Source of the DNA: Chlorobium sp.
Lineage (GTDB): Bacteria; Bacteroidota; Chlorobiia; Chlorobiales; Chlorobiaceae
DNA: 64,000 nt
Assembly: GCA_005843825.1 (NCBI GenBank)
Contig: SZXX01000027.1
Coordinates: 1-64,000 of the forward strand
Direction: 5' to 3'
Part shown: positions 1 to 64,000 of the stretch, in pieces
Position numbering within the stretch: position 1 is the first letter of the stretch
Layout of the letters: each line of letters starts with the position of its first letter
The notes under the pieces: model-generated
The model's input: the letters and a program-made list of their open reading frames with translations, nothing else
What the model was told of the DNA's origin: nothing
Database searches by the model: none
Program-made: the position numbers and the translations under genes

Positions 1-761
1 TCATCACGAAGGAAGACACGTCCGATACGAGGCCCTAAAATAATAGCACCAGCTAATGAAACGACACCACCGATGGTATGCACAACTGTTGATCCTGCAA
101 AGTCACGGAATGGCTGACCTAATTGTGGCAGGAAATTTCCTTTGCTGCCCATAGTTGCCAGGAATCCGTCAGGTCCCCATGCCCAGTGGCCAATGATTGG
201 ATAAATAAGAGCTGTTACAACTATACTGTAAAGGATGTCGCCGCGGAAACTTGTACGACCGATCATTGCGCCTGAAGTAATGGTAGAGGCTGTGTCGGCA
301 AATGCGAACTGAAATATCCAATGAGCCAATAGCGCGATACCGGTTGTTCCATAGAGGGGAGGAGCTCCCTGAAGGAAGAACCAGTGCTGGCCGATAAAGC
401 CATTTCCTTCACTGAACATGAATGCATATCCGATTGCCCAGAATGAGATACCGCAAATAGCTGTATCCAGAACACACTCAATAAGCACGTTAACAGTTTC
501 TGTTTTTCTGGCGAAACCGGCCTCCAGCATGACGAAACCAGCCTGCATTCCAAATACAAGAAACGCAGCAACCAATGTCCAGACTGTGTTAATGGAATTA
601 ACCAGATTCGTTTCCATCGGTGTGTAGGTGGGTGCCGCAGCTGAAGCCGGGATTCCTACAATACCAGTTAACGTTGACATTGCTAACAGGACCAGGAAAA
701 GTCCGATCATCTTACCTGCAAAAATGGTTAAACCAAGTTTCCAGTTTTTTTGTTTTGACAT
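1..761 (-). CDS. amt: Amt family ammonium transporter (partial, 3' end outside window)
   Basis: Reverse-strand translation MSKQKNWKLGLTIFAGKMIGLF...NTVWTLVAAFLVFGMQAGFVMLEAGF...GPDGFLATMGSKGNFLPQLGQPFRDFAGSTVVHTIGG...; typical Amt motifs; AGGGAG RBS before ATG at 761. Confidence 0.93.
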   Translation of the reverse strand, partial: MSKQKNWKLGLTIFAGKMIGLFLVLLAMSTLTGIVGIPASAAAPTYTPMETNLVNSINTVWTLVAAFLVFGMQAGFVMLEAGFARKTETVNVLIECVLDTAICGISFWAIGYAFMFSEGNGFIGQHWFFLQGAPPLYGTTGIALLAHWIFQFAFADTASTITSGAMIGRTSFRGDILYSIVVTALIYPIIGHWAWGPDGFLATMGSKGNFLPQLGQPFRDFAGSTVVHTIGGVVSLAGAIILGPRIGRVFLRD

Positions 762-1036
762 GTTCTCCCTGATTCGGGCGAAATAGTCCCCCCTGCCGGG
801 TCTTATTGTTGCTGCTGATTTCATAATTAATGATGGTTAATAATTTAAGGGACGGTTAAAAAGTAAGAGTTTTTTTTAATAAAAAAAATACATTTAAGTA
901 ATATTCTTATGTTTTTCGTCTTTTTTCCGATAAAAAATATGCCATATATGTTGAAAGCCCGAAAAAAATGAAGTTATTCCTCGGGCTGCTTGTTTTTGAT
1001 GCGTTCTTCTCTTTTGAAAATAACTGTAACAAAAAA

Positions 1037-1065
1037 AGCTCCGCAAAAGTTGTTTTTGCGGAGCT
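1037..1065 (-). terminator. Rho-independent terminator downstream of purB
   Basis: Inverted repeat agctccgcaaaa...ttttgcggagct followed (minus strand) by a T-tract. Confidence 0.8.
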
Positions 1066-1113
1066 TGAGCTGGAAAGATGTAATGACAGAAAAAGAAGCT
1101 TACAGCTCTTTTT

Positions 1114-2418
1114 TCAGAGTCCGTTGCGTTTGAATATGGTGTCGACGCTGGTTTTCAGCTTGCTGAGGATGTTTTCAAAGCTGAAAAGTTCGGCAACCTC
1201 TTCGGGAGTGAAGTGCTTCTGAAGCTCTTCGTCATTAAGAACCAGTTCACGCAGGTGGACTTTCGTCGACCAACTCTCCATGGCGTTGCGCTGGACGAGG
1301 CGGTATGCATCTTCACGGGTCAGACCTTTTGCTGTAAGGGCAAGAAGAAGGGTCTGGGAGGTTGTCAAGCCGTAGGATGAGTTGAAGTTTTCCTCCATTC
1401 GTTCAGGATAGACAAGCAGGGTGTCGAGAGCGTCGCTGAAGGTACGCAGCATGTAGCAGAGGGCAATAGTGGAGTCGGGCATAATGATGCGCTCGACCGA
1501 AGAGTGGGAAATATCGCGTTCATGCCAGAGTGCAACGTTTTCCATTGCTGCGATTGAGTTAGAACGAACAACACGGGCCAGCCCGGTAAGTCGTTCGAAG
1601 GTAATCGGGTTACGCTTGTGGGGCATGGCAGAACTGCCTTTTTGTCCTTTGCTGAAAAACTCTTCTGCTTCACGGACTTCCGTACGCTGCAGATGGCGAA
1701 GCTCAACGGAAAACTTTTCTATGGATGAGGCTATGATTGCCAGGGTTGTTGCAAATTCAGCGTGCCGGTCGCGCTGGAGAATCTGGGTGGATATTGATGA
1801 TGGTTCAAGCCCGAGTTTTCGGCAAACCGCTGCTTCGATATCGGGTGAAAGGTGCTGATAGGTACCTACTGCCCCGGAGATTTTGCCAACAGAGATATTC
1901 CTGACGGCTTTTTCCATGCGTTCGAGGTTACGAAGCATTTCCTGATGCCATAAGAGCAGTTTCAGGCCAAAGGTGGTTGCTTCAGCATGAATGCCGTGGG
2001 TTCTGCCCATTTCGAGGGTGTACTTGAACTCTACAGCCCTTTTGGCAAGGACCGCTATAAGCTTTTCGATATCGGCAACAAGGATTTTACCGGCATCGCG
2101 CATCTGCATGGCAAGAGAAGTATCGCCGACATCCGAGGAGGTAAGCCCTTCATGGATGTAACGGGAATCAGGCCCGACATAGCCGGCCACATTGGTCAGA
2201 AATGCAATGACATCGTGTTTTGTTTCTTTTTCGATCTCAAGAATCTCTGCGACATTGAACCTTGCTTTTTCCTTGATGGTCGCCAGCGCGGCCTCAGGCA
2301 CTATACCGGCCTCCATACGAGCTTCAACAGCGGCAATTTCAAGCTGCATCCATCGTTGGAATTTTGCCTCTTCTGTCCAGATTGCGGAAATGTCTTTGGG
2401 TGAATAACGTGGTATCAC
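1114..2418 (-). CDS. purB: Adenylosuccinate lyase
   Basis: [23 protein letters not shown]..., signature [12 protein letters not shown]. Confidence 0.96.
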
Positions 2419-2505
2419 AGTCAGGATTGGTTTAGTGTGTTGTCATGATGTTGTTCAATATAGTGACCAGAGACTTTTAAACCCACCGCTCAGCGAAATG
2501 AGCGG

Positions 2506-3945
2506 TTATCGTGCTCCGGGATTTTGTAACTCATTCAAATGTTCCTGGTAAAGCTTTTTGATATAGTCAAGGGCCGCATCTCTCTGGTAGGGGATGAGTC
2601 CGTCAATGACAGCATTCTCCATCTTTTTTTTGATCATACCGACAACCCTGCCCTCACCGAGGCCGAGAGTTTCCATGATATCCTCTCCACTGATTGGCGG
2701 GCGCCATTTGGCGAGGAGGTCTTTTTCGCCAACTTCATTGATTTTCTTTTCGACATGGTTGAAGTTGCTCATTATCTGGAGCACTTTTCTCGGATTTTTG
2801 CTGGTGACGTCTGCCCGGCAGAGGGTCATAAGATCCTGAAGATCTTCACCGGCGTCAAACATGAGACGGCGTATGGCTGAATCGGATATTTCCTCTTTTG
2901 ACAGCGGTATTGGACGGTGGTGAAGGCGTACCATCTTCTGGACATAGCTGAGAGAGTCTAGCGGCCAGCGCATGTATTTGAAAATTTTCTCCACTATCCG
3001 TATACCTACGGCATCGTGCCCGTGAAAGGTCCATCCGGCACTCTTTGTGAAGCGTTTTGTTGCCGGTTTGCCAATATCGTGCAGGAGTGCGGCAATTCTC
3101 AGCCAGAGGTTTTCCGTTTTAGCCGCCACATTATCAATGACCTGAAAGGTGTGGAAGAGGGTATCTTTATGGCCTAGTCCATCACACTGTTCAATGCCTG
3201 CCATTGCTGCCACTTCAGGCATGATCTCCTTTAAAACCCCTGTTTCATAGAGCGTGATGAGTCCAGTGGAAGGGCGGGCAGAGAGCATGATTTTAAAAAA
3301 CTCGTTACTGATTCTCTCCATCGATACAATTCTAATCCTTTCACGCATGGTTTTCATTGCTTCAAGCACTTCCGGCAGGAGTCGGAACTCAAGCTGTGAT
3401 GCAAAGCGGGCAGCTCTCATCATGCGTAACGGGTCATCCGAAAAGGTTTGTTCAGGGTCAAGCGGTGTTCTGAGAGTGTGGGCTTTAAGATCTTCAAGCC
3501 CGTGAAAATGATCAATGATCTGGTTTCGGCCCTCTTTGTTCAGCACAAGGGCCAGCGCATTAATGGTAAAATCCCTGCGTGAAAGGTCGTCATCGAGGGT
3601 TCCTATGAGGGTGACCGGCTTCCGTGAGTCGGCGTTGTATGACTCTTTTCGTGCACCGACAAGTTCAACTTTAAAAGCTCCCTTTTTCGGGTCGGTAAGT
3701 TCAAGCTGGGCAGTACGGAAACGTTCAAACAGAACAAAATTCCTGCCTTGAAGCCGGTCCCGGACAGTTTTGGTAAAAGGGACGGGATCACCGATGAGCA
3801 TAATATCGATATCGGTACAGGCTCTCTGCATGACCATGTCGCGGACATAGCCGCCGACAAGATAGCAGTCTAAGCCTTTTTCATCAGCCAGGTCACCGAT
3901 ACTGTAGAGTATTTCAGGAATTGATTCTTGAGAGAGTGTTGTCAT
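2506..3945 (-). CDS. CCA tRNA nucleotidyltransferase / poly(A) polymerase family with HD domain
   Basis: YLVGGYVRDMVMQRACTDIDIML, RRDFTINALAL, HD motif LLHDIGKP. Confidence 0.92.
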   Translation of the reverse strand: MTTLSQESIPEILYSIGDLADEKGLDCYLVGGYVRDMVMQRACTDIDIMLIGDPVPFTKTVRDRLQGRNFVLFERFRTAQLELTDPKKGAFKVELVGARKESYNADSRKPVTLIGTLDDDLSRRDFTINALALVLNKEGRNQIIDHFHGLEDLKAHTLRTPLDPEQTFSDDPLRMMRAARFASQLEFRLLPEVLEAMKTMRERIRIVSMERISNEFFKIMLSARPSTGLITLYETGVLKEIMPEVAAMAGIEQCDGLGHKDTLFHTFQVIDNVAAKTENLWLRIAALLHDIGKPATKRFTKSAGWTFHGHDAVGIRIVEKIFKYMRWPLDSLSYVQKMVRLHHRPIPLSKEEISDSAIRRLMFDAGEDLQDLMTLCRADVTSKNPRKVLQIMSNFNHVEKKINEVGEKDLLAKWRPPISGEDIMETLGLGEGRVVGMIKKKMENAVIDGLIPYQRDAALDYIKKLYQEHLNELQNPGAR

Positions 3946-3956
3946 GAGGTGTTGCT

Positions 3957-4997
3957 CTATACGATATCAGATGACGCAGCATTGGCTTCAATTTCGGCAG
4001 TGATCTTACCTGCCACCATAATTGCCCTGCGTCCGTCAGCCGAACTTACGGCAACCGGAGTGTTGTTTTTGAGTGTATTGATGAATTGTTCGAGTTCATC
4101 GCGCAGCGCATTTACTTTAGGAACTTCAGGATGGATATAATCAAGTACCATACCTTTCATGGCTTCCTGAATTTCTCCGAACTGTTCAAGGATTTTTCTA
4201 GCAGTAAAGGATTTAAGAGGGTTTTTAGAAGAAGCCTCCTCTTTTTTTACCAGTCTGAAGACTTCTGATTTGCCGGTTGTCAGGTCAAGTGATGCATAGC
4301 TTTTCGGGTTTGTGCCGAAAAAGCGGAATTTACGATGGCTGCTGCGGCTGAGGCGGCTTGCGGTAACATTTGCAGTTGCACCATTGACAAAGTCAATCCT
4401 TGCTGTTGCCATGTCGAGTTCGTTGGAGAATACCCTCACTCCCGATGCGGAAATGTGCCTGATTTCGGATGGTATTAACGAGAGAACCAGATCAATGTCG
4501 TGGATCATAAGGTCAAGCACAACGGAGACGTCTGTAACGCGACGGGAGAAATTACTCAAACGTTCAGCCTGAATATACATTGGCCGCCCTATATAGGGTT
4601 CAATTGCACGAATGGCCGGGTTAAAGCGTTCGATATGGCCTACCTGGATGCGTACCTGATTTTCTGCCTCAAGCCGTATAAGCTCATCGGCCTCTTCCAG
4701 TGTTGTTGTTATCGGCTTTTCAATAAAGAGGTGCAGGCCTTCCTTAAGCAATGCGCTGGCAATGCTGAAGTGGGAGCTTGTAGTCGTTGCAATAATTGCT
4801 GCATCACACTCTTTTGCCAGAAGCTCCAGAGAGGTGAAAGCCGGGACATTATACTTTTTCGACATTTCTTCAACCCGGCTGCGGTCTAAGTCGTATATGC
4901 CGGCACAATGAATATCCTGCTGGTCCCGGGAGATTTCCGTGAGAAGCTTTGTATGAAACTCTCCGAGTTTCCCTACGCCAATAACCCCGATATTCAT
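3957..4997 (-). CDS. Gfo/Idh/MocA family oxidoreductase
   Basis: MNIGVIGVGKLGEFHTKLL N-terminal Rossmann motif; EKPITTTLEEAD; start trimmed from ORF 5048 to the MNIGVIG methionine. Confidence 0.9.
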   Translation of the reverse strand: MNIGVIGVGKLGEFHTKLLTEISRDQQDIHCAGIYDLDRSRVEEMSKKYNVPAFTSLELLAKECDAAIIATTTSSHFSIASALLKEGLHLFIEKPITTTLEEADELIRLEAENQVRIQVGHIERFNPAIRAIEPYIGRPMYIQAERLSNFSRRVTDVSVVLDLMIHDIDLVLSLIPSEIRHISASGVRVFSNELDMATARIDFVNGATANVTASRLSRSSHRKFRFFGTNPKSYASLDLTTGKSEVFRLVKKEEASSKNPLKSFTARKILEQFGEIQEAMKGMVLDYIHPEVPKVNALRDELEQFINTLKNNTPVAVSSADGRRAIMVAGKITAEIEANAASSDIV

Positions 4998-5040
4998 AGT
5001 GTTTGCCCCTTGTATCAAAAACGTTGCTGGTTCAGTATTG

Positions 5041-6312
5041 TCAGGCATTACTTACTTCACCTGAATGACCGAGGGCTTCAATCTTATACTTGAACAGGCT
5101 GAATGCGATTACTGCCCCGATGAGGGTCAAAATCCCTGCAAAAACATAGGGTGCGTGAAAATTCATTCCGTAGAGTATACTTCCGCTGAATGGCCCCATA
5201 ATCCGGGCAAAAGAGTTAACCGATTGTGACAGACCGAGAATCTGTCCCTGCTTCTCTTTATAGCTGTAGAGAGAGATCATGGACATGTTGATGGGGTTGA
5301 CCAGGCTTGTTCCGATGGCAAAAAAGAACAGGATGACCAGCCCGAGTGAAAAGAGGGAGGTTGGCGGAGCGAATGGAACAAAAAAGATGCCGATAAAACT
5401 GAAAAGGTGACCCCAGAGGAAAAGTTTGTGCTCCCCCAGCATTTTTATCAGCTTCCCGATAAGTCCGCCCTGAACAATGACTGTCCAGATGCCTACATAG
5501 GCAAAAATGTAGCCGATCTGCTGGTCGGTAGCCGAAAAATACTCTTTCCAGAGCAGGATGGATGCCACCTGCATATTCACAATGGCAAAGGTATAGATAT
5601 AGTTTGCAATCATCAGCAGCGCAAGGGGACGGGAACTGAAGGCCAGCTTCAGCCCTTCGCCATACTCTTTCACCTTTTCGCCGATAAAGCTGAATGCCGA
5701 GCGGCGGGGTTCGCTTTCAGCTGTTCGTTTTTTCAAAAAGCCGAATTTTATTTTTTCGGCAAATTTGTTCGACTCCGGAAGTAAAAAGACTGCGAGAATA
5801 AAGTCGATAAAAATAAGTGAGGAGGAAACATATCCTACCATCTGAATGCCGTAATTGTGCTTCAGGATGCCTCCGATAAGCGGGCCGATGATAAAGCCTA
5901 AGCCAAATGCAGCCCCCATCATTCCCATGGCTCCTGAGCGGCTTTTACTGTCGGTTACATCGGTGATATAGGCCTGTGCTGCAGCAATGTTTGCTGATCC
6001 TATACCGGAGAGGCCTCGTGCGAAAATAAGCAGCGGAATAGTGCTCGCCTGGGAAAAAACAAGATAGGAGACAGCAGTGATAAAAATACTGATCAGCATC
6101 ACCGGCCGCCGGCCGATTTTATCGCTCAGCTTGCCCCAGAGAGGAGAAAATATAAACTGCATGATTGAGAAAATCGCGGCAATCAGTCCGATCATGAATG
6201 GATTAGCCCCGAGATCCTTTGCATAGGTCGGCAGCAGCGGAAGCACAATGCCGAACCCGATCAAATCCAGTAAAACGGTAAGGAGTAAAATGACCAGTGG
6301 GGAGCGCTTCAT
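5041..6312 (-). CDS. MFS transporter (TetA-like drug:H+ antiporter group)
   Basis: [39 protein letters not shown]. Confidence 0.92.
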
Positions 6313-6391
6313 GCATGCATATCGTTTTGTTCCGCTAAAGGCACAAAGATAAAAAAATTAACGCCGATTCTGATAGAGAGTGCCTAAAAAT

Positions 6392-7285
6392 TCAAGGGAT
6401 CGGCTTCCCTTGTGCATGGATTGTTCTGTATAACTGTTCAACTCCCTCGAGTACTCTCGGTCCGGGACGAAGGAAAAGACTGTTGTCGAAACGGTCATAC
6501 ACCCGGTGGTTTTTTACAGCAGCAATATTCTGCCATCCGGGACGGCTCATGACCTCATCGGCAGCTGACGATTTTTTTGCCATATACATACAGGCAATCA
6601 CGTCAGGATTTTTCTGGATCACCCACTCCTGAGATATCTCGAAATATTCCTTTTTCACCACATCGCCGATATTTCGCCCACCAGCATAAGCAATAAGCGC
6701 CGAGGTATAACTCCCTTCTCCTCCCGTCCAGAAAGGGTCATTCCAGATTTCAAGATAGATCGTGTTTTTATGGCTCTCTTTTTCAGCATTCTTTTTGAAT
6801 TGAGCAAGACCGGTAGTGATCGAAAGAGCCAGGCTGTCAGCCTCTCTGGTATGCCGGGTCAGTCTGCCGAGTTTTCTCAATACAACAGGGATATCGTCGG
6901 GGGTTTTGCAGGAAAAGGTCTCTCTTCGCATTCCAAGAGCGGTTATTTTTTTACCGGTCCCTTTATCCGCCAGATCAACATCAATCACCAGATCAGGGTT
7001 TATGGAGGCAAGCAGTTCAAGAGATGGACGCCCGAATGCGCCAATGACCGGTATTTTCGCTGCCGCCGCCGGCCAGTCGCATGCGTTTGTTCTGCCGACA
7101 AGCTGGTCGCCCGCCCCGATTGCAAAAATCATCTCGGTAAGGCTCGGTGCAAGACTGATAATGCGGAGTTTGCCGGTGGGACGTTCAGCTTGTTTAGCTT
7201 TTTGCTGGTTGCATCCGGCTTCAATGAAGAGCAGAAGAGTGAAGAAAAAAAGCAGGAAATAGTTACTGCGGAAGGTGTTGCGCAT
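6392..7285 (-). CDS. BtuF-like periplasmic binding lipoprotein (ABC transporter substrate-binding)
   Basis: Lipobox-like ...[41 protein letters not shown]...; [14 protein letters not shown]. Confidence 0.85.
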
Positions 7286-7703
7286 AGTACTGAAGTATCT
7301 GTAAGTGATTGAAAGCAAGAGGCTGCTCAAGTGCCTCATGAAGGGGGAACCATGCAATCTGCTCAACCTCATCAGGCATCAACTGTAAAGTTCCCTGCCC
7401 GATACCGTAGAAACAAAGTGCGACAGCATGAAAGCCGTATTCAGGAAAGATTTCGTCACAGTAAGTTAGAAACTGCGGGTCGATGAACTCAAGGCCGGTT
7501 TCTTCAGCCACTTCCCGCACAACCGCTACAAGTGCTGTTTCCCCTGCATCAATATGCCCTCCAGGCAGGCACCAGTAACCTTTAAAGGGATTGACACTCC
7601 TGCGGGTAAGCAGTACCGTTGAACGGCCTGACGTATCCGGAGCGATAATAGCCGCAACAGTTGCCTTTGTAATTTCACTTCTATCCATCAGGGAAAATGG
7701 CAA
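7263..7703 (-). CDS. NUDIX hydrolase
   Basis: Nudix box [26 protein letters not shown]. Confidence 0.93.
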
Positions 7704-7854
7704 AAAAAGATGATTTCTAAAGGATGTAAAACATAATAATGCAAGACCTCTTCTTGTATCGGATTGAGCTTGTTGATTATGTAGTCGTAATATTTACGTA
7801 TATATTGTTTTCCCTGGGTATTTATGAGCAAAGTGCTGTCAATTAAGATTAAAA

Positions 7855-8220
7855 ATGCATATTATGCATGAAATATGGGTTTTAGATGTATCTTTAGCAT
7901 CAAAACCGACATTCGGTCGGTTTCAAAAGAACCATAATAAAGAGTATGTATCGTGTTTCAATAACATTGAAAAGATCAAGAGGCTACTCAATCAGGGGAA
8001 AAAACTGGCTGAGCTAGAGCATCATCCCTCTTTTTTTCGGCATGAAACAAATGGGATATTTCGAATAGGACAGAGTGGATTAAAGGGAGCAAAAGAGTCA
8101 AGATTATATATTTACCCCTGTTTTCGAGAACATGTGATCTACATCCTCGGAATAGGAACCAAGGAGACTCAACAGTCTGATTTGGCCCGAGCCAAAAAAG
8201 CTATTAAAGGCATCTGTTGA
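7855..8220 (+). CDS. RelE/HigB-like toxin of type II TA system
   Basis: Size and pattern RLYIYPCFREHVIYILGIGTKETQQSDLARAKKAIKG; directly upstream of XRE gene. Confidence 0.65.
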   Translation: MHIMHEIWVLDVSLASKPTFGRFQKNHNKEYVSCFNNIEKIKRLLNQGKKLAELEHHPSFFRHETNGIFRIGQSGLKGAKESRLYIYPCFREHVIYILGIGTKETQQSDLARAKKAIKGIC

Positions 8221-8250
8221 GAATGGGAAGTTTATAATACAGATTATTAA

Positions 8251-8742
8251 AAATAAGTGATATAAATAAAAGGAGATAGGTCGTGGAAGACCTGAGATAT
8301 ACATCGGTAGGGGATGCGGCTGCATCCCTCGCTGGAGATGAAAAGGTTAAGCAACAGGTGGATGAAGAAATCAGGTGCAGTCAACTTGTCAATAACCTTC
8401 TTCAGCTCAGAATAGAAAAGGGCATCTCTCAAAAAGAGCTGGCAAAACGCATAGGTTGCGATCCGAGCAAAATCTCCAGAATGGAGGCTGGTAACGATTT
8501 GCAGTTGAGAATGGGTGATGTGATGCAGTACCTCTCTGCTCTCAATGTGAAAATGAATATGGTTTTTGAAGACACTTCACTCCCTGTTGCCGAGCAGATT
8601 AAACAGCATGTTTTTCTGATTCATGAAAAGCTGGAGCAACTTGTAAAACTGGCAAAGCAGGTTGATGGAGATGAAATTATCATCAATAAAATTCACGTTT
8701 TTTGCAGTGAGGTCTTATTTAATTTCCTTTCGCGGTTTGGTG
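8251..8742 (+). repeat. Copy A of ~490-bp duplicated segment (promoter region + XRE gene)
   Basis: aaataagtgatataaataaaaggagataggtcgtgg... through ...atttcctttcgcggtttgg, highly similar to 11815-12306. Confidence 0.9.
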
Positions 8743-8849
8743 ATAAGCGCTTCATGGAAAATGATTCCGTAATAAAACATGCCAGGCCCAAAACAGATTA
8801 TCCATTATTGCGCCGTAGGGGCGACCCTTGTGGTCGCTCTCCGTTGTAG
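8283..8849 (+). CDS. XRE-family HTH protein (antitoxin); C-terminus ends in REP-like sequence
   Basis: LLQLRIEKGISQKELAKRIGCDPSKISRMEAGNDLQLRMGDVMQYLSAL; GTG start; last residues RRRGDPCGRSPL encoded by gtaggggcgacccttgtggtcgc. Confidence 0.85.
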   Translation: MEDLRYTSVGDAAASLAGDEKVKQQVDEEIRCSQLVNNLLQLRIEKGISQKELAKRIGCDPSKISRMEAGNDLQLRMGDVMQYLSALNVKMNMVFEDTSLPVAEQIKQHVFLIHEKLEQLVKLAKQVDGDEIIINKIHVFCSEVLFNFLSRFGDKRFMENDSVIKHARPKTDYPLLRRRGDPCGRSPL

Positions 8850-8944
8850 TGGTCAAGCCTAACTTTGCGGTCAGTGCGGTTATGGGGTATTATTTATTGA
8901 GCATGTAACTTGCAAATGGGTGTAAATGGGTGTATCATTGGTTT

Positions 8945-10009
8945 ATGTTGCGAACCGATACTCTTCAAATCACTCCAGAGACCTTGAGATTGATTGCTCA
9001 GATCGACGAGTTTAAAGGCGCATGGCGTGCTTTGGGCAGGCTCGCCCCTGATAGACTATCAGCCTTACGCCGGGTTGCCACCATTGAGAGCATTGGCTCG
9101 TCTACCCGTATCGAGGGGAGCAGACTGAGTGACCGGGAGGTTGAACGCTTGCTTTCAAATCTGGCGATCCACTCTTTCAAGACGCGTGACGAGCAGGAAG
9201 TTGCCGGTTATGCGGAGTTGATGGATTTGGTGTTTGGCTCATGGTCAGAGATCCCGTTCAACGAAAACCACATAAAGCAGTTGCATCAGATTCTGCTGCA
9301 GCATAGCGAGAAGGATGCCTGGCACAGAGGACAATACAAGACCAACTCAAACAGCGTTGCGGCTTTCGATGAACAGGGCAGGCAAATTGGCATCGTGTTT
9401 GAAACGGCAACACCTTTTGACACCCCTCGCCTGATGGATGAATTGGTCCTCTGGTTAAAGAATGAGCGTGAAAAGGCGGAGCTGCATCCTTTGCTGATTA
9501 TCGCAATTTTTGTCGTGGTTTTTTTGGAAATCCACCCGTTTCAGGATGGCAATGGTAGACTCAGTCGTGTCATAACCACCTTGCTGTTACTTCAGTCTGG
9601 CTACGCTTACGTACCTTACAGTTCATTGGAAAGTGTTATCGAACAAAATAAAGAGAGTTACTATTTGGCCCTACGGCAGACTCAGGGAACGGTCCGGACT
9701 GAAACCCCGAACTGGCAACCTTGGCTGGTATTCTTTCTGCGTTCACTGGTTAGTCAGGTCAACCGACTTGAGAAGAAGGTTGCGCAGGAGAAAATTGTTA
9801 TGGCGACCTTGCCGGAACTCTCACTGCAGATTGTCGAGTTTACCCGTGAACATGGGCGCATCACGATTGGGGAAGCCATCAAATTAACCGGTGTCAGCCG
9901 CAACACTTTGAAGGTGCACTTCCGAAACCTGGTCGAACAAGGGTATCTGACACAGCATGGCAGTGGGCGTGGTGTCTGGTACGGGCTGGGGTTGCTTCAA
10001 TCAAAATAG
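8945..10009 (+). CDS. Fic family protein with N-terminal inhibitory motif and C-terminal winged helix
   Basis: Fic core HPFQDGNGR; inhibitory-type motif SSTRIEGS; C-term HTH-like ITIGEAIKLTGVSRNTLKVHFRNLVEQGYL. Confidence 0.93.
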   Translation: MLRTDTLQITPETLRLIAQIDEFKGAWRALGRLAPDRLSALRRVATIESIGSSTRIEGSRLSDREVERLLSNLAIHSFKTRDEQEVAGYAELMDLVFGSWSEIPFNENHIKQLHQILLQHSEKDAWHRGQYKTNSNSVAAFDEQGRQIGIVFETATPFDTPRLMDELVLWLKNEREKAELHPLLIIAIFVVVFLEIHPFQDGNGRLSRVITTLLLLQSGYAYVPYSSLESVIEQNKESYYLALRQTQGTVRTETPNWQPWLVFFLRSLVSQVNRLEKKVAQEKIVMATLPELSLQIVEFTREHGRITIGEAIKLTGVSRNTLKVHFRNLVEQGYLTQHGSGRGVWYGLGLLQSK

Positions 10010-10063
10010 TGAGAGGCTTTCATGCGTCAGAGTTCTCTGGGGCCAGCCACACAGCCTTTTAAA

Positions 10064-10231
10064 CTAAGGCTCTGCCCATTTTGCGATGTCGCGCCAGCAC
10101 ATGACCGATACCCCGCTCCGCTCGAATGAAGAGTTACCTCCATAAATCAACCAGGGCTGAAGTGCTTCTGAAGCGGCAAATCTTCCAGCTTTTAAGCCTG
10201 CACGGATATAGTCATTGGTGATTGTCCGCAT
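10064..10231 (-). CDS. Small ORF (55 aa), hypothetical, possibly a gene remnant
   Basis: MRTITNDYIRAGLKAGRFAASEALQPWLIYGGNSSFERSGVSVMCWRDIAKWAEP*; below the 60-aa track cutoff. Confidence 0.35.
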   Translation of the reverse strand: MRTITNDYIRAGLKAGRFAASEALQPWLIYGGNSSFERSGVSVMCWRDIAKWAEP

Positions 10232-10489
10232 ATTACGCGAGTAGAAAGCACCCGGCTAAGAATGCTGTTTGAAGACTGTTTTTGGCTCTGCTTACGGTTA
10301 TAGCCGACCATAATTTCACACTGACGGTCCACGATAAAATAGAGTGGGTGCCTATCACATCACTGCTTGAATACAAGTTAGCGCCTGCAGACATTCACAT
10401 AGCAAAAAAAATTATGGCGATGGTGTGCTGAATTTATGATGCTGAGATATAGATGGCAATACTGAAATTCCCGGAATTCACCTCTGCGC

Positions 10490-11344
10490 TTATGCCTTCT
10501 TCTCCTTTCCTGCTCCGCTCGGAAGTGAACGGAGTGTTGTTGCTGTGAGAGTTTGCATCTGACGGATGGCGATCTGGTTGAGCCGTTTTAGACGGTCGCC
10601 TTGCAAAAGATTCATGCGGATGAATTCGGCATTCATACCCTCAATGTTGGCAAGCACGAGCAATTGCTCAACAGTGGCATGGTCGCGCATGTTGCCTTCA
10701 AGTTTTGGTTTGGCGTCACGCCACTCTTTCGCGGTCAGGCCAAAAAGTGCAATATTGAGAATGTCAGCCTCACTGGCGTAGGTAATGGCGACTTGCGCGG
10801 GAGTGATTTCCGGCGGTATGAGATGCTCACGGATTGCATCGGTGTGGATGCGGTAGTTCAACTTTGAAAGGGTATGATTCAGGTTCCAGGAGAGGGAAAG
10901 GCGACGGTTTTCGTCATCCTTGAGACGCTGAAACTCCTTGATGAGGTAGAGTTTGAATTCAACTGATATCCATGAAGCGAACTCAAAGGCAATATCCTTA
11001 TGAGCGTAAGTGCCGCCATAACGCCCGGCCCGCGAAACAATACCGATAGCCTGACTCTTTTCAATCCATTGTTTTGGTGTGAGCGTAAAGCTGTTCAGAC
11101 CAGCCATGATTTTAATCCCGTCGAATTCGACGGGATTAAAATCACTGTTATTGAGTCGTTCCCAGACACCAAGAAACTCGATGGTGTTGCGGTTACGAAG
11201 CCAGTTCCGTATTACATCGTCTGCATGATCTGGATTCTTGTATTTGGCAATGTCCGTAAGGCTGAGATAGTCATCGTTTCCACTACTGACGATGCTGACC
11301 GTTGTTCCCTGAACATCCACCGTAGATTTCTTTGATTTGCTCAC
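10490..11344 (-). CDS. KilA-N domain-containing protein
   Basis: DDYLSLTDIAKYKNPDHADDVIRNWLRNRNTIEFLGVWERLNNSDFNPVEFDGIK...WIEKSQAIGIVSRAGRYGGTYAHKDIAFEFASWISVEFKLYLIKEFQRL. Confidence 0.93.
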   Translation of the reverse strand: MSKSKKSTVDVQGTTVSIVSSGNDDYLSLTDIAKYKNPDHADDVIRNWLRNRNTIEFLGVWERLNNSDFNPVEFDGIKIMAGLNSFTLTPKQWIEKSQAIGIVSRAGRYGGTYAHKDIAFEFASWISVEFKLYLIKEFQRLKDDENRRLSLSWNLNHTLSKLNYRIHTDAIREHLIPPEITPAQVAITYASEADILNIALFGLTAKEWRDAKPKLEGNMRDHATVEQLLVLANIEGMNAEFIRMNLLQGDRLKRLNQIAIRQMQTLTATTLRSLPSGAGKEKKA

Positions 11345-11814
11345 AGGTTTGCTCTCATCTTTTTGTAAATGGTCGTCCGGTTTTGTGTCTGCGAAGGTTC
11401 ACACAAGATAATCATTGAGGTGAGAAATGAACCCACGAGTATCAGCCAGATAAAATAAATCGCAGCTCAGTTGAAGCTCAAGGGCTGTTCAGAACGAAGC
11501 CTTGCGCTCTGCTGTAAATTTTATCTCACCTATTCTGGAATTTTGCAGACAGTGTCTGCAAAATCTGAAAGCAGGCAAAATGAGATCCAAAGTGGACTGA
11601 AGGAGATTCAAAAGACACTGTCTGTTACATCTTTTGATGCCACGCTCAATGCTCCCAAAATGCTTCATGAACTCTCCGAAACATTGGCTGGCAAATTCTC
11701 ACTGGGGTGGTCGCCCTCAACCAAATACTGACTGATTTCAGAAAAGCTTAAGGAGTTACTTGTTGCAGATCGCTTATCTGTTGAGAATAGAAAGTTTAAA
11801 ACAGGGGTAATGCC

Positions 11815-12306
11815 AAATAAGTGATATAAATAAAAGAAGATAGGTCGTGGCAGGCCTTAGATTTACATCGTCAGGAGATGCGGCAGCATCACTTGCTGGA
11901 GATGAAAAGGTAAAGCTGCAGGTTGATGAAGAGATTTGTTGCAGTCAGCTTGTCAATACCCTTCTCCAACTGAGAATAGAAAAGGGCATCTCTCAAAAAG
12001 AGCTGGCAAAAAGAATAGGTTGCGATCCGAGCAAAATCTCCAGACTAGAGTCTGGTAACGACTTGCAGTTGAAAATGGGTGATGTGATGCAGTACCTCTC
12101 TGCTCTCAATGTGAAAATGAATATGGTTTTTGAAGACACTTCACTCCCTGTTGCCGAGCAGATTAAACAGGATGTTTATCTTATTCATGAAAAGCTGGAA
12201 CAACTTGTAAAACTGGCAAAGCAGGTTGATGGAGATGAGATTATCATCAATAAGATTCACGTTTTTTGCAGTGAGGTCTTATTTAATTTCCTTTCGCGGT
12301 TTGGCG
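11815..12306 (+). repeat. Copy B of ~490-bp duplicated segment
   Basis: Near-identical to 8251-8742, including untranslated leader. Confidence 0.9.
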
Positions 12307-12410
12307 ACAGCTATAAGAAGTTGTGTGTTGTTTCCGGGCATGACAATCCGGCCTTGCCGGGCTCAATGCAAATACCTTATGATTCTGATACAGGTTATCG
12401 TGGAGGTTGA
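11847..12410 (+). CDS. XRE-family HTH protein, paralog of 8283-8849, no adjacent intact toxin
   Basis: LRIEKGISQKELAKRIGCDPSKISRLESGNDLQLKMGDVMQYLSAL; diverges from copy A right after NFLSRFGD. Confidence 0.85.
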   Translation: MAGLRFTSSGDAAASLAGDEKVKLQVDEEICCSQLVNTLLQLRIEKGISQKELAKRIGCDPSKISRLESGNDLQLKMGDVMQYLSALNVKMNMVFEDTSLPVAEQIKQDVYLIHEKLEQLVKLAKQVDGDEIIINKIHVFCSEVLFNFLSRFGDSYKKLCVVSGHDNPALPGSMQIPYDSDTGYRGG

Positions 12411-12476
12411 AATGGTCTGGATGCAGCACTCCTGTGAATACATGGATGATCAACCGGAATGTTTATTCTTTTTTTT

Positions 12477-13190
12477 CTACCGATCCTCAAACAGCTCTCC
12501 CGTCTCATTGCTTTCGTCATAAGGATCAATGCAGTCGTGCTGGCTGTTCTTGGGGTTGTTGACTTTCGTTGAGACTGGATAAAGAGCAAGTGCATCGTCT
12601 TTTGATGGCTGCAGCAACCCTCCTGCTTCTGGCTTGCTGGCATCGAGCCACTCTTTCCAGTGTTCCGGCTCAAGGATAACCGGCATTCGATCATGAACGA
12701 ATTTCATTTCACGGTTGGCATCGGTGGTGATGATCGTGCACGAAACAACAGGTGCTGCACTGGCATCCGCCTTCCAGATGTCCCACAATCCTGCGAATGC
12801 CATGGGTTTGCCGTCACCGCGGTGAATGTAGAAAGGCTGCTTTTTGCTTTGGCCGGTTTGCTTCCATTCATAGAAGCCGCTGGCAGGGATGATGCAGTGC
12901 GTCCGGTGCAGCATGTGGCGAAAGTATGGCTTTATGGCAAGGGTTTCAGCTCGGGCATTGATTGGCCGGACTTTCGGCATTGCCTTTGCCCAGTGCGGGA
13001 TAACGCCCCAGTGTGCGAAGGTGAGCGTATACTTGCTCTGGTCTCCCAGGAGAGCTACAATATCGGTATCGGGCGCAATGTTGTAGTTTGCTGAAAAGTC
13101 AATCTCCTGCTCCTCGACAAATGGGAGTTCGTACTGGTGGAGCTGTTTGATGAAATCCTTGAGCTCAAAGAAGACGAATCGGCCGCACAT
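12477..13190 (-). CDS. SOS response-associated peptidase (SRAP/YedK/HMCES family)
   Basis: MCGRFVFFELKDF catalytic Cys2; ANYNIAPDTDI; INARAETL; CIIPASGFYEWK. Confidence 0.95.
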   Translation of the reverse strand: MCGRFVFFELKDFIKQLHQYELPFVEEQEIDFSANYNIAPDTDIVALLGDQSKYTLTFAHWGVIPHWAKAMPKVRPINARAETLAIKPYFRHMLHRTHCIIPASGFYEWKQTGQSKKQPFYIHRGDGKPMAFAGLWDIWKADASAAPVVSCTIITTDANREMKFVHDRMPVILEPEHWKEWLDASKPEAGGLLQPSKDDALALYPVSTKVNNPKNSQHDCIDPYDESNETGELFEDR

Positions 13191-13234
13191 GGAAGGAGTT
13201 TTATCAACAATACTTGTAGAATCTAATATGTGAA

Positions 13235-13738
13235 TTACCGCACCTTGTGCACCACATAGGCAACAATGCCCCACACCAGAAAATCATTCTCCTCGGTAAT
13301 CTTGATCGGCTTGAATTCAGCATTGGCTGGCATGAGATAAATGCCGTCTTTCTCTACTGCAAGGCGCTTCAGCGTGAATTCGCCGTCAATGGCACAGACA
13401 GCAACGCAGCCATCTTTCGGTTCCTGTGCCTTATCAATAACCAGCAGGTCGCCATTCTGAATACCAGCATCTTTCATTGAATGCCCTTTCACTCGGGCAT
13501 AAAACGTGGCTTCAGGGTTTTTGATGAGCTCTTTATTGAGGTCAAGAGCCATCTCAATATAGTCTTCAGCAGGCGATGGAAAGCCAGCAGAGACTGGCGA
13601 TCCGGCAAGCGGCAACTCAAGCGCGGTTGAGCAGTCAGCGGCAAAAAGCGAGAGAGCGGCGTTTGGAACCTTTCCCCAGAGTGGAGTCAGAGTGTTCTGA
13701 ATGAATGCCTCATATGCAGTTTCAGTGGTGGATATCAT
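13235..13738 (-). CDS. S24 peptidase, UmuD/LexA-like autoproteolytic protein
   Basis: AGFPSPAEDYIE cleavage-type site, GHSM serine, FTLKRL lysine. Confidence 0.9.
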   Translation of the reverse strand: MISTTETAYEAFIQNTLTPLWGKVPNAALSLFAADCSTALELPLAGSPVSAGFPSPAEDYIEMALDLNKELIKNPEATFYARVKGHSMKDAGIQNGDLLVIDKAQEPKDGCVAVCAIDGEFTLKRLAVEKDGIYLMPANAEFKPIKITEENDFLVWGIVAYVVHKVR

Positions 13739-14745
13739 GATGATTTCCGGTTCAGGATGCTCAGAACAATGTGAACCATGGTATCCTTTTCATCCGGTTT
13801 CGAGACGGCAATCAGCAGCGTCAGTGCTGCCAAACCGTCGTTTCCAATGATACGGGTTCCATCAGATTGGTAGAGTAAACCGTTTTTTTCGAGAAAGAAA
13901 ATAAACAGGGCGGCGGCAATGCGTTTGTTGCCATCAACGAAGGAGTGGTTCTTTACCACCAGATAGATGAGCATCGCAGCTTTGTGTTCAAGAGTAGGGT
14001 ATAATTCGGTTCCCCCAAAACTTTGGTAAATCTGGTTTACAGAGCTGTCGAAGCTGTCGTCTTTTTGTTTTCCGAAAACACCCGAGTCGAAATCCCTGCG
14101 CATGGCTTCTATTACGGTCAAGAACTCCTCTTTGCGAATGACGATAGCCCGTGTTCTTGTATTCCCTTCTTTTGCAAGGGCTTCATGGTCATAATCATCA
14201 AGGATTTCCAATCCTTTTGAGAAATCGGAGAGTAAGCGCACGATGGCGCGTACTTCGTCAATCGTCTCAACCTGTTCAAGTATGGATCGTTCCACCATGG
14301 CGATGGACCCACGCAGTTCCTCGATCCGCTGCTGCTGTTCAAGCAGCCTTTTCTGGTTGATGGTATAGCCTTTGACTAAATGTTCTTTCAGGATACGGTT
14401 AGCCCAGATGCGGAACTGGGTGCCCCGTTTTGAGTTGACCCGGTAACCGACCGAGAGAATCATGTCGAGGTTGTAGTAGCGTATGTTACGGTTGACTTGA
14501 CGGGCGCCCTCTTGGCGAACTTGTGCAAAATTTGCACAAGTTGCCTCTTTTTCAAGCTCGCCTGAGTCAATGATGTTTTTAATGTGCTTGGTGAGCGAAG
14601 TTCGATCAGTATTAAAAAGTTCTTCAAGCTGATACTGAGTAAGCCATAACGTCTCAGACTTCATCCTGACCTCGGTCTGAACCGTACCGTCATTAGATGT
14701 ATAGATGACGATTTCACCTGTATTTGCGGTTATTTCCTTTTCCAT
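13735..14745 (-). CDS. RhuM-family N-terminal domain fused to Doc/Fic-type C-terminal domain
   Basis: ETLWLTQYQLEELFNTDRTSLTKHIKNII...RNIRYYNLDMILSVGYRVNSKRGTQFRIWA (RhuM); HSFVDGNKRIAAALFIFFL (Doc motif). Confidence 0.92.
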   Translation of the reverse strand: MEKEITANTGEIVIYTSNDGTVQTEVRMKSETLWLTQYQLEELFNTDRTSLTKHIKNIIDSGELEKEATCANFAQVRQEGARQVNRNIRYYNLDMILSVGYRVNSKRGTQFRIWANRILKEHLVKGYTINQKRLLEQQQRIEELRGSIAMVERSILEQVETIDEVRAIVRLLSDFSKGLEILDDYDHEALAKEGNTRTRAIVIRKEEFLTVIEAMRRDFDSGVFGKQKDDSFDSSVNQIYQSFGGTELYPTLEHKAAMLIYLVVKNHSFVDGNKRIAAALFIFFLEKNGLLYQSDGTRIIGNDGLAALTLLIAVSKPDEKDTMVHIVLSILNRKSS

Positions 14746-14826
14746 ATCGTCTCTATTACTTTTTTCAAAAACAGCCTGAAGTGTCTGGATTGCTGTGCCA
14801 GCAAGCGGCAGCAGCTAGTGCTACGG

Positions 14827-15009
14827 TTATTTCTTGATATAAGCGTTGAGGGCAATCGTTATCGGTTTCCCATCAACCATTGCCGTAGTCACAGCATTCC
14901 CGCGTGTGCTTGCAACTACAAGCGTCTTGCCTGATGAAGAAGGCGTGGGTGTTTCAAGGTCAATTTCTATGCAGAGCTTGCCATTTTTGATCTCAACAGT
15001 CATGGCCAT
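14827..15009 (-). CDS. Small hypothetical protein
   Basis: 60-aa ORF MAMTVEIKNGKLCIEIDLETPTPSSSGKTLVVASTRGNAVTTAMVDGKPITIALNAYIKK. Confidence 0.5.
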   Translation of the reverse strand: MAMTVEIKNGKLCIEIDLETPTPSSSGKTLVVASTRGNAVTTAMVDGKPITIALNAYIKK

Positions 15010-15163
15010 GGCGATGTTGGGTTTTGGTTTGTGAGAACAGAAAAAATAATATAGCGAAAGTAAAACTACGAGGTAGTCAATGTCAGCAATGTGCCGTTAT
15101 CTCGGGTTGTGGATAAGATAGGGAAACGGTTGCTGAAAGATGTAGCGAGGAGCAACCACCAGG

Positions 15164-15676
15164 CTAAGAGTGCTGTTTGAAGACTGTTTTGGCGATAGCA
15201 TGCCTGACCATATCATTGGTTGTAAACGCTGAGTGAATGAGGAGAACCCGCTCTGCAATGCCCTTTTGGCCTTTTTGCCTGGCACAAATTGCACGCAACT
15301 CGGGAGCAAACCCTACGCCAATGAGGCGCATGCCTTCGATTATACCGGTTGTTGCTTCCACAAGAAAAATTGCAATTGCATTTGATTCTGACGCCAACCA
15401 GACTCTGCGGGTTTCATCATCAAATTTTGAGATATCAAACGAGATATCAATGCTGAAATTCTCTCCGAAATCCACGACCAGAAAAGGAATATCACGCTGC
15501 TCAAAGAGCGACGCAGTGATTGTACCTCTTGTAAACAGTTTTCTTTCTTTGCGAGAAATCTTTTTGAGTGACATCAGGATATGGAAAAAGCCTTCTGTCG
15601 GGATCGCAACATTCATTTCCCGGCCAGTACAGTACTCTTCATGGGGAAAAAGTTGACCAACTCTGTATGCGTCCAT
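15164..15676 (-). CDS. Hypothetical protein
   Basis: 170-aa ORF MDAYRVGQLFPHEEYCTGREMNVAIPTEGFFHILMSL...; no family recognised. Confidence 0.65.
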   Translation of the reverse strand: MDAYRVGQLFPHEEYCTGREMNVAIPTEGFFHILMSLKKISRKERKLFTRGTITASLFEQRDIPFLVVDFGENFSIDISFDISKFDDETRRVWLASESNAIAIFLVEATTGIIEGMRLIGVGFAPELRAICARQKGQKGIAERVLLIHSAFTTNDMVRHAIAKTVFKQHS

Positions 15677-16068
15677 AACTTTGAAGGTTGACTCCTGTTA
15701 CTGCCAGACTGATTTGCTGTAAGGTAAAAAGGATTTGAAAATATTTGATACTCAATACAGCTTCTTTGACTTGGTCTTCAGCGGTAAAATGCTGTCTTAT
15801 TAAACGAAGTTTTTTTGAGACAGCAAAATCGTGTTACTGGTCTCTAAAAAGACAAAGATTTTCATACCTCAGACAGTTTATGTCCTCCCGACACTGCTAT
15901 ATTTCAGATGAAAAGCTCGGTGATTTGCATGTAACGTGTTTTATTTCTTTTATTTGATGTGATGTGAATATTTAGTAAATATCACACTGATGATAGCCTG
16001 AAACTACGGGGTATCATTATACCTTAGAACTTCTTTTTTAGAGTCAACACTCATCCTTTTCCAAACTG

Positions 16069-19000
16069 ATGCAGGCATTCAAAGTTCATAAGGCTATCGT
16101 TGAGGATTACAAAAACTATCTCAACAGCTTCACTAATATCAAGGATGTCCGCATAAAAGAGAAGGTAAAGGATGCTTTTGATCAGGGGATTTTTTTACCG
16201 GAACCTCTTCTTCAGTTTAACCCATCGTTTGAGCTTGGCGAATCTCTTCAGGAGCTTCAGCTCAAAGAGCCTATCCATGATGATCTGAAAAAGATTTTCG
16301 GTTCGTATAACCTCTATTTTCATCAGGTCGAGGCCATCAAGAAAGGGGTTAATGGCAAAAGTTTTGTTGTGACGTCGGGGACGGGTTCAGGAAAATCGCT
16401 GACCTATCTGGCGACAATTTTTAACAAAATCCTGAAAAATGGTGCTTCTCAAGGTATCAAGGCGATCATTGTTTATCCGATGAATGCCTTGATTAATTCG
16501 CAGGAAGAGGAGATAAAAAAATATGAGATCAATTACCTGAAGTCATCATTGCCTGAAGAAGTTGTTATCGATGAAGCAGGAAAAAGTCTGGATGAAATTA
16601 TTGGCATCCTTAAAACAAAAACACAGCATCGGTTTCCTATCTCTTATGCGAAATATACCGGACAGGAAAATGAAGAGGCTCGTGCCAGATTAAAGGATGA
16701 TCCACCCTCAATCATTCTCACTAACTACATGATGCTTGAGCTCATCATGACCAGGAATAGTGAGCGATGGCTTCGGGAGAGCTTGAAAAAAAACCTGGAA
16801 TACCTTGTCTTTGATGAGTTGCATACCTATCGAGGCCGCCAGGGGTCAGATGTTTCAATGCTTATTCGCAGAATCAGTAAAATCGCAATCACTCCGCTTG
16901 TTTTTATCGGGACTTCAGCCACACTTGCCAGTAAAGGCTCCCCTGAGGATAAAAAAAAGGCGATCGCTCGTGTTGCTGAAAAGATATTTGGTCAACCCTT
17001 TACATCTGACCAGATCGTTAATGAAAAACTACGGTCATGCACCAATTATAAAGGGACCATACCAAAAGGCTTTGATCTGCAGGAGGCTATTTCCCAGCCA
17101 TTACAGTCATCATTGACGCCGGAATCTTTTTTCAGTAACCCCCTTGCAATCTGGCTTGAAAACAGGGTTGCTTTGAAGCGATACCCGGACGATCATATTG
17201 AGAGAGAAGATCCGCAGACGTTACAGCAGATTGCTGAAAAACTCCAGGAGGACTCGCAGGACTCTTTTGAAAACTGCAGGCAATCCATTTTCCGGTTTCT
17301 AGAATGGATGGAGCAGCTTAATGCACACAATACAGATAATCTTAAGAGACCAGAGACATATCTTCCCTTTAAAATCCACCAGTTTATTGCCCAAACCGGC
17401 AATGTATATGTTACCCTCGATGGGAGGGATGAGCGGGATATAACGCTTGAAACCAATCGTTACATTCGGAAAAGCGGGCAGGACAAGCCATTGTTTCCAG
17501 TTGTTTTCAGCCGCTATTCCGGGTACGAATTTATCTGTGTCCGCAAGGAGAGCGGAAAATTTCTGCCAAGAAATCCGGATGACCTTCCGGAAAGAATAGT
17601 TAGAGATGACCTTAAGGGGGATAAGAAAACAGGGATGCCCAAAAGGGTTCTGTCGGAAAGTGATTTTTCTGCCGGGTATCTGATTATTCCTGAAGATGGT
17701 GATGAGCTATGGAATGAAGAGCATATTGAGCTCTTGCCGGAAAGCTGGTTTAACATCAATAAATCAGGGAAATCCTTACTCAACTATTATGAACACCAGC
17801 TTCCTCAGCAAGTGTGGTTTGATGCTGATGGTACTTTTTCCTCCGAGGATGCTCTTCCCCTATCCGGCTGGTATGTTCCAGCCCGTTTATTGATTGACCC
17901 AACCTCTGGAGTTGTTTTTGATGCCAAAACAAACGAGAATACCAAGTTGATGAGGATTGGCAATGAAGGAAGAAGTACGGCAACAACGATTATTTCTTTC
18001 AGCATTATCAAAGCCCTTCAAGGAGAGCGGGTTGCGGCTGAAAGTCAGAAGCTCTTGAGTTTTACAGATAACAGGCAGGATGCATCGCTCCAGGCAGGTC
18101 ATTTCAATGACTTTATGATGCTCGGTATGATGCGCTCTGCAATTTACCATGCCCTTAAAGCAGCTCCAGAAAACAGGCTGACCATTGACACTATCAGTGA
18201 TGAGGTGTTCAGGAAGCTGAAACTCCCGGAAGAGGAGTATGCAAGAATTCCCTCTTCCGATCCCGGATGGCCTGATCCGGAAAACGAAAAGGCTATAAAA
18301 GACTATCTCCTTATCCGGATTCTCTACGACCTCAAAAGAGGGTGGAGATACAATACTCCCAATCTTGAACAGTGTGCTTTGCTGAACATCGGTTATCGCC
18401 GCTTGCAGGATTTTTCAGAACAGAACCGTTTTTTCGAAACCATTCCTTTCTTTGATGGACTTCCGGCAACGGAGAGGTATGACATTTTGCTTCAGGTACT
18501 CAATTTTTTCAGAACCTCCTATGCATTTGAATATTACAAACTGACAGACAAAAGGATTGAAACCGAAGAGCGTCTTAAAAACCGCCTTGATGAAAACAAG
18601 CTCTGGTCGCTCGAACAGGATGAAAAAATAGATACCCCCTATATTCTACTTCCCCGGTCAGTCGGTGAAACCAATTTCAGGATGTATACGGCCAGCGTTG
18701 GCCCACAGAGTAACCTTGGCAAGTATATCAGAAGATACTCAAGCAGAAAATCGATTGGTTCACTCCATGGCTCAGACCTCTCTGATGCTATTGAGGCGAT
18801 CTGTCTGCTGCTGGAACGCGGGCATTTTCTTCGATCTGAAAAGGTCCACGGCACTAAAGGTGATTGCGTCGGGTTTCGTCTGCGAATCGACAGTATCTAC
18901 TGGGAACTTGGCAATGGTCGGGATACTCTGCCTGATGAAGTCCGCACTCAAAGTTATCTTGGCGCAATTCAACAGAAACCGAATGACTTCTTCAAGAAAT

Positions 19001-21342
19001 TTTATCAGCAGGATTTCAGCTCATTTGGTCGAACATTGACCGGCAGGGAGCATACCGGTCAGTTAAACCATACCGATCGTATTGAGAGGGAAAATGGTTT
19101 CAGGAAAGGTGAAATTGCGGCATTGTTCTGTTCGCCAACCATGGAGCTTGGTATTGATATCCGAGAGCTTAATGTCGTTCATATGCGGAACGTCCCTCCA
19201 AACCCGGCCAACTACGCCCAGCGCAGCGGACGGGCAGGCAGAAGCGGGCAGGCAGCGCTCATTTTTACCTATTGCTCAAATGGCTCACCACATGACCGGA
19301 ACTATTTTAAAGAGAGCACAAAAATGGTATCCGGCTCGGTTGTACCGCCGAACATAGATTTGACAAACGAAGAGCTCGTCCGTTCCCATTTCAATGCTTA
19401 CATCCTCATGGAACTCGGGTTAAAAGATATGCGTTCTTCCGTTGATGATGTCCTCGATGTAAGGGAACAACCCACACTCCCAATAAAAGCGGAAGTAGCA
19501 CTTCATATACACCAGCAGCTTGATGCGTATGCTGCTGAGTGGGCTCTTAATTTCAGGCAGTTTATTTCGGAAATTGCAGGAATAGAAGAATCCTACTGGT
19601 ATTCAGATGATTGGTTCATCACTCATGCACGAAGTTTTTTAACGCAGTTTGATGAAAGCTTCAACAGATGGCGGGAGCTTTACCGGGGGGCTAATCATTT
19701 AATAGGTATATCTCGTGCTGTTTTGGATGACCCGTCTGTCAGCTCTGACAATCCTAAAAAACATGAGGCCAAGCGTGATGAAAATGTCGGCATGCGTCAA
19801 CGCTCTTTATTGCTGAATGATAACAAGAGAGCCTACGGTAATGATTCGGAGTTTTACATATTCCGCTATCTTGCGGCTGAAGGGTTTCTGCCGGGATATA
19901 ACTTTACCCGCCTTCCTATCCGCACTTTCCTTGGTTATCGGCATATGGACAAGGGTGAATTTATTTCACGCCCTCGCTTTGTTGCCTTAAAAGAGTTCGG
20001 ACCTAACAATCTTATTTACCATAACGGTGGCAAGTACCGCATTACGAGAATGCAGGTAATGCAAGCCGATGTCAACCAGCATGCAATCAAGATTTCCAAC
20101 CGGACGGGATACGCTTTGCTGGACAATGATGGCAAAGGAGTGAACAATGATCCAATTACGCACGAAGAGCTTAAAGGACAGGATAACGTAACTATTTACA
20201 ATAACCTGCTTGAACTTGGAGAGTCTGAAGCCCGCCCACAGGAACGAATTTCATGTGAAGAGGAGGAGCGAACCTCAACCGGCTTCGATATTGAGCAGTA
20301 CTTCTCATTTGCCAAAGGAATAGCAGGAACAAAACAGGTGACTATCACGGATGGAGGTCAACCGCTGTTACAGGTTATCTATGATCAGGCCGCCCGCTTG
20401 ATTCAGATCAATAAACGCTGGAAGATTTCGAAAAATAAAGACGATGGATTTGCCATCGGCAAAAAGTCCGGCAGATGGAAACGGGCAAAAGAACTTGAAA
20501 AGCCCGATCCTGAAGATCCGGTTATGAATGTTCGCCTCTATACTACCGATACGGCTGATATTCTCTACATCCAGCCGATCAAAGAACTTGAGCTCGATAA
20601 AGAGGGTGTGGTTTCCCTTTCTTTTGCGCTGAAACGTGCGCTTGAGCGGAAGTTTCAGATTGAAGAAGGAGAGATCGGTGTCTGGATTATGGGTAAAGGT
20701 GAAGAAAAGAACATTCTTGTCTATGAAGCCTCAGAGGGCAGCCTTGGTATTCTGTCACAGCTTATTGCAAGTCCCGCTGATCTCACGCATCTTTTTCTGG
20801 AAGCATACACGGCAATGCATTTTAATCCTGAAACCCATACGGATTGTCGTCCTGAACTTCCCAAAGCATCCTATGATGACCTGCTCTCTTATTACAATCA
20901 GCGGTACCATGAACAATTGGATCGGTTTGCCATAAAAGATGCGCTGGAACGATTGATGGACTGTACTATAGACCCTCAACAGGGAGGTAAATCACTGGAT
21001 GAGCAATACCAATATCTGTTTGATAATTACGACCTCAATTCGTCAACAGAAAAGCCTTTCATAGAATATCTTTATAAAAATGGTATTGCCTTACCAGACA
21101 AGGCACAATTCAATGTGCCGAAATGCTATGTCAGTGCTGATTTTGTCTACAAGACAGCGATAGGCTTCACTCTGGTTTTTTGTGATGGGTCGGTACACGA
21201 CAGGCAAAGTATCAAGGAAGATGACCTGCGCAAACGCCAGACTTGCAGGGACGCCGGTTATGATGTGATTGAATGGCATTACAGGGAATCGCTCGAATTA
21301 CTTATTGAGCGGCGGAAAGACATTTTCAGAAAAATACGCTGA
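16069..21342 (+). CDS. Giant DEAD/DEAH (DExH) helicase with nuclease-like (Vsr/DUF559-like) C-terminal domain; DISARM/Druantia-type defence helicase
   Basis: TSGTGSGKSLTYL (Walker A), VFDELHTYRGRQGSD (DExH), GTSATLA, SGRAGRSGQAALIFTYC (motif VI); C-term FIEYLYKNGIALPDKAQFNVPKCYVSADFVYK..FTLVFCDGSVHD..KRQTCRDAGYDVIEW. Confidence 0.92.
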   Translation: MQAFKVHKAIVEDYKNYLNSFTNIKDVRIKEKVKDAFDQGIFLPEPLLQFNPSFELGESLQELQLKEPIHDDLKKIFGSYNLYFHQVEAIKKGVNGKSFVVTSGTGSGKSLTYLATIFNKILKNGASQGIKAIIVYPMNALINSQEEEIKKYEINYLKSSLPEEVVIDEAGKSLDEIIGILKTKTQHRFPISYAKYTGQENEEARARLKDDPPSIILTNYMMLELIMTRNSERWLRESLKKNLEYLVFDELHTYRGRQGSDVSMLIRRISKIAITPLVFIGTSATLASKGSPEDKKKAIARVAEKIFGQPFTSDQIVNEKLRSCTNYKGTIPKGFDLQEAISQPLQSSLTPESFFSNPLAIWLENRVALKRYPDDHIEREDPQTLQQIAEKLQEDSQDSFENCRQSIFRFLEWMEQLNAHNTDNLKRPETYLPFKIHQFIAQTGNVYVTLDGRDERDITLETNRYIRKSGQDKPLFPVVFSRYSGYEFICVRKESGKFLPRNPDDLPERIVRDDLKGDKKTGMPKRVLSESDFSAGYLIIPEDGDELWNEEHIELLPESWFNINKSGKSLLNYYEHQLPQQVWFDADGTFSSEDALPLSGWYVPARLLIDPTSGVVFDAKTNENTKLMRIGNEGRSTATTIISFSIIKALQGERVAAESQKLLSFTDNRQDASLQAGHFNDFMMLGMMRSAIYHALKAAPENRLTIDTISDEVFRKLKLPEEEYARIPSSDPGWPDPENEKAIKDYLLIRILYDLKRGWRYNTPNLEQCALLNIGYRRLQDFSEQNRFFETIPFFDGLPATERYDILLQVLNFFRTSYAFEYYKLTDKRIETEERLKNRLDENKLWSLEQDEKIDTPYILLPRSVGETNFRMYTASVGPQSNLGKYIRRYSSRKSIGSLHGSDLSDAIEAICLLLERGHFLRSEKVHGTKGDCVGFRLRIDSIYWELGNGRDTLPDEVRTQSYLGAIQQKPNDFFKKFYQQDFSSFGRTLTGREHTGQLNHTDRIERENGFRKGEIAALFCSPTMELGIDIRELNVVHMRNVPPNPANYAQRSGRAGRSGQAALIFTYCSNGSPHDRNYFKESTKMVSGSVVPPNIDLTNEELVRSHFNAYILMELGLKDMRSSVDDVLDVREQPTLPIKAEVALHIHQQLDAYAAEWALNFRQFISEIAGIEESYWYSDDWFITHARSFLTQFDESFNRWRELYRGANHLIGISRAVLDDPSVSSDNPKKHEAKRDENVGMRQRSLLLNDNKRAYGNDSEFYIFRYLAAEGFLPGYNFTRLPIRTFLGYRHMDKGEFISRPRFVALKEFGPNNLIYHNGGKYRITRMQVMQADVNQHAIKISNRTGYALLDNDGKGVNNDPITHEELKGQDNVTIYNNLLELGESEARPQERISCEEEERTSTGFDIEQYFSFAKGIAGTKQVTITDGGQPLLQVIYDQAARLIQINKRWKISKNKDDGFAIGKKSGRWKRAKELEKPDPEDPVMNVRLYTTDTADILYIQPIKELELDKEGVVSLSFALKRALERKFQIEEGEIGVWIMGKGEEKNILVYEASEGSLGILSQLIASPADLTHLFLEAYTAMHFNPETHTDCRPELPKASYDDLLSYYNQRYHEQLDRFAIKDALERLMDCTIDPQQGGKSLDEQYQYLFDNYDLNSSTEKPFIEYLYKNGIALPDKAQFNVPKCYVSADFVYKTAIGFTLVFCDGSVHDRQSIKEDDLRKRQTCRDAGYDVIEWHYRESLELLIERRKDIFRKIR

Positions 21343-21343
21343 T

Positions 21344-24175
21344 ATGAATGTGACCGAATATAAACCCGGCAAACTGGTAACCTATCGCGACCGGGAATGG
21401 ATTGTCCTTCCATCTGCCGATAAAGAGTTGATCATGCTGAAACCTATGGGTGGATCCGATGATGAAATTACAGGAGTTTACCTGCCACTTCAAATACCAG
21501 GTGACGATATCGCTGATGCAACTTTCCCGCCTCCAGAGATAGACGATCTTGACGATTTCCAGTCAGCAAAGATGTTGTTTGATGCAACCAGGCTGTTATT
21601 TCGGAATGCCAGCGGCCCTTTCCGTTGTATGGGAAAACTGGGATTCAGGCCCCGATCGTATCAGATTGTCCCGCTTGTCATGGCTCTCAAGCAGGATACG
21701 GTCAGGTTGCTGATAGCTGACGACGTCGGTATAGGCAAAACCATCGAAGCCCTGATGATCATCAGGGAGATGCTTGAACGGGGAGAGATCAAACGGTTCG
21801 CGGTAATCTGCCTGCCGCATCTCTGCGAGCAGTGGCAGCAGGAGCTCAAGGACAAACTCGATATCGAAGCTGAAATCATTCGCACCAGTACCGCGGCAAG
21901 TCTCGATCGGAAGCTGCCGGATGACCGTTCGGTGTTTCACCATATTCCATATCAGGTTATTTCCATTGACTATGTCAAGTCTGATACCCGGATGCGAATT
22001 TTTCTCAATGACTGCCCTGAGCTTGTCATTGTCGATGAGGTACATACTTGCGCCAAACCTGCCGGAGCAACATCGAACTCCCAGCAGCAGCGCTACAGGC
22101 TGCTCCATGAGATTGCAAAAAAAGAGTTGCAACACCTTGTCCTTCTTACCGCAACCCCGCACAGCGGAAAGGATGCGGAGTTTCAGTCGATTCTCGGGCT
22201 TCTGAACCCTGAGTTTGAACGCTACGCGCTTGACCAGATTGACCAGACAAAGCGTCGCCGCATAGCCCGCCATTTTCTTCAGCGCAAACGGGAAAATATT
22301 CTCACATGGCACCGTACTTCAGGTGATGAAGAAACCCCCTTTCCCAAGCGTGATCCTAAGGAGATCGCCTATAAACTTTCCGAGCGATACGAGCAGTTCT
22401 ATCGAGACATTCTCGAATTTGCCCGGGGAATAAGCAAAGAGGGTTCAAAGCATCGTTCGTCGAGAATCCGCTACTGGGCTGCACTGGCCCTGCTTCGCGG
22501 AGTGATGTCAAGCCCTGCTGCAGCAGTAGAGATGCTGCAGAACCGGCAGCAGAGAAAACTTGATCAGGATGAGCGAGAGCTTTTCGCAGAACAGGAGAAA
22601 AATCCGCTCATTGAAACTCTCAGTGATGAAAATGATACCGGCAATACGGAACTGCTTGATAATGCTGAGCTGAACAGCAACGAGATAGCGGCACTCTCGC
22701 TGCTTTGCGTCAAAGCTGAGCGATTGTCCGGAATTGAGCATGACTGGAAAGCAAAGCAGGCTATTGAATTTGTTAAAACCTGGCTTAAAGAGGGTTTTAA
22801 CCCGATTGTCTTTTGCCGCTATATTGCAACAGCAAATTATATCGGCTCCCTGCTCAAAGCGGCATTGCCGGAATCGGTTGATGTGCAGGTTGTTACTTCT
22901 GAACTCGCCGATGAACAGCGCCGCGAAAAAATCAACCTGATGGCAGACTCCACTCAGCGGGTAATGGTTGCAACTGACTGCCTGAGTGAAGGCATTAACT
23001 TGCAGCAGCTCTTTACCGCTGTGCTGCATTATGATCTGCCCTGGAACCCGAACCGTATCGAACAGCGGGAAGGCCGTGTTGACCGATACGGTCAGCGAGC
23101 GAAAGTGGTTAAAACCCTTTTGCTTTGGGGTGATGACAATCCGATTGACCGTATTGTTCTGAACATTCTTATCCGCAAAGTCCGGGATATCCAGAAGACG
23201 ACCGGTGTCAGTATCTCTCTTGGTGACGATACAACCTCCATCATGGATGCGGTCATCAGGGATGTTTTGCTGGAAACCGAAACGATCAGGAATGGCCAGC
23301 AGATGACCCTCTTTGCCGACGAGTTGTTTACCAACGAACTTGAAGTTGCCCGAAAAAAAGCTGAAAACCTCCGTTCAATCTTTGCCCATGAAAGTATTGA
23401 CAGTGATGCTATCAATCAAAGCCTTGATGAAATTGACGAGGCCATCGGTGACTCTCACTCGGTTGAATCCTTTGTGCTTGCGGCGGTCGTGCACCTTGGA
23501 GGTTCTGTTCAGCGTGACAAAACCGGCTATCTGCTCACGCTGACCAATTTGCCTGAACATCTTAAAATTCATTTTTCATCCACATCATCAAAGCCGGTGA
23601 GAGTAAGCTTTGCATCACCGACCCCGGCGGGTTATCGCTATATCGGCAGAAACCATCTTTTCGTTGAACAATTGAGCCAGTTTCTGCTCTCACTTGCCTT
23701 TGAACCAAGGCAGGGTTACAAACGGATTGCACGAGCGGCGGTCATTCAAACCGATAGTGTGTCGATCAAAACAACCCTTGTGCAGTTCCGTGTTCGAAAT
23801 GTCATCAGGGAAGTGAGCGGAAAACGGGAGGTGATTTCTGAAGAGATCTCTCTCTGGGGATACCGCGGCAGCGATGTGGCTTCCGGGGTACTTCCATCTG
23901 ATGAAGCAAAAAAGCTGCTGCTTGAAGCCACGTCAAAGGCAAATCTTTCACTCGAAATGCAGCAGAACATTTTCGAAACAGAGCAGATCGTGTTTCATGC
24001 AAAAGCCGGACAATTCAAGGATGAAGCTGAACTAAGGGCAGAACACCTTGTTGAGGCACACGGAAGGTTCAAGGAGCTGGTTGGAGGCAAACGCTATGAA
24101 GCGGTTTATCCGGTATTGCCTCCGGATATCATAGGCGTCTACGTGCTGACCCCGGTTCCCCAAACTCTTTTTTAA
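21344..24175 (+). CDS. SNF2/helicase-related protein, DrmD-like
   Basis: YKPGKLVTYRDREWIVLPSADKELIMLKPMGGSDDEITGVYLP; RSYQIVPLVMALKQDTVRLLIADDVGIGKTIEALMI; VDEVH; WNPNRIEQREGRVDRYGQ. Confidence 0.92.
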   Translation: MNVTEYKPGKLVTYRDREWIVLPSADKELIMLKPMGGSDDEITGVYLPLQIPGDDIADATFPPPEIDDLDDFQSAKMLFDATRLLFRNASGPFRCMGKLGFRPRSYQIVPLVMALKQDTVRLLIADDVGIGKTIEALMIIREMLERGEIKRFAVICLPHLCEQWQQELKDKLDIEAEIIRTSTAASLDRKLPDDRSVFHHIPYQVISIDYVKSDTRMRIFLNDCPELVIVDEVHTCAKPAGATSNSQQQRYRLLHEIAKKELQHLVLLTATPHSGKDAEFQSILGLLNPEFERYALDQIDQTKRRRIARHFLQRKRENILTWHRTSGDEETPFPKRDPKEIAYKLSERYEQFYRDILEFARGISKEGSKHRSSRIRYWAALALLRGVMSSPAAAVEMLQNRQQRKLDQDERELFAEQEKNPLIETLSDENDTGNTELLDNAELNSNEIAALSLLCVKAERLSGIEHDWKAKQAIEFVKTWLKEGFNPIVFCRYIATANYIGSLLKAALPESVDVQVVTSELADEQRREKINLMADSTQRVMVATDCLSEGINLQQLFTAVLHYDLPWNPNRIEQREGRVDRYGQRAKVVKTLLLWGDDNPIDRIVLNILIRKVRDIQKTTGVSISLGDDTTSIMDAVIRDVLLETETIRNGQQMTLFADELFTNELEVARKKAENLRSIFAHESIDSDAINQSLDEIDEAIGDSHSVESFVLAAVVHLGGSVQRDKTGYLLTLTNLPEHLKIHFSSTSSKPVRVSFASPTPAGYRYIGRNHLFVEQLSQFLLSLAFEPRQGYKRIARAAVIQTDSVSIKTTLVQFRVRNVIREVSGKREVISEEISLWGYRGSDVASGVLPSDEAKKLLLEATSKANLSLEMQQNIFETEQIVFHAKAGQFKDEAELRAEHLVEAHGRFKELVGGKRYEAVYPVLPPDIIGVYVLTPVPQTLF

Positions 24176-24214
24176 TAGCAGTGCTCAACGCATTCACGGA
24201 AAAACGTATACGAG

Positions 24215-27200
24215 ATGGCATTCAGCAGTATTATCATACAAGGCAATATCATCTCATCCGAGATCATCAACAAGATCCGCAGCGATGATGAAAAATTCCA
24301 GACACCGTCGGATTTTGCGCTCGACCGCAAGACTGCTGTTCGTGATGAAATCGGTGTGGCCTGGAACGCTGCAAAAGCCCACTACATGGCGTTTACGCTC
24401 CGCGCGGCACGTCTCCATGATGGCGACAGCGGCGCAAGTGAAACCCGCAACTCATGGATGATCCCGTTGCTTCGCACTCTTGGCTACGATGTTGAAAAAG
24501 CACAGGCTGTCATCCACCCCGATACCGGAAAGAGCTATGCCATAAGCCACATTGCGGCCAACCTGAACGGTTTTCCCATCCACATCATGGGGTTGCGCGA
24601 CGATCTCGATCGACGCAGGGAAACGGGTGGTCCCCGTCTTGGGCCTCATGCACTGGTTCAGGAGTATCTGAACAATACCGAGCACACATACGCTCTGGTA
24701 ACGAACGGGCGCTTTCTTCGCCTGCTCAGGGATGCCACCCGGCTTGTGAGGCTGAGCTATCTGGAGTTCAACCTCGAAAAGATGATGGAAGAGGATCTCT
24801 ATGCCGATTTTGCCATTCTTTTCCGCTTGCTTCATGCCACCCGGATGCCGAAAAGTCAGGAAGAGTCCGAGAACTCGCCGATTGAATACTACCACCAGAA
24901 ATCTCTCGAAGCAGGGTCATGTATTCGAAAAAACCTAAGCAAAGCAGTTGAAAAATCCATACTCGATCTTGCCAATGGTTTTCTCCGTCACCCCGGCAAT
25001 GAAGAGTTGCGGCAGCGGATTGCACAAGGCATCATGAATCCGGCTGACTTTTATGCGGAGCAGCTCCAGCTTATCTACCGTATCCTCTTTCTCATCGTCA
25101 TTGAAGAGCGTAACCTTGTCTATGCGGAAACAAAGGATGAGGAGCTTCAGCGTCAACGCAAGCTCTACTACGACTACTACAGTATAGAACGCCTGCGTAA
25201 ACTGGCGGCAAAGCTCCACTACGTTGATGGCCGAAAGCACGACCTCTGGCAGGGGCTCAAAGCTACATTCCGCCTTTTCGAAGATGGCTTCTACGGTGAG
25301 AGGCTTGGCATCAAGCCACTTGGCTCCGGTATCTTCAGTGCAGTTGCTCTCGGTCAACTCCCGACACTCTCTCTCAGCAACGAAGCGCTTCTGAAGGTGA
25401 TCCGCCGCCTCACCTTTTTCGAGAACGAACAGAAGCAACAGGTGCGGGTCAACTACTCTGACCTCGACGTCGAAGAGTTTGGTTCGGTCTATGAAGGGCT
25501 TCTTGAATATGACGCCGAATTCAGGGAGATCAACGGCACAACCCACTTCACCTTTAAAGAGGGCAAGGGGCGTGGTGAATCAGGCGCTCACTATACCCCC
25601 GAAGAGCTGGTCAAGCCGCTCATCAAATACTCGCTCGACTTTGTCATCGAAGAGAAGCTCAAGGCACCCAACCCCGAAGCCGCGCTCCTCTCTATAAGGG
25701 TGTGTGACGTAGCCTGCGGCAGTGGCCACATCCTCCTCTCCGCCGCCCGAAAGATCGCCATTGAACTGGCAAGGGTGCGTACCAGAGAAGAGCAGCCCTC
25801 ACCAACCGCCATGCGCCATGCCTTGCGTGACGTCATCCGAACATGCATCTACGGGGTCGATAAAAACCCCCTCGCCGTTAACCTCTGCAAGGTGGCGCTC
25901 TGGCTCGAAGCCCATAACCCCGGCGAACCACTCAACTTTCTCGACCATCACATCAAATGCGGCGACGCCATTGTCGGACTTGCCCATCAGGAGGAGCTTT
26001 TCCGGGGCATAGCTGACGAAGCCTTCAAGGCACTTCCGGGTGACGACAAACTGATCGCCTCTGCTCTGGCCAAACGCAACAAGATAGAGCGCAAACAGCG
26101 GGAAGCCGAAACCGGTTCGCTCGGGTTGCAGTTGATGCTCGGAGCAAACAACGAAGTGATGCAGAAAATGGAGCTGCTGATGGGGCAGTTACGAACTTTC
26201 AACGCTATGCCGGAGGATACACCGGAAGAGATTGAGGGCAAAGCAAAAGCCTATCGCAACCTCCAGAACGGAAAAATCCTTCATACTTTGAAGCTCCTTG
26301 CCGACATACAGGTGATGCAGTTCTTTGTGCCAAAAACCAATGAGCATAAAGAGGCGTTCGTGACCGACAAAACCTATTTCAGTTACCTTCGTGGCGGTCA
26401 GGCTGTTCCGTTTGCTTTTGAAGTTGATGTTTTTAACCAAGCTGATTCTCATCGATTCTTTCACTGGTTTCTTGAGTTTCCGGAGGTGCTTATAAATGGT
26501 GGATTTGATTGTCTTTTAGGAAATCCACCATATTTAGGGGGGACATATATCGCAACTAATTTTGGTCATAATTATTTTGAATCATTAAAGTATTTATATG
26601 GCGGAACAAAAGGACGATGTGATTTGATTGCGTATTTTTTTAGAAGAATATTCGATCTTGTTAAAAGTAAAGGTTTTTTTTCTGTTATCAGCACAAATAC
26701 AATTTCTCAGGGCGAATCCGCAGAGGGGTCGTTAAAGATTATTATTGATACTGGTGGTATGATAAACTATGCCAAAACAAATTCTGTTTGGCCAGGAGAT
26801 GCTACTGTTACAATCCATGTAATAAGTGTCATTAAAAACCGACTTGCAAGCGGTAAAATATTAAATGGAGTAAGCGTTGATAATATTAATTACTTGCTCA
26901 AAAATGATGATTTTGACTTAAAGACATTTGATTTGAAAAAAAGCTCCCGTTTATCATTCAAAGGCACATCTGTTTATGGCGACGGATTTATTGTTGATGC
27001 AAAAGAAAAAGACAATCTTATTAATGCGGATTCTTTAAATGCAGATGTAATTTATCCATACTTAGGAGGAAGAGAGGTAAATGAAAATCTTGAATCTATT
27101 GCACATCGATATGTAATAAATTTTTTTGATTGGGAAAAAGAGAAGGCGATGGAATATGTACTACCATTTCAAATAGTTGAAAATAATGTAAGAGCCTACA

Positions 27201-28093
27201 GGGAGAATATTATAAGAAATAGTCATCAAATACATGAGTACGACTATTGGAAGTTTTGGGATAAAAGACTTGATCATTATTTGGAGATTAAAGACTTTGA
27301 TCAGGTTTTAGTCACTGCAAGAGTTAACAAAGTACTCGCGTTTGTTTTTGTTTCAAACAAACAGGTGTTTTCTGACTCACTTGTTGTTTTCAAAGACAAC
27401 TCCTATTCGCTTTTTTCTGTTCTACAATCTAATATACACTTCAGTTGGGTTGTAAATTTTTTTACAACTCAAGGGTCAACTCCTGTTTACATAGAATCCA
27501 AAGTGCTAAATAATTATCCTTTTCCTGAAGATATTTTTAATAATCAAGGCAGTGATATTTGTACAATAGGAGAAAAATATCATCAATACAGAAAACGCAT
27601 AACATTGTTAATGCAGCTTGGCCTCACAAAAACCTATAATCTTTTCCACGCCCAACTGCTGCGCCCGATAACACCGGATGAAGAACAACTTGACGACAAA
27701 ACCCTTCAAAAACAACTCGGAAAAGATGCCGCACACCTGCGCAAACACCTCGCAAAAACTCCCCGAACCATCACCTTTAACGAAGCTGTCAACGGCATCC
27801 AGAAACTTCGTAATCTCCATCTCCAGATGGACAACGCTGTCCTCGAAGCATACGGATGGTCAGACATCAACCTCCGCCACGACTTCTACGAAGTAGAATA
27901 CCTCCCCGAAAATGACCGCATCCGCTATACCATCCACCCTGACGCTCGTCGCGAAATCCTCAAGCGGCTCCTTGAGCTGAATCACAATATTCACGATCAG
28001 GAAGTTGAGGAGGGGCTGTGGGAGAAGAAGGTGAAAAGTAAAGAAAAAAATATCGGATCTGATAAAGACAGCCAAATTCGTATGAATATGTAA
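24215..28093 (+). CDS. Eco57I-type adenine-specific DNA methyltransferase (DrmMI/PglX-like)
   Basis: Motif I VCDVACGSGHILLSAARK; motif IV LLGNPPYLGGTYI; long N-terminal region, C-terminal TRD-like region. Confidence 0.93.
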   Translation: MAFSSIIIQGNIISSEIINKIRSDDEKFQTPSDFALDRKTAVRDEIGVAWNAAKAHYMAFTLRAARLHDGDSGASETRNSWMIPLLRTLGYDVEKAQAVIHPDTGKSYAISHIAANLNGFPIHIMGLRDDLDRRRETGGPRLGPHALVQEYLNNTEHTYALVTNGRFLRLLRDATRLVRLSYLEFNLEKMMEEDLYADFAILFRLLHATRMPKSQEESENSPIEYYHQKSLEAGSCIRKNLSKAVEKSILDLANGFLRHPGNEELRQRIAQGIMNPADFYAEQLQLIYRILFLIVIEERNLVYAETKDEELQRQRKLYYDYYSIERLRKLAAKLHYVDGRKHDLWQGLKATFRLFEDGFYGERLGIKPLGSGIFSAVALGQLPTLSLSNEALLKVIRRLTFFENEQKQQVRVNYSDLDVEEFGSVYEGLLEYDAEFREINGTTHFTFKEGKGRGESGAHYTPEELVKPLIKYSLDFVIEEKLKAPNPEAALLSIRVCDVACGSGHILLSAARKIAIELARVRTREEQPSPTAMRHALRDVIRTCIYGVDKNPLAVNLCKVALWLEAHNPGEPLNFLDHHIKCGDAIVGLAHQEELFRGIADEAFKALPGDDKLIASALAKRNKIERKQREAETGSLGLQLMLGANNEVMQKMELLMGQLRTFNAMPEDTPEEIEGKAKAYRNLQNGKILHTLKLLADIQVMQFFVPKTNEHKEAFVTDKTYFSYLRGGQAVPFAFEVDVFNQADSHRFFHWFLEFPEVLINGGFDCLLGNPPYLGGTYIATNFGHNYFESLKYLYGGTKGRCDLIAYFFRRIFDLVKSKGFFSVISTNTISQGESAEGSLKIIIDTGGMINYAKTNSVWPGDATVTIHVISVIKNRLASGKILNGVSVDNINYLLKNDDFDLKTFDLKKSSRLSFKGTSVYGDGFIVDAKEKDNLINADSLNADVIYPYLGGREVNENLESIAHRYVINFFDWEKEKAMEYVLPFQIVENNVRAYRENIIRNSHQIHEYDYWKFWDKRLDHYLEIKDFDQVLVTARVNKVLAFVFVSNKQVFSDSLVVFKDNSYSLFSVLQSNIHFSWVVNFFTTQGSTPVYIESKVLNNYPFPEDIFNNQGSDICTIGEKYHQYRKRITLLMQLGLTKTYNLFHAQLLRPITPDEEQLDDKTLQKQLGKDAAHLRKHLAKTPRTITFNEAVNGIQKLRNLHLQMDNAVLEAYGWSDINLRHDFYEVEYLPENDRIRYTIHPDARREILKRLLELNHNIHDQEVEEGLWEKKVKSKEKNIGSDKDSQIRMNM

Positions 28094-28184
28094 AGACTAC
28101 TTGCGTGGCTTTATGTTAATGCGAAATACATATTGTAGTTTAATTTGATAATTATTGAATAATTAGAAACTAAAGTTATTAAGG

Positions 28185-29018
28185 ATGATAAATCAACAAA
28201 TTGATGTTGCTTTAGGAAATAATTTACCAGAATCATCATGTTATGAGCGTAGTATTGTTGCGTTCTTAGATATTCTTGGGTTTAAGAACAAGGTTATGCA
28301 AAGTGAGAAAGATAACGGAGTTATCAAGATATTGGTGGACTCATTGAAGATATGTTCCGGGATTTCTACTGGAGGCAAAAAAGTCACCCAGGGAGAAGGT
28401 GTTGAAAGAAAAATCGATTTTCAAAGTCGATTTTTTTCAGATTCAGTAGTATTTTTTATAAAAGATTCCCCGGCCGATATTTCTCATTTATTTTTGGTGA
28501 TACGATATTTGCAAGATGAGTTATGGAAGAAAGGGTTATGTGTTAGAGGTGCAATTACTATCGGAAATATGTATTGGCCATTGAGAGAAAATGGAGAAAA
28601 AGATATTACATTAGGTAATGCTTTAATAGAGGCGCATGAGCTCGAGTCGACTTGTGCAATCTATCCTAGGATTGTATTGAGTGATAAAGCTTATGAGTAT
28701 ATTAGTGAATCAAATTGTGTTGCATATCCGTTCGGATTATTAGGGAAGTTAAAAGACTATATTTTAAAAGATGAAGCAGGGATTTATTATATGGATTTAC
28801 TTCATAAAAATATTAATCGTTCATCAGGAGAGTTTTTGGCAGAATATGAAGATGATTTTTCGATTAGATGGGAATTTGAAGACGCATCAAATCTCCCTAT
28901 AGTTATAGCACTAGTAGAAAAAATTGTTGATGATAATATTGCGAATAGCGGTCAATATATAAGGTATAAATATCAATGGCTCGAAAAATATACTAAGAAG
29001 TCAAAGAATAAAATCTAG
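28185..29018 (+). CDS. Class III nucleotidyl-cyclase-like protein
   Basis: SIVAFLDILGFKNKV ... RFFSDSVVFF ... VRGAITIG ... LGNALIEAHELES follows class III cyclase domain order with both metal-binding Asp positions. Confidence 0.7.
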   Translation: MINQQIDVALGNNLPESSCYERSIVAFLDILGFKNKVMQSEKDNGVIKILVDSLKICSGISTGGKKVTQGEGVERKIDFQSRFFSDSVVFFIKDSPADISHLFLVIRYLQDELWKKGLCVRGAITIGNMYWPLRENGEKDITLGNALIEAHELESTCAIYPRIVLSDKAYEYISESNCVAYPFGLLGKLKDYILKDEAGIYYMDLLHKNINRSSGEFLAEYEDDFSIRWEFEDASNLPIVIALVEKIVDDNIANSGQYIRYKYQWLEKYTKKSKNKI

Positions 29019-29067
29019 ATTAAATAGATTTATAATGTTGAGTTTTTCTAATTTATTTTAAAAAATT

Positions 29068-29871
29068 ATGGGTGTTAATATAGAAAAAGCTATAAAAGCG
29101 ATTAATGAGCGTATGAATAGTGCGAATCATTCATTCATGAATTCTTTTTACAATAAACAGCGCATCGATCCTGCTCTTGATTATGACGAAGATAAGGATA
29201 TAACTGAATATTATGCAGAGAGCGCTTTTGTGGCGGTGCTCATTTTACTCGAACATTTGAATCTTACAGAAACATATAAGAATGTATCGATATTATTTGA
29301 ATTAGCTAAGAAAAATGGATTTTCCGATAGTTCTATGGGGATTGATGACCCATATATAGACTCTATAGAAAAGTTAAGAATAATTGTTAATGGGATATCA
29401 AGTTTATATGGTTTAGACGATTCAGCCACTTCTGAGATGCATGACATAAAAGCGATCATTAAACAGGCGCTTTATGTAATTTGTGATATAGCCCTTTTCA
29501 AAACTCAACCAAAAAACGAGGCTGATGTACATGATCGAATAGAATCGATACTCAAATGCTATTTCTCCGATCTCAAAAGGAAACCTTCTCTAACAAAGCC
29601 AATCAAGAATTTTGAACCAGATTCTGGCATTCCTTCAACACAAACACTCATTGAATATAAGTTTGTAAATTCGAAAAAAGACGCAAAGCTCGTTGTTGAC
29701 CAGATTCTTGCTGATACAAATGGTTACAAATCATCCAAATGGAAAAACTTGCTTTTTGTTATATATGAAACACATAGAGTTCTTCCAGAAAAGGATTGGA
29801 AGGCACTTTTGCATGAATGCGAACTTAGAGATAATTACGATATAGTTGTTTTGCCTGGAGATGCAAGTTGA
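29068..29871 (+). CDS. Predicted PD-(D/E)XK nuclease (REase_AHJR-like C-terminal domain)
   Basis: C-term PDSGIPSTQTLIEYKFVNSKKDAKLVVDQILADTNGYKSSKWKNLLFVIYETHR contains D-x(n)-E-x-K; helical N-terminal half. Confidence 0.65.
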   Translation: MGVNIEKAIKAINERMNSANHSFMNSFYNKQRIDPALDYDEDKDITEYYAESAFVAVLILLEHLNLTETYKNVSILFELAKKNGFSDSSMGIDDPYIDSIEKLRIIVNGISSLYGLDDSATSEMHDIKAIIKQALYVICDIALFKTQPKNEADVHDRIESILKCYFSDLKRKPSLTKPIKNFEPDSGIPSTQTLIEYKFVNSKKDAKLVVDQILADTNGYKSSKWKNLLFVIYETHRVLPEKDWKALLHECELRDNYDIVVLPGDAS

Positions 29872-29960
29872 AAAATAATATGACTAACACTTGATAGTGG
29901 GTCTATATCATATTTTTAACACCACTAAGAATTATTAATAATCAGAAGTAAATAAGCTTA

Positions 29961-31751
29961 ATGCAGAAATACCAAGTCAACCAGTATAACATCGACAATA
30001 TTGTCAACTGGGTTAAATCGGGTTAAATTGCTATTCCTGAAATCCAGCGCCCATTTGTCTGGGATAGCACCAAAGTCAGGGACCTTATGGATAGCCTTTA
30101 CCAAGGTTACCCTGTAGGGTATATCATCTCTTGGAGAAACCCGGATGTCAGGCTTAAGGATGGAACGCTCTCAATGGGTAAGAAGGTATTGATTGATGGA
30201 CAACAACGCGTCACAGCCCTTACAACCGCTCTGGTTGGTCAGCCTGTTATAGATGACTCCTACAATAAAGTCATCATTAAAATTGCTTTTCATCCTATTG
30301 AAGAACGTTTTGAGGTACTTAACCCTGCAATTCAAAAAGACAAGGCGTGGGTTCATGATATCGCTGAAATCATCAAACCTGAGTTCTCTACCCTGCAGTT
30401 TGTAAGAACCTATCAGGACAAGAACCCGGAAGCCAGCGAAAGCGCCTTGGAACGTAATATTCAGCGCCTCAAGTCAATTGTGCAACGCCCTATAGGAATG
30501 ATCGAGCTGAACCATGATCTGGAAATCGAGACAGTCACCGAGATTTTCATACGCATCAATTCCAAGGGAGTTGTTCTCAGTCAAGCTGATTTTGCAATGT
30601 CCAAGATTGCAGCCAATGAAACCTATGGCGGCAATGTGTTGCGCAAAGCTATTGACTACTTCTGTCACATGGCGGTAAAGCCCGAATTTTATACACATAT
30701 CTCCGAAAACGACAAGGAGTTCGTCAAAACCGACTACTTCAGCAAAATGAAGTGGATTCGTGAAGAAAACGACGACCTCTATGATCCGGACTATAATGAT
30801 ATGCTTCGAGTAGCTTTTTGTTACAAATTTAAGCGGGGTAAACTCAGTGACCTCGTGAGTCTTCTTTCCGGTCGTAATTTTGAAACCCGCACCTACGAGG
30901 ATGCTATTGCTGAAGCCTCTTTTATGCGGCTCAGCGAAGCAGTGATAACCTTCATGAACGAGACACTTTTCAAGCGGTTCGTCATGATTATAAAATCTGC
31001 CGGATTTGTTGATTCGAAATTGATGCGTTCACAGAACGCTCTGAATTTCGCTTATGTCCTTTTTCTGCATCTGAAAGAAATCAGGATGGAAGATGCGTTG
31101 ATAGAGCGCTATGTCCGGAGATGGTTTGTCATGAGCATTCTTCTTGGTCGCTATTCCGGCTCCCCGGAATCTAAATTTGACAGCGACATCAGAGAGATCA
31201 ATGAATCAGGTATTGAGCGTGTCCTCCAAGATGTAGAAACTGCATACTTGAGCGATTCGTTTTGGGATTCAGGTTTGACCCAGCGTCTGACGACATCAGG
31301 CAGTAGCGCGCCCGCGCTTCATGTCTTTTGGGCTGCTCAGGCAAAGTTCAATGACAAAGGGTTCCTGTCGCGAGACATAAGTGTCAAGGAGATGATCGAA
31401 CATAGGGGGGATATTCATCACATTTTTCCTCGGCAGTATTTGAAGGAAAATGGTATTAGCCAGAGTCAGTATAATCAGGTGGCTAACTATGTCTATGTCC
31501 AGCAAGAGATTAATATTAGGGTAGGAAAACGCTCCCCGGCAGAATATATCGGACAAATCCGTGAGCAATGTCAAAGTGGTAAACTTGCTTTTGGCGGTAT
31601 CGATACTCTTCCAGAGTTCGAAGCAAATCTTGAGGCCAACTGCATCCCTGGTAACATCTATCAGATGACGTTAAAAGATTACGAGGATTTTCTCGGGGCT
31701 CGAAGAATGTTGATGGCTCAGAAAATCAAAAAATTTTATCAAGGACTGTAA
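29961..31751 (+). pseudogene. DUF262 (GmrSD-like) protein gene with one in-frame premature stop (TAA at 30024-30026)
   Basis: [61 protein letters not shown]...[11 protein letters not shown]...[12 protein letters not shown] 30087-31751 is only the in-frame remainder. Confidence 0.88.
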
Positions 31752-31940
31752 TGAATTTAACACAGCTTGCAGAGGCTCTACAAGCGAAGGAGTCTGTTGA
31801 TAAATCTGACTTTCAGTGAAAAGCTCGAATTCTTCAGTCAATCTGGCGAGAAGAGCAGGGGTTTTTTATGAATGTTGATACAACGAAAGAAAGGCTGCTG
31901 CAACTGGAAAAAAAGTTCATAAACGGATGGAGGTTGAGGG

Positions 31941-32080
31941 ATGAGCAATGATAGAAATCCACGGATTCCTCGGAAAAATGAGGCAACTATTGTCCCCTTA
32001 TCGGCTGCTGAATATCTTACCTTTGTTGCGGCCAGCGGCAATTCAGAGTCCATACATGGCTTATATGGACAGGCGCAGGT
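31941..32080 (+). pseudogene. Fragment resembling the N-terminus of a RhuM-type protein
   Basis: MSNDRNPRIPRKNEATIVPLSAAEYLTFVAASGNSESIHGLYGQ...; no continuing RhuM domain. Confidence 0.35.
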
Positions 32081-32143
32081 GCCCTGTATGGCTCTTTTTG
32101 TATTCTTGTTGTTATATTGACATCTAACCAACAATAGAGCGAA

Positions 32144-33295
32144 ATGAGCAGCACTTTGAACAACATTGAATTCCTTAGCCCCCGGCTCGTTGGTGAACGA
32201 TTTTCGGGACATGCCATTCCTCTTGAAGTTCTTCGTGATTTGGCTGTACTGGAAGAGATGGTCGTTGAAACTGCCAAATGGGAGTACATGCATGAACACC
32301 CTGACAGAAAACGCATTCCTCGTGGTTTTACGAATGGGGTTTCGCTTAAGCTGACAGGAATTGAAGAGGGCAGTGCTATCCCAAGAATAGCCTTGTTCTT
32401 TACACTTACAGGAACAAGTATGGCTCTTTTTCCTTCTGACAATGCACATTACTTCAACAAAGCAAAAGATTCGATAGTTAAAGCTGTTAATGCTGCTGAA
32501 CAAAACCGGGATATCAAGGAGTATCTGCCTGAAAATCTTCTTTGCTATTTTGATCGGATAGGCAGAAGTCTTAGAGATGGTGAGTCTCTTGAGTTAAATC
32601 CTGCTGATGAAAATCAACCGGCGCGACTTAACAAAGGAACGCGCAGAAAATTACTGCTTGCCTCCTCCAACGTATTGGAGCTTACCGAGGAGATTACGCT
32701 GAGAGGATCAATACCTGCTGCTGATCAGGCGAAAATGACGTTTGATTTGCACGTTATCAGTGGGCCTACAGTAAGTGCGCCTATTTCACCGCAACATTGT
32801 GAGATCGTGAAAGAGGCATTCATGCGTTATGGTAATGGAGGTATAGTCATGCTGCAGGGAATAGGAAGGTTTAATCGCAATAATCGACTTCAAAGCATCG
32901 ATTCTGTCGATCACATCAGCTTGCTGGAGAATAACGATGTTTTGGTTCAGTTGGATGAACTTCGTTCTCTGGAAAATGGCTGGCTTGACGGTGAAGGTAT
33001 TGCTCCATGTAAAGAAGGCTTGGACTGGCTTGCAGGATATTTTGAAGCTTGTTATCCTGAAGATTTGCCTGTGCCGCGCATTTATCCGACACCGGAAGGG
33101 GGTGTGCAAATTGAATGGGCCTTGAATGCTTATGAAATATCCCTTGCTGTCAATTTAAATAACCACAGGGGAGACTTTCATGCTTTGAATATGAGAAATG
33201 ATGATGAAATCATAAAATCTTTTGATTTTAACAAACCTGATGATTGTGTCTTGCTTAATCAGGAAATCAAGGCTATATCGGAGGCCGAAGTATGA
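32144..33295 (+). CDS. Hypothetical protein, first gene of overlapping pair
   Basis: 383-aa ORF MSSTLNNIEFLSPRLVGERFSGHAIPLEVLRDLAVLEEMVVETAKW...; ATGA overlap with next gene. Confidence 0.8.
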   Translation: MSSTLNNIEFLSPRLVGERFSGHAIPLEVLRDLAVLEEMVVETAKWEYMHEHPDRKRIPRGFTNGVSLKLTGIEEGSAIPRIALFFTLTGTSMALFPSDNAHYFNKAKDSIVKAVNAAEQNRDIKEYLPENLLCYFDRIGRSLRDGESLELNPADENQPARLNKGTRRKLLLASSNVLELTEEITLRGSIPAADQAKMTFDLHVISGPTVSAPISPQHCEIVKEAFMRYGNGGIVMLQGIGRFNRNNRLQSIDSVDHISLLENNDVLVQLDELRSLENGWLDGEGIAPCKEGLDWLAGYFEACYPEDLPVPRIYPTPEGGVQIEWALNAYEISLAVNLNNHRGDFHALNMRNDDEIIKSFDFNKPDDCVLLNQEIKAISEAEV

Positions 33296-33660
33296 ATGAT
33301 AGTAGTTTGATGCTTCGCCAAATTCACCCAAGTTTTATTAAACAAGGCCAGATAACCTCCCAGGCATTTCGCCCAACAACCAAGGATAATTCAAAACTTT
33401 CCGTCTATGACCATGACATGATTTCCGCAGAGAAGGCTTACGAACACTATACTAAAAAGCTGGTAAAAAGCTCAGCTGGTGTTATGGCTGTCAGTGTCAA
33501 AGAATGTAATGAGTTAAGCCTACCTGTTTTATCTGATCCAGAGCCGTTTCCTGAACATGCTCTTATCGATTTTTCTAAGTATTCATATCCTCAATCTGAA
33601 AAATTAGCTAAAAAGTTGCGGCAAAAGGCTGTAGAGCGTGACTGGTTATACGTCTTGTAA
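33292..33660 (+). CDS. Hypothetical protein, second gene of overlapping pair
   Basis: 122-aa ORF MNDSSLMLRQIHPSFIKQGQITSQAFRPTTKDNSKLSVYDHDMISAEKAYEHYTKKL...LPVLSDPEPFPEHALIDFS. Confidence 0.8.
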   Translation: MNDSSLMLRQIHPSFIKQGQITSQAFRPTTKDNSKLSVYDHDMISAEKAYEHYTKKLVKSSAGVMAVSVKECNELSLPVLSDPEPFPEHALIDFSKYSYPQSEKLAKKLRQKAVERDWLYVL

Positions 33661-33782
33661 AAACCGTGTTGATTCGTGGTAACAAATATGCAATGCAGCG
33701 GAAGTTGGCGGATGAAAAGGATACCCCGCAAGTCTTGGCAATACTCCAAGCATCTGCATGAGCAGAGAAATCGAGGGAAGAG

Positions 33783-33968
33783 TTGCAGGCGGTAGCGGCA
33801 ATCAAGGACCGTGAGCACTTCCGTAAACAATATCTTGAACCACTCCTATCAGCGGGATTACTTGAGCGATCCATTCCTGATAAACCCCAAAGCTCGAAAC
33901 AGCGATACATAACAACGCCAGCCGGTTTATCTATGATTGAAATATCTGATAAGGAGTCCCTGTCATGA
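33783..33968 (+). pseudogene. C-terminal winged-helix fragment of a Fic/ATP-binding (divergent AlbA-type) protein
   Basis: KDREHFRKQYLEPLLSAGLLERSIPDKPQSSKQRYITTPAG without the rest of a gene. Confidence 0.45.
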
Positions 33969-34182
33969 TCCCAACAATCAAGAACAATAAAAACGATATG
34001 GGCAAATGCGACGCTCCACACTGAATCCCTCTTTTGATGAAAAACCTATGCCGGACATCAACCCTGACCCACTGGATGATCGGGTTGCGCCCATGGGTTA
34101 TTTGCAGGGTTACGTTTTTGTAGTGAACGTGTACCAGCTTATTTCTTGAATGAGGTGGGTGGAAGAAAGGAGATTCGTAAAA

Positions 34183-34254
34183 AGAAGAAGAAAAAATTGC
34201 AGGAAGTACATTAAAACCGCAAGGCTCGGTGCATACCTTGATGCATCGAGCCTC
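34183..34254. repeat. Left copy of ~72-bp direct repeat (IS target duplication), contains hairpin
   Basis: agaagaagaaaaaattgcaggaagtacattaaaaccgcaaggctcggtgcataccttgatgcatcgagcctc identical to 36171-36242. Confidence 0.92.
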
Positions 34255-36170
34255 CCGACTTCATACATAAAACCCTGCAGGGCTAGCAATAGCGGGGGTG
34301 TGTCTCAAAAATTAGGCACTACATTGCTGTAATTACCAATAAATATTACTTCAGTAAAAAGGGAATGGCGCTGACTTTTTCTCCCATGACCTGATAGATC
34401 TTCTGGGCATGCAGCGTTGGTTTAGAGGGGATGGCGTATCGATGGCTGCTTGTCTTATGGATGAGAATACTTTGCTGCACATGCACCAGCTCGTTGCGGA
34501 TGATCTCTGGGGACAATGGCTGGTATTGCAATTTTACCCGGTAGGATAAATGCCTGATGCAAACCAGCGACATAAAGCATATCGCTATATGCGCCTGAAT
34601 ACGTTTTGGAGTCCAATGATAGATTGGCCGTACTTGCAAGTCATGTTTCGTTAATCGGAATGATTCTTCGACCTGCCACAACCCCTTGTAATGCTCAAAC
34701 GCTGTTTTCGCTGGCATCTCTTTACTATTAGTAATCACCCCATGCAGGCCGTCCCATTGCTCAGCAAGTTTGATTTTTTCTTCATCAATCGTGACCTGTT
34801 GCTGATTTTCTATCTTGAGATACTTTCGGTAGCCGAAGTTACTGATAAACGATTCAGGACTTTTTGATGCCTTGACTTTTTTCTGCAGTTTGGCAAGAGT
34901 TCTTTCCCGGTCATGAGCATCTTTTATGGCTCGCTTTTGTGAATAATTAACCAACAGGCGCCTATTTCCCGGTAGTGCGATCTCTTTATAGAGCATCTGC
35001 TCACCCTGCAGATAACTTGCCTTGTCAAGAATCTCTTTTTTGATGCTTTCAGGCTGATTCTTCAGTCGTGCAGCCACGATATACTGTTTGTCACTTGCTT
35101 CAATCCAATCAAGATTTGCTTTTGAAAGCAACCCGCTATCAGCCACAAAAATAATCTGGTCAACCTCCGTCCTGCGTTGCAAATGCGCAACGGCATCTTT
35201 GAGTGTATCTCCCTCAAATGTTGCTCCGTTGTAGAGTCGATAGCCAAGCGGCAACCCATCTTTGGTCACCATCAACGCCAGCAAGACCTGGCTTTGATTA
35301 AACTTCATATCCTTGCTGTATCCTTTATCACGCAGGTCATCCTCTGCCACCGTCTCAAAATAGAGCGTCGTGCAATCGTAAAAGACAACATTGATTTTCT
35401 CGGCGAACAATCCAGTAACAGCATCCCATGCCTTCCGCTGAAGGAGCGCAAGGCTCTCGTCATCAATATAATCCAACGTCCGGTATACCGCATTTAAATC
35501 AAGCTTGATACCAAAATCACGCTCCAAATCAATCACACTCTGGCGTTTACTTGCAGGATTGGCAATGCGGGCCATCACCAGGTGCTTGATAGTTTTTGCT
35601 GCCTGCACTCGGCGTACAGGATCACCGACCACCCGATCAAAGCCAAGTTCGTCAAAGAGCTTCCCATACACTTCATGAATACCAACGACAACACGACTCT
35701 CCTCACGAAGTTGCCGAAGATCAACCTTCAAGGGTTCATCAGTCAGCAGATCAGCCTTTTTACGCCCATCGATGACCATGCGAGCAAGTTCATCAGGACG
35801 GAACAATGAAGGAGACGATTGTGTTTCAAGACCAGCCTTGATGAATTCAGCAAGTTCTTTCATGTGTACCAGCTCCTCATCATTGAGAGCAATGCCGACA
35901 TGACGGATAATGCGCTGAATGACCTTATCGCCAACGCGTTCACTGGCAACAATCTGAACCGATTGTCGTGGTGAATTCGGAGTGCTTTTAACACGGACGA
36001 ACATACTCGAGAAAAGATAGGTGAGGAAATCTGATAGAGGAAAAATACAAAAAAGCAGAATAAATCCAAGAAAAATAACTCACTAGGCACTACAAAGGCA
36101 AAAACAAAATCACCCCTTGATTTTATTGACTCTCCGAGCATTCAGGACTCCGTTATGTATGAAGTCAGGA
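34255..36170 (-). mobile_element. IS1634-type insertion sequence
   Basis: Terminal inverted repeats c(c/t)gacttcatacataa at 34254-34270 and 36153-36169; flanked by 72-bp direct repeats; encodes transposase. Confidence 0.88.
34346..36004 (-). CDS. IS1634 family transposase
   Basis: ARIANPASKRQSVIDLERDFGI, VFYDCTTLYFE, FVADSGLLSKANLDWIEASDKQYIVAARLKN, YKGLWQVEESFRLTKHDLQVRPIYHWTPKRIQAHI. Confidence 0.95.
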   Translation of the reverse strand: MFVRVKSTPNSPRQSVQIVASERVGDKVIQRIIRHVGIALNDEELVHMKELAEFIKAGLETQSSPSLFRPDELARMVIDGRKKADLLTDEPLKVDLRQLREESRVVVGIHEVYGKLFDELGFDRVVGDPVRRVQAAKTIKHLVMARIANPASKRQSVIDLERDFGIKLDLNAVYRTLDYIDDESLALLQRKAWDAVTGLFAEKINVVFYDCTTLYFETVAEDDLRDKGYSKDMKFNQSQVLLALMVTKDGLPLGYRLYNGATFEGDTLKDAVAHLQRRTEVDQIIFVADSGLLSKANLDWIEASDKQYIVAARLKNQPESIKKEILDKASYLQGEQMLYKEIALPGNRRLLVNYSQKRAIKDAHDRERTLAKLQKKVKASKSPESFISNFGYRKYLKIENQQQVTIDEEKIKLAEQWDGLHGVITNSKEMPAKTAFEHYKGLWQVEESFRLTKHDLQVRPIYHWTPKRIQAHIAICFMSLVCIRHLSYRVKLQYQPLSPEIIRNELVHVQQSILIHKTSSHRYAIPSKPTLHAQKIYQVMGEKVSAIPFLLK

Positions 36171-36242
36171 AGAAGAAGAAAAAATTGCAGGAAGTACATT
36201 AAAACCGCAAGGCTCGGTGCATACCTTGATGCATCGAGCCTC
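36171..36242. repeat. Right copy of ~72-bp direct repeat (IS target duplication)
   Basis: Identical to 34183-34254. Confidence 0.92.
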
Positions 36243-36424
36243 GAAACTCCTTTCTCCTAATATGGTAGAATGAGGGAGAACAATTTAGTGAATTTTATAA
36301 GATATTCAATAATATTTCATATTGCCTTTTATTCTGCTCTTGTTACATCATAAAGCTACCCTCGGTCATATCTCTTGCTCTTGAAGCGCTACCCTCTGAA
36401 AGGTTCAAAAAGCAAAAAGGATGC

Positions 36425-36793
36425 TTGTTTTTTGACTTTCGCCAGAGAGAATGTTTGCGGAGGAGGAGTTGGTCTCCGGAGTCTGGTGACTGGCCTATCG
36501 AGTTCAATGCGGATTCAGTTATTCGACATTTTCGAATAACTGCTGCAGATACATTTTTTACCGATAATGAGCTTGAACCAGAGGCAACTGTTAAGCAATA
36601 CTTAATAGTTCAAACTGAGGGCAGTCGGGAAGTTCGGCGTGAAGTGGAACACTATAATCTTCAGCCAATCATCGCCGTCGGCTTCAAAATCGTGCGTTGT
36701 AGTCACAAAGTCAAGGAAAGACTGAGCAAATCCGTAAGTGAAAAAATATCTCCGAGTTTACTACACTTGAAAAGGAATTGCTTGTCCCGATAA
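36425..36793 (+). pseudogene. RhuM-family fragment
   Basis: SVIRHFRITAADTFFTDNELEPEATVKQYLIVQTEGSREVRREVEHYNLQPIIAVGFKIV matches the internal RhuM pattern; lacks ends. Confidence 0.6.
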
Positions 36794-37009
36794 CGATAAA
36801 ACATCGGTCTCATAAAACGGTCGTTTGATGAAACTCTGAAAAGAGGCGCTAACTCCCCCTGTTTTTTGGCCTTTTTTGTCTTATAAAACCATGTCGTATT
36901 AAATATGTGATTTGATGTGACACTTAAAGGCAGCTATAAATGAGGAGGTAGCCCTTACTTTTTGTTTCTTTCTAGGGAAATTGTTATTTAGTACACCATA
37001 ATTGTTCTT

Positions 37010-37232
37010 TTGTTGTAGCTGGTGCCGGCTTAAAAGCCGGAGAATAGGGAATTACGTGAGAATCGTAAACTGTACCCGCAACTGTACAACGGTAACCGCA
37101 AAGCTGAGGCATGGCCACATGCATAGTTATTTCGCGGTTGTTTCAGGTCACTGCACTGTTTTCCACTCAGGAAAACTGCGGGAAGGCCCGGAACAGATGT
37201 AAGCCGTTATAGTCAGGAGACCTGCCAGTTAT
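37010..37232 (+). promoter_or_regulatory. Cobalamin riboswitch
   Basis: ggtgccggcttaaaagccggagaatagggaa...gagaatcgtaaactgtacccgcaactgt...gggaaggcccg...gtaagccgttatagtcaggagacctgcc; upstream of TonB receptor. Confidence 0.95.
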
Positions 37233-37498
37233 TTTTGCATTACAAGATCGGACTACGGGATATAGTCGGGGCAAAGCTGTACTTCTTTTGCATTGCTTTC
37301 TGCTTGATCTTTTTGCAAGGTATTTGTTTTGATTATTCAGAGCACATAAGCCATCAGGCTTTTGCATGTCTATTCTGTTTCCAAAACAGCCTTTTGTGAA
37401 AAGTCGTCGGGCAATGTTTCATGCCGTTACACGCCGCCTTTAGCTTACCCCTGTCAGTTGATGTATTTCTAAAACTGAAAACAGGTTAAAAAACAAAA

Positions 37499-39367
37499 AT
37501 GAACAAAAAAGTATTTCTTGTTGTGATGGCAGGTTTGCTATGCAGCAAAGGAGTTTTCGGTGCAGAGCAGACAAAAAGCTATGCCGGTGATGAGATGATT
37601 GTCACGGCAACGAAAACCCTCAATTCTATCAGTGATACCGGCGGTTCATCCGTTACGGTCATTACTGCTGAGGATATCAGGAATTTAGGAAAACAGAGCG
37701 TTGAAGAGGTTATCAAGGGAACTGCAGGAATTGATGTTGCTTCCAATGGTGGACCTGGTACCCTTGCTAGTGTTTTTTTAAGAGGTGCAGACGCAAAAAA
37801 CACTCTTGTCCTTATCGATGGTGTTCCATCCAACGATCCAGCTGATGCAAATCGTGCTCCGAATTTCGCCAATCTCACCGTCGATAACATTGATCGAATA
37901 GAAATTGTACGTGGCACGGTCAGCTTTTTGTACGGCTCCAATGCTTCAGCCGGGGTCATCAATATTATTACAAAAAAGGGGACATCAACGCCTCAGTCGT
38001 TTGCAGGTTTAGAAGGGGGATCCTATGGGACATACAAAGCCTATGCGGGAACAAACGGTCAGCAGGGTATTCTGAACTATTCAGTCGGGGTTTCACGGTT
38101 AAAAACAGAGGGCTTTTCAGCAGTTGATCAAAACAACAGCTGGATAAATCCAAAAGGAAAAGTTTTTGAAAAAGACGGGTATGAAAATACATCCCTGTCG
38201 GGAAACTTCGGTTTGCGTTTGAACGACCATACCTCTCTTGAAACAGTTCTCAGATATACGAAAGCTAATGTGGCGTACGATTACAGCGGTTCTGATACAT
38301 CAGGACTTAATCAGGATTCTGACCAGTTCAGTGGTCGTGTTGCGCTGAAAATGAACTATAAGCCTCTGGTTTCAACGCTTTACTATAATGTTTATGATCA
38401 GGATCGTTCCTATCTGACGAGCGGTGCCTTGTCAAGCAAGTTTAATGGACACCGCTATGAAATAGGCTGGCAGGGGGATGTTGCTGTAGAAGAAAACAAT
38501 ACAGTGTCTGTCGGGTTGAATTACCAGCAGGAGAGCATGATCAACCAGAATTTTGGCACTTATGCATCCCTGCTTGACAAAGGAGTTGGTTCGAACAGTG
38601 TGTTCGTGCAGGATCAGTGGCGTCTTGGAGGAGTGAAAGTCGTTGGCGGTTTGAGGTATGAGGATAATGAAAAGTTCGGCAGTAAAACCACCTACAGGGT
38701 TGCGCCATCTTACACCATCAATGATACTGTTCTGAAGTTCAGTTATGGAACAGGCTTCAGGGCTCCCTCTCTCTACGAGCTCTTTTCTCCGTATGGGAAT
38801 ACACAGCTTACCGCTGAAACAACTTCCGGCTGGGATACAGGATTCGAGCAGAAAGTTTCTGATCGTCTGAAGTTCGGGGCAACGTATTTCCGGATGGATT
38901 TTGATAACCGCATTGATTTTGATCTTTCAACATACACCTATGCCCAGGTTGCAGGCTTGACAAAAACTCACGGTGTCGAGAGCTTTGCTGAATGGAACCC
39001 GATTGATCCGCTCCTTCTTGCCTGTAATTATACCTATACGTCAACTGCTGATCCCCTTGGCAGCGAGCTTCTGAGACGACCGAAAAACAAGGTCGGGATT
39101 ACAGGAACCGGCAAGTTATCCTCGAAGCTGAAGGTCAGCACAAACATGCAGTGGGTAGGAACGCGTATAGATAATGGTGTTGAGGGAAAAAGCAAGGGGC
39201 AGCTTCCAAGCTATTTTCTTATGAACATGACAGCTTCGTATAAGTTGAGCGACACGGTTGAGCTTTATGGGCGGCTCGACAATCTCTTTGACGTTTATTA
39301 TGAAGAAGCCTGGGGTTATGCCACTCCCGGCAGGTCGTCCTATGCGGGTATCAAGGTTACTTTTTAA
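37499..39367 (+). CDS. TonB-dependent receptor, BtuB-like
   Basis: Signal peptide, TonB/plug region DEMIVTATKTLNSISDTGGSSVTVITAEDIRNLG, C-terminal beta-barrel ending ...YAGIKVTF; downstream of B12 riboswitch. Confidence 0.93.
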   Translation: MNKKVFLVVMAGLLCSKGVFGAEQTKSYAGDEMIVTATKTLNSISDTGGSSVTVITAEDIRNLGKQSVEEVIKGTAGIDVASNGGPGTLASVFLRGADAKNTLVLIDGVPSNDPADANRAPNFANLTVDNIDRIEIVRGTVSFLYGSNASAGVINIITKKGTSTPQSFAGLEGGSYGTYKAYAGTNGQQGILNYSVGVSRLKTEGFSAVDQNNSWINPKGKVFEKDGYENTSLSGNFGLRLNDHTSLETVLRYTKANVAYDYSGSDTSGLNQDSDQFSGRVALKMNYKPLVSTLYYNVYDQDRSYLTSGALSSKFNGHRYEIGWQGDVAVEENNTVSVGLNYQQESMINQNFGTYASLLDKGVGSNSVFVQDQWRLGGVKVVGGLRYEDNEKFGSKTTYRVAPSYTINDTVLKFSYGTGFRAPSLYELFSPYGNTQLTAETTSGWDTGFEQKVSDRLKFGATYFRMDFDNRIDFDLSTYTYAQVAGLTKTHGVESFAEWNPIDPLLLACNYTYTSTADPLGSELLRRPKNKVGITGTGKLSSKLKVSTNMQWVGTRIDNGVEGKSKGQLPSYFLMNMTASYKLSDTVELYGRLDNLFDVYYEEAWGYATPGRSSYAGIKVTF

Positions 39368-39401
39368 TGGAGTTTCTTTTTTCATCACAAAACAACCTGT
39401 T

Positions 39402-40046
39402 ATGAATATGACCATCAGTGAGGCGGAAAGAGAGGCCCTTTACAAGGTGATTTACAGTCGTCGTGACGTCAGGGGGCAGTTTTTGCCGGACGCTGTTCCG
39501 GAAGAGGTTATAGCAAGGCTGCTCGATGCCGCCCACCATGCGCCAAGCGTAGGGTTTATGCAGCCGTGGGATTTTATCGTCGTGAAAGACCTGGAGGTGC
39601 GCCGTAAGGTTAAAGAGGGGTTTGAGACAGCTCATGCAGAGGCGGCAGAGATGTTCAGCGGTGAAAAGAAGGATGCCTACCGCTCGTTCAAGCTTGAAGG
39701 GATTATGGAGTCGCCGCTTGGTATCTGTATTACCTGTGACCGCTCGCGTACGGGAGAGGTGGTAATCGGCAGAACCGCCAATCCCGAGATGGATCTCTAC
39801 AGCTCAGTCTGTGCTGTGCAGAACCTGTGGCTTGCGGCAAGAGCCGAAAACCTTGGCGTCGGCTGGGTCAGCATTATCCATCACGACCATATCCGCTCTG
39901 CGCTCGGTATTCCTGCGCATATTGTGCCGGTTGCCTATCTTGCGATTGGTTATGTGAGCTTTTTTCATTCAAAACCGGAGCTCGAGCAGGCAGGATGGCT
40001 ACCGAGAATGGAGCTTGACTCTCTGGTTCATCACGAAACATGGTAA
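39402..40046 (+). CDS. bluB: 5,6-dimethylbenzimidazole synthase
   Basis: [53 protein letters not shown]. Confidence 0.93.
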
Positions 40047-41554
40047 TGCCACAAAAAAAATTCCGCCCCCTTGCAGTATTAGGGACCGGTTCGGATGTCG
40101 GTAAAAGCATTGTTGCGACTGCACTATGCAGGATATTCAGCAATGCCGGTATCGATGTTGCACCTTTCAAGGCGCAGAACATGTCTAATAATTCAGGTGT
40201 TACGCCTGATGGGTATGAAATCGGCCGGGCGCAGATTGTCCAGGCCGAGGCATCCCGGGTTGTCCCCACGGCTGACATGAACCCAGTGCTTCTCAAGCCC
40301 AATTCCGATACCGGAGCACAGGTGGTGCTGCAGGGAAAGGTCTGCACCACCGAGACGGCTCAGGGGTATTTCCGGGATACCACTGTCTGGGCTGCAGCTG
40401 CAATGGAAAGTCTGGAGCGCTTGATGCTCAAGCATGAACTTGTGGTTATTGAGGGGGCCGGTTCATGCGCTGAGATGAATCTATATAAGAGAGACTTTGT
40501 AAACTTCAGAACTGCCAGAGCTGCAGATGCCGCCGTGATCCTTGTTGCGGACATTGACAGGGGAGGGGTTTTTGCGCAGGTTGCAGGAACCCTTGCCATC
40601 ATTCCCCCGGAAGACAGGGCGCTGGTCAACGGGGTTGTCATCAACCGTTTTCGGGGTGATATCGAGCTGTTTAAAGATGGCGTGACCATGCTTGAATCGA
40701 TGACAGGGGTTCCTGTTCTTGGCGTTATTCCTTATTTCCGGGGGTTCCAGATTGATGCTGAAGATGCTGTGCCGCTTTCTGCAAAGGTTGATCCAACAGG
40801 CGAGCCTGAGGCAGACAAAATCGGGATCGCAGTTATTTATTTCCCTCATATATCAAACTTTACTGATTTGTCCCCGTTGGAGCATGACTCCCAGGTGGCT
40901 CTGCACTATCTCCATTACCCACGATCACTGAAAGGCTACAAAGCTCTTATTCTTCCGGGATCGAAAAATGTGCGTGGTGATCTTGACTGGCTCTTGTCGC
41001 TTGGCTGGGAAGATGAAATCCGTGCATTCAGGGAAGGGGGCGGGATTATCATGGGCCTTTGCGGAGGGTTTCAGATGCTTGGAAAGAGTATCGCCGATCC
41101 GTATGGAGTTGAGGGGCCTGTAGGTATAAGTGAGGCTCTGGGTCTTCTTGATGTTGAGACTGTTCTTGAACAGGATAAATGCCTTGCAAATGCTCGTGGT
41201 CTTATTATCGGGGAAACCTGCGAGGCTTGCGGGTATGAGATTCACATGGGCCGAAGCATTGTTGCCGGTGACTGCATGCCATTTCTCAGGGTATCATCCC
41301 GAAATAACACTCCGGCAGATGACCTTGACGGGGCTGTAAGTCGAGATGGAAAAGTTATCGGGACCTATTTTCATGGTATATTCGATGAACCTGCGGTAAA
41401 ACAATGGTTTCTCTCTCTTGTGGAACCGGCATACAGGGCTGAACGGCTGGAAAAGGGTCGACAGGAGAGCTATGAACTTCTTGCTGCACATTTTTCACAG
41501 CACCTGGATCTTGATAAGGTTAATGAAATTATTGATCAACAACCTTTTTCATGA
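40040..41554 (+). CDS. cobQ: Cobyric acid synthase
   Basis: [52 protein letters not shown]. Confidence 0.96.
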
Positions 41555-42627
41555 CAAGCCTTTATTATCATAAACATGGTGGCGCCGCCAAAAAAAGTTA
41601 CACTGATGACGGCAGGGAGGTGCTTGACTTCAGTGTCAATGTCAGCCCGATTTTTCCTCCGATCGGGACTTTTTCGCTCGAGGATTTTGCTCTTCAGGCT
41701 TATCCATCGATCGATGGACGGGGTATAAAGGAGTATTATCAGGAAAAGTTTGATCTTGCAAGCTCCATGGTGCTTTCGCTCAATGGGGCAATTGAAGGTA
41801 TTTATCTGCTTCCAAGAGCACTCGGACTTCGCCGTGTTTTGCTGCTTTCCCCCTCTTTTTATGAGTACGAACGGGCAGCAAGGATAGCTGGCGCTGAGAT
41901 TGTTTTTCTGCCTCTCGATGCCGATAACGGCTTCCAGTTGCCAGGGATTGAGGCTCTTGCTGACAGCCTGCGCCATGCGGATGCTTTTTTTGCCGCTAAT
42001 CCCAATAACCCCACAGGTACGGAAGTGCCGCCGGAAATTTTCATGGCTTTGGCAAGCCGCTTCCCTGATAAATGGTTTATTATTGACGAGGCGTTTATTC
42101 AGTTTACACCGGAGTTTCCCGATAACTCCCTGATGGATAAGGTGATGGCGCTTAAAAATGTGATCGTGGTACATTCTCTTACCAAATTTTATGCCCTGCC
42201 AGGGTTGCGCCTTGGAGCGCTGATTGCTCATCCTGAAGTTATCAAACGGCTTCTCGAGTTTAAGGAACCCTGGACGGTTAACGCGATTGCTGAGTCGGTT
42301 GCCGTCAGGCTGTTGCAATGCAGTGCTTACGAAGAGTCGCTGCGTGCCATGATTTTAAGTGAAAGACCAAGAATCAGCGCAGCACTGTCGCTGATTGAGG
42401 GGCTGGAACTTGCAGGAGGTGCAGCAAATTTTTTTCTGGCGCAATGGCAGAGGGGCTGCTCTCTTGATGAGCTTCTTGTTTATCTTGGGACTCAAGGAAT
42501 TCTTGTTCGAGATTGCCGGAATTTTCCCGGCCTTGAAGTTGAATATTTCCGGTTTGCAGTCAGGACGCCTTTCGAGAACAACCGTTTTCTGGATGCAATG
42601 CATGAGGCAACTGATTCACTAAAATAG
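41551..42627 (+). CDS. cobD: L-threonine-O-3-phosphate decarboxylase (PLP, cobalamin pathway)
   Basis: [55 protein letters not shown]; overlaps cobQ. Confidence 0.9.
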
Positions 42628-42639
42628 AGCTGAGGTGTT

Positions 42640-43590
42640 ATGGCATTTATGGATGAGTTTATTCTCCCGCTGGCATTTACCCTTGATCTAACCTTTGGCG
42701 ATCCTCGCGGGATTATTCATCCTGTCAAAGGGATCGGATGGCTTGCCCAGAGAACTGAAACATGGATACGAAGCACCAATCTGTCTCTTCGTCTGGCAGG
42801 GATTGTTGCTGTTATTATTATTGTTGGCGGTTCTGCACTTTCAGCCTGGCTTCTTATCACTCTTTTAAGTCAACTGCATCGTGTCGCAGGTCTCGCACTG
42901 AGCATCTACCTGCTCTACAGCTCTTTTGCTCTCAGGGACCTTGGAGATCATGCCACAGCTGTTCAGGCCGCTCTTGAAGCAGGTGACACTGAGTTGGCAC
43001 GTCAGAAAGTCTCTCTGATGGTAGGGCGCGATACAGCCTCTCTCGACGAAGGCGGCATAGCTCTTGCCGCAACAGAAAGTGTGGCCGAAAACACCGTCGA
43101 CGGTGTGACTGCGCCCTTGTTCTACGCACTGTTGTTCGGCCCGGTTGGCGCAATAACGTATAAAGCCATCAACACGCTCGATTCCATGTTCGGGTATAAA
43201 AATGAGCGTTATCTGGAGTTCGGATGGGCGGCAGCCAAGCTGGATGATATTGCCAACTATCTTCCTGCGCGTTTGACCGTTTTGACGATAGCGGTGGCGG
43301 CGGCTATCGGTAAGCTCAAGTTTTTTGATACGTTCAAGGCGGTATTTAAGGGAGCGCGGCTTCACGCAAGTCCAAACTCGGGCTACCCTGAATCAGCTTT
43401 TGCCGGAGCCTTGGGCGTGACCTTTGGCGGGGAACGAACGTATGGCGGAGTTGTGTGTCAGGCACCTTTGATTGGCGTAAAACCGGGTGTGTGTACTCCA
43501 CTTGTCATCCGGCAGAGCATTGCGCTGATGTGGATGACTGCGGTGCTCTTTCTTGGGGCGGGTATGGGTATCAGACATTTTTTTCAATGA
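42640..43590 (+). CDS. cbiB: Adenosylcobinamide-phosphate synthase
   Basis: LDLTFGDPRGIIHPVKGIGWL; GRDTASLDEGGIALAATESVAENTVDGVTAPLFY; SPNSGYPESAFAGAL. Confidence 0.96.
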   Translation: MAFMDEFILPLAFTLDLTFGDPRGIIHPVKGIGWLAQRTETWIRSTNLSLRLAGIVAVIIIVGGSALSAWLLITLLSQLHRVAGLALSIYLLYSSFALRDLGDHATAVQAALEAGDTELARQKVSLMVGRDTASLDEGGIALAATESVAENTVDGVTAPLFYALLFGPVGAITYKAINTLDSMFGYKNERYLEFGWAAAKLDDIANYLPARLTVLTIAVAAAIGKLKFFDTFKAVFKGARLHASPNSGYPESAFAGALGVTFGGERTYGGVVCQAPLIGVKPGVCTPLVIRQSIALMWMTAVLFLGAGMGIRHFFQ

Positions 43591-43614
43591 ACGAGATATA
43601 GGGGTAACAAGGAA

Positions 43615-43970
43615 CGGGGCAACCACGAGGAGGGCAACCACAAGGGTTGCCCCTACGGGGAGGGGAAACAAAACGTTGGGGATGCGTTCAAATTAAAAAC
43701 CCGATGCCATACAATCAAAATCAATATCATCGAAGGTTCGTAGGGGCGACCCTTGTGGTCGCCCAAAACCGTGGTAATAAATCGGAAATAGGGAAATAAA
43801 AACAGGGCAACCACAAGGGATTGCCCGTACGGGGGTTCAAATCAACAAACCAATGCCGTATAATCAAAATCAATATTGTCGATGGTCCGTAGGGGCGACC
43901 CTTGTGGTCGCCCAAAACCATGGTAATGAACGTGAAATAGGGCAACCACAAGGGATTGCCCCTACGAGGA
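43615..43970. repeat. REP/BIME-like array: alternating gtaggggcgacccttgtggtcgccc and inverted agggcaaccacaagggattgcccctac, in ~148-bp tandem units
   Basis: REP copies at ~43740, ~43889 (forward) and ~43615, ~43804, ~43939 (inverted); unit anchors atgcc.ta.aatc at 43704, 43853, 44001. Confidence 0.9.
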
Positions 43971-44000
43971 TATTTTGGATTCGTTCAAAACAATAAACCA

Positions 44001-44693
44001 ATGCCTTATAATCCAAAGACATATCATCGACGGTCAATACGATTGAAGGGATATGATTATTCGCAGGCAGGGGCATATTTTGTTACGATATGTTGTCAGG
44101 ACAGGGCGTCTATGTTTGGAAATATTGCGGATGGTGAAATGATATTGAATGATGCCGGACAAATGATAGAAACCCAATGGCAGGAATTAATCAATAGATT
44201 TACGAACATTGAATTGCATGAATTTGTTGTAATGCCCAATCATTTTCACGGAATATTGCAAATCATCCCCGTAGGGGCGACCCATGTGGTCGGTCAAAAC
44301 CATGATGATAAACCGGAAATGGGGGAATCGGAAATAGGGCAACGGCGAGGAGGGCAACCACAAGGGATTGCCCCTACGGGGATGGGAAACAAAATTGGTA
44401 TTTATTCAAATCAACAAACCAATGCCGTGCAATCCAACCAAATATTATCGACGGGGATTGTGCAAAAAACGGTTGGGGATGTGTTGGATGCGTTTAAATC
44501 AATAACCACTGTTGCATATATTCGCGGGATTAAAATTTTTGGTTGGCAACCATGTATCGCGAAATTGTGGCAACGCAATTATCATGAACATATCATTCGT
44601 GATGGACAGTCGTATGAAACCATTGCCTCTTATATCGTGAACAATCCTGCAACATGGAATGATGATATATTTTGCAGCTTAATAACATCATGA
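44001..44693 (+). CDS. REP-associated tyrosine transposase (RAYT, Y1_Tnp/IS200-like) containing an internal REP unit
   Basis: MPYNPKTYHRRSIRLKGYDYSQAGAYFVTICCQDR; EFVVMPNHFHGIL (HUH); C-term WQPCIAKLWQRNYHEHIIRDGQSYETIASYIVNNPATW. Confidence 0.92.
   Translation: MPYNPKTYHRRSIRLKGYDYSQAGAYFVTICCQDRASMFGNIADGEMILNDAGQMIETQWQELINRFTNIELHEFVVMPNHFHGILQIIPVGATHVVGQNHDDKPEMGESEIGQRRGGQPQGIAPTGMGNKIGIYSNQQTNAVQSNQILSTGIVQKTVGDVLDAFKSITTVAYIRGIKIFGWQPCIAKLWQRNYHEHIIRDGQSYETIASYIVNNPATWNDDIFCSLITS
44271..44450 (+). repeat. REP/BIME unit located in frame inside the RAYT gene
   Basis: gtaggggcgacccatgtggtcggtcaaaac ... agggcaacggcgaggagggcaaccacaagggattgcccctacgggg ... accaatgccgtgcaatccaacc. Confidence 0.85.
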
Positions 44694-44715
44694 TCGTTTT
44701 TGAACTCATATATCT

Positions 44716-45243
44716 ATGAAAAAACGAAGGATTCTTCTTTTTACGGGAAACGGTAAAGGAAAAAGTACTGCGGCATTCGGAATGCTGGCAAGAGCTCTGG
44801 GGCATGGAATGCGGGCCAGGGTGATACAGTTTGTCAAATCCGATGATGCTGTTGGTGAACAGAAGTTTTTCAGCCACTTTCCCGGGGTAGAGTGGGAGCA
44901 GTTCGGCAAGGGGTTTCTTCCGCGGGATCCTGATAGTCCGGCTATGGAGCAGCACCGAATTGCAGCACGGAAAGGACTGGATGCCTCTATTGCAGCTCTT
45001 CTTTCACCGGATTACGATTTCGTGCTTCTTGATGAACTCTGTTTTGCGCTGAGCCAGAACCTTATTCCCCTTGAGCCTCTTCTTGATGCAGTGCGTTCAG
45101 GAGAGGACGGTAAAATTTTGGTGGTGACCGGCAGGAATGCTCCTGCTGAGCTAATTGCCGCTGCCGATACGGTTAGTGAGATGACGATGATCAAACATGG
45201 CTATGAACAGGGGATTGGGGCAATGAAGGGTGTTGAAAACTGA
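44716..45243 (+). CDS. cobO: Cob(I)yrinic acid a,c-diamide adenosyltransferase
   Basis: RRILLFTGNGKGKSTAAFGMLARALGHGMRARVIQFVK; LLDELCFAL; TGRNAP. Confidence 0.95.
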   Translation: MKKRRILLFTGNGKGKSTAAFGMLARALGHGMRARVIQFVKSDDAVGEQKFFSHFPGVEWEQFGKGFLPRDPDSPAMEQHRIAARKGLDASIAALLSPDYDFVLLDELCFALSQNLIPLEPLLDAVRSGEDGKILVVTGRNAPAELIAAADTVSEMTMIKHGYEQGIGAMKGVEN

Positions 45244-46280
45244 TGGCTATGCAGGATTCAGAGATCTGCCGGGATAACAGCTTTACCGGCAGAAGCCGTA
45301 TAAAAGTTGGTCTCAGGATTGCTCTGTTTTTTGCTGCGGTCTTGTTACTCCTCGCTCTCTCGATGCTTCTCGGCCCTTCCGGTATTGGTATTCCCGATCT
45401 GCAATCGCCTTCCGGCAGTGCGATTCTTTCACTGCGTTTCAGCCGTCTTCTGATGGGGCTGATGACCGGAGCTGCTTTGTCTGCCTCGGGCGTGGTGTTT
45501 CAGGCTCTCCTGCGTAATCCGCTTGCTGAACCCTATGTTCTCGGGGTCAGCGGTGGAGCCGGTCTCGGGGCAACACTCAGCATTCTTGGCGGGTCAGGTC
45601 TTTTTGTTTCTCTCGGTCTTCCTGTCGTGGCGTTTATTGCGGCTGTCTTGACGCTGATGCTGGTCTACCTGATTGCAAGTCAGGGCTCAAGTGGTCATCC
45701 ATCAGTCTACAGTCTTATTCTCAGCGGTGTTATTGTGAGTTCGATCTGTTCGAGCGTGATCATGTTTCTTGTTTCAACGGCAAGCGTTGAAGGTATGCAC
45801 AACGTTATCTGGTGGATGCTTGGAAGTCTTCAGCCGGTTTCTTCCGGTCAGCAGCTTCTTTCTGCTGCACTTATTCTTGGGGGACTTGCTGGAATCTGGC
45901 TGCTTTCTCCTCGCCTGAACGCCCTTGCGCTTGGCCGTGAGATGGCTCATTATCAGGGACTGCATGCCGATCTTGTGCTCGTTGTGGGATTGCTTTTTGC
46001 AACACTTCTTGCGGCAACAGCTGTTTCTCTTTCGGGCATGATCGGTTTTGTCGGACTGATTGTTCCCCATGTCATGCGGGCATTTTTCGGCCCCGATAAC
46101 CGCAAGCTGGTGCCTCTTGCGGCTCTTGGCGGAGGCACATTCCTTGTTGTGTGCGATGCTCTGGCGCGAACCCTTCTTGCTCCGATTGAGATTCCTGTCG
46201 GTGTTGTAACCGCTCTTGCAGGGGGGCCTTTTTTTCTGATTATTCTGCAGCGGAGAATGAAACAGGCCTGGATTGCATAG
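45243..46280 (+). CDS. btuC: FecCD/BtuC-family ABC transporter permease
   Basis: LRFSRLLMGLMTGAALSASGVVFQALLRNPLAEPYVLGVSGGAGLGA; GMIGFVGLIVPHVMR. Confidence 0.9.
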   Translation: MAMQDSEICRDNSFTGRSRIKVGLRIALFFAAVLLLLALSMLLGPSGIGIPDLQSPSGSAILSLRFSRLLMGLMTGAALSASGVVFQALLRNPLAEPYVLGVSGGAGLGATLSILGGSGLFVSLGLPVVAFIAAVLTLMLVYLIASQGSSGHPSVYSLILSGVIVSSICSSVIMFLVSTASVEGMHNVIWWMLGSLQPVSSGQQLLSAALILGGLAGIWLLSPRLNALALGREMAHYQGLHADLVLVVGLLFATLLAATAVSLSGMIGFVGLIVPHVMRAFFGPDNRKLVPLAALGGGTFLVVCDALARTLLAPIEIPVGVVTALAGGPFFLIILQRRMKQAWIA

Positions 46281-47547
46281 TATGGAACAAGCTGCTTTGA
46301 CATTCAGGGGAGTTTCCGCCGGATACAAACACCGCAAGGTGCTGGATAATGTATCATTCAGTGTCAGGGAAGGGGAATTTGTCTCTCTTATAGGCCCGAA
46401 TGGCTGTGGAAAGAGCACTCTCCTGAAAACTGCTGCAGCACTTCTGAAACCGTTGTCAGGAGTGGTTGAGCTGTTTGGTCAGGATGTGCACCGTATCAAA
46501 CCCGCACTCCGTGCTTCACTGCTTGGTGTTGTTCCACAGAAAATTGAGTCGCCAATGGCCTTTACGGTGAGCCAGATTGTTATGAATGGCAGAATCAGCT
46601 CGATCGGTCGATGGGGCGGCATTTCATCCCGGGATCATGATCTTGTAGAGCGGTCAATGATTTACACTGATGTTCTGGGGCTGAGGGATCGCTATTTTAC
46701 AGAACTGAGCGGTGGAGAACAGCAGCGCGTTGCCCTTGCAATGGTTCTGGCGCAGGATCCAAAAATAATCATGCTCGATGAGTCAATATCACATCTCGAT
46801 ATCAATCATCGTCAGGAGGTGCTCCAGATTCTTATGAATCTCAATCGTGAAAAGCAGATGACCATCCTTCTGGTGAGCCATGACCTTTCGCTTTCTGCCA
46901 GCATCTCTGACCGGTTTCTGCTGATGGATACAGGCAGACTTGTAAAAGCAGGCACACCTGTTGAGGTGTTGGACCCTGCACTGCTCAGCACTGTCTACAA
47001 TTGCGATCTTCGTGTTCAGCAGGACCCTTATACAGGCTATCTACAGGTATCGGGAGCAGTCGACAGTTTGAACCGGCGCAAAAAGCTGAACAGGCATGTT
47101 CATGTTATTGCCGGAGGCGGAAGCGGTATTGAGCTCTATCGCAGGCTGCTTATCGAGGGCTATGAGGTAACAACAGGGGTGCTCAACCGTCTTGATTCCG
47201 ATGCAGAAGCTGCAAGAGCTCTCAATATTGAGGTTGTGCTTGAACAGCCTTTTTCACCGGTCGGTAACGATGCGATAGCCGAAGCGCTGCAGATGATCGA
47301 TAATGCAGACACTGTTATTCTCAGTCAGGTTCCCATTGGCTCAGGAAACCTTGTCAATCTTGAACTCGCCAGTGAAGCCTTGAAAAGAGGCAAAACAGTT
47401 CTGCTCGCCTCAGGTATAGCTGATCGTGATTATACCGAAGGCAAGGCTGCCCTTCGATTGGTAACCGGACTGATGACGGATGGCGCCATCGGCTGGCAAT
47501 CTATACAGGAACTGATGCTTCAACTCCAGAAACACTCTCACAGCTGA
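46273..47547 (+). CDS. btuD: BtuD-like ABC ATPase with extra C-terminal domain (~170 aa)
   Basis: [44 protein letters not shown]-terminal [42 protein letters not shown]... Confidence 0.9.
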
Positions 47548-47552
47548 GATCA

Positions 47553-48353
47553 ATGACTTGTAAACAGCGTTTTCCCTTTCGTTTCGGGACCACCTCCTAT
47601 ATTATTCCAGCTGATATTATCCCCAATGTTGAATTCCTTAAAGAGAAGGTTGACGATATTGAGCTGGTATTGTTTGAGTCGGATGAGTTCAGCAATCTTC
47701 CTTCTTCCGCTGATATGCAGAAGCTGGCAGATATTGCACAGGAGTCTTCTCTGACCTATTCGGTACATCTGCCTCTTGATGTTTACCTGGGCCATAGTGA
47801 CAGTAATGAGCGGGATCGATCGGTCAGGAAATGCCTGAGGATTATCGAGCTTACGCGCAATCTGCCGAAATCAGCCTATGTCATGCATTTCGAGGCCGGG
47901 CCGGGGATTGATATAAACGGGTTTTCTTCTGAAGAGAAAACTCTCTTTGCTGAAGCTCTGCGTGATTCTATAGCGAAGCTTTTAAGCGGTACTGATGAAG
48001 CTTCATCAACCTTTTGCGTTGAGAATCTTAACTATCCCTTCGAGCTTGTCTGGCCTGTGGTAGAAGAGTCAGCTCTTTCTGTCACTCTTGATGTCGGCCA
48101 TCTTGAATATTACGGGTTTCCGACTGCGCTCTATCTGGAGCGATACCTTCATAAAGCAAAAGTGCTTCACATGCACGGAACTCTGGAGAGGAAAGACCAT
48201 CACTCACTCGACTTGATGAAACCTGAGGCACTGGATATGGTTATGAAGGCGCTTGCTGAAGAGAGTGCACCGGAGAGGGTTATGACCATGGAAATTTTTT
48301 CACAGCACGATTTTGACTCTTCCTGCAGTGCCATGCAACGGTTTCTATCCTGA
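47553..48353 (+). CDS. cbiR: TIM-barrel (AP endonuclease 2-like) protein, probable cobamide-remodelling enzyme CbiR
   Basis: [62 protein letters not shown]; placed within cobalamin genes. Confidence 0.75.
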
Positions 48354-48374
48354 TAACGTTATTTTAGCTTCAGA

Positions 48375-48491
48375 TCAGGAATTCCGCCGTTTATTCCAGT
48401 AGACCGCAAGGGTAATACCACCAAGGAAGAGGTACCATCCGAAAAGTATTATTACATCCCGAGGGATGGTTTCAAGTGTGTTAAAAGGCAT
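48375..48491 (-). CDS. Small single-span membrane protein (38 aa), hypothetical
   Basis: MPFNTLETIPRDVIILFGWYLFLGGITLAVYWNKRRNS*; hydrophobic span and basic C-terminus; shorter than track cutoff. Confidence 0.5.
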   Translation of the reverse strand: MPFNTLETIPRDVIILFGWYLFLGGITLAVYWNKRRNS

Positions 48492-48635
48492 TTCAGGACA
48501 TTGGGGGTTGTAAAGCACTCGAATTATACGGAATTCTTTCTAATACTCGGCATAATAGTTTTTACAAAAAAAATCGATGGCGGCGTCTTTTGGCTGTATA
48601 TTATTTGTAGAATTGATTCTCAATGGAGCGGCAAG

Positions 48636-49913
48636 GTGAAAGTGCATCGATTTTTTTGGGACCGCTTGAAGGAACACCCGCTATCAAGGGTTGGTCCGGG
48701 GCTGATTACAGGAGTCGCTGATGATGACCCAAGCGGTATAGCGACCTATTCTCAGGCTGGTGCTCAATTCGGCCTCAATATGCTCTGGACGATGCCGCTT
48801 GCATTTCCATTGATGGCTGCGATTCAATCCATGTGCGCGCAAATCGGACGGGTAACCGGGAAAGGGCTGGCTGCCAACATCAAAACCGCTTTTCCTCCAA
48901 TTGTGCTTAAAAGTGTTGTGTTTCTCCTGCTGGTCGCCAACACGCTCAATATTGCAGCTGATGTCGCCGCCATGGGGGAAGTTGCTGAGCTGATTACAGG
49001 CTTCAATCGTCATATCATGACGGCCGTATTTGTGTTTGGAACATTGATACTTCAGGTGTTTATACCATATCATCGGTATGTCAATTTTTTAAAATGGCTG
49101 ACTGTTTCACTGCTTGCCTATGCAGCAGTACTATTTTCTGTTCATGTGCCCTGGGGGGAAGTGATACAGAGGACTGTATGGCCGACTTTTACGGCAAACT
49201 CTGATGCAGCTGCAGTTGTTGTCGGCATATTCGGCACGACAATCAGTCCCTATCTTTTTTTCTGGCAGGCATCCGAAGAGGTCGAGGATATGCATTCAAA
49301 ACCGGGTGCTGTTTCACTCATTTCCAATGCAAAATCTGCCCGCGCAGAGCTTCGGCGTATCCGCTGGGATACATGGAGCGGTATGTTATACTCTAATGTA
49401 ACAGCATACTTTATCATTCTTGCAACAGGAGTCACACTCAACGTATCCGGAATTACGGACATCAATACAGCCGGTCAGGCCGCAAATGCTCTCAGGCCAC
49501 TTGCAGGGGACTTTGCATTTATACTTTTTGCCATAGGGATTCTCGGTGTTGGTTTGATCGGTGTGCCGGTTCTGGCCGGTTCAGGTGCCTATGCACTTTC
49601 TGAAGCTATGGGTTGGAATTCAGGCCTCGAAAAAAAGCCTGAAGATGCTCTTGGGTTTTACAGTATTATTGCTGTCAGCGTCCTGCTCGGGCTTGTTATC
49701 CAGTATACGCCTATTAGTCCCATGAAGGCTTTATTCTGGAGCGCTGTAATCAATGGGGTCATTGCAGTGCCACTCATGGTGGTGATTATCCTGCTGGTTT
49801 CAAAAAAATCGGTTATGGGCAAATTTACTGCCAGCAGGCCGATTATCATTCTTGGCTGGGTTGCTGTGGCGGTGATGGGGGCCGCAGCTGTCAGGATGTT
49901 TATTCCCGGATAG
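48636..49913 (+). CDS. NRAMP-family divalent metal transporter
   Basis: LSRVGPGLITGVADDDPSGIATYSQAGAQFG; GTTISPYLFFWQASEEVE; GTG start chosen at 48636. Confidence 0.9.
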   Translation: MKVHRFFWDRLKEHPLSRVGPGLITGVADDDPSGIATYSQAGAQFGLNMLWTMPLAFPLMAAIQSMCAQIGRVTGKGLAANIKTAFPPIVLKSVVFLLLVANTLNIAADVAAMGEVAELITGFNRHIMTAVFVFGTLILQVFIPYHRYVNFLKWLTVSLLAYAAVLFSVHVPWGEVIQRTVWPTFTANSDAAAVVVGIFGTTISPYLFFWQASEEVEDMHSKPGAVSLISNAKSARAELRRIRWDTWSGMLYSNVTAYFIILATGVTLNVSGITDINTAGQAANALRPLAGDFAFILFAIGILGVGLIGVPVLAGSGAYALSEAMGWNSGLEKKPEDALGFYSIIAVSVLLGLVIQYTPISPMKALFWSAVINGVIAVPLMVVIILLVSKKSVMGKFTASRPIIILGWVAVAVMGAAAVRMFIPG

Positions 49914-50080
49914 GCAGTGGCAACTCACCATATCCGTTTATTTTCAATTTCCATCCACCCAGCTCCCCCTATATTTTGTTTTTAATTATTTTTTAATTAT
50001 TTATTTCCTAAACTTTGACATTGTAAGAAGTAGTCTAAGAGAAAGCCATACCGGGCCCGTAACCTTAATCAACTAAAAAT

Positions 50081-50692
50081 ATGGAGCTGAATATGCTTAA
50101 AAGCAAGACAACCTGTATCAAAACCTCGTTGTTAATGGCTCTCTTTGGGCTTATGACTTCAAATGCTTTTTGTGGCGGGACCATTACAGGGACAATTCAG
50201 ACCGATTTACAGAAATACAAAAAAGGTGCTGTGGTCTATCTGTCAGGCGTCAAGGGACCGGTTCGGCCTCAGCAGAAATCGATCGATCAGGAAAACCTTA
50301 CTTTTGTGCCTAAAGTCACAACGATACCAGTCGGGTCTACCATTCTCTTTACAAACCACGACAAAATCTATCACAATATCCACTCATCAAGCGAGGCCAA
50401 ACAATTCAACGTGGATACCTATGATGCTCAATCAAGATCGGTGACTTTTGATAAGCCAGGTCCAGTTCATTTGCTCTGCAATGTACACTCTGAGATGACT
50501 GGCTGGGTTGTGGTTACTGATAATCAATATGCTGCAGTGAGCGAGCACGATGGCAGGTTCACTATCCCTGATGTTCCTGCAGGAAAATACGAGATTGCGG
50601 TCTGGAGCGAAAAACTCAAGCACAATGCACACACAACAGTCACCGTGGCTGACGGGAAAACTTCTTCAGTTGATATCAACCTGGATCTCTGA
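50081..50692 (+). CDS. Exported cupredoxin-like protein with carboxypeptidase-regulatory-like domain
   Basis: Signal peptide; TTIPVGSTILFTNHDKIYHNIHSSSEAKQFNVDTY...VHLLCNVHSEMTGWVVV; GRFTIPDVPAGKYEIAVW. Confidence 0.85.
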   Translation: MELNMLKSKTTCIKTSLLMALFGLMTSNAFCGGTITGTIQTDLQKYKKGAVVYLSGVKGPVRPQQKSIDQENLTFVPKVTTIPVGSTILFTNHDKIYHNIHSSSEAKQFNVDTYDAQSRSVTFDKPGPVHLLCNVHSEMTGWVVVTDNQYAAVSEHDGRFTIPDVPAGKYEIAVWSEKLKHNAHTTVTVADGKTSSVDINLDL

Positions 50693-51052
50693 TTTTCTCC
50701 TGATCGCATTAAAAAGCCCTCCTGAAAGTGAAAAAACTTTATGGGGGGCAATACCTTCCGCAGAGAATAATTACACTTTAAGTGATTTTTAAGTTTCCTT
50801 TAATAATCCCTTAGTCTTTGAAGTATTAGAATACTCCTTGTGTGTTGAACTTCGGCACCTCCGTATAAAAGCTGTATCCAGAAAAAAACATCTCTTGGAA
50901 AGATACTTTTGCCTGATCTCCTATGCCAATGACGGGCATGGATTTCTTCGTGCTTCAAAAGCTGCTTTTTTTTACAAAGAGAACTTACGGTGTTGTGCCT
51001 GGAGGAAACTGCAAAAAGGTAACAATTATCAATAATTAAAGGAGATAAGGCA

Positions 51053-51415
51053 ATGAAAAATTCTAGAATTTTTACAAAAAGTGTTGCAGTAGTTCTTGCA
51101 ATGGTAATCGGATTAACGTTCAGTCCAGTGAAGTCGATTGCTGAATCAAACGAAAATAGTAATACACAAACGACAGCATCCAGCAACTCAAGCAGCAGCT
51201 CAACAAGCACAGGATTAATTGTCGGCGGGGTTGTGGTTGTGGGTTTATTGAGTTATTTCCTTTTGTTCCGCCACAATAATCATCAAGCATCAGCTGCACC
51301 TAGTGACATTTACAGTAATCTTGCCGGAAATTATTCGACCGAAAAAGAGCATAGCAACAAAAGCATTCTATTTGAACATGAAAGTCCTTTCCTGGTGGCA
51401 GCACAGTCATACTGA
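51053..51415 (+). CDS. Hypothetical exported/membrane protein
   Basis: RBS ggagataagg; signal-like N-term; Ser/Thr-rich linker then TM GLIVGGVVVVGLLSYFLLF. Confidence 0.7.
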   Translation: MKNSRIFTKSVAVVLAMVIGLTFSPVKSIAESNENSNTQTTASSNSSSSSTSTGLIVGGVVVVGLLSYFLLFRHNNHQASAAPSDIYSNLAGNYSTEKEHSNKSILFEHESPFLVAAQSY

Positions 51416-51486
51416 AGGGCACCTCTTTATTAGCTGAGATAAAAACTTTACTTGCTGGCTGAATAGAGCTTTCCTCTCTGGAGAAC

Positions 51487-51527
51487 GTTTGTTTTGTTGG
51501 GGTTCAGGAATCACCCCAACCTACAGA
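51487..51527. repeat. Small palindromic repeat, copy 1
   Basis: ttttgttggggttcaggaatcaccccaacctaca, also at ~57329-57360. Confidence 0.8.
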
Positions 51528-51849
51528 GGAAAGATAGTGCTGAGCGAAGATGAAGCCGTTTGCAGTTTCTGAGGGCTGAGTAATATGTTGCGGAGGTAAA
51601 GTTTTGATAATCAATTTTTTTATGCATCCCGTTTGAATAAATAGAGGTGCCCTTAATTCACTCTCCTTCGCCCCATCAGCGGTTACTTTTCCACCTACCT
51701 GGTCTTATCCGGATTTTCATTTTCCTGTTGCTGGATTATTATTTCACCTCGAATGTGCCGAACCGGCCGTGGTGAGTTGTGAATATTTTTGTTAATTAAT
51801 GGCCTTGACATGGTATTTTGCTATGCATGACTAATGATTAATCGCACTC

Positions 51850-52365
51850 ATGAGCAATGTTTTTTATGTGACCGGTGGCGCACGGAGCGGTAAAAGCTCG
51901 TTTGCCTTGCAGCTGGCGGGCCGTTATGAGAAAAAGATTTTTTTAGCAACGGCTGAGCCCTTCGATGATGAAATGAAGAGCCGGATTCGGAAGCATAAAG
52001 AGGAGCGGGGTGAGCAGTTTATAACGATTGAGGAGCCTTTGTATCCTGAGCAGGCTCTCCGGAATCTGCCTGAGGGAAGTGAGGTTGTATTACTTGACTG
52101 TCTGACGGTTTGGGCGGGCAATCTTATGCACTTTTTGGAGGATGAGGGAGAGATCAAACACAGGATTGATTGCTTTCTTGAAGTTTTGCGTCAGCCTCCT
52201 TGTGATATTATCCTTGTTTCCAATGAGGTTGGTATGGGCATTGTACCGGAAAATGCCATGGCCAGACGGTTTCGTGATATAGCGGGTATTGTTAATCAGA
52301 ATGTCGCGGCAATTGCAACCGAGGCCTATCTCCTTTGCAGTGGTCTGGCTCTCAGGTTGAAGTAG
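51850..52365 (+). CDS. cobU: Adenosylcobinamide kinase / guanylyltransferase
   Basis: VTGGARSGKSSFALQLA; LLDCLTVWAGNLM; VSNEVGMGIVPENAMARRFRDIAGIVNQNVA. Confidence 0.96.
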   Translation: MSNVFYVTGGARSGKSSFALQLAGRYEKKIFLATAEPFDDEMKSRIRKHKEERGEQFITIEEPLYPEQALRNLPEGSEVVLLDCLTVWAGNLMHFLEDEGEIKHRIDCFLEVLRQPPCDIILVSNEVGMGIVPENAMARRFRDIAGIVNQNVAAIATEAYLLCSGLALRLK

Positions 52366-52400
52366 CAGGATAAACGATAACATTAATTTGTAACCACATT

Positions 52401-53465
52401 ATGCAGAAAGAGTTGCAGCAGCTTTTGAATGGTATTAACCCTGTTGACCGCTCCCTCTCTGTGGCAGCGCAGGCTCATCTTGATGATCTTACCAAGCCGC
52501 AGGGAAGTCTTGGGCGGCTGGAGGAGATCGCTTTGAAATATGTTCTGGCCAGAGGGACTTTGACGCCCGTTCTTTCTAAAAAGAAAATCTGCTGTTTTGC
52601 AGCTGACCATGGGGTTGCCGCTGAAGGAGTCTCTGCTTTTCCGGCTGAGGTTACACCGCAGATGGTCTATAATATGCTCAATGGAGGCGCAGCTATTAAT
52701 GTGTTGACGCGTCATGCGGGTGTGGATCTTGATGTTGTGGATATGGGCGTCAACCATGACTTTGCTGATGCAGCGGGGCTTGTTCAACGAAAGGTGAAGC
52801 CTGGAAGCCAGAATATGGCTATCGGCCCGGCAATGAGCGAAGATGATGCCTTGCAGGCCATCCTTAGTGGTGCAGAGCTTGCCGTCGAGGCATGTGAAGC
52901 CGGATACCATATTCTTGGAACGGGGGAGATGGGCATAGCCAATACCACTCCGGCAACGGCACTCTATTCTGTTTTGCTTGATATTCCGGTTGAGACCATA
53001 ACCGGCAGGGGTACCGGTATTGATGATGAGCGTCTGAAGCATAAGATCGGGGTAATCAAAAGGGCTATTGAGGTCAATGCTTCGCGTTCTGCGACGCCTT
53101 TTGGTACGCTTGCTGCGCTTGGCGGTTACGAAATTGCAGGAATTGCCGGGTTTATTCTTGGTGCTGCATCACGCAAGGTTCCTGTAGTTGTTGACGGCTT
53201 TATTTCTTCCTCAGCAGCAGTTGTTGCTCTGAAACTCTGTCCTGCGGTTGATGACTATCTGTTTTTCAGCCACCTCTCTAATGAGCAGGGGCACAGGGCT
53301 GTTATGCAGAAGCTTGGCGCCCGCCCCATTCTTGACCTTGATCTCCGTCTCGGTGAGGGTACCGGTGCGGCGCTCTCGATACAGGTTATAGAGGGTGCTG
53401 TTAAAATCTATAATGAAATGGCAACCTTCAGTGGCGCTAATGTCAGCGAGAAAAGTGACGAGTAG
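52401..53465 (+). CDS. cobT: Nicotinate-nucleotide-dimethylbenzimidazole phosphoribosyltransferase
   Basis: [61 protein letters not shown]. Confidence 0.97.
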
Positions 53466-53468
53466 GAG

Positions 53469-54218
53469 ATGCTGAGCGGACTTGTTACAGCATTGAGAAC
53501 CCTGACGGTACTGCCGGTTCCGGGAAAGGATACCGCAAACTTCAGCAGCTCGCTTTTCTGGTTCCCGGTTGCAGGGTTGCTTCTGGGTCTTCTTCAGGTT
53601 GCTGCGGGGTACGCAGGATATCTTTCAGGCTGGAATGAACTTTCGGCTGCTCTTGTTGTGCTCAGCGGGGTCTGGTTGACGAGGGGAATGCATGCTGACG
53701 GACTTGCCGATCTGGCTGACGGCTTCTGGGGTGGAAAAACGAAGGATGCTGCGCTGAGGATCATGAAGGATCCGAACGTCGGGTCGTTTGGTGCGCTGGC
53801 ACTTTCAGGTATGATGCTGCTGAAATGGATTGCGGTTCTTAAGCTTCTCTCCCTTGGGGCCTTCGGCTTTATTGCCGCTGGAGTGCTGCTGGCCAGATGG
53901 GTACAGGTTATTCTTGCTTCATCGCTGCCCTATGCCCGAAGCGAGGGGGGAACAGCTCACTCCTTTGTGAATGGAGCGGGATGGCGGCATACTCTTGTTA
54001 CCACTGTCGTGACGCTCATATTTCTTACTGCGCTTCTCCATTTCGACCCCCTGGCTGCAGCTGCTGCGGTGTCGACAGCAATGCTTGCCGGATTGATTAT
54101 GGGGATGCTGAGTTATCGCAAAATCGGAGGAGTAACCGGTGATGTGCTCGGAGCTGGCAGCGAGTTGACAGAGGTATTTGTCTGGATTGCCGGAGCTGTT
54201 TACTCTCTTTATCGCTGA
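53469..54218 (+). CDS. cobS: Adenosylcobinamide-GDP ribazoletransferase
   Basis: ALRTLTVLPVPG; GMHADGLADLADGFWGG; RIMKDPNVGSFG; GGVTGDVLGAGSELTEV. Confidence 0.96.
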   Translation: MLSGLVTALRTLTVLPVPGKDTANFSSSLFWFPVAGLLLGLLQVAAGYAGYLSGWNELSAALVVLSGVWLTRGMHADGLADLADGFWGGKTKDAALRIMKDPNVGSFGALALSGMMLLKWIAVLKLLSLGAFGFIAAGVLLARWVQVILASSLPYARSEGGTAHSFVNGAGWRHTLVTTVVTLIFLTALLHFDPLAAAAAVSTAMLAGLIMGMLSYRKIGGVTGDVLGAGSELTEVFVWIAGAVYSLYR

Positions 54219-54325
54219 TTACAATGTTGTTTTCACTTCTTCCTCTGCCCGCTGAAACTCCATGGCTGTTTTTGCTGTTCCTTCTTTAAAGAACGCCATA
54301 TTCATTGCAGAACAGGAGAACACCC

Positions 54326-54781
54326 ATGATTGCCGAAAACACCAAGGCTCCGGATTTCACCCTCCCCGATTCAGAAGGCAACAAGGTCTCTCTTTCGGCT
54401 TTTACCGGCAAAAAGGTACTGCTTGTCTTCTACCCCGCAGACGATTCTCCGGTCTGTACCACACAGCTCTGCAGCTACCGAGACAACTATACCGAATTCA
54501 CCAGGCGCGGCATTACTATCCTCGGCATCAGCACCGACTCAATCGATTCCCACAAGCAGTTCGGCGAGAAAAACAGCCTGCCTTTCACCCTGCTCAGCGA
54601 TCATGAAAAGCGGGTAAGCCAGCTTTACGACGCCATTGCATTCCTCGGTATATCGCAACGTGCTTACGTCCTCATTGACGAAACCGGTACAGTGAGGCTT
54701 TCGTTTAACGACTTTTTGCCGCTTTTCTATCAGTCAACACGTGACCTGCTTGCGAAAATAGATGCCATGAAGCCGGAGTAA
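54326..54781 (+). CDS. Peroxiredoxin (Bcp/PrxQ type)
   Basis: APDFTLPDSEGNKVSLSAFTGKKVLLVFYPADDSPVCTTQLCSYRDNY. Confidence 0.93.
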   Translation: MIAENTKAPDFTLPDSEGNKVSLSAFTGKKVLLVFYPADDSPVCTTQLCSYRDNYTEFTRRGITILGISTDSIDSHKQFGEKNSLPFTLLSDHEKRVSQLYDAIAFLGISQRAYVLIDETGTVRLSFNDFLPLFYQSTRDLLAKIDAMKPE

Positions 54782-54933
54782 TTCTGCCAGTACCTTTGGG
54801 CTTGGTGGGGTTATGGATTTGACAAAGCCTGCATTCTCTGCTGTATTTTGCGATTCCTGGCAGATCATAAAGATTCCGTTCAGATCGGTTTCAGTGTTCG
54901 ATAAAAAAGTGAATTAATCGAGGAGCCCTTATT

Positions 54934-56058
54934 ATGAAAGGTAGAATAAGTTTGCGCAAAGTCCGGGCAGCTCACCGGGCAGTGAAGCCCATGAAAAAGG
55001 TGATGCGCAACCTTTCAAAAACCATAGGGCAGCAGGCCGGTACTCTCCAGCACATCGGAGAGCAGAAAACCGACTTCCCGGCCATAACGGTTTTTGGTTA
55101 CGATGTAGATCACGAATTTCACATGCCGCTCAAGAGCATTGCTGAATGTGCAGCCCTGAAGGATAAGCAGAAGGTTCTCTGGGTGAATATTGACGGTCTT
55201 CATGATGTGTCGGTCATTGAAGCGGTCGGCAAGCTTTTCGATATCCATCCGCTTACCCTCGAAGATATTCTGCATACCGAGCAGCGTTCCAAAATAGAGG
55301 ACTTTGAACGTTACCTGTTTCTTGTGTTCAAAGCACTTGATTATGATCCTCAAACAGGCGAGATCACTGAAGAGCAGATGAGTCTGGTGATCGGCAGCAA
55401 TTTTGTACTGACGTTTCAGGAAAAACCGGGAGACATGTTTGACGCTCTCAGGGCGAGGATAATAAACCCCGGGACATCAATCAGAAAGCGGGGAGCGGAC
55501 TACCTTGCCTATGATCTGATTGATGCTATCGTCGACAGTTATTTTGTTATACTTGAACAACTTGAAAGCCGGATTGAACTTCTCGACCAGGAGCTTTTTG
55601 AAACGTCAGGGCGTGACACTTTTGAGTCAATCTATGTAATGAAAAAGGAGCTTATTCTTTTAAGAAAATCGGTAAGACCGATGAGGGAGATCATCAACAG
55701 TATCAGCAGGGAACACTATACGGTCATTGATGATGAAGCTACCTGGCCTTTTTTCAGGGATGTCTACGACAATGTCATTTTAATCAATGAAACCATTGAA
55801 ACCTATCGTGATATAGTTATCGGCATGTACGATACATGGCTTGCCATTGTCAACAACCGGATGAACGAAATCATGAAGGTGCTGACCACCATCGCTACGG
55901 TATTTATGCCGCTCTCTTTTCTTACCGGAGTCTACGGAATGAATTTTCGTTTTATACCGGGACTCGAATGGCATTGGGGATTTTTTGCACTGCTTGGATT
56001 CATGGTGATGGTTGTTGCCGGAATGATGGTTTTCTTTCGGACTAGAAAGTGGTTTTAG
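54934..56058 (+). CDS. corA: Magnesium/cobalt transporter CorA
   Basis: HPLTLEDILHTEQRSKIEDFERYLFLV; C-term VFMPLSFLTGVYGMNF. Confidence 0.96.
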   Translation: MKGRISLRKVRAAHRAVKPMKKVMRNLSKTIGQQAGTLQHIGEQKTDFPAITVFGYDVDHEFHMPLKSIAECAALKDKQKVLWVNIDGLHDVSVIEAVGKLFDIHPLTLEDILHTEQRSKIEDFERYLFLVFKALDYDPQTGEITEEQMSLVIGSNFVLTFQEKPGDMFDALRARIINPGTSIRKRGADYLAYDLIDAIVDSYFVILEQLESRIELLDQELFETSGRDTFESIYVMKKELILLRKSVRPMREIINSISREHYTVIDDEATWPFFRDVYDNVILINETIETYRDIVIGMYDTWLAIVNNRMNEIMKVLTTIATVFMPLSFLTGVYGMNFRFIPGLEWHWGFFALLGFMVMVVAGMMVFFRTRKWF

Positions 56059-56206
56059 GGTCCCTTTCTTCTTCCAAACCAGCTGCCGGTTTAGGGGGCA
56101 ATCGCAACCATAATGCTGTGGCGGGGTATGGTTCATGTAAGGAGAAACTTCAGGTACGAGAGTGGCGAAAGTGCGGGGAGTTACATCTATGGATCAGAAG
56201 AGTGGC

Positions 56207-56749
56207 TTATTTCCGGCCTTTTTTCCAGGGAATTCTGTTGCTGCCAAGCAACGAGATTGGCAGTAAGAGGATGCAGAACACGATGTCTCTGACAATCGGA
56301 CCGATACCGATCTCCTCTTGTCCGAACAATTGGGAAAGAAACTGGGAGCAGCCGCAGTCGTGATCGAGTCCCCTCATTACATTGTTTATCATAGCGGCGA
56401 TAAAGATAACCATCATGCAAATCATTACAGAGGAACTGAACCGCGAGAACAGGTTGATGAGAAGCATGGTAGCGCACAGAAGTTCACAAAGGGAGACGAG
56501 AAGCGCAATGGCGGGGATAAGAAATGAGGGCAGAATCTGGTATTCAGCGATGACAAGACCGAAAAACTTCAGATCCAGGAGTTTTTCAAATCCTGACATG
56601 ATGAAAAAAGCGCCGAGCAAGAGCCTCAGGGTTGTGATTAATGGTGATGGAAAGCCAAACTTGAACATAGGCGTTCTTGCTTTTCCCTGTTTATGATTTG
56701 GCCATGCGCCAGCTTCAAGCAAGTTCTCCTTCCATTGGGAAGCCTGCAT
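56207..56749 (-). CDS. MauE/DoxX-family redox membrane protein
   Basis: TTLRLLLGAFFIMSGFEKLLDLKFFGLVIAEYQILP; HDCGCSQF. Confidence 0.85.
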   Translation of the reverse strand: MQASQWKENLLEAGAWPNHKQGKARTPMFKFGFPSPLITTLRLLLGAFFIMSGFEKLLDLKFFGLVIAEYQILPSFLIPAIALLVSLCELLCATMLLINLFSRFSSSVMICMMVIFIAAMINNVMRGLDHDCGCSQFLSQLFGQEEIGIGPIVRDIVFCILLLPISLLGSNRIPWKKGRK

Positions 56750-57185
56750 GAGCCCATTCGATCAGACCGCCTGTATATACCTTGACATTTTTGTAACCAT
56801 TTTTTATCAGTTTTTTAGCAACATTTCTGGCATTTCCGCAACTGGCCTCAGTGCAATAGACCACAATAAAGGTGTCAAGGGCTTTTTTCTGCCTGAAATC
56901 AGGAAACTGCTCGTCAAACCTGCTTTTGGAAAGAGAAATCGCTCCTTTGATATGTGATTTGTAATAGACATACTCGGAACGTGCATCGACAAAACATACC
57001 GAATGACTGTCATAAAGGGCTTTAGTGGCAGAGAGATCGATTTCGCCGGTTCCCCCTTGCGCAACAGCAACAGATGCAGCAGCATGGAGTTGTGACAAGG
57101 AAGGGGAAATGCTTGAGAGCAATATAATAACAGCAGCGAACAGCTTTCTTCGTAATGTTTTTCCTTTCATGATGGTTAAAGGCAT
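56715..57185 (-). CDS. Exported rhodanese-like protein
   Basis: CFVDARSEYVYYKSHIKGAISLSKSRF; VYCTEASCGNARNVAKKLIKNGYKNVKVYTGGLIEWAHAGFP. Confidence 0.92.
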   Translation of the reverse strand: MPLTIMKGKTLRRKLFAAVIILLSSISPSLSQLHAAASVAVAQGGTGEIDLSATKALYDSHSVCFVDARSEYVYYKSHIKGAISLSKSRFDEQFPDFRQKKALDTFIVVYCTEASCGNARNVAKKLIKNGYKNVKVYTGGLIEWAHAGFPMEGELA

Positions 57186-57276
57186 GGTTTTATTTGGTTT
57201 TATATCCTGAATTATTTACCAAAAAACAAATAAAGGGGGTAAAAAAATCCTGACTTCGCCACATAAGCTAAATTCT

Positions 57277-57323
57277 CAGGTCAGCCGGCTTGTTCCTGCA
57301 GGTACCCGGACAAACTCTTTAAC
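57277..57323 (-). pseudogene. vapC 3'-end fragment
   Basis: Minus-strand VKEFVRVPAGTSRLT*; 23 bp ggtacccggacaaactctttaac identical to vapC at 57525-57547. Confidence 0.55.
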
Positions 57324-57328
57324 TCGTT

Positions 57329-57362
57329 TTGTTGGGGTTCAGGAATCACCCCAACCTACATA
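57329..57362. repeat. Small palindromic repeat, copy 2
   Basis: ttttgttggggttcaggaatcaccccaacctaca; 8-bp stem gttggggt/accccaac. Confidence 0.8.
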
Positions 57363-57490
57363 GGTGCATTGAAGGGCGTGTCGTTTTATTGGCGGGGAAG
57401 GAGGGGAGACGATAGACCCTCAGGAGTTCGGGGTGACTGAAAAAGTTACTTGCAGGTTCGCACCGGGTTGAACTTCAGGGGAAAGGGGCG

Positions 57491-57895
57491 TTACAGATTT
57501 ACCCAATTTTCAATCTGTAACGCCGGTACCCGGACAAACTCTTTAACATTGTTTGTAACAAGAATCAATCCTTCACTGCGGGCATGCGCCGCAATATGAA
57601 CATCGTTTACGCCAATCTGTTTCCCTGCTTTTGCAAGAACCGCGCGAATAGTGCCGTAATGCTGAGATGCTTTCATCCCATAAGGCAACACCTCTAATCT
57701 GCAGCAAAAATCATCTATGGCAGCAAGGTTTCTGCTGACATTACTACTCTTCTCGGCGCCATATATTAATTCTGATAACGTAATAGCTGAAATAGCCATA
57801 CGATCCGCATTCTTATTAAACACATCCAACACCTCTCTTGGGCGACGCTTCATCGTATAAGTAACAATGTTGGTATCAAGGAGGTAGCGCAGCAT
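57491..57895 (-). CDS. vapC: VapC-type PIN-domain toxin
   Basis: MLRYLLDTNIVTYTMKRRPREVLDVF; ISAITLSELIYGAEKS; IGVNDVHIAAHARSEGLILVTNN. Confidence 0.94.
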   Translation of the reverse strand: MLRYLLDTNIVTYTMKRRPREVLDVFNKNADRMAISAITLSELIYGAEKSSNVSRNLAAIDDFCCRLEVLPYGMKASQHYGTIRAVLAKAGKQIGVNDVHIAAHARSEGLILVTNNVKEFVRVPALQIENWVNL

Positions 57896-58125
57896 TATAA
57901 TGCCTCGCGCTCTTCCTGTTCCTGTGTATCACGTTCTACCATAAAGTCGTCAGTAACCGTCAGCTCTCCCTGGAAAAAACTATCCCATGTCTGCCCGGCT
58001 GGAGAAATTATTCTCTCATTGCCTTTAGCTCGAATATTTACTTTTTTAACGTTTTCAGGCAAACGCAGTTCAGCTGGCAACCTGACAGCTTGAGAACGGT
58101 TATTCGTAAAGACGGTGCTGATAGC
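57895..58125 (-). CDS. vapB: VapB-type antitoxin (AbrB fold)
   Basis: MAISTVFTNNRSQAVRLPAELRLPENVKKVNIRAKGNERIISPAGQTWDSFF. Confidence 0.92.
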   Translation of the reverse strand, partial: AISTVFTNNRSQAVRLPAELRLPENVKKVNIRAKGNERIISPAGQTWDSFFQGELTVTDDFMVERDTQEQEEREAL

Positions 58126-58265
58126 CATAGTAATTGAGTATAAAGAATTGGATATACCATGTATATATAGCAAATAATAACTCCAAAAACAATGGTTCTT
58201 TAAAAGGCATTAAGCACTCTCTTACGGGGCCTTGACAGCAAGCATCTCGATGATGGGCGAGTGCT

Positions 58266-58721
58266 TTATTGGCGGGTTTTCCACCAGTCGTCCCCGTAAT
58301 TGTAGAAAAGCTCTTCACCCTTCCGGATATTTCGGAGGGCATAGAGGATCATTTCCGGGCCAAGGGAGCTCTCTTCACGATAGTAAGCGACATTGGGGGT
58401 TGAAGAGTGGTTGAAGAGCATGCCGTAGCCCATAACCACAAGCCGGTCGGTTTCAACATTGCCGTAGAATACGTAGTTGACCAGCTCGCCGCCTATATCT
58501 CGATCAGTGACCTCAATGGCAGGACATCGCTCGATAATAGCTTCCGCTTTGATGTTTTGCGCTGCAAAGGCACCCCTTCCGCTGACGGTTGAAGCGCTGA
58601 TCACGACTGCTCCTCTTTTGATGGACGGACGTTTTACTTTGAGAAAAATGCCGATGGCAATACCAGCCGCCAGACCTGAGATGAGGCAGAGAGAAGTGAT
58701 GACGATAAGGTTTGGTTCCAT
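58266..58721 (-). CDS. SET-domain protein (putative protein lysine methyltransferase), membrane-anchored
   Basis: N-terminal TM; SGRGAFAAQNIKAEAIIERCPAI; GMLFNHSSTPNVAYY; LRNIRKGEELFYNYGDDWW. Confidence 0.9.
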   Translation of the reverse strand: MEPNLIVITSLCLISGLAAGIAIGIFLKVKRPSIKRGAVVISASTVSGRGAFAAQNIKAEAIIERCPAIEVTDRDIGGELVNYVFYGNVETDRLVVMGYGMLFNHSSTPNVAYYREESSLGPEMILYALRNIRKGEELFYNYGDDWWKTRQ

Positions 58722-58952
58722 TGGGTTATTCTAAAGGTCAGATGCTCTCATGGCTGTGACAGCAAAATGTAACAATTTCTTTGATTTTAGCCTTTAGGGA
58801 TGATGGCTTGTTGGTGATTAATCGGAATGATGGATATGAGTTGTTTTATCGAGCCAAATATTGCCTTATGTTACGAGCAGAGACAAAATGGTATGAACAT
58901 TTTCGTTAACTGAATTGGAGTTGCTATCGTTATTCAACAACGCCCTCTATCG

Positions 58953-60251
58953 GTGGTTATTATTGGTGGGGGAGCAGCAGGGATGCTGGCAGCTATTGGC
59001 GCTCGACGGGGTGCTGAGGGTGCGGGTATTGAGTGTTCCATAACGATTTTTGAACGTAATGCCCGGACGGGCACGAAAATCAGGATATCAGGGGGAGGGA
59101 AGTGTAATGTGACCCATCAGGGGACTCCTGCTGAACTGCTTGAAGCGGGGTTTCTTCGCATCAATGAACAGCGTTTTCTGCGGAACGCTCTTTACGGGTT
59201 TTCAAACAATGATCTTCTTGAACTCCTGCATTCGCGGGGAGTTGTAACTGAAGTCAGACCGGACGGGAAGGTGTTTCCTTTAAGCGAAGACGCCTCTTCT
59301 GTAGCCATGGCTTTTGAGGAGTTGCTGAAGGAGTTGTCGGTTCAGCTGATCTCTTCCTGCAGGGTAAAGAGTGTTGAGCGAAAGGATGGGTCGTTTATGA
59401 TCACTACAACCGGTGAGCCATTGAGTGCGGATGTTGTTATTCTTGCTACAGGCGGGGTCTCGTACTCAAAAACAGGCACAACGGGTGACGGTCTTGTGAT
59501 TGCCCGAAAGCTTGGACATTCAATTAAAGAACCTTCGGCAGCGCTGGGACCGGTTTTTACCCAGAAGGCACCTCCTGCATCTCTTTCTGGAGTATCGCTG
59601 CGTTCGGCAGGCCTGGTTGTGTCTGCCGGAGGGAAGAGTATTGAACGACGCGGTGACCTGCTTTTTACGCATCGCGGTTTCAGCGGCCCTGCTGCATTGT
59701 CGCTGTCGCGCGATATTGCAGAGCTGTGCCGTGAGTTTGGCAGTGCATCTCTCTTTGCTGATCTTTTTCCTGAGCACACTCCAGCTGAGCTTGATCAACT
59801 GCTTCTTTTGCATGCACGAAAACATGGAGCACAGATGGTTCGAAAGTTTTTGCAGACATGCCCGATTGCTCCTCTCAAGAAGGGATTCGGAGAGGCACCG
59901 CATGGTACAATACCCACCGCTCTTGTTCCTTATATTATCCGGCACTCTCTTCTTGAAATCGACATAACATGGAGTGGTCTGCACAAAGAGCTGAGGAAGT
60001 CGCTGCTTGAGGTGCTGAAAAGGTTTCCACTTGGAACTGTTCGTGCTGTACCGCTTGATCAGGGTGAAGTATCTGCCGGTGGCGTTTCCCTTGGAGAGGT
60101 TAATCCGAAAACCATGGAGTCAAGGATTGTTCCCGGGCTTTTTCTATGCGGAGAAGTGCTCGACTATGCCGGCGAAATTGGAGGTTATAATCTCCAGGCG
60201 GCATTTTCAACCGGATGGATGGCAGGGTTCAATGCAGTGAAAAAGTGCTGA
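58953..60251 (+). CDS. HI0933/YhiN-family NAD(P)/FAD-dependent oxidoreductase
   Basis: VVIIGGGAAGMLAAIGA; ARTGTKIRISGGGKCNVTH; GEVLDYAGEIGGYNLQAAFSTGW; real start may lie slightly upstream (~58929, non-ATG). Confidence 0.93.
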   Translation: MVIIGGGAAGMLAAIGARRGAEGAGIECSITIFERNARTGTKIRISGGGKCNVTHQGTPAELLEAGFLRINEQRFLRNALYGFSNNDLLELLHSRGVVTEVRPDGKVFPLSEDASSVAMAFEELLKELSVQLISSCRVKSVERKDGSFMITTTGEPLSADVVILATGGVSYSKTGTTGDGLVIARKLGHSIKEPSAALGPVFTQKAPPASLSGVSLRSAGLVVSAGGKSIERRGDLLFTHRGFSGPAALSLSRDIAELCREFGSASLFADLFPEHTPAELDQLLLLHARKHGAQMVRKFLQTCPIAPLKKGFGEAPHGTIPTALVPYIIRHSLLEIDITWSGLHKELRKSLLEVLKRFPLGTVRAVPLDQGEVSAGGVSLGEVNPKTMESRIVPGLFLCGEVLDYAGEIGGYNLQAAFSTGWMAGFNAVKKC

Positions 60252-60282
60252 GGGCCGAGTGCTGAGACGTGAGTGAAGGGAG

Positions 60283-60470
60283 TTGGCAGTTGGCAAAGGA
60301 AGATTCGGGAAATAGGGCTTATGGGACTCATGGGACCTATAGGACTTATAAAGGATGAGGTTGGCAGTCAAGAGTTAAGGGAAAAAATTCCGGGTACTGA
60401 AAGGAGTCTTTTCAATTCAGCACCCTGAACTTTTCTTCCTGCCAACTGCCAACTGCCAACTGCCAACTGC
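60283..60470. repeat. Intergenic heptanucleotide repeats (gccaact)n with inverted counterpart ggcagttggca
   Basis: gttggcagttggc at ~60281; ctgccaactgccaactgccaactgccaactgcc at ~60439. Confidence 0.75.
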
Positions 60471-60473
60471 CTC

Positions 60474-61406
60474 TCACGAGCAGGAATAAGCCGGCTCTTT
60501 TGTGGCGAGATCCATTTTTCTTAGTTCAAATCTGGTGTGTTCGAGGTCGAAGGTGAATTTCGGGTTGTCGTGAAACATTACCAGTTTCTTGTCGAATCTC
60601 ACTTTCATGGGGATGCTCACCTTACGCTCATCGCCACAGACGTTGTTTTTAACACCGGGATGAAAAAGTTCGGCTTCCTGTTCCTTGACGGTGACATGCA
60701 CTGCATGATCGACGGTACTGAGCGCCTCAATTGAGCCATCTTCAGAGAGCTGAACAGAGTTGATGTCGCCGTGTATCCCGTTCGGTTCGTTATCCCAGGA
60801 GGTTATGACGCCTATCGGGGTAGAAATATCTATTTTTTTCTGAGGCTCAAACGAGCGGATTGCTCCTGATTCATAGAAAGCCAAGCCTTTACGTACGATT
60901 ATCTCACCCATCGGGGTTGTAACCGTAAGGGTCTGTCCAGGCCATAGGGTTATACTTTTCAATGCACCGCTTTCGTAGAACTGAAGACCGATCAGCTTGG
61001 CTGTCAGTGTTCCAACCGGTGAGTTGAAGGTGATGTCATCGGCAAGGGCGAATTCGTTTTTCCATGACCAGAAACCGCTCAATTTGCCGTCGAGCGAAAA
61101 TATTCTTTTGATGCTCCCATTTTTATGAAAGGTAACCAGCTCAGCAGGAATGCTGCCAACCGGTGTTTCAAGCATGGTTTGCGACTGCAGGGCAATGGAT
61201 TTCAACGAACCATCCTTGTAGAAATACATCGGCTTGACTGAGCGTCGTCCCATGTCTTCGGCTTCATATTGCGGAACAAGAGTTCCGTAAGGGGTTTTGA
61301 GGCTGTTTGGTTCAGTTACAAGACAGCCATCCGTCTTGCCGTTTGAAAAGAGGCTGCGGAATTCCACTCCTGAAAGGTCGCCGTATATTGTGCTGACTGT
61401 AGTCAT
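60474..61406 (-). CDS. Hypothetical protein with MORN/YwqK-like repeats
   Basis: Repeating FYKDGSLKSIALQSQTMLETPVGS / FHKNGSIKRIFSL / FYESGALKSITLWPGQTLTVTTPMGE / FYESGAIRSFEPQKKIDISTPIG. Confidence 0.85.
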   Translation of the reverse strand: MTTVSTIYGDLSGVEFRSLFSNGKTDGCLVTEPNSLKTPYGTLVPQYEAEDMGRRSVKPMYFYKDGSLKSIALQSQTMLETPVGSIPAELVTFHKNGSIKRIFSLDGKLSGFWSWKNEFALADDITFNSPVGTLTAKLIGLQFYESGALKSITLWPGQTLTVTTPMGEIIVRKGLAFYESGAIRSFEPQKKIDISTPIGVITSWDNEPNGIHGDINSVQLSEDGSIEALSTVDHAVHVTVKEQEAELFHPGVKNNVCGDERKVSIPMKVRFDKKLVMFHDNPKFTFDLEHTRFELRKMDLATKEPAYSCS

Positions 61407-61593
61407 GATTATTGCATTTATTGATGTGTTGAACAAGCCTGCCCACTTATATCATGGCAATAACCGTGCCGACAATATTTATCCTATTTTAAGTGATTTT
61501 AAAATAATCAGTTAATAATTTCCAGCGTATAATATGTCTTTACGGAATACGCACAAATTGGTGGGAATCGGAGGGTGATCTACATTATGGTAG

Positions 61594-61627
61594 GAAAAAG
61601 CCACAGAGTCTTTTGAGACCCTGTGGC
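61594..61627 (-). terminator. Rho-independent terminator downstream of DinB-family gene
   Basis: gccacagagtcttttgagaccctgtggc with T-tract on minus strand. Confidence 0.8.
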
Positions 61628-61641
61628 AGAATAGAGTGCTT

Positions 61642-62166
61642 TTATTTACCGTAGAGATGCATTGTATTGACCGGCTTTCCCTGCAGTTTCAGGTAGTAGA
61701 AAAGCTGTGCCTTGTGCTGATTAAAATGATCAATCATGCCGAGCAGGCGTTTTCCAAGGTTGACAGGTGTCGGGTCCCACGGTGCCGAAACTTGTTTTGT
61801 GGAAAGATCTTCTTCGCTGCAGAGTTTGATAGAGTCCAGTGCAAGCTTTCTATCGGCTGTTAGCTTTTCAAGCGCTTCTTCAATAGAGTTTACAGCTTGA
61901 AGCTTCTCAGCCGGGGGAAGCTTTGATTCAGTTTTTTTGTCATTCATATCACTGTGAGCAGGCATTGCCCATTGGCCTGTAGTAAAACCTTTTATTGGCA
62001 CTCCGCAGGACTGGCTGATGTGAAAGAGCAGTTGTCCTGTGGTCATCCAGTTATTGGTTTCAGACGGTTTCCATGCAAGATCTTTCTGGTCAAGAAGCTT
62101 TACAAGACGTTCGGTGACGGTAAAGGTTTCGGTGATTTGTTGTTCTAACAGTTCATGCCAGTTCAT
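61642..62166 (-). CDS. DinB-family protein
   Basis: MNWHELLEQQITETFTVTERLVKLL...MTTGQLLFHISQSCG...MIDHFNQHKAQLFYYLKLQGKPVNTMHLYG. Confidence 0.85.
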   Translation of the reverse strand: MNWHELLEQQITETFTVTERLVKLLDQKDLAWKPSETNNWMTTGQLLFHISQSCGVPIKGFTTGQWAMPAHSDMNDKKTESKLPPAEKLQAVNSIEEALEKLTADRKLALDSIKLCSEEDLSTKQVSAPWDPTPVNLGKRLLGMIDHFNQHKAQLFYYLKLQGKPVNTMHLYGK

Positions 62167-62217
62167 ATTTAGCGATGTTAAATGTTTTAATGATGTAGAG
62201 GCGCTGTTCAGGCTCTC

Positions 62218-62490
62218 TTATTTGAATTTTGCTTTGGCTTTTCTGAATGCTTTTTTCAGATCGTTCATGGCCATTTCAGCGCCATATTTTACTTCATGCC
62301 AGGCATCCTCACTACTGTGAATGAGAACTGTTGTTTTCTCTGAGGCATGCTCCCGCTGCTTTTTCAACTCGTCGATGCGCTGATGAAGGGTTTTTGTGAT
62401 TTTTTCAGCTTGTTTCTCCAGCTTCGCGATATCTTTGTCCCACGTTCTGAGCGTTCGGCTGAAGTTGTCGATGTAGGTTTTCCGGTTCAT
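62218..62490 (-). CDS. Small coiled-coil hypothetical protein
   Basis: Charged helical ORF MNRKTYIDNFSRTLRTWDKDIAKLEKQAEKITKTLHQRIDELKKQREHASEKT. Confidence 0.7.
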   Translation of the reverse strand: MNRKTYIDNFSRTLRTWDKDIAKLEKQAEKITKTLHQRIDELKKQREHASEKTTVLIHSSEDAWHEVKYGAEMAMNDLKKAFRKAKAKFK

Positions 62491-62628
62491 GGTGCATTCT
62501 TTTATAGTGTTTGCTCATGAGTTAGTCTGATGCGTCAGACAATAACAACCGGCTTACTCCTTTATTTGTTCGTTTTTTCTTAGAAGCAGAATATGCGACT
62601 CGATTATTGAGTTACATATGAGCACTAT

Positions 62629-63108
62629 TTACTTTTTGAACAAATATCTTGTGGTGATGGTCAGTTCAAGCTGTTTGGCGTTCAGGGTAAAAACTGAATC
62701 GTTGAATTTGGGGCCGCCCATTCCGATTTTTGGGTTGGTGGATATGCCGCATCCCTCTTTGGGCATGCCGAGCCAGTTTTTGTCCATTTTGCCGTTACCG
62801 TTTTCATCGTGCAGGGTGCTAATGGCGTAGGTGCCGTAGGGAACGTTTTCAAAGACAAAAGTATCCTCGGTGCTGGTAACTTTTTTAACAAGTGTGGAGT
62901 AGGAGATTTCTGGGGTATCGGGGAACCCTTTTTTCGATGCGTAGAGTGACGCACCAAGCATACCCTCAAGGCTTCTCAGCTCTGTTATGTGAACAATGAT
63001 TTTTCCGGTCTGACTGGGGTCAACAGGTGTTTGAGGAACATTTTCGGCCATAAGCGGGGCAGTAGCACCAATAAAGAGTGTGAGGAGAAGGGTTAGGAGT
63101 GATTTCAT
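62629..63108 (-). CDS. DUF2141 domain-containing exported protein
   Basis: Signal peptide MKSLLTLLLTLFIGATAPLMA; FENVPYGTYAISTLHDENGNGKMDKNWLGMPKEGCGIS. Confidence 0.92.
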   Translation of the reverse strand: MKSLLTLLLTLFIGATAPLMAENVPQTPVDPSQTGKIIVHITELRSLEGMLGASLYASKKGFPDTPEISYSTLVKKVTSTEDTFVFENVPYGTYAISTLHDENGNGKMDKNWLGMPKEGCGISTNPKIGMGGPKFNDSVFTLNAKQLELTITTRYLFKK

Positions 63109-63413
63109 GGTTGTAAACATTCTTTTTGGGTTTCTGTGAGATCGGTGTTCTTGATTTTTGTTTTTCCGCTTTGGCCTATTGAGCAATATCGATATTCCGA
63201 AATTCCCTTACAAGGGTTGGCAGGAAGTTCCCATGATAGCTTCCTGTCAGAATAGAATTTCAAGGTTACCCCTTCGTTACGTATCTTCCTTTCTGGATAG
63301 TATCTATTGGGTTGTAGTATCTTCAGTTTCTTTACCTCACTCGTATCAACTCAGTGTGAACTATCAGTGTAACTTTCAAGAGCTTCGGCAGCAATGGGGA
63401 GCTTGTCACGAAA

Positions 63414-64000
63414 ATGTCTGGGAAATTGGTGAATATCAAGGATGTTACGTTATCGGTAGCTGATGATGTGGAGGTTTTTCAGCGCAAGTACAAAGAGGTG
63501 CTTCATGCCCAGAATACTCTGGTCGACAAGGTTACCCGCTATGTATTGCGGCAGCAGGGAAAACAGATTCGTCCGGTACTGGTCATGCTTTCTGCTAAAA
63601 TTTGTGGAGGGGTGACAGAGTCCAGTTATCGTGCAGCAATCATGGTTGAGTTGCTGCATTCAGCCACACTGATTCATGATGATGTTGTGGATAGCGCTGA
63701 GATGAGGCGGGGTATCGCTTCGATTAATGCTTTGTGGAAAAACAAGATATCGGTACTTATAGGAGATTATCTGCTTTCCAAGGGTCTGTTGTATTCTCTT
63801 GAATTCAAGGATTATGGTTTTTTACATATGGTTTCGGAAGCGGTACGCCGGATGAGTGAGGGAGAAATTCTTCAGATCCAGAAAACCCGCAGCTTGGATA
63901 TTTCAGAAGAGGATTATTTGAGTGTCATTTCAGACAAGACGGCTTCACTGATTTCTTCGGCTTGTGCAATGGGTGCGATGAGTGCTACAACTGATGAGGG
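63414..64000 (+). CDS. Polyprenyl (octaprenyl-type) diphosphate synthase, partial
   Basis: MSGKLVNIKDVTLSVADDVEVFQRKYKEVLHAQNTLVDKVTRYVLRQQGKQIRPVLVML...LLHSATLIHDDVVDSAEMRRG; runs off window end. Confidence 0.94.
   Translation, partial: MSGKLVNIKDVTLSVADDVEVFQRKYKEVLHAQNTLVDKVTRYVLRQQGKQIRPVLVMLSAKICGGVTESSYRAAIMVELLHSATLIHDDVVDSAEMRRGIASINALWKNKISVLIGDYLLSKGLLYSLEFKDYGFLHMVSEAVRRMSEGEILQIQKTRSLDISEEDYLSVISDKTASLISSACAMGAMSATTDE

Follow-up and report, generated by a model that had tools for sequence, protein, structure and literature searches.

Nucleotide signalling is a central theme in bacterial immunity, and the known cyclase-based defences have been found by way of intact cyclases with a paired effector. 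Two described systems bear on the locus considered here. In Pycsar, the cyclase PycC has a class III fold with two metal-binding Asp residues, which in EaPycC are D102 and D146 (PMC11224242), and it is accompanied by an adjacent receptor that carries a cyclic-nucleotide-binding domain together with a TIR or transmembrane effector. ARMADA Type I, as described in PMC12458937, consists of three genes and includes a C-terminal Vsr nuclease of its own. We analysed a window of 64,000 nucleotides from a Chlorobium genome (assembly of 2.55 Mb, 57 contigs) in which two neighbouring genes, referred to here as gene 1 and gene 2, had been predicted to form a Pycsar-like two-gene system. Gene 1 shares the class III fold and the two metal Asp with PycC, but no receptor of the Pycsar kind lies beside it, and neither gene belongs to ARMADA Type I as described.

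Genomic context of the gene pair

Gene 1 (28185..29018, + strand; 277 aa) encodes an orphan of the class III nucleotidyl-cyclase fold and gene 2 (29068..29871, + strand; 267 aa) a protein with a helical N-terminal half and a C-terminal nuclease domain. They are co-directional and 49 bases apart, the open reading frames falling exactly where the original prediction, which gave the spacing as about 50 bp, had placed them. Both had also been described as more AT-rich than their flanks, and this holds: G+C is 0.326 in gene 1 and 0.341 in gene 2, compared with 0.460 in the upstream methylase gene, 0.440 in the downstream GmrSD gene and 0.460 in the window, with the caveat that the methylase gene is itself AT-rich over its final 1.9 kb (0.378). 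Since both proteins have relatives elsewhere, neither gene is a chance open reading frame. A promoter scan of the region gave sites no more numerous than in shuffles.

The three genes upstream of gene 1 fit ARMADA Type I by type and order (PMC12458937). They encode a YprA/DruE-like helicase (16069..21342, + strand; Pfam and PADLOC), a BrxHII/DrmD/DpdE-like SNF2 helicase (21269..24175, + strand; profile scans) and a PglX/DrmMI-like methyltransferase (24215..28093, + strand; Pfam and PADLOC), although Pfam reported no Vsr-type nuclease on the YprA protein of the window at E<=1. Downstream lies a type IV restriction gene with a GmrSD_N (DUF262) domain (29961..31751, + strand; Pfam), so that the placement of the pair in a defence island is borne out by profile scans on both sides. 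The GmrSD gene has an in-frame stop at codon 22, and a near-identical gene in another locus of the genus (L131) is uninterrupted. Beyond it, positions 32144-33295 encode a protein matching the PADLOC candidate defence family PDC-M32A (E 2.6e-155), and elsewhere in the window two HTH genes about 3 kb apart (8283-8849 and 11847-12410) are 92% identical over 154 residues.

The start of gene 1 lies about 90 bp 3' of the PglX-like gene, and the spacing is identical in a second locus (L001), which could be taken to mean that both genes belong to the ARMADA Type I-like system as additional subunits, gene 1 sensing an NTP and gene 2 contributing a further nuclease. We consider this decidedly improbable. 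ARMADA Type I is described with three genes and a nuclease of its own, both gene families occur far from ARMADA, and the slot behind PglX is occupied by unrelated genes at six further PglX loci of the genus. In one of these (G227) the YprA, BrxHII and PglX proteins are kept at 90, 94 and 82% identity and the slot holds a 382-aa protein that belongs to no known Pfam family; the same protein fills the slot in G378, where a GmrSD gene follows farther on (97.5% identical over 364 residues). The slot encodes a deaminase in G040 and yet other genes in G287, G259 and G307, where PglX is more distant. When the DNA from 28.0 to 30.0 kb was compared with 60 other genomes of the genus, the coding DNA of the cassette was found in none of them, and only short pieces of the flanks were matched. 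One other bin carries a gene 1 that is 90% identical and occupies the same place behind PglX, but the contig breaks off within this gene, so that a gene 2 next to it may be present or absent.

A class III cyclase fold and an altered active site in gene 1

Scans of gene 1 against Pfam, NCBIfam and PADLOC gave no family match, PF00211 (Guanylate_cyc) was matched by none of 16 family members at E<=1, and literature searches returned no paper on the family. All 42 members scanned match phrog_23933 (gene 1 with E 1.8e-24), a phage protein family whose function is unassigned. The relationship to class III cyclases, as originally predicted, is nevertheless supported by structure modelling, Foldseek and hhalign together. 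An AlphaFold model built on 42 sequences (pLDDT 81.3, pTM 0.83) was compared with the PDB, and each of the best 50 Foldseek matches is a class III cyclase or a close homologue, 3r5g leading the list (E 7.3e-7); the query-normalised TM-scores are modest, at 0.37-0.45, and the cyclase core does not extend to the C-terminal part of the protein. When the sequences of solved structures were searched with a profile built from 16 relatives, class III adenylyl cyclases took the top seven positions (best E 0.0025), a deeper profile scoring weaker. With hhalign, the gene-1 profile aligned over residues 17-177 with 18 genuine cyclases drawn from the same phylum (E 3.6e-6 and 2.8e-5), compared with E 0.17 for a control using the gene-2 profile, and it also cross-matches a genuine PF00211 cyclase gene (G004:C33).

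The motifs on which the cyclase reading was first based are all present in the sequence. Profile alignment places the first metal-site Asp, D29, in the segment D29-I-L-G-F33 (28269..28283, + strand) and the second, D86, in S85-D86-S87 (28437..28445, + strand); both align with the metal Asp of class III cyclases and are invariant in all 53 non-redundant members of the family. The fold, the order of the motifs, R121 and the Gly positions likewise align with class III cyclases. Unlike these enzymes, gene 1 lacks the transition-state Asn and Arg and has an extra C-terminal helical tail bearing the conserved K262. The segment G144-E154 (GNALIEAHELE; 28614..28646, + strand) is the counterpart of the class III helix G-D-x-V-N-x-A-x-R-L-E, and here the Asn and Arg positions are I148 and E152. 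Across the family the Asn is kept in one member of 53 and the Arg in three, compared with 17/18 and 18/18 in true cyclases, and the region instead has the signature G-P-A-x-[IV]-x-A-Y-x-x-E. From the alignments, it is plausible that D29 and D86 hold a metal-NTP, but canonical cyclisation is doubtful: given that the Asn and Arg are replaced in almost the whole family, gene 1 probably makes no cyclic nucleotides by the canonical route.

It may be that gene 1 is instead an active non-canonical cyclase, or another nucleotidyl-transferring enzyme, whose effectors are encoded elsewhere. The invariance of the metal Asp is consistent with this, and R121 and K262, conserved in 94% and 87% of the family, could supply charge. 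We regard it as somewhat unlikely, however, given the loss of the Asn and Arg and the lack of any widely recurrent effector gene near gene-1 relatives. The second-best PDB fold match also speaks against this reading: the protein (6yii, a class III adenylyl cyclase-like protein from Pseudomonas aeruginosa) shares the cyclase-like fold and is ATP-binding according to its entry title; it is 16% identical to gene 1 and, at 473 residues, has a different architecture.

Gene 2 is a predicted PD-(D/E)XK nuclease

The sole Pfam match of gene 2 is the DpnII-MboI family (PF18742; residues 149-262, E 6.9e-13, 48.8 bits against a curated cut-off of 27), and PADLOC reports Aga_Helical-REase (E 5.7e-12). Both cover the C-terminal nuclease domain and neither extends to the N-terminal half; no Argonaute gene was seen adjoining gene 2. 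The catalytic pattern is PD...EYK, in which E196-Y197-K198 is invariant and D185 is either D or E among four aligned sequences. A single-sequence fold of the protein reached a pLDDT of 40 and was not used. The prediction of a PD-(D/E)XK nuclease thus stands as regards the domain, but its assignment to the REase_AHJR type was rejected, as no such Pfam match was found at E<=1.

Full-length relatives of gene 2 are found on plasmids of Methylocystis, Bosea and Agrobacterium, two of them near restriction, Shedu or Abi genes; a search of phage GenBank with gene 2 gave no match. An alternative raised at the outset, that homologues of gene 2 would be tied to the upstream methylase, is at odds with the varied surroundings in which these relatives occur.

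No recurring linkage of genes 1 and 2 in the loci searched

In the sample searched, the two families do not recur as a pair. No relative of gene 2 was found in any of 71 gene-1 loci by a six-frame search of 774 kb, and no relative of gene 1 in any of eight gene-2-type loci, of which three are full-length matches and the others partial or domain-level. The lack of such linkage had been named among the observations that would refute the Pycsar-like reading. A comparison with PycC also counts against that reading: PycC models matched none of the 42 gene-1 family members and all 18 true cyclases used as a positive control, and the identification of gene 1 as PycC was rejected on this basis. Taken together with the loss of the class III Asn and Arg from gene 1, these data do not support reading the two genes as a Pycsar-like pair.

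One could still envisage a pair specific to this lineage, in which infection would lead gene 1 to make a nucleotide signal, to be sensed by the helical part of gene 2, which would then activate the nuclease. The adjacency, shared direction and matching composition of the two genes fit such an arrangement, as do the cyclase fold of gene 1 with both metal Asp in place and the helical region ahead of the nuclease domain of gene 2. We think it improbable, because the pairing does not recur, because gene 1 has neither the Asn and Arg nor a PycC match, and because Pfam finds no known ligand-binding domain in gene 2, nor any cyclic-nucleotide-binding, TIR or transmembrane family. With no recurring linkage between the families in the loci searched, genes 1 and 2 look like separate cargo and not like one signalling system.

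Distribution and neighbours of the gene-1 family

Among 399 genomes sampled from the phylum, 30 gave a match to the gene-1 family at E<=0.001, and 24 of these reach E<=1e-10; some of the weakest matches are large proteins, of which at least one is a genuine PF00211 cyclase. A further 71 plasmids and 36 viral contigs encode relatives. Viral contigs searched with gene 1 alone (P0001) or with profile A2 gave no match, nor did phage GenBank searched with gene 1 and with a prophage relative. The family is present as single occurrences in genomes, plasmids and prophages, sometimes adjoining defence genes. Neighbours of this type include ZorD, a PDC-M62 ATPase/HNH pair, type I and II methylases, DUF1016 and GmrSD; they were picked by eye in chosen loci, without a background rate. 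Plasmid replication genes and AbiE also occur as neighbours. In one locus (L072:7615-8439), the gene-1 relative adjoining ZorD is broken in two by an in-frame stop.

Of the neighbours that recur over divergent gene-1 loci, most are phage tail, integrase/recombinase or other mobile-element genes. The recurrent partner with the closest spacing is a ParA-like ATPase on three prophage contigs (L093, L100 and L106), with gaps of -3, 1 and -3 bp; that it overlaps or abuts gene-1 relatives diverging to about 28% identity suggests a coupled pair. E. coli searched with the ParA-linked relatives gave no match. In four genomes of the genus (L067, L068, L038 and L069), a small open reading frame with the motif MANENxGVFSDLF lies on the same strand 3' of the gene-1 relative, at gaps of 66-167 bp.

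Discussion

The reading that we favour, and which we consider probable, is that genes 1 and 2 are independent cargo, each acting as a stand-alone gene, and that they fill a variable slot with an ARMADA Type I-like operon on one side and a GmrSD-type gene on the other. Against their independence, the two genes are adjacent and co-directional, with a short gap and similar composition, and so they may have arrived jointly and be co-transcribed. As independent cargo, gene 2 would most likely be a solo PD-(D/E)XK nuclease predicted to cleave DNA. Gene 1 would be a solo protein of the class III nucleotidyl-cyclase fold, whose two invariant Asp most likely grip a metal-NTP, and which is more likely to be an NTP-binding sensor, or to act on the NTP by variant chemistry, than to be a canonical maker of cyclic nucleotides. 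That its family recurs on plasmids, in prophages and in defence islands would fit a role as a single-gene anti-phage or exclusion factor.

The original prediction was correct in its reading of the gene-1 motifs and nearly so in that of the nuclease. More tentatively, the phrog_23933 family as a whole might be an unnamed, class III cyclase-like branch whose members, carried by mobile elements, each provide immunity or exclusion as a single gene, with the NTP held by the Asp pair acting as a trigger or as the substrate for a non-canonical signal. What stays of interest is a cyclase-fold family with altered catalytic residues and no assigned function. Unassigned in Pfam, NCBIfam and PADLOC, lacking a fixed partner and with its active site altered, this family would escape searches built on intact cyclases with a paired effector, and yet it is widespread in the genomes, plasmids and viral contigs sampled here.
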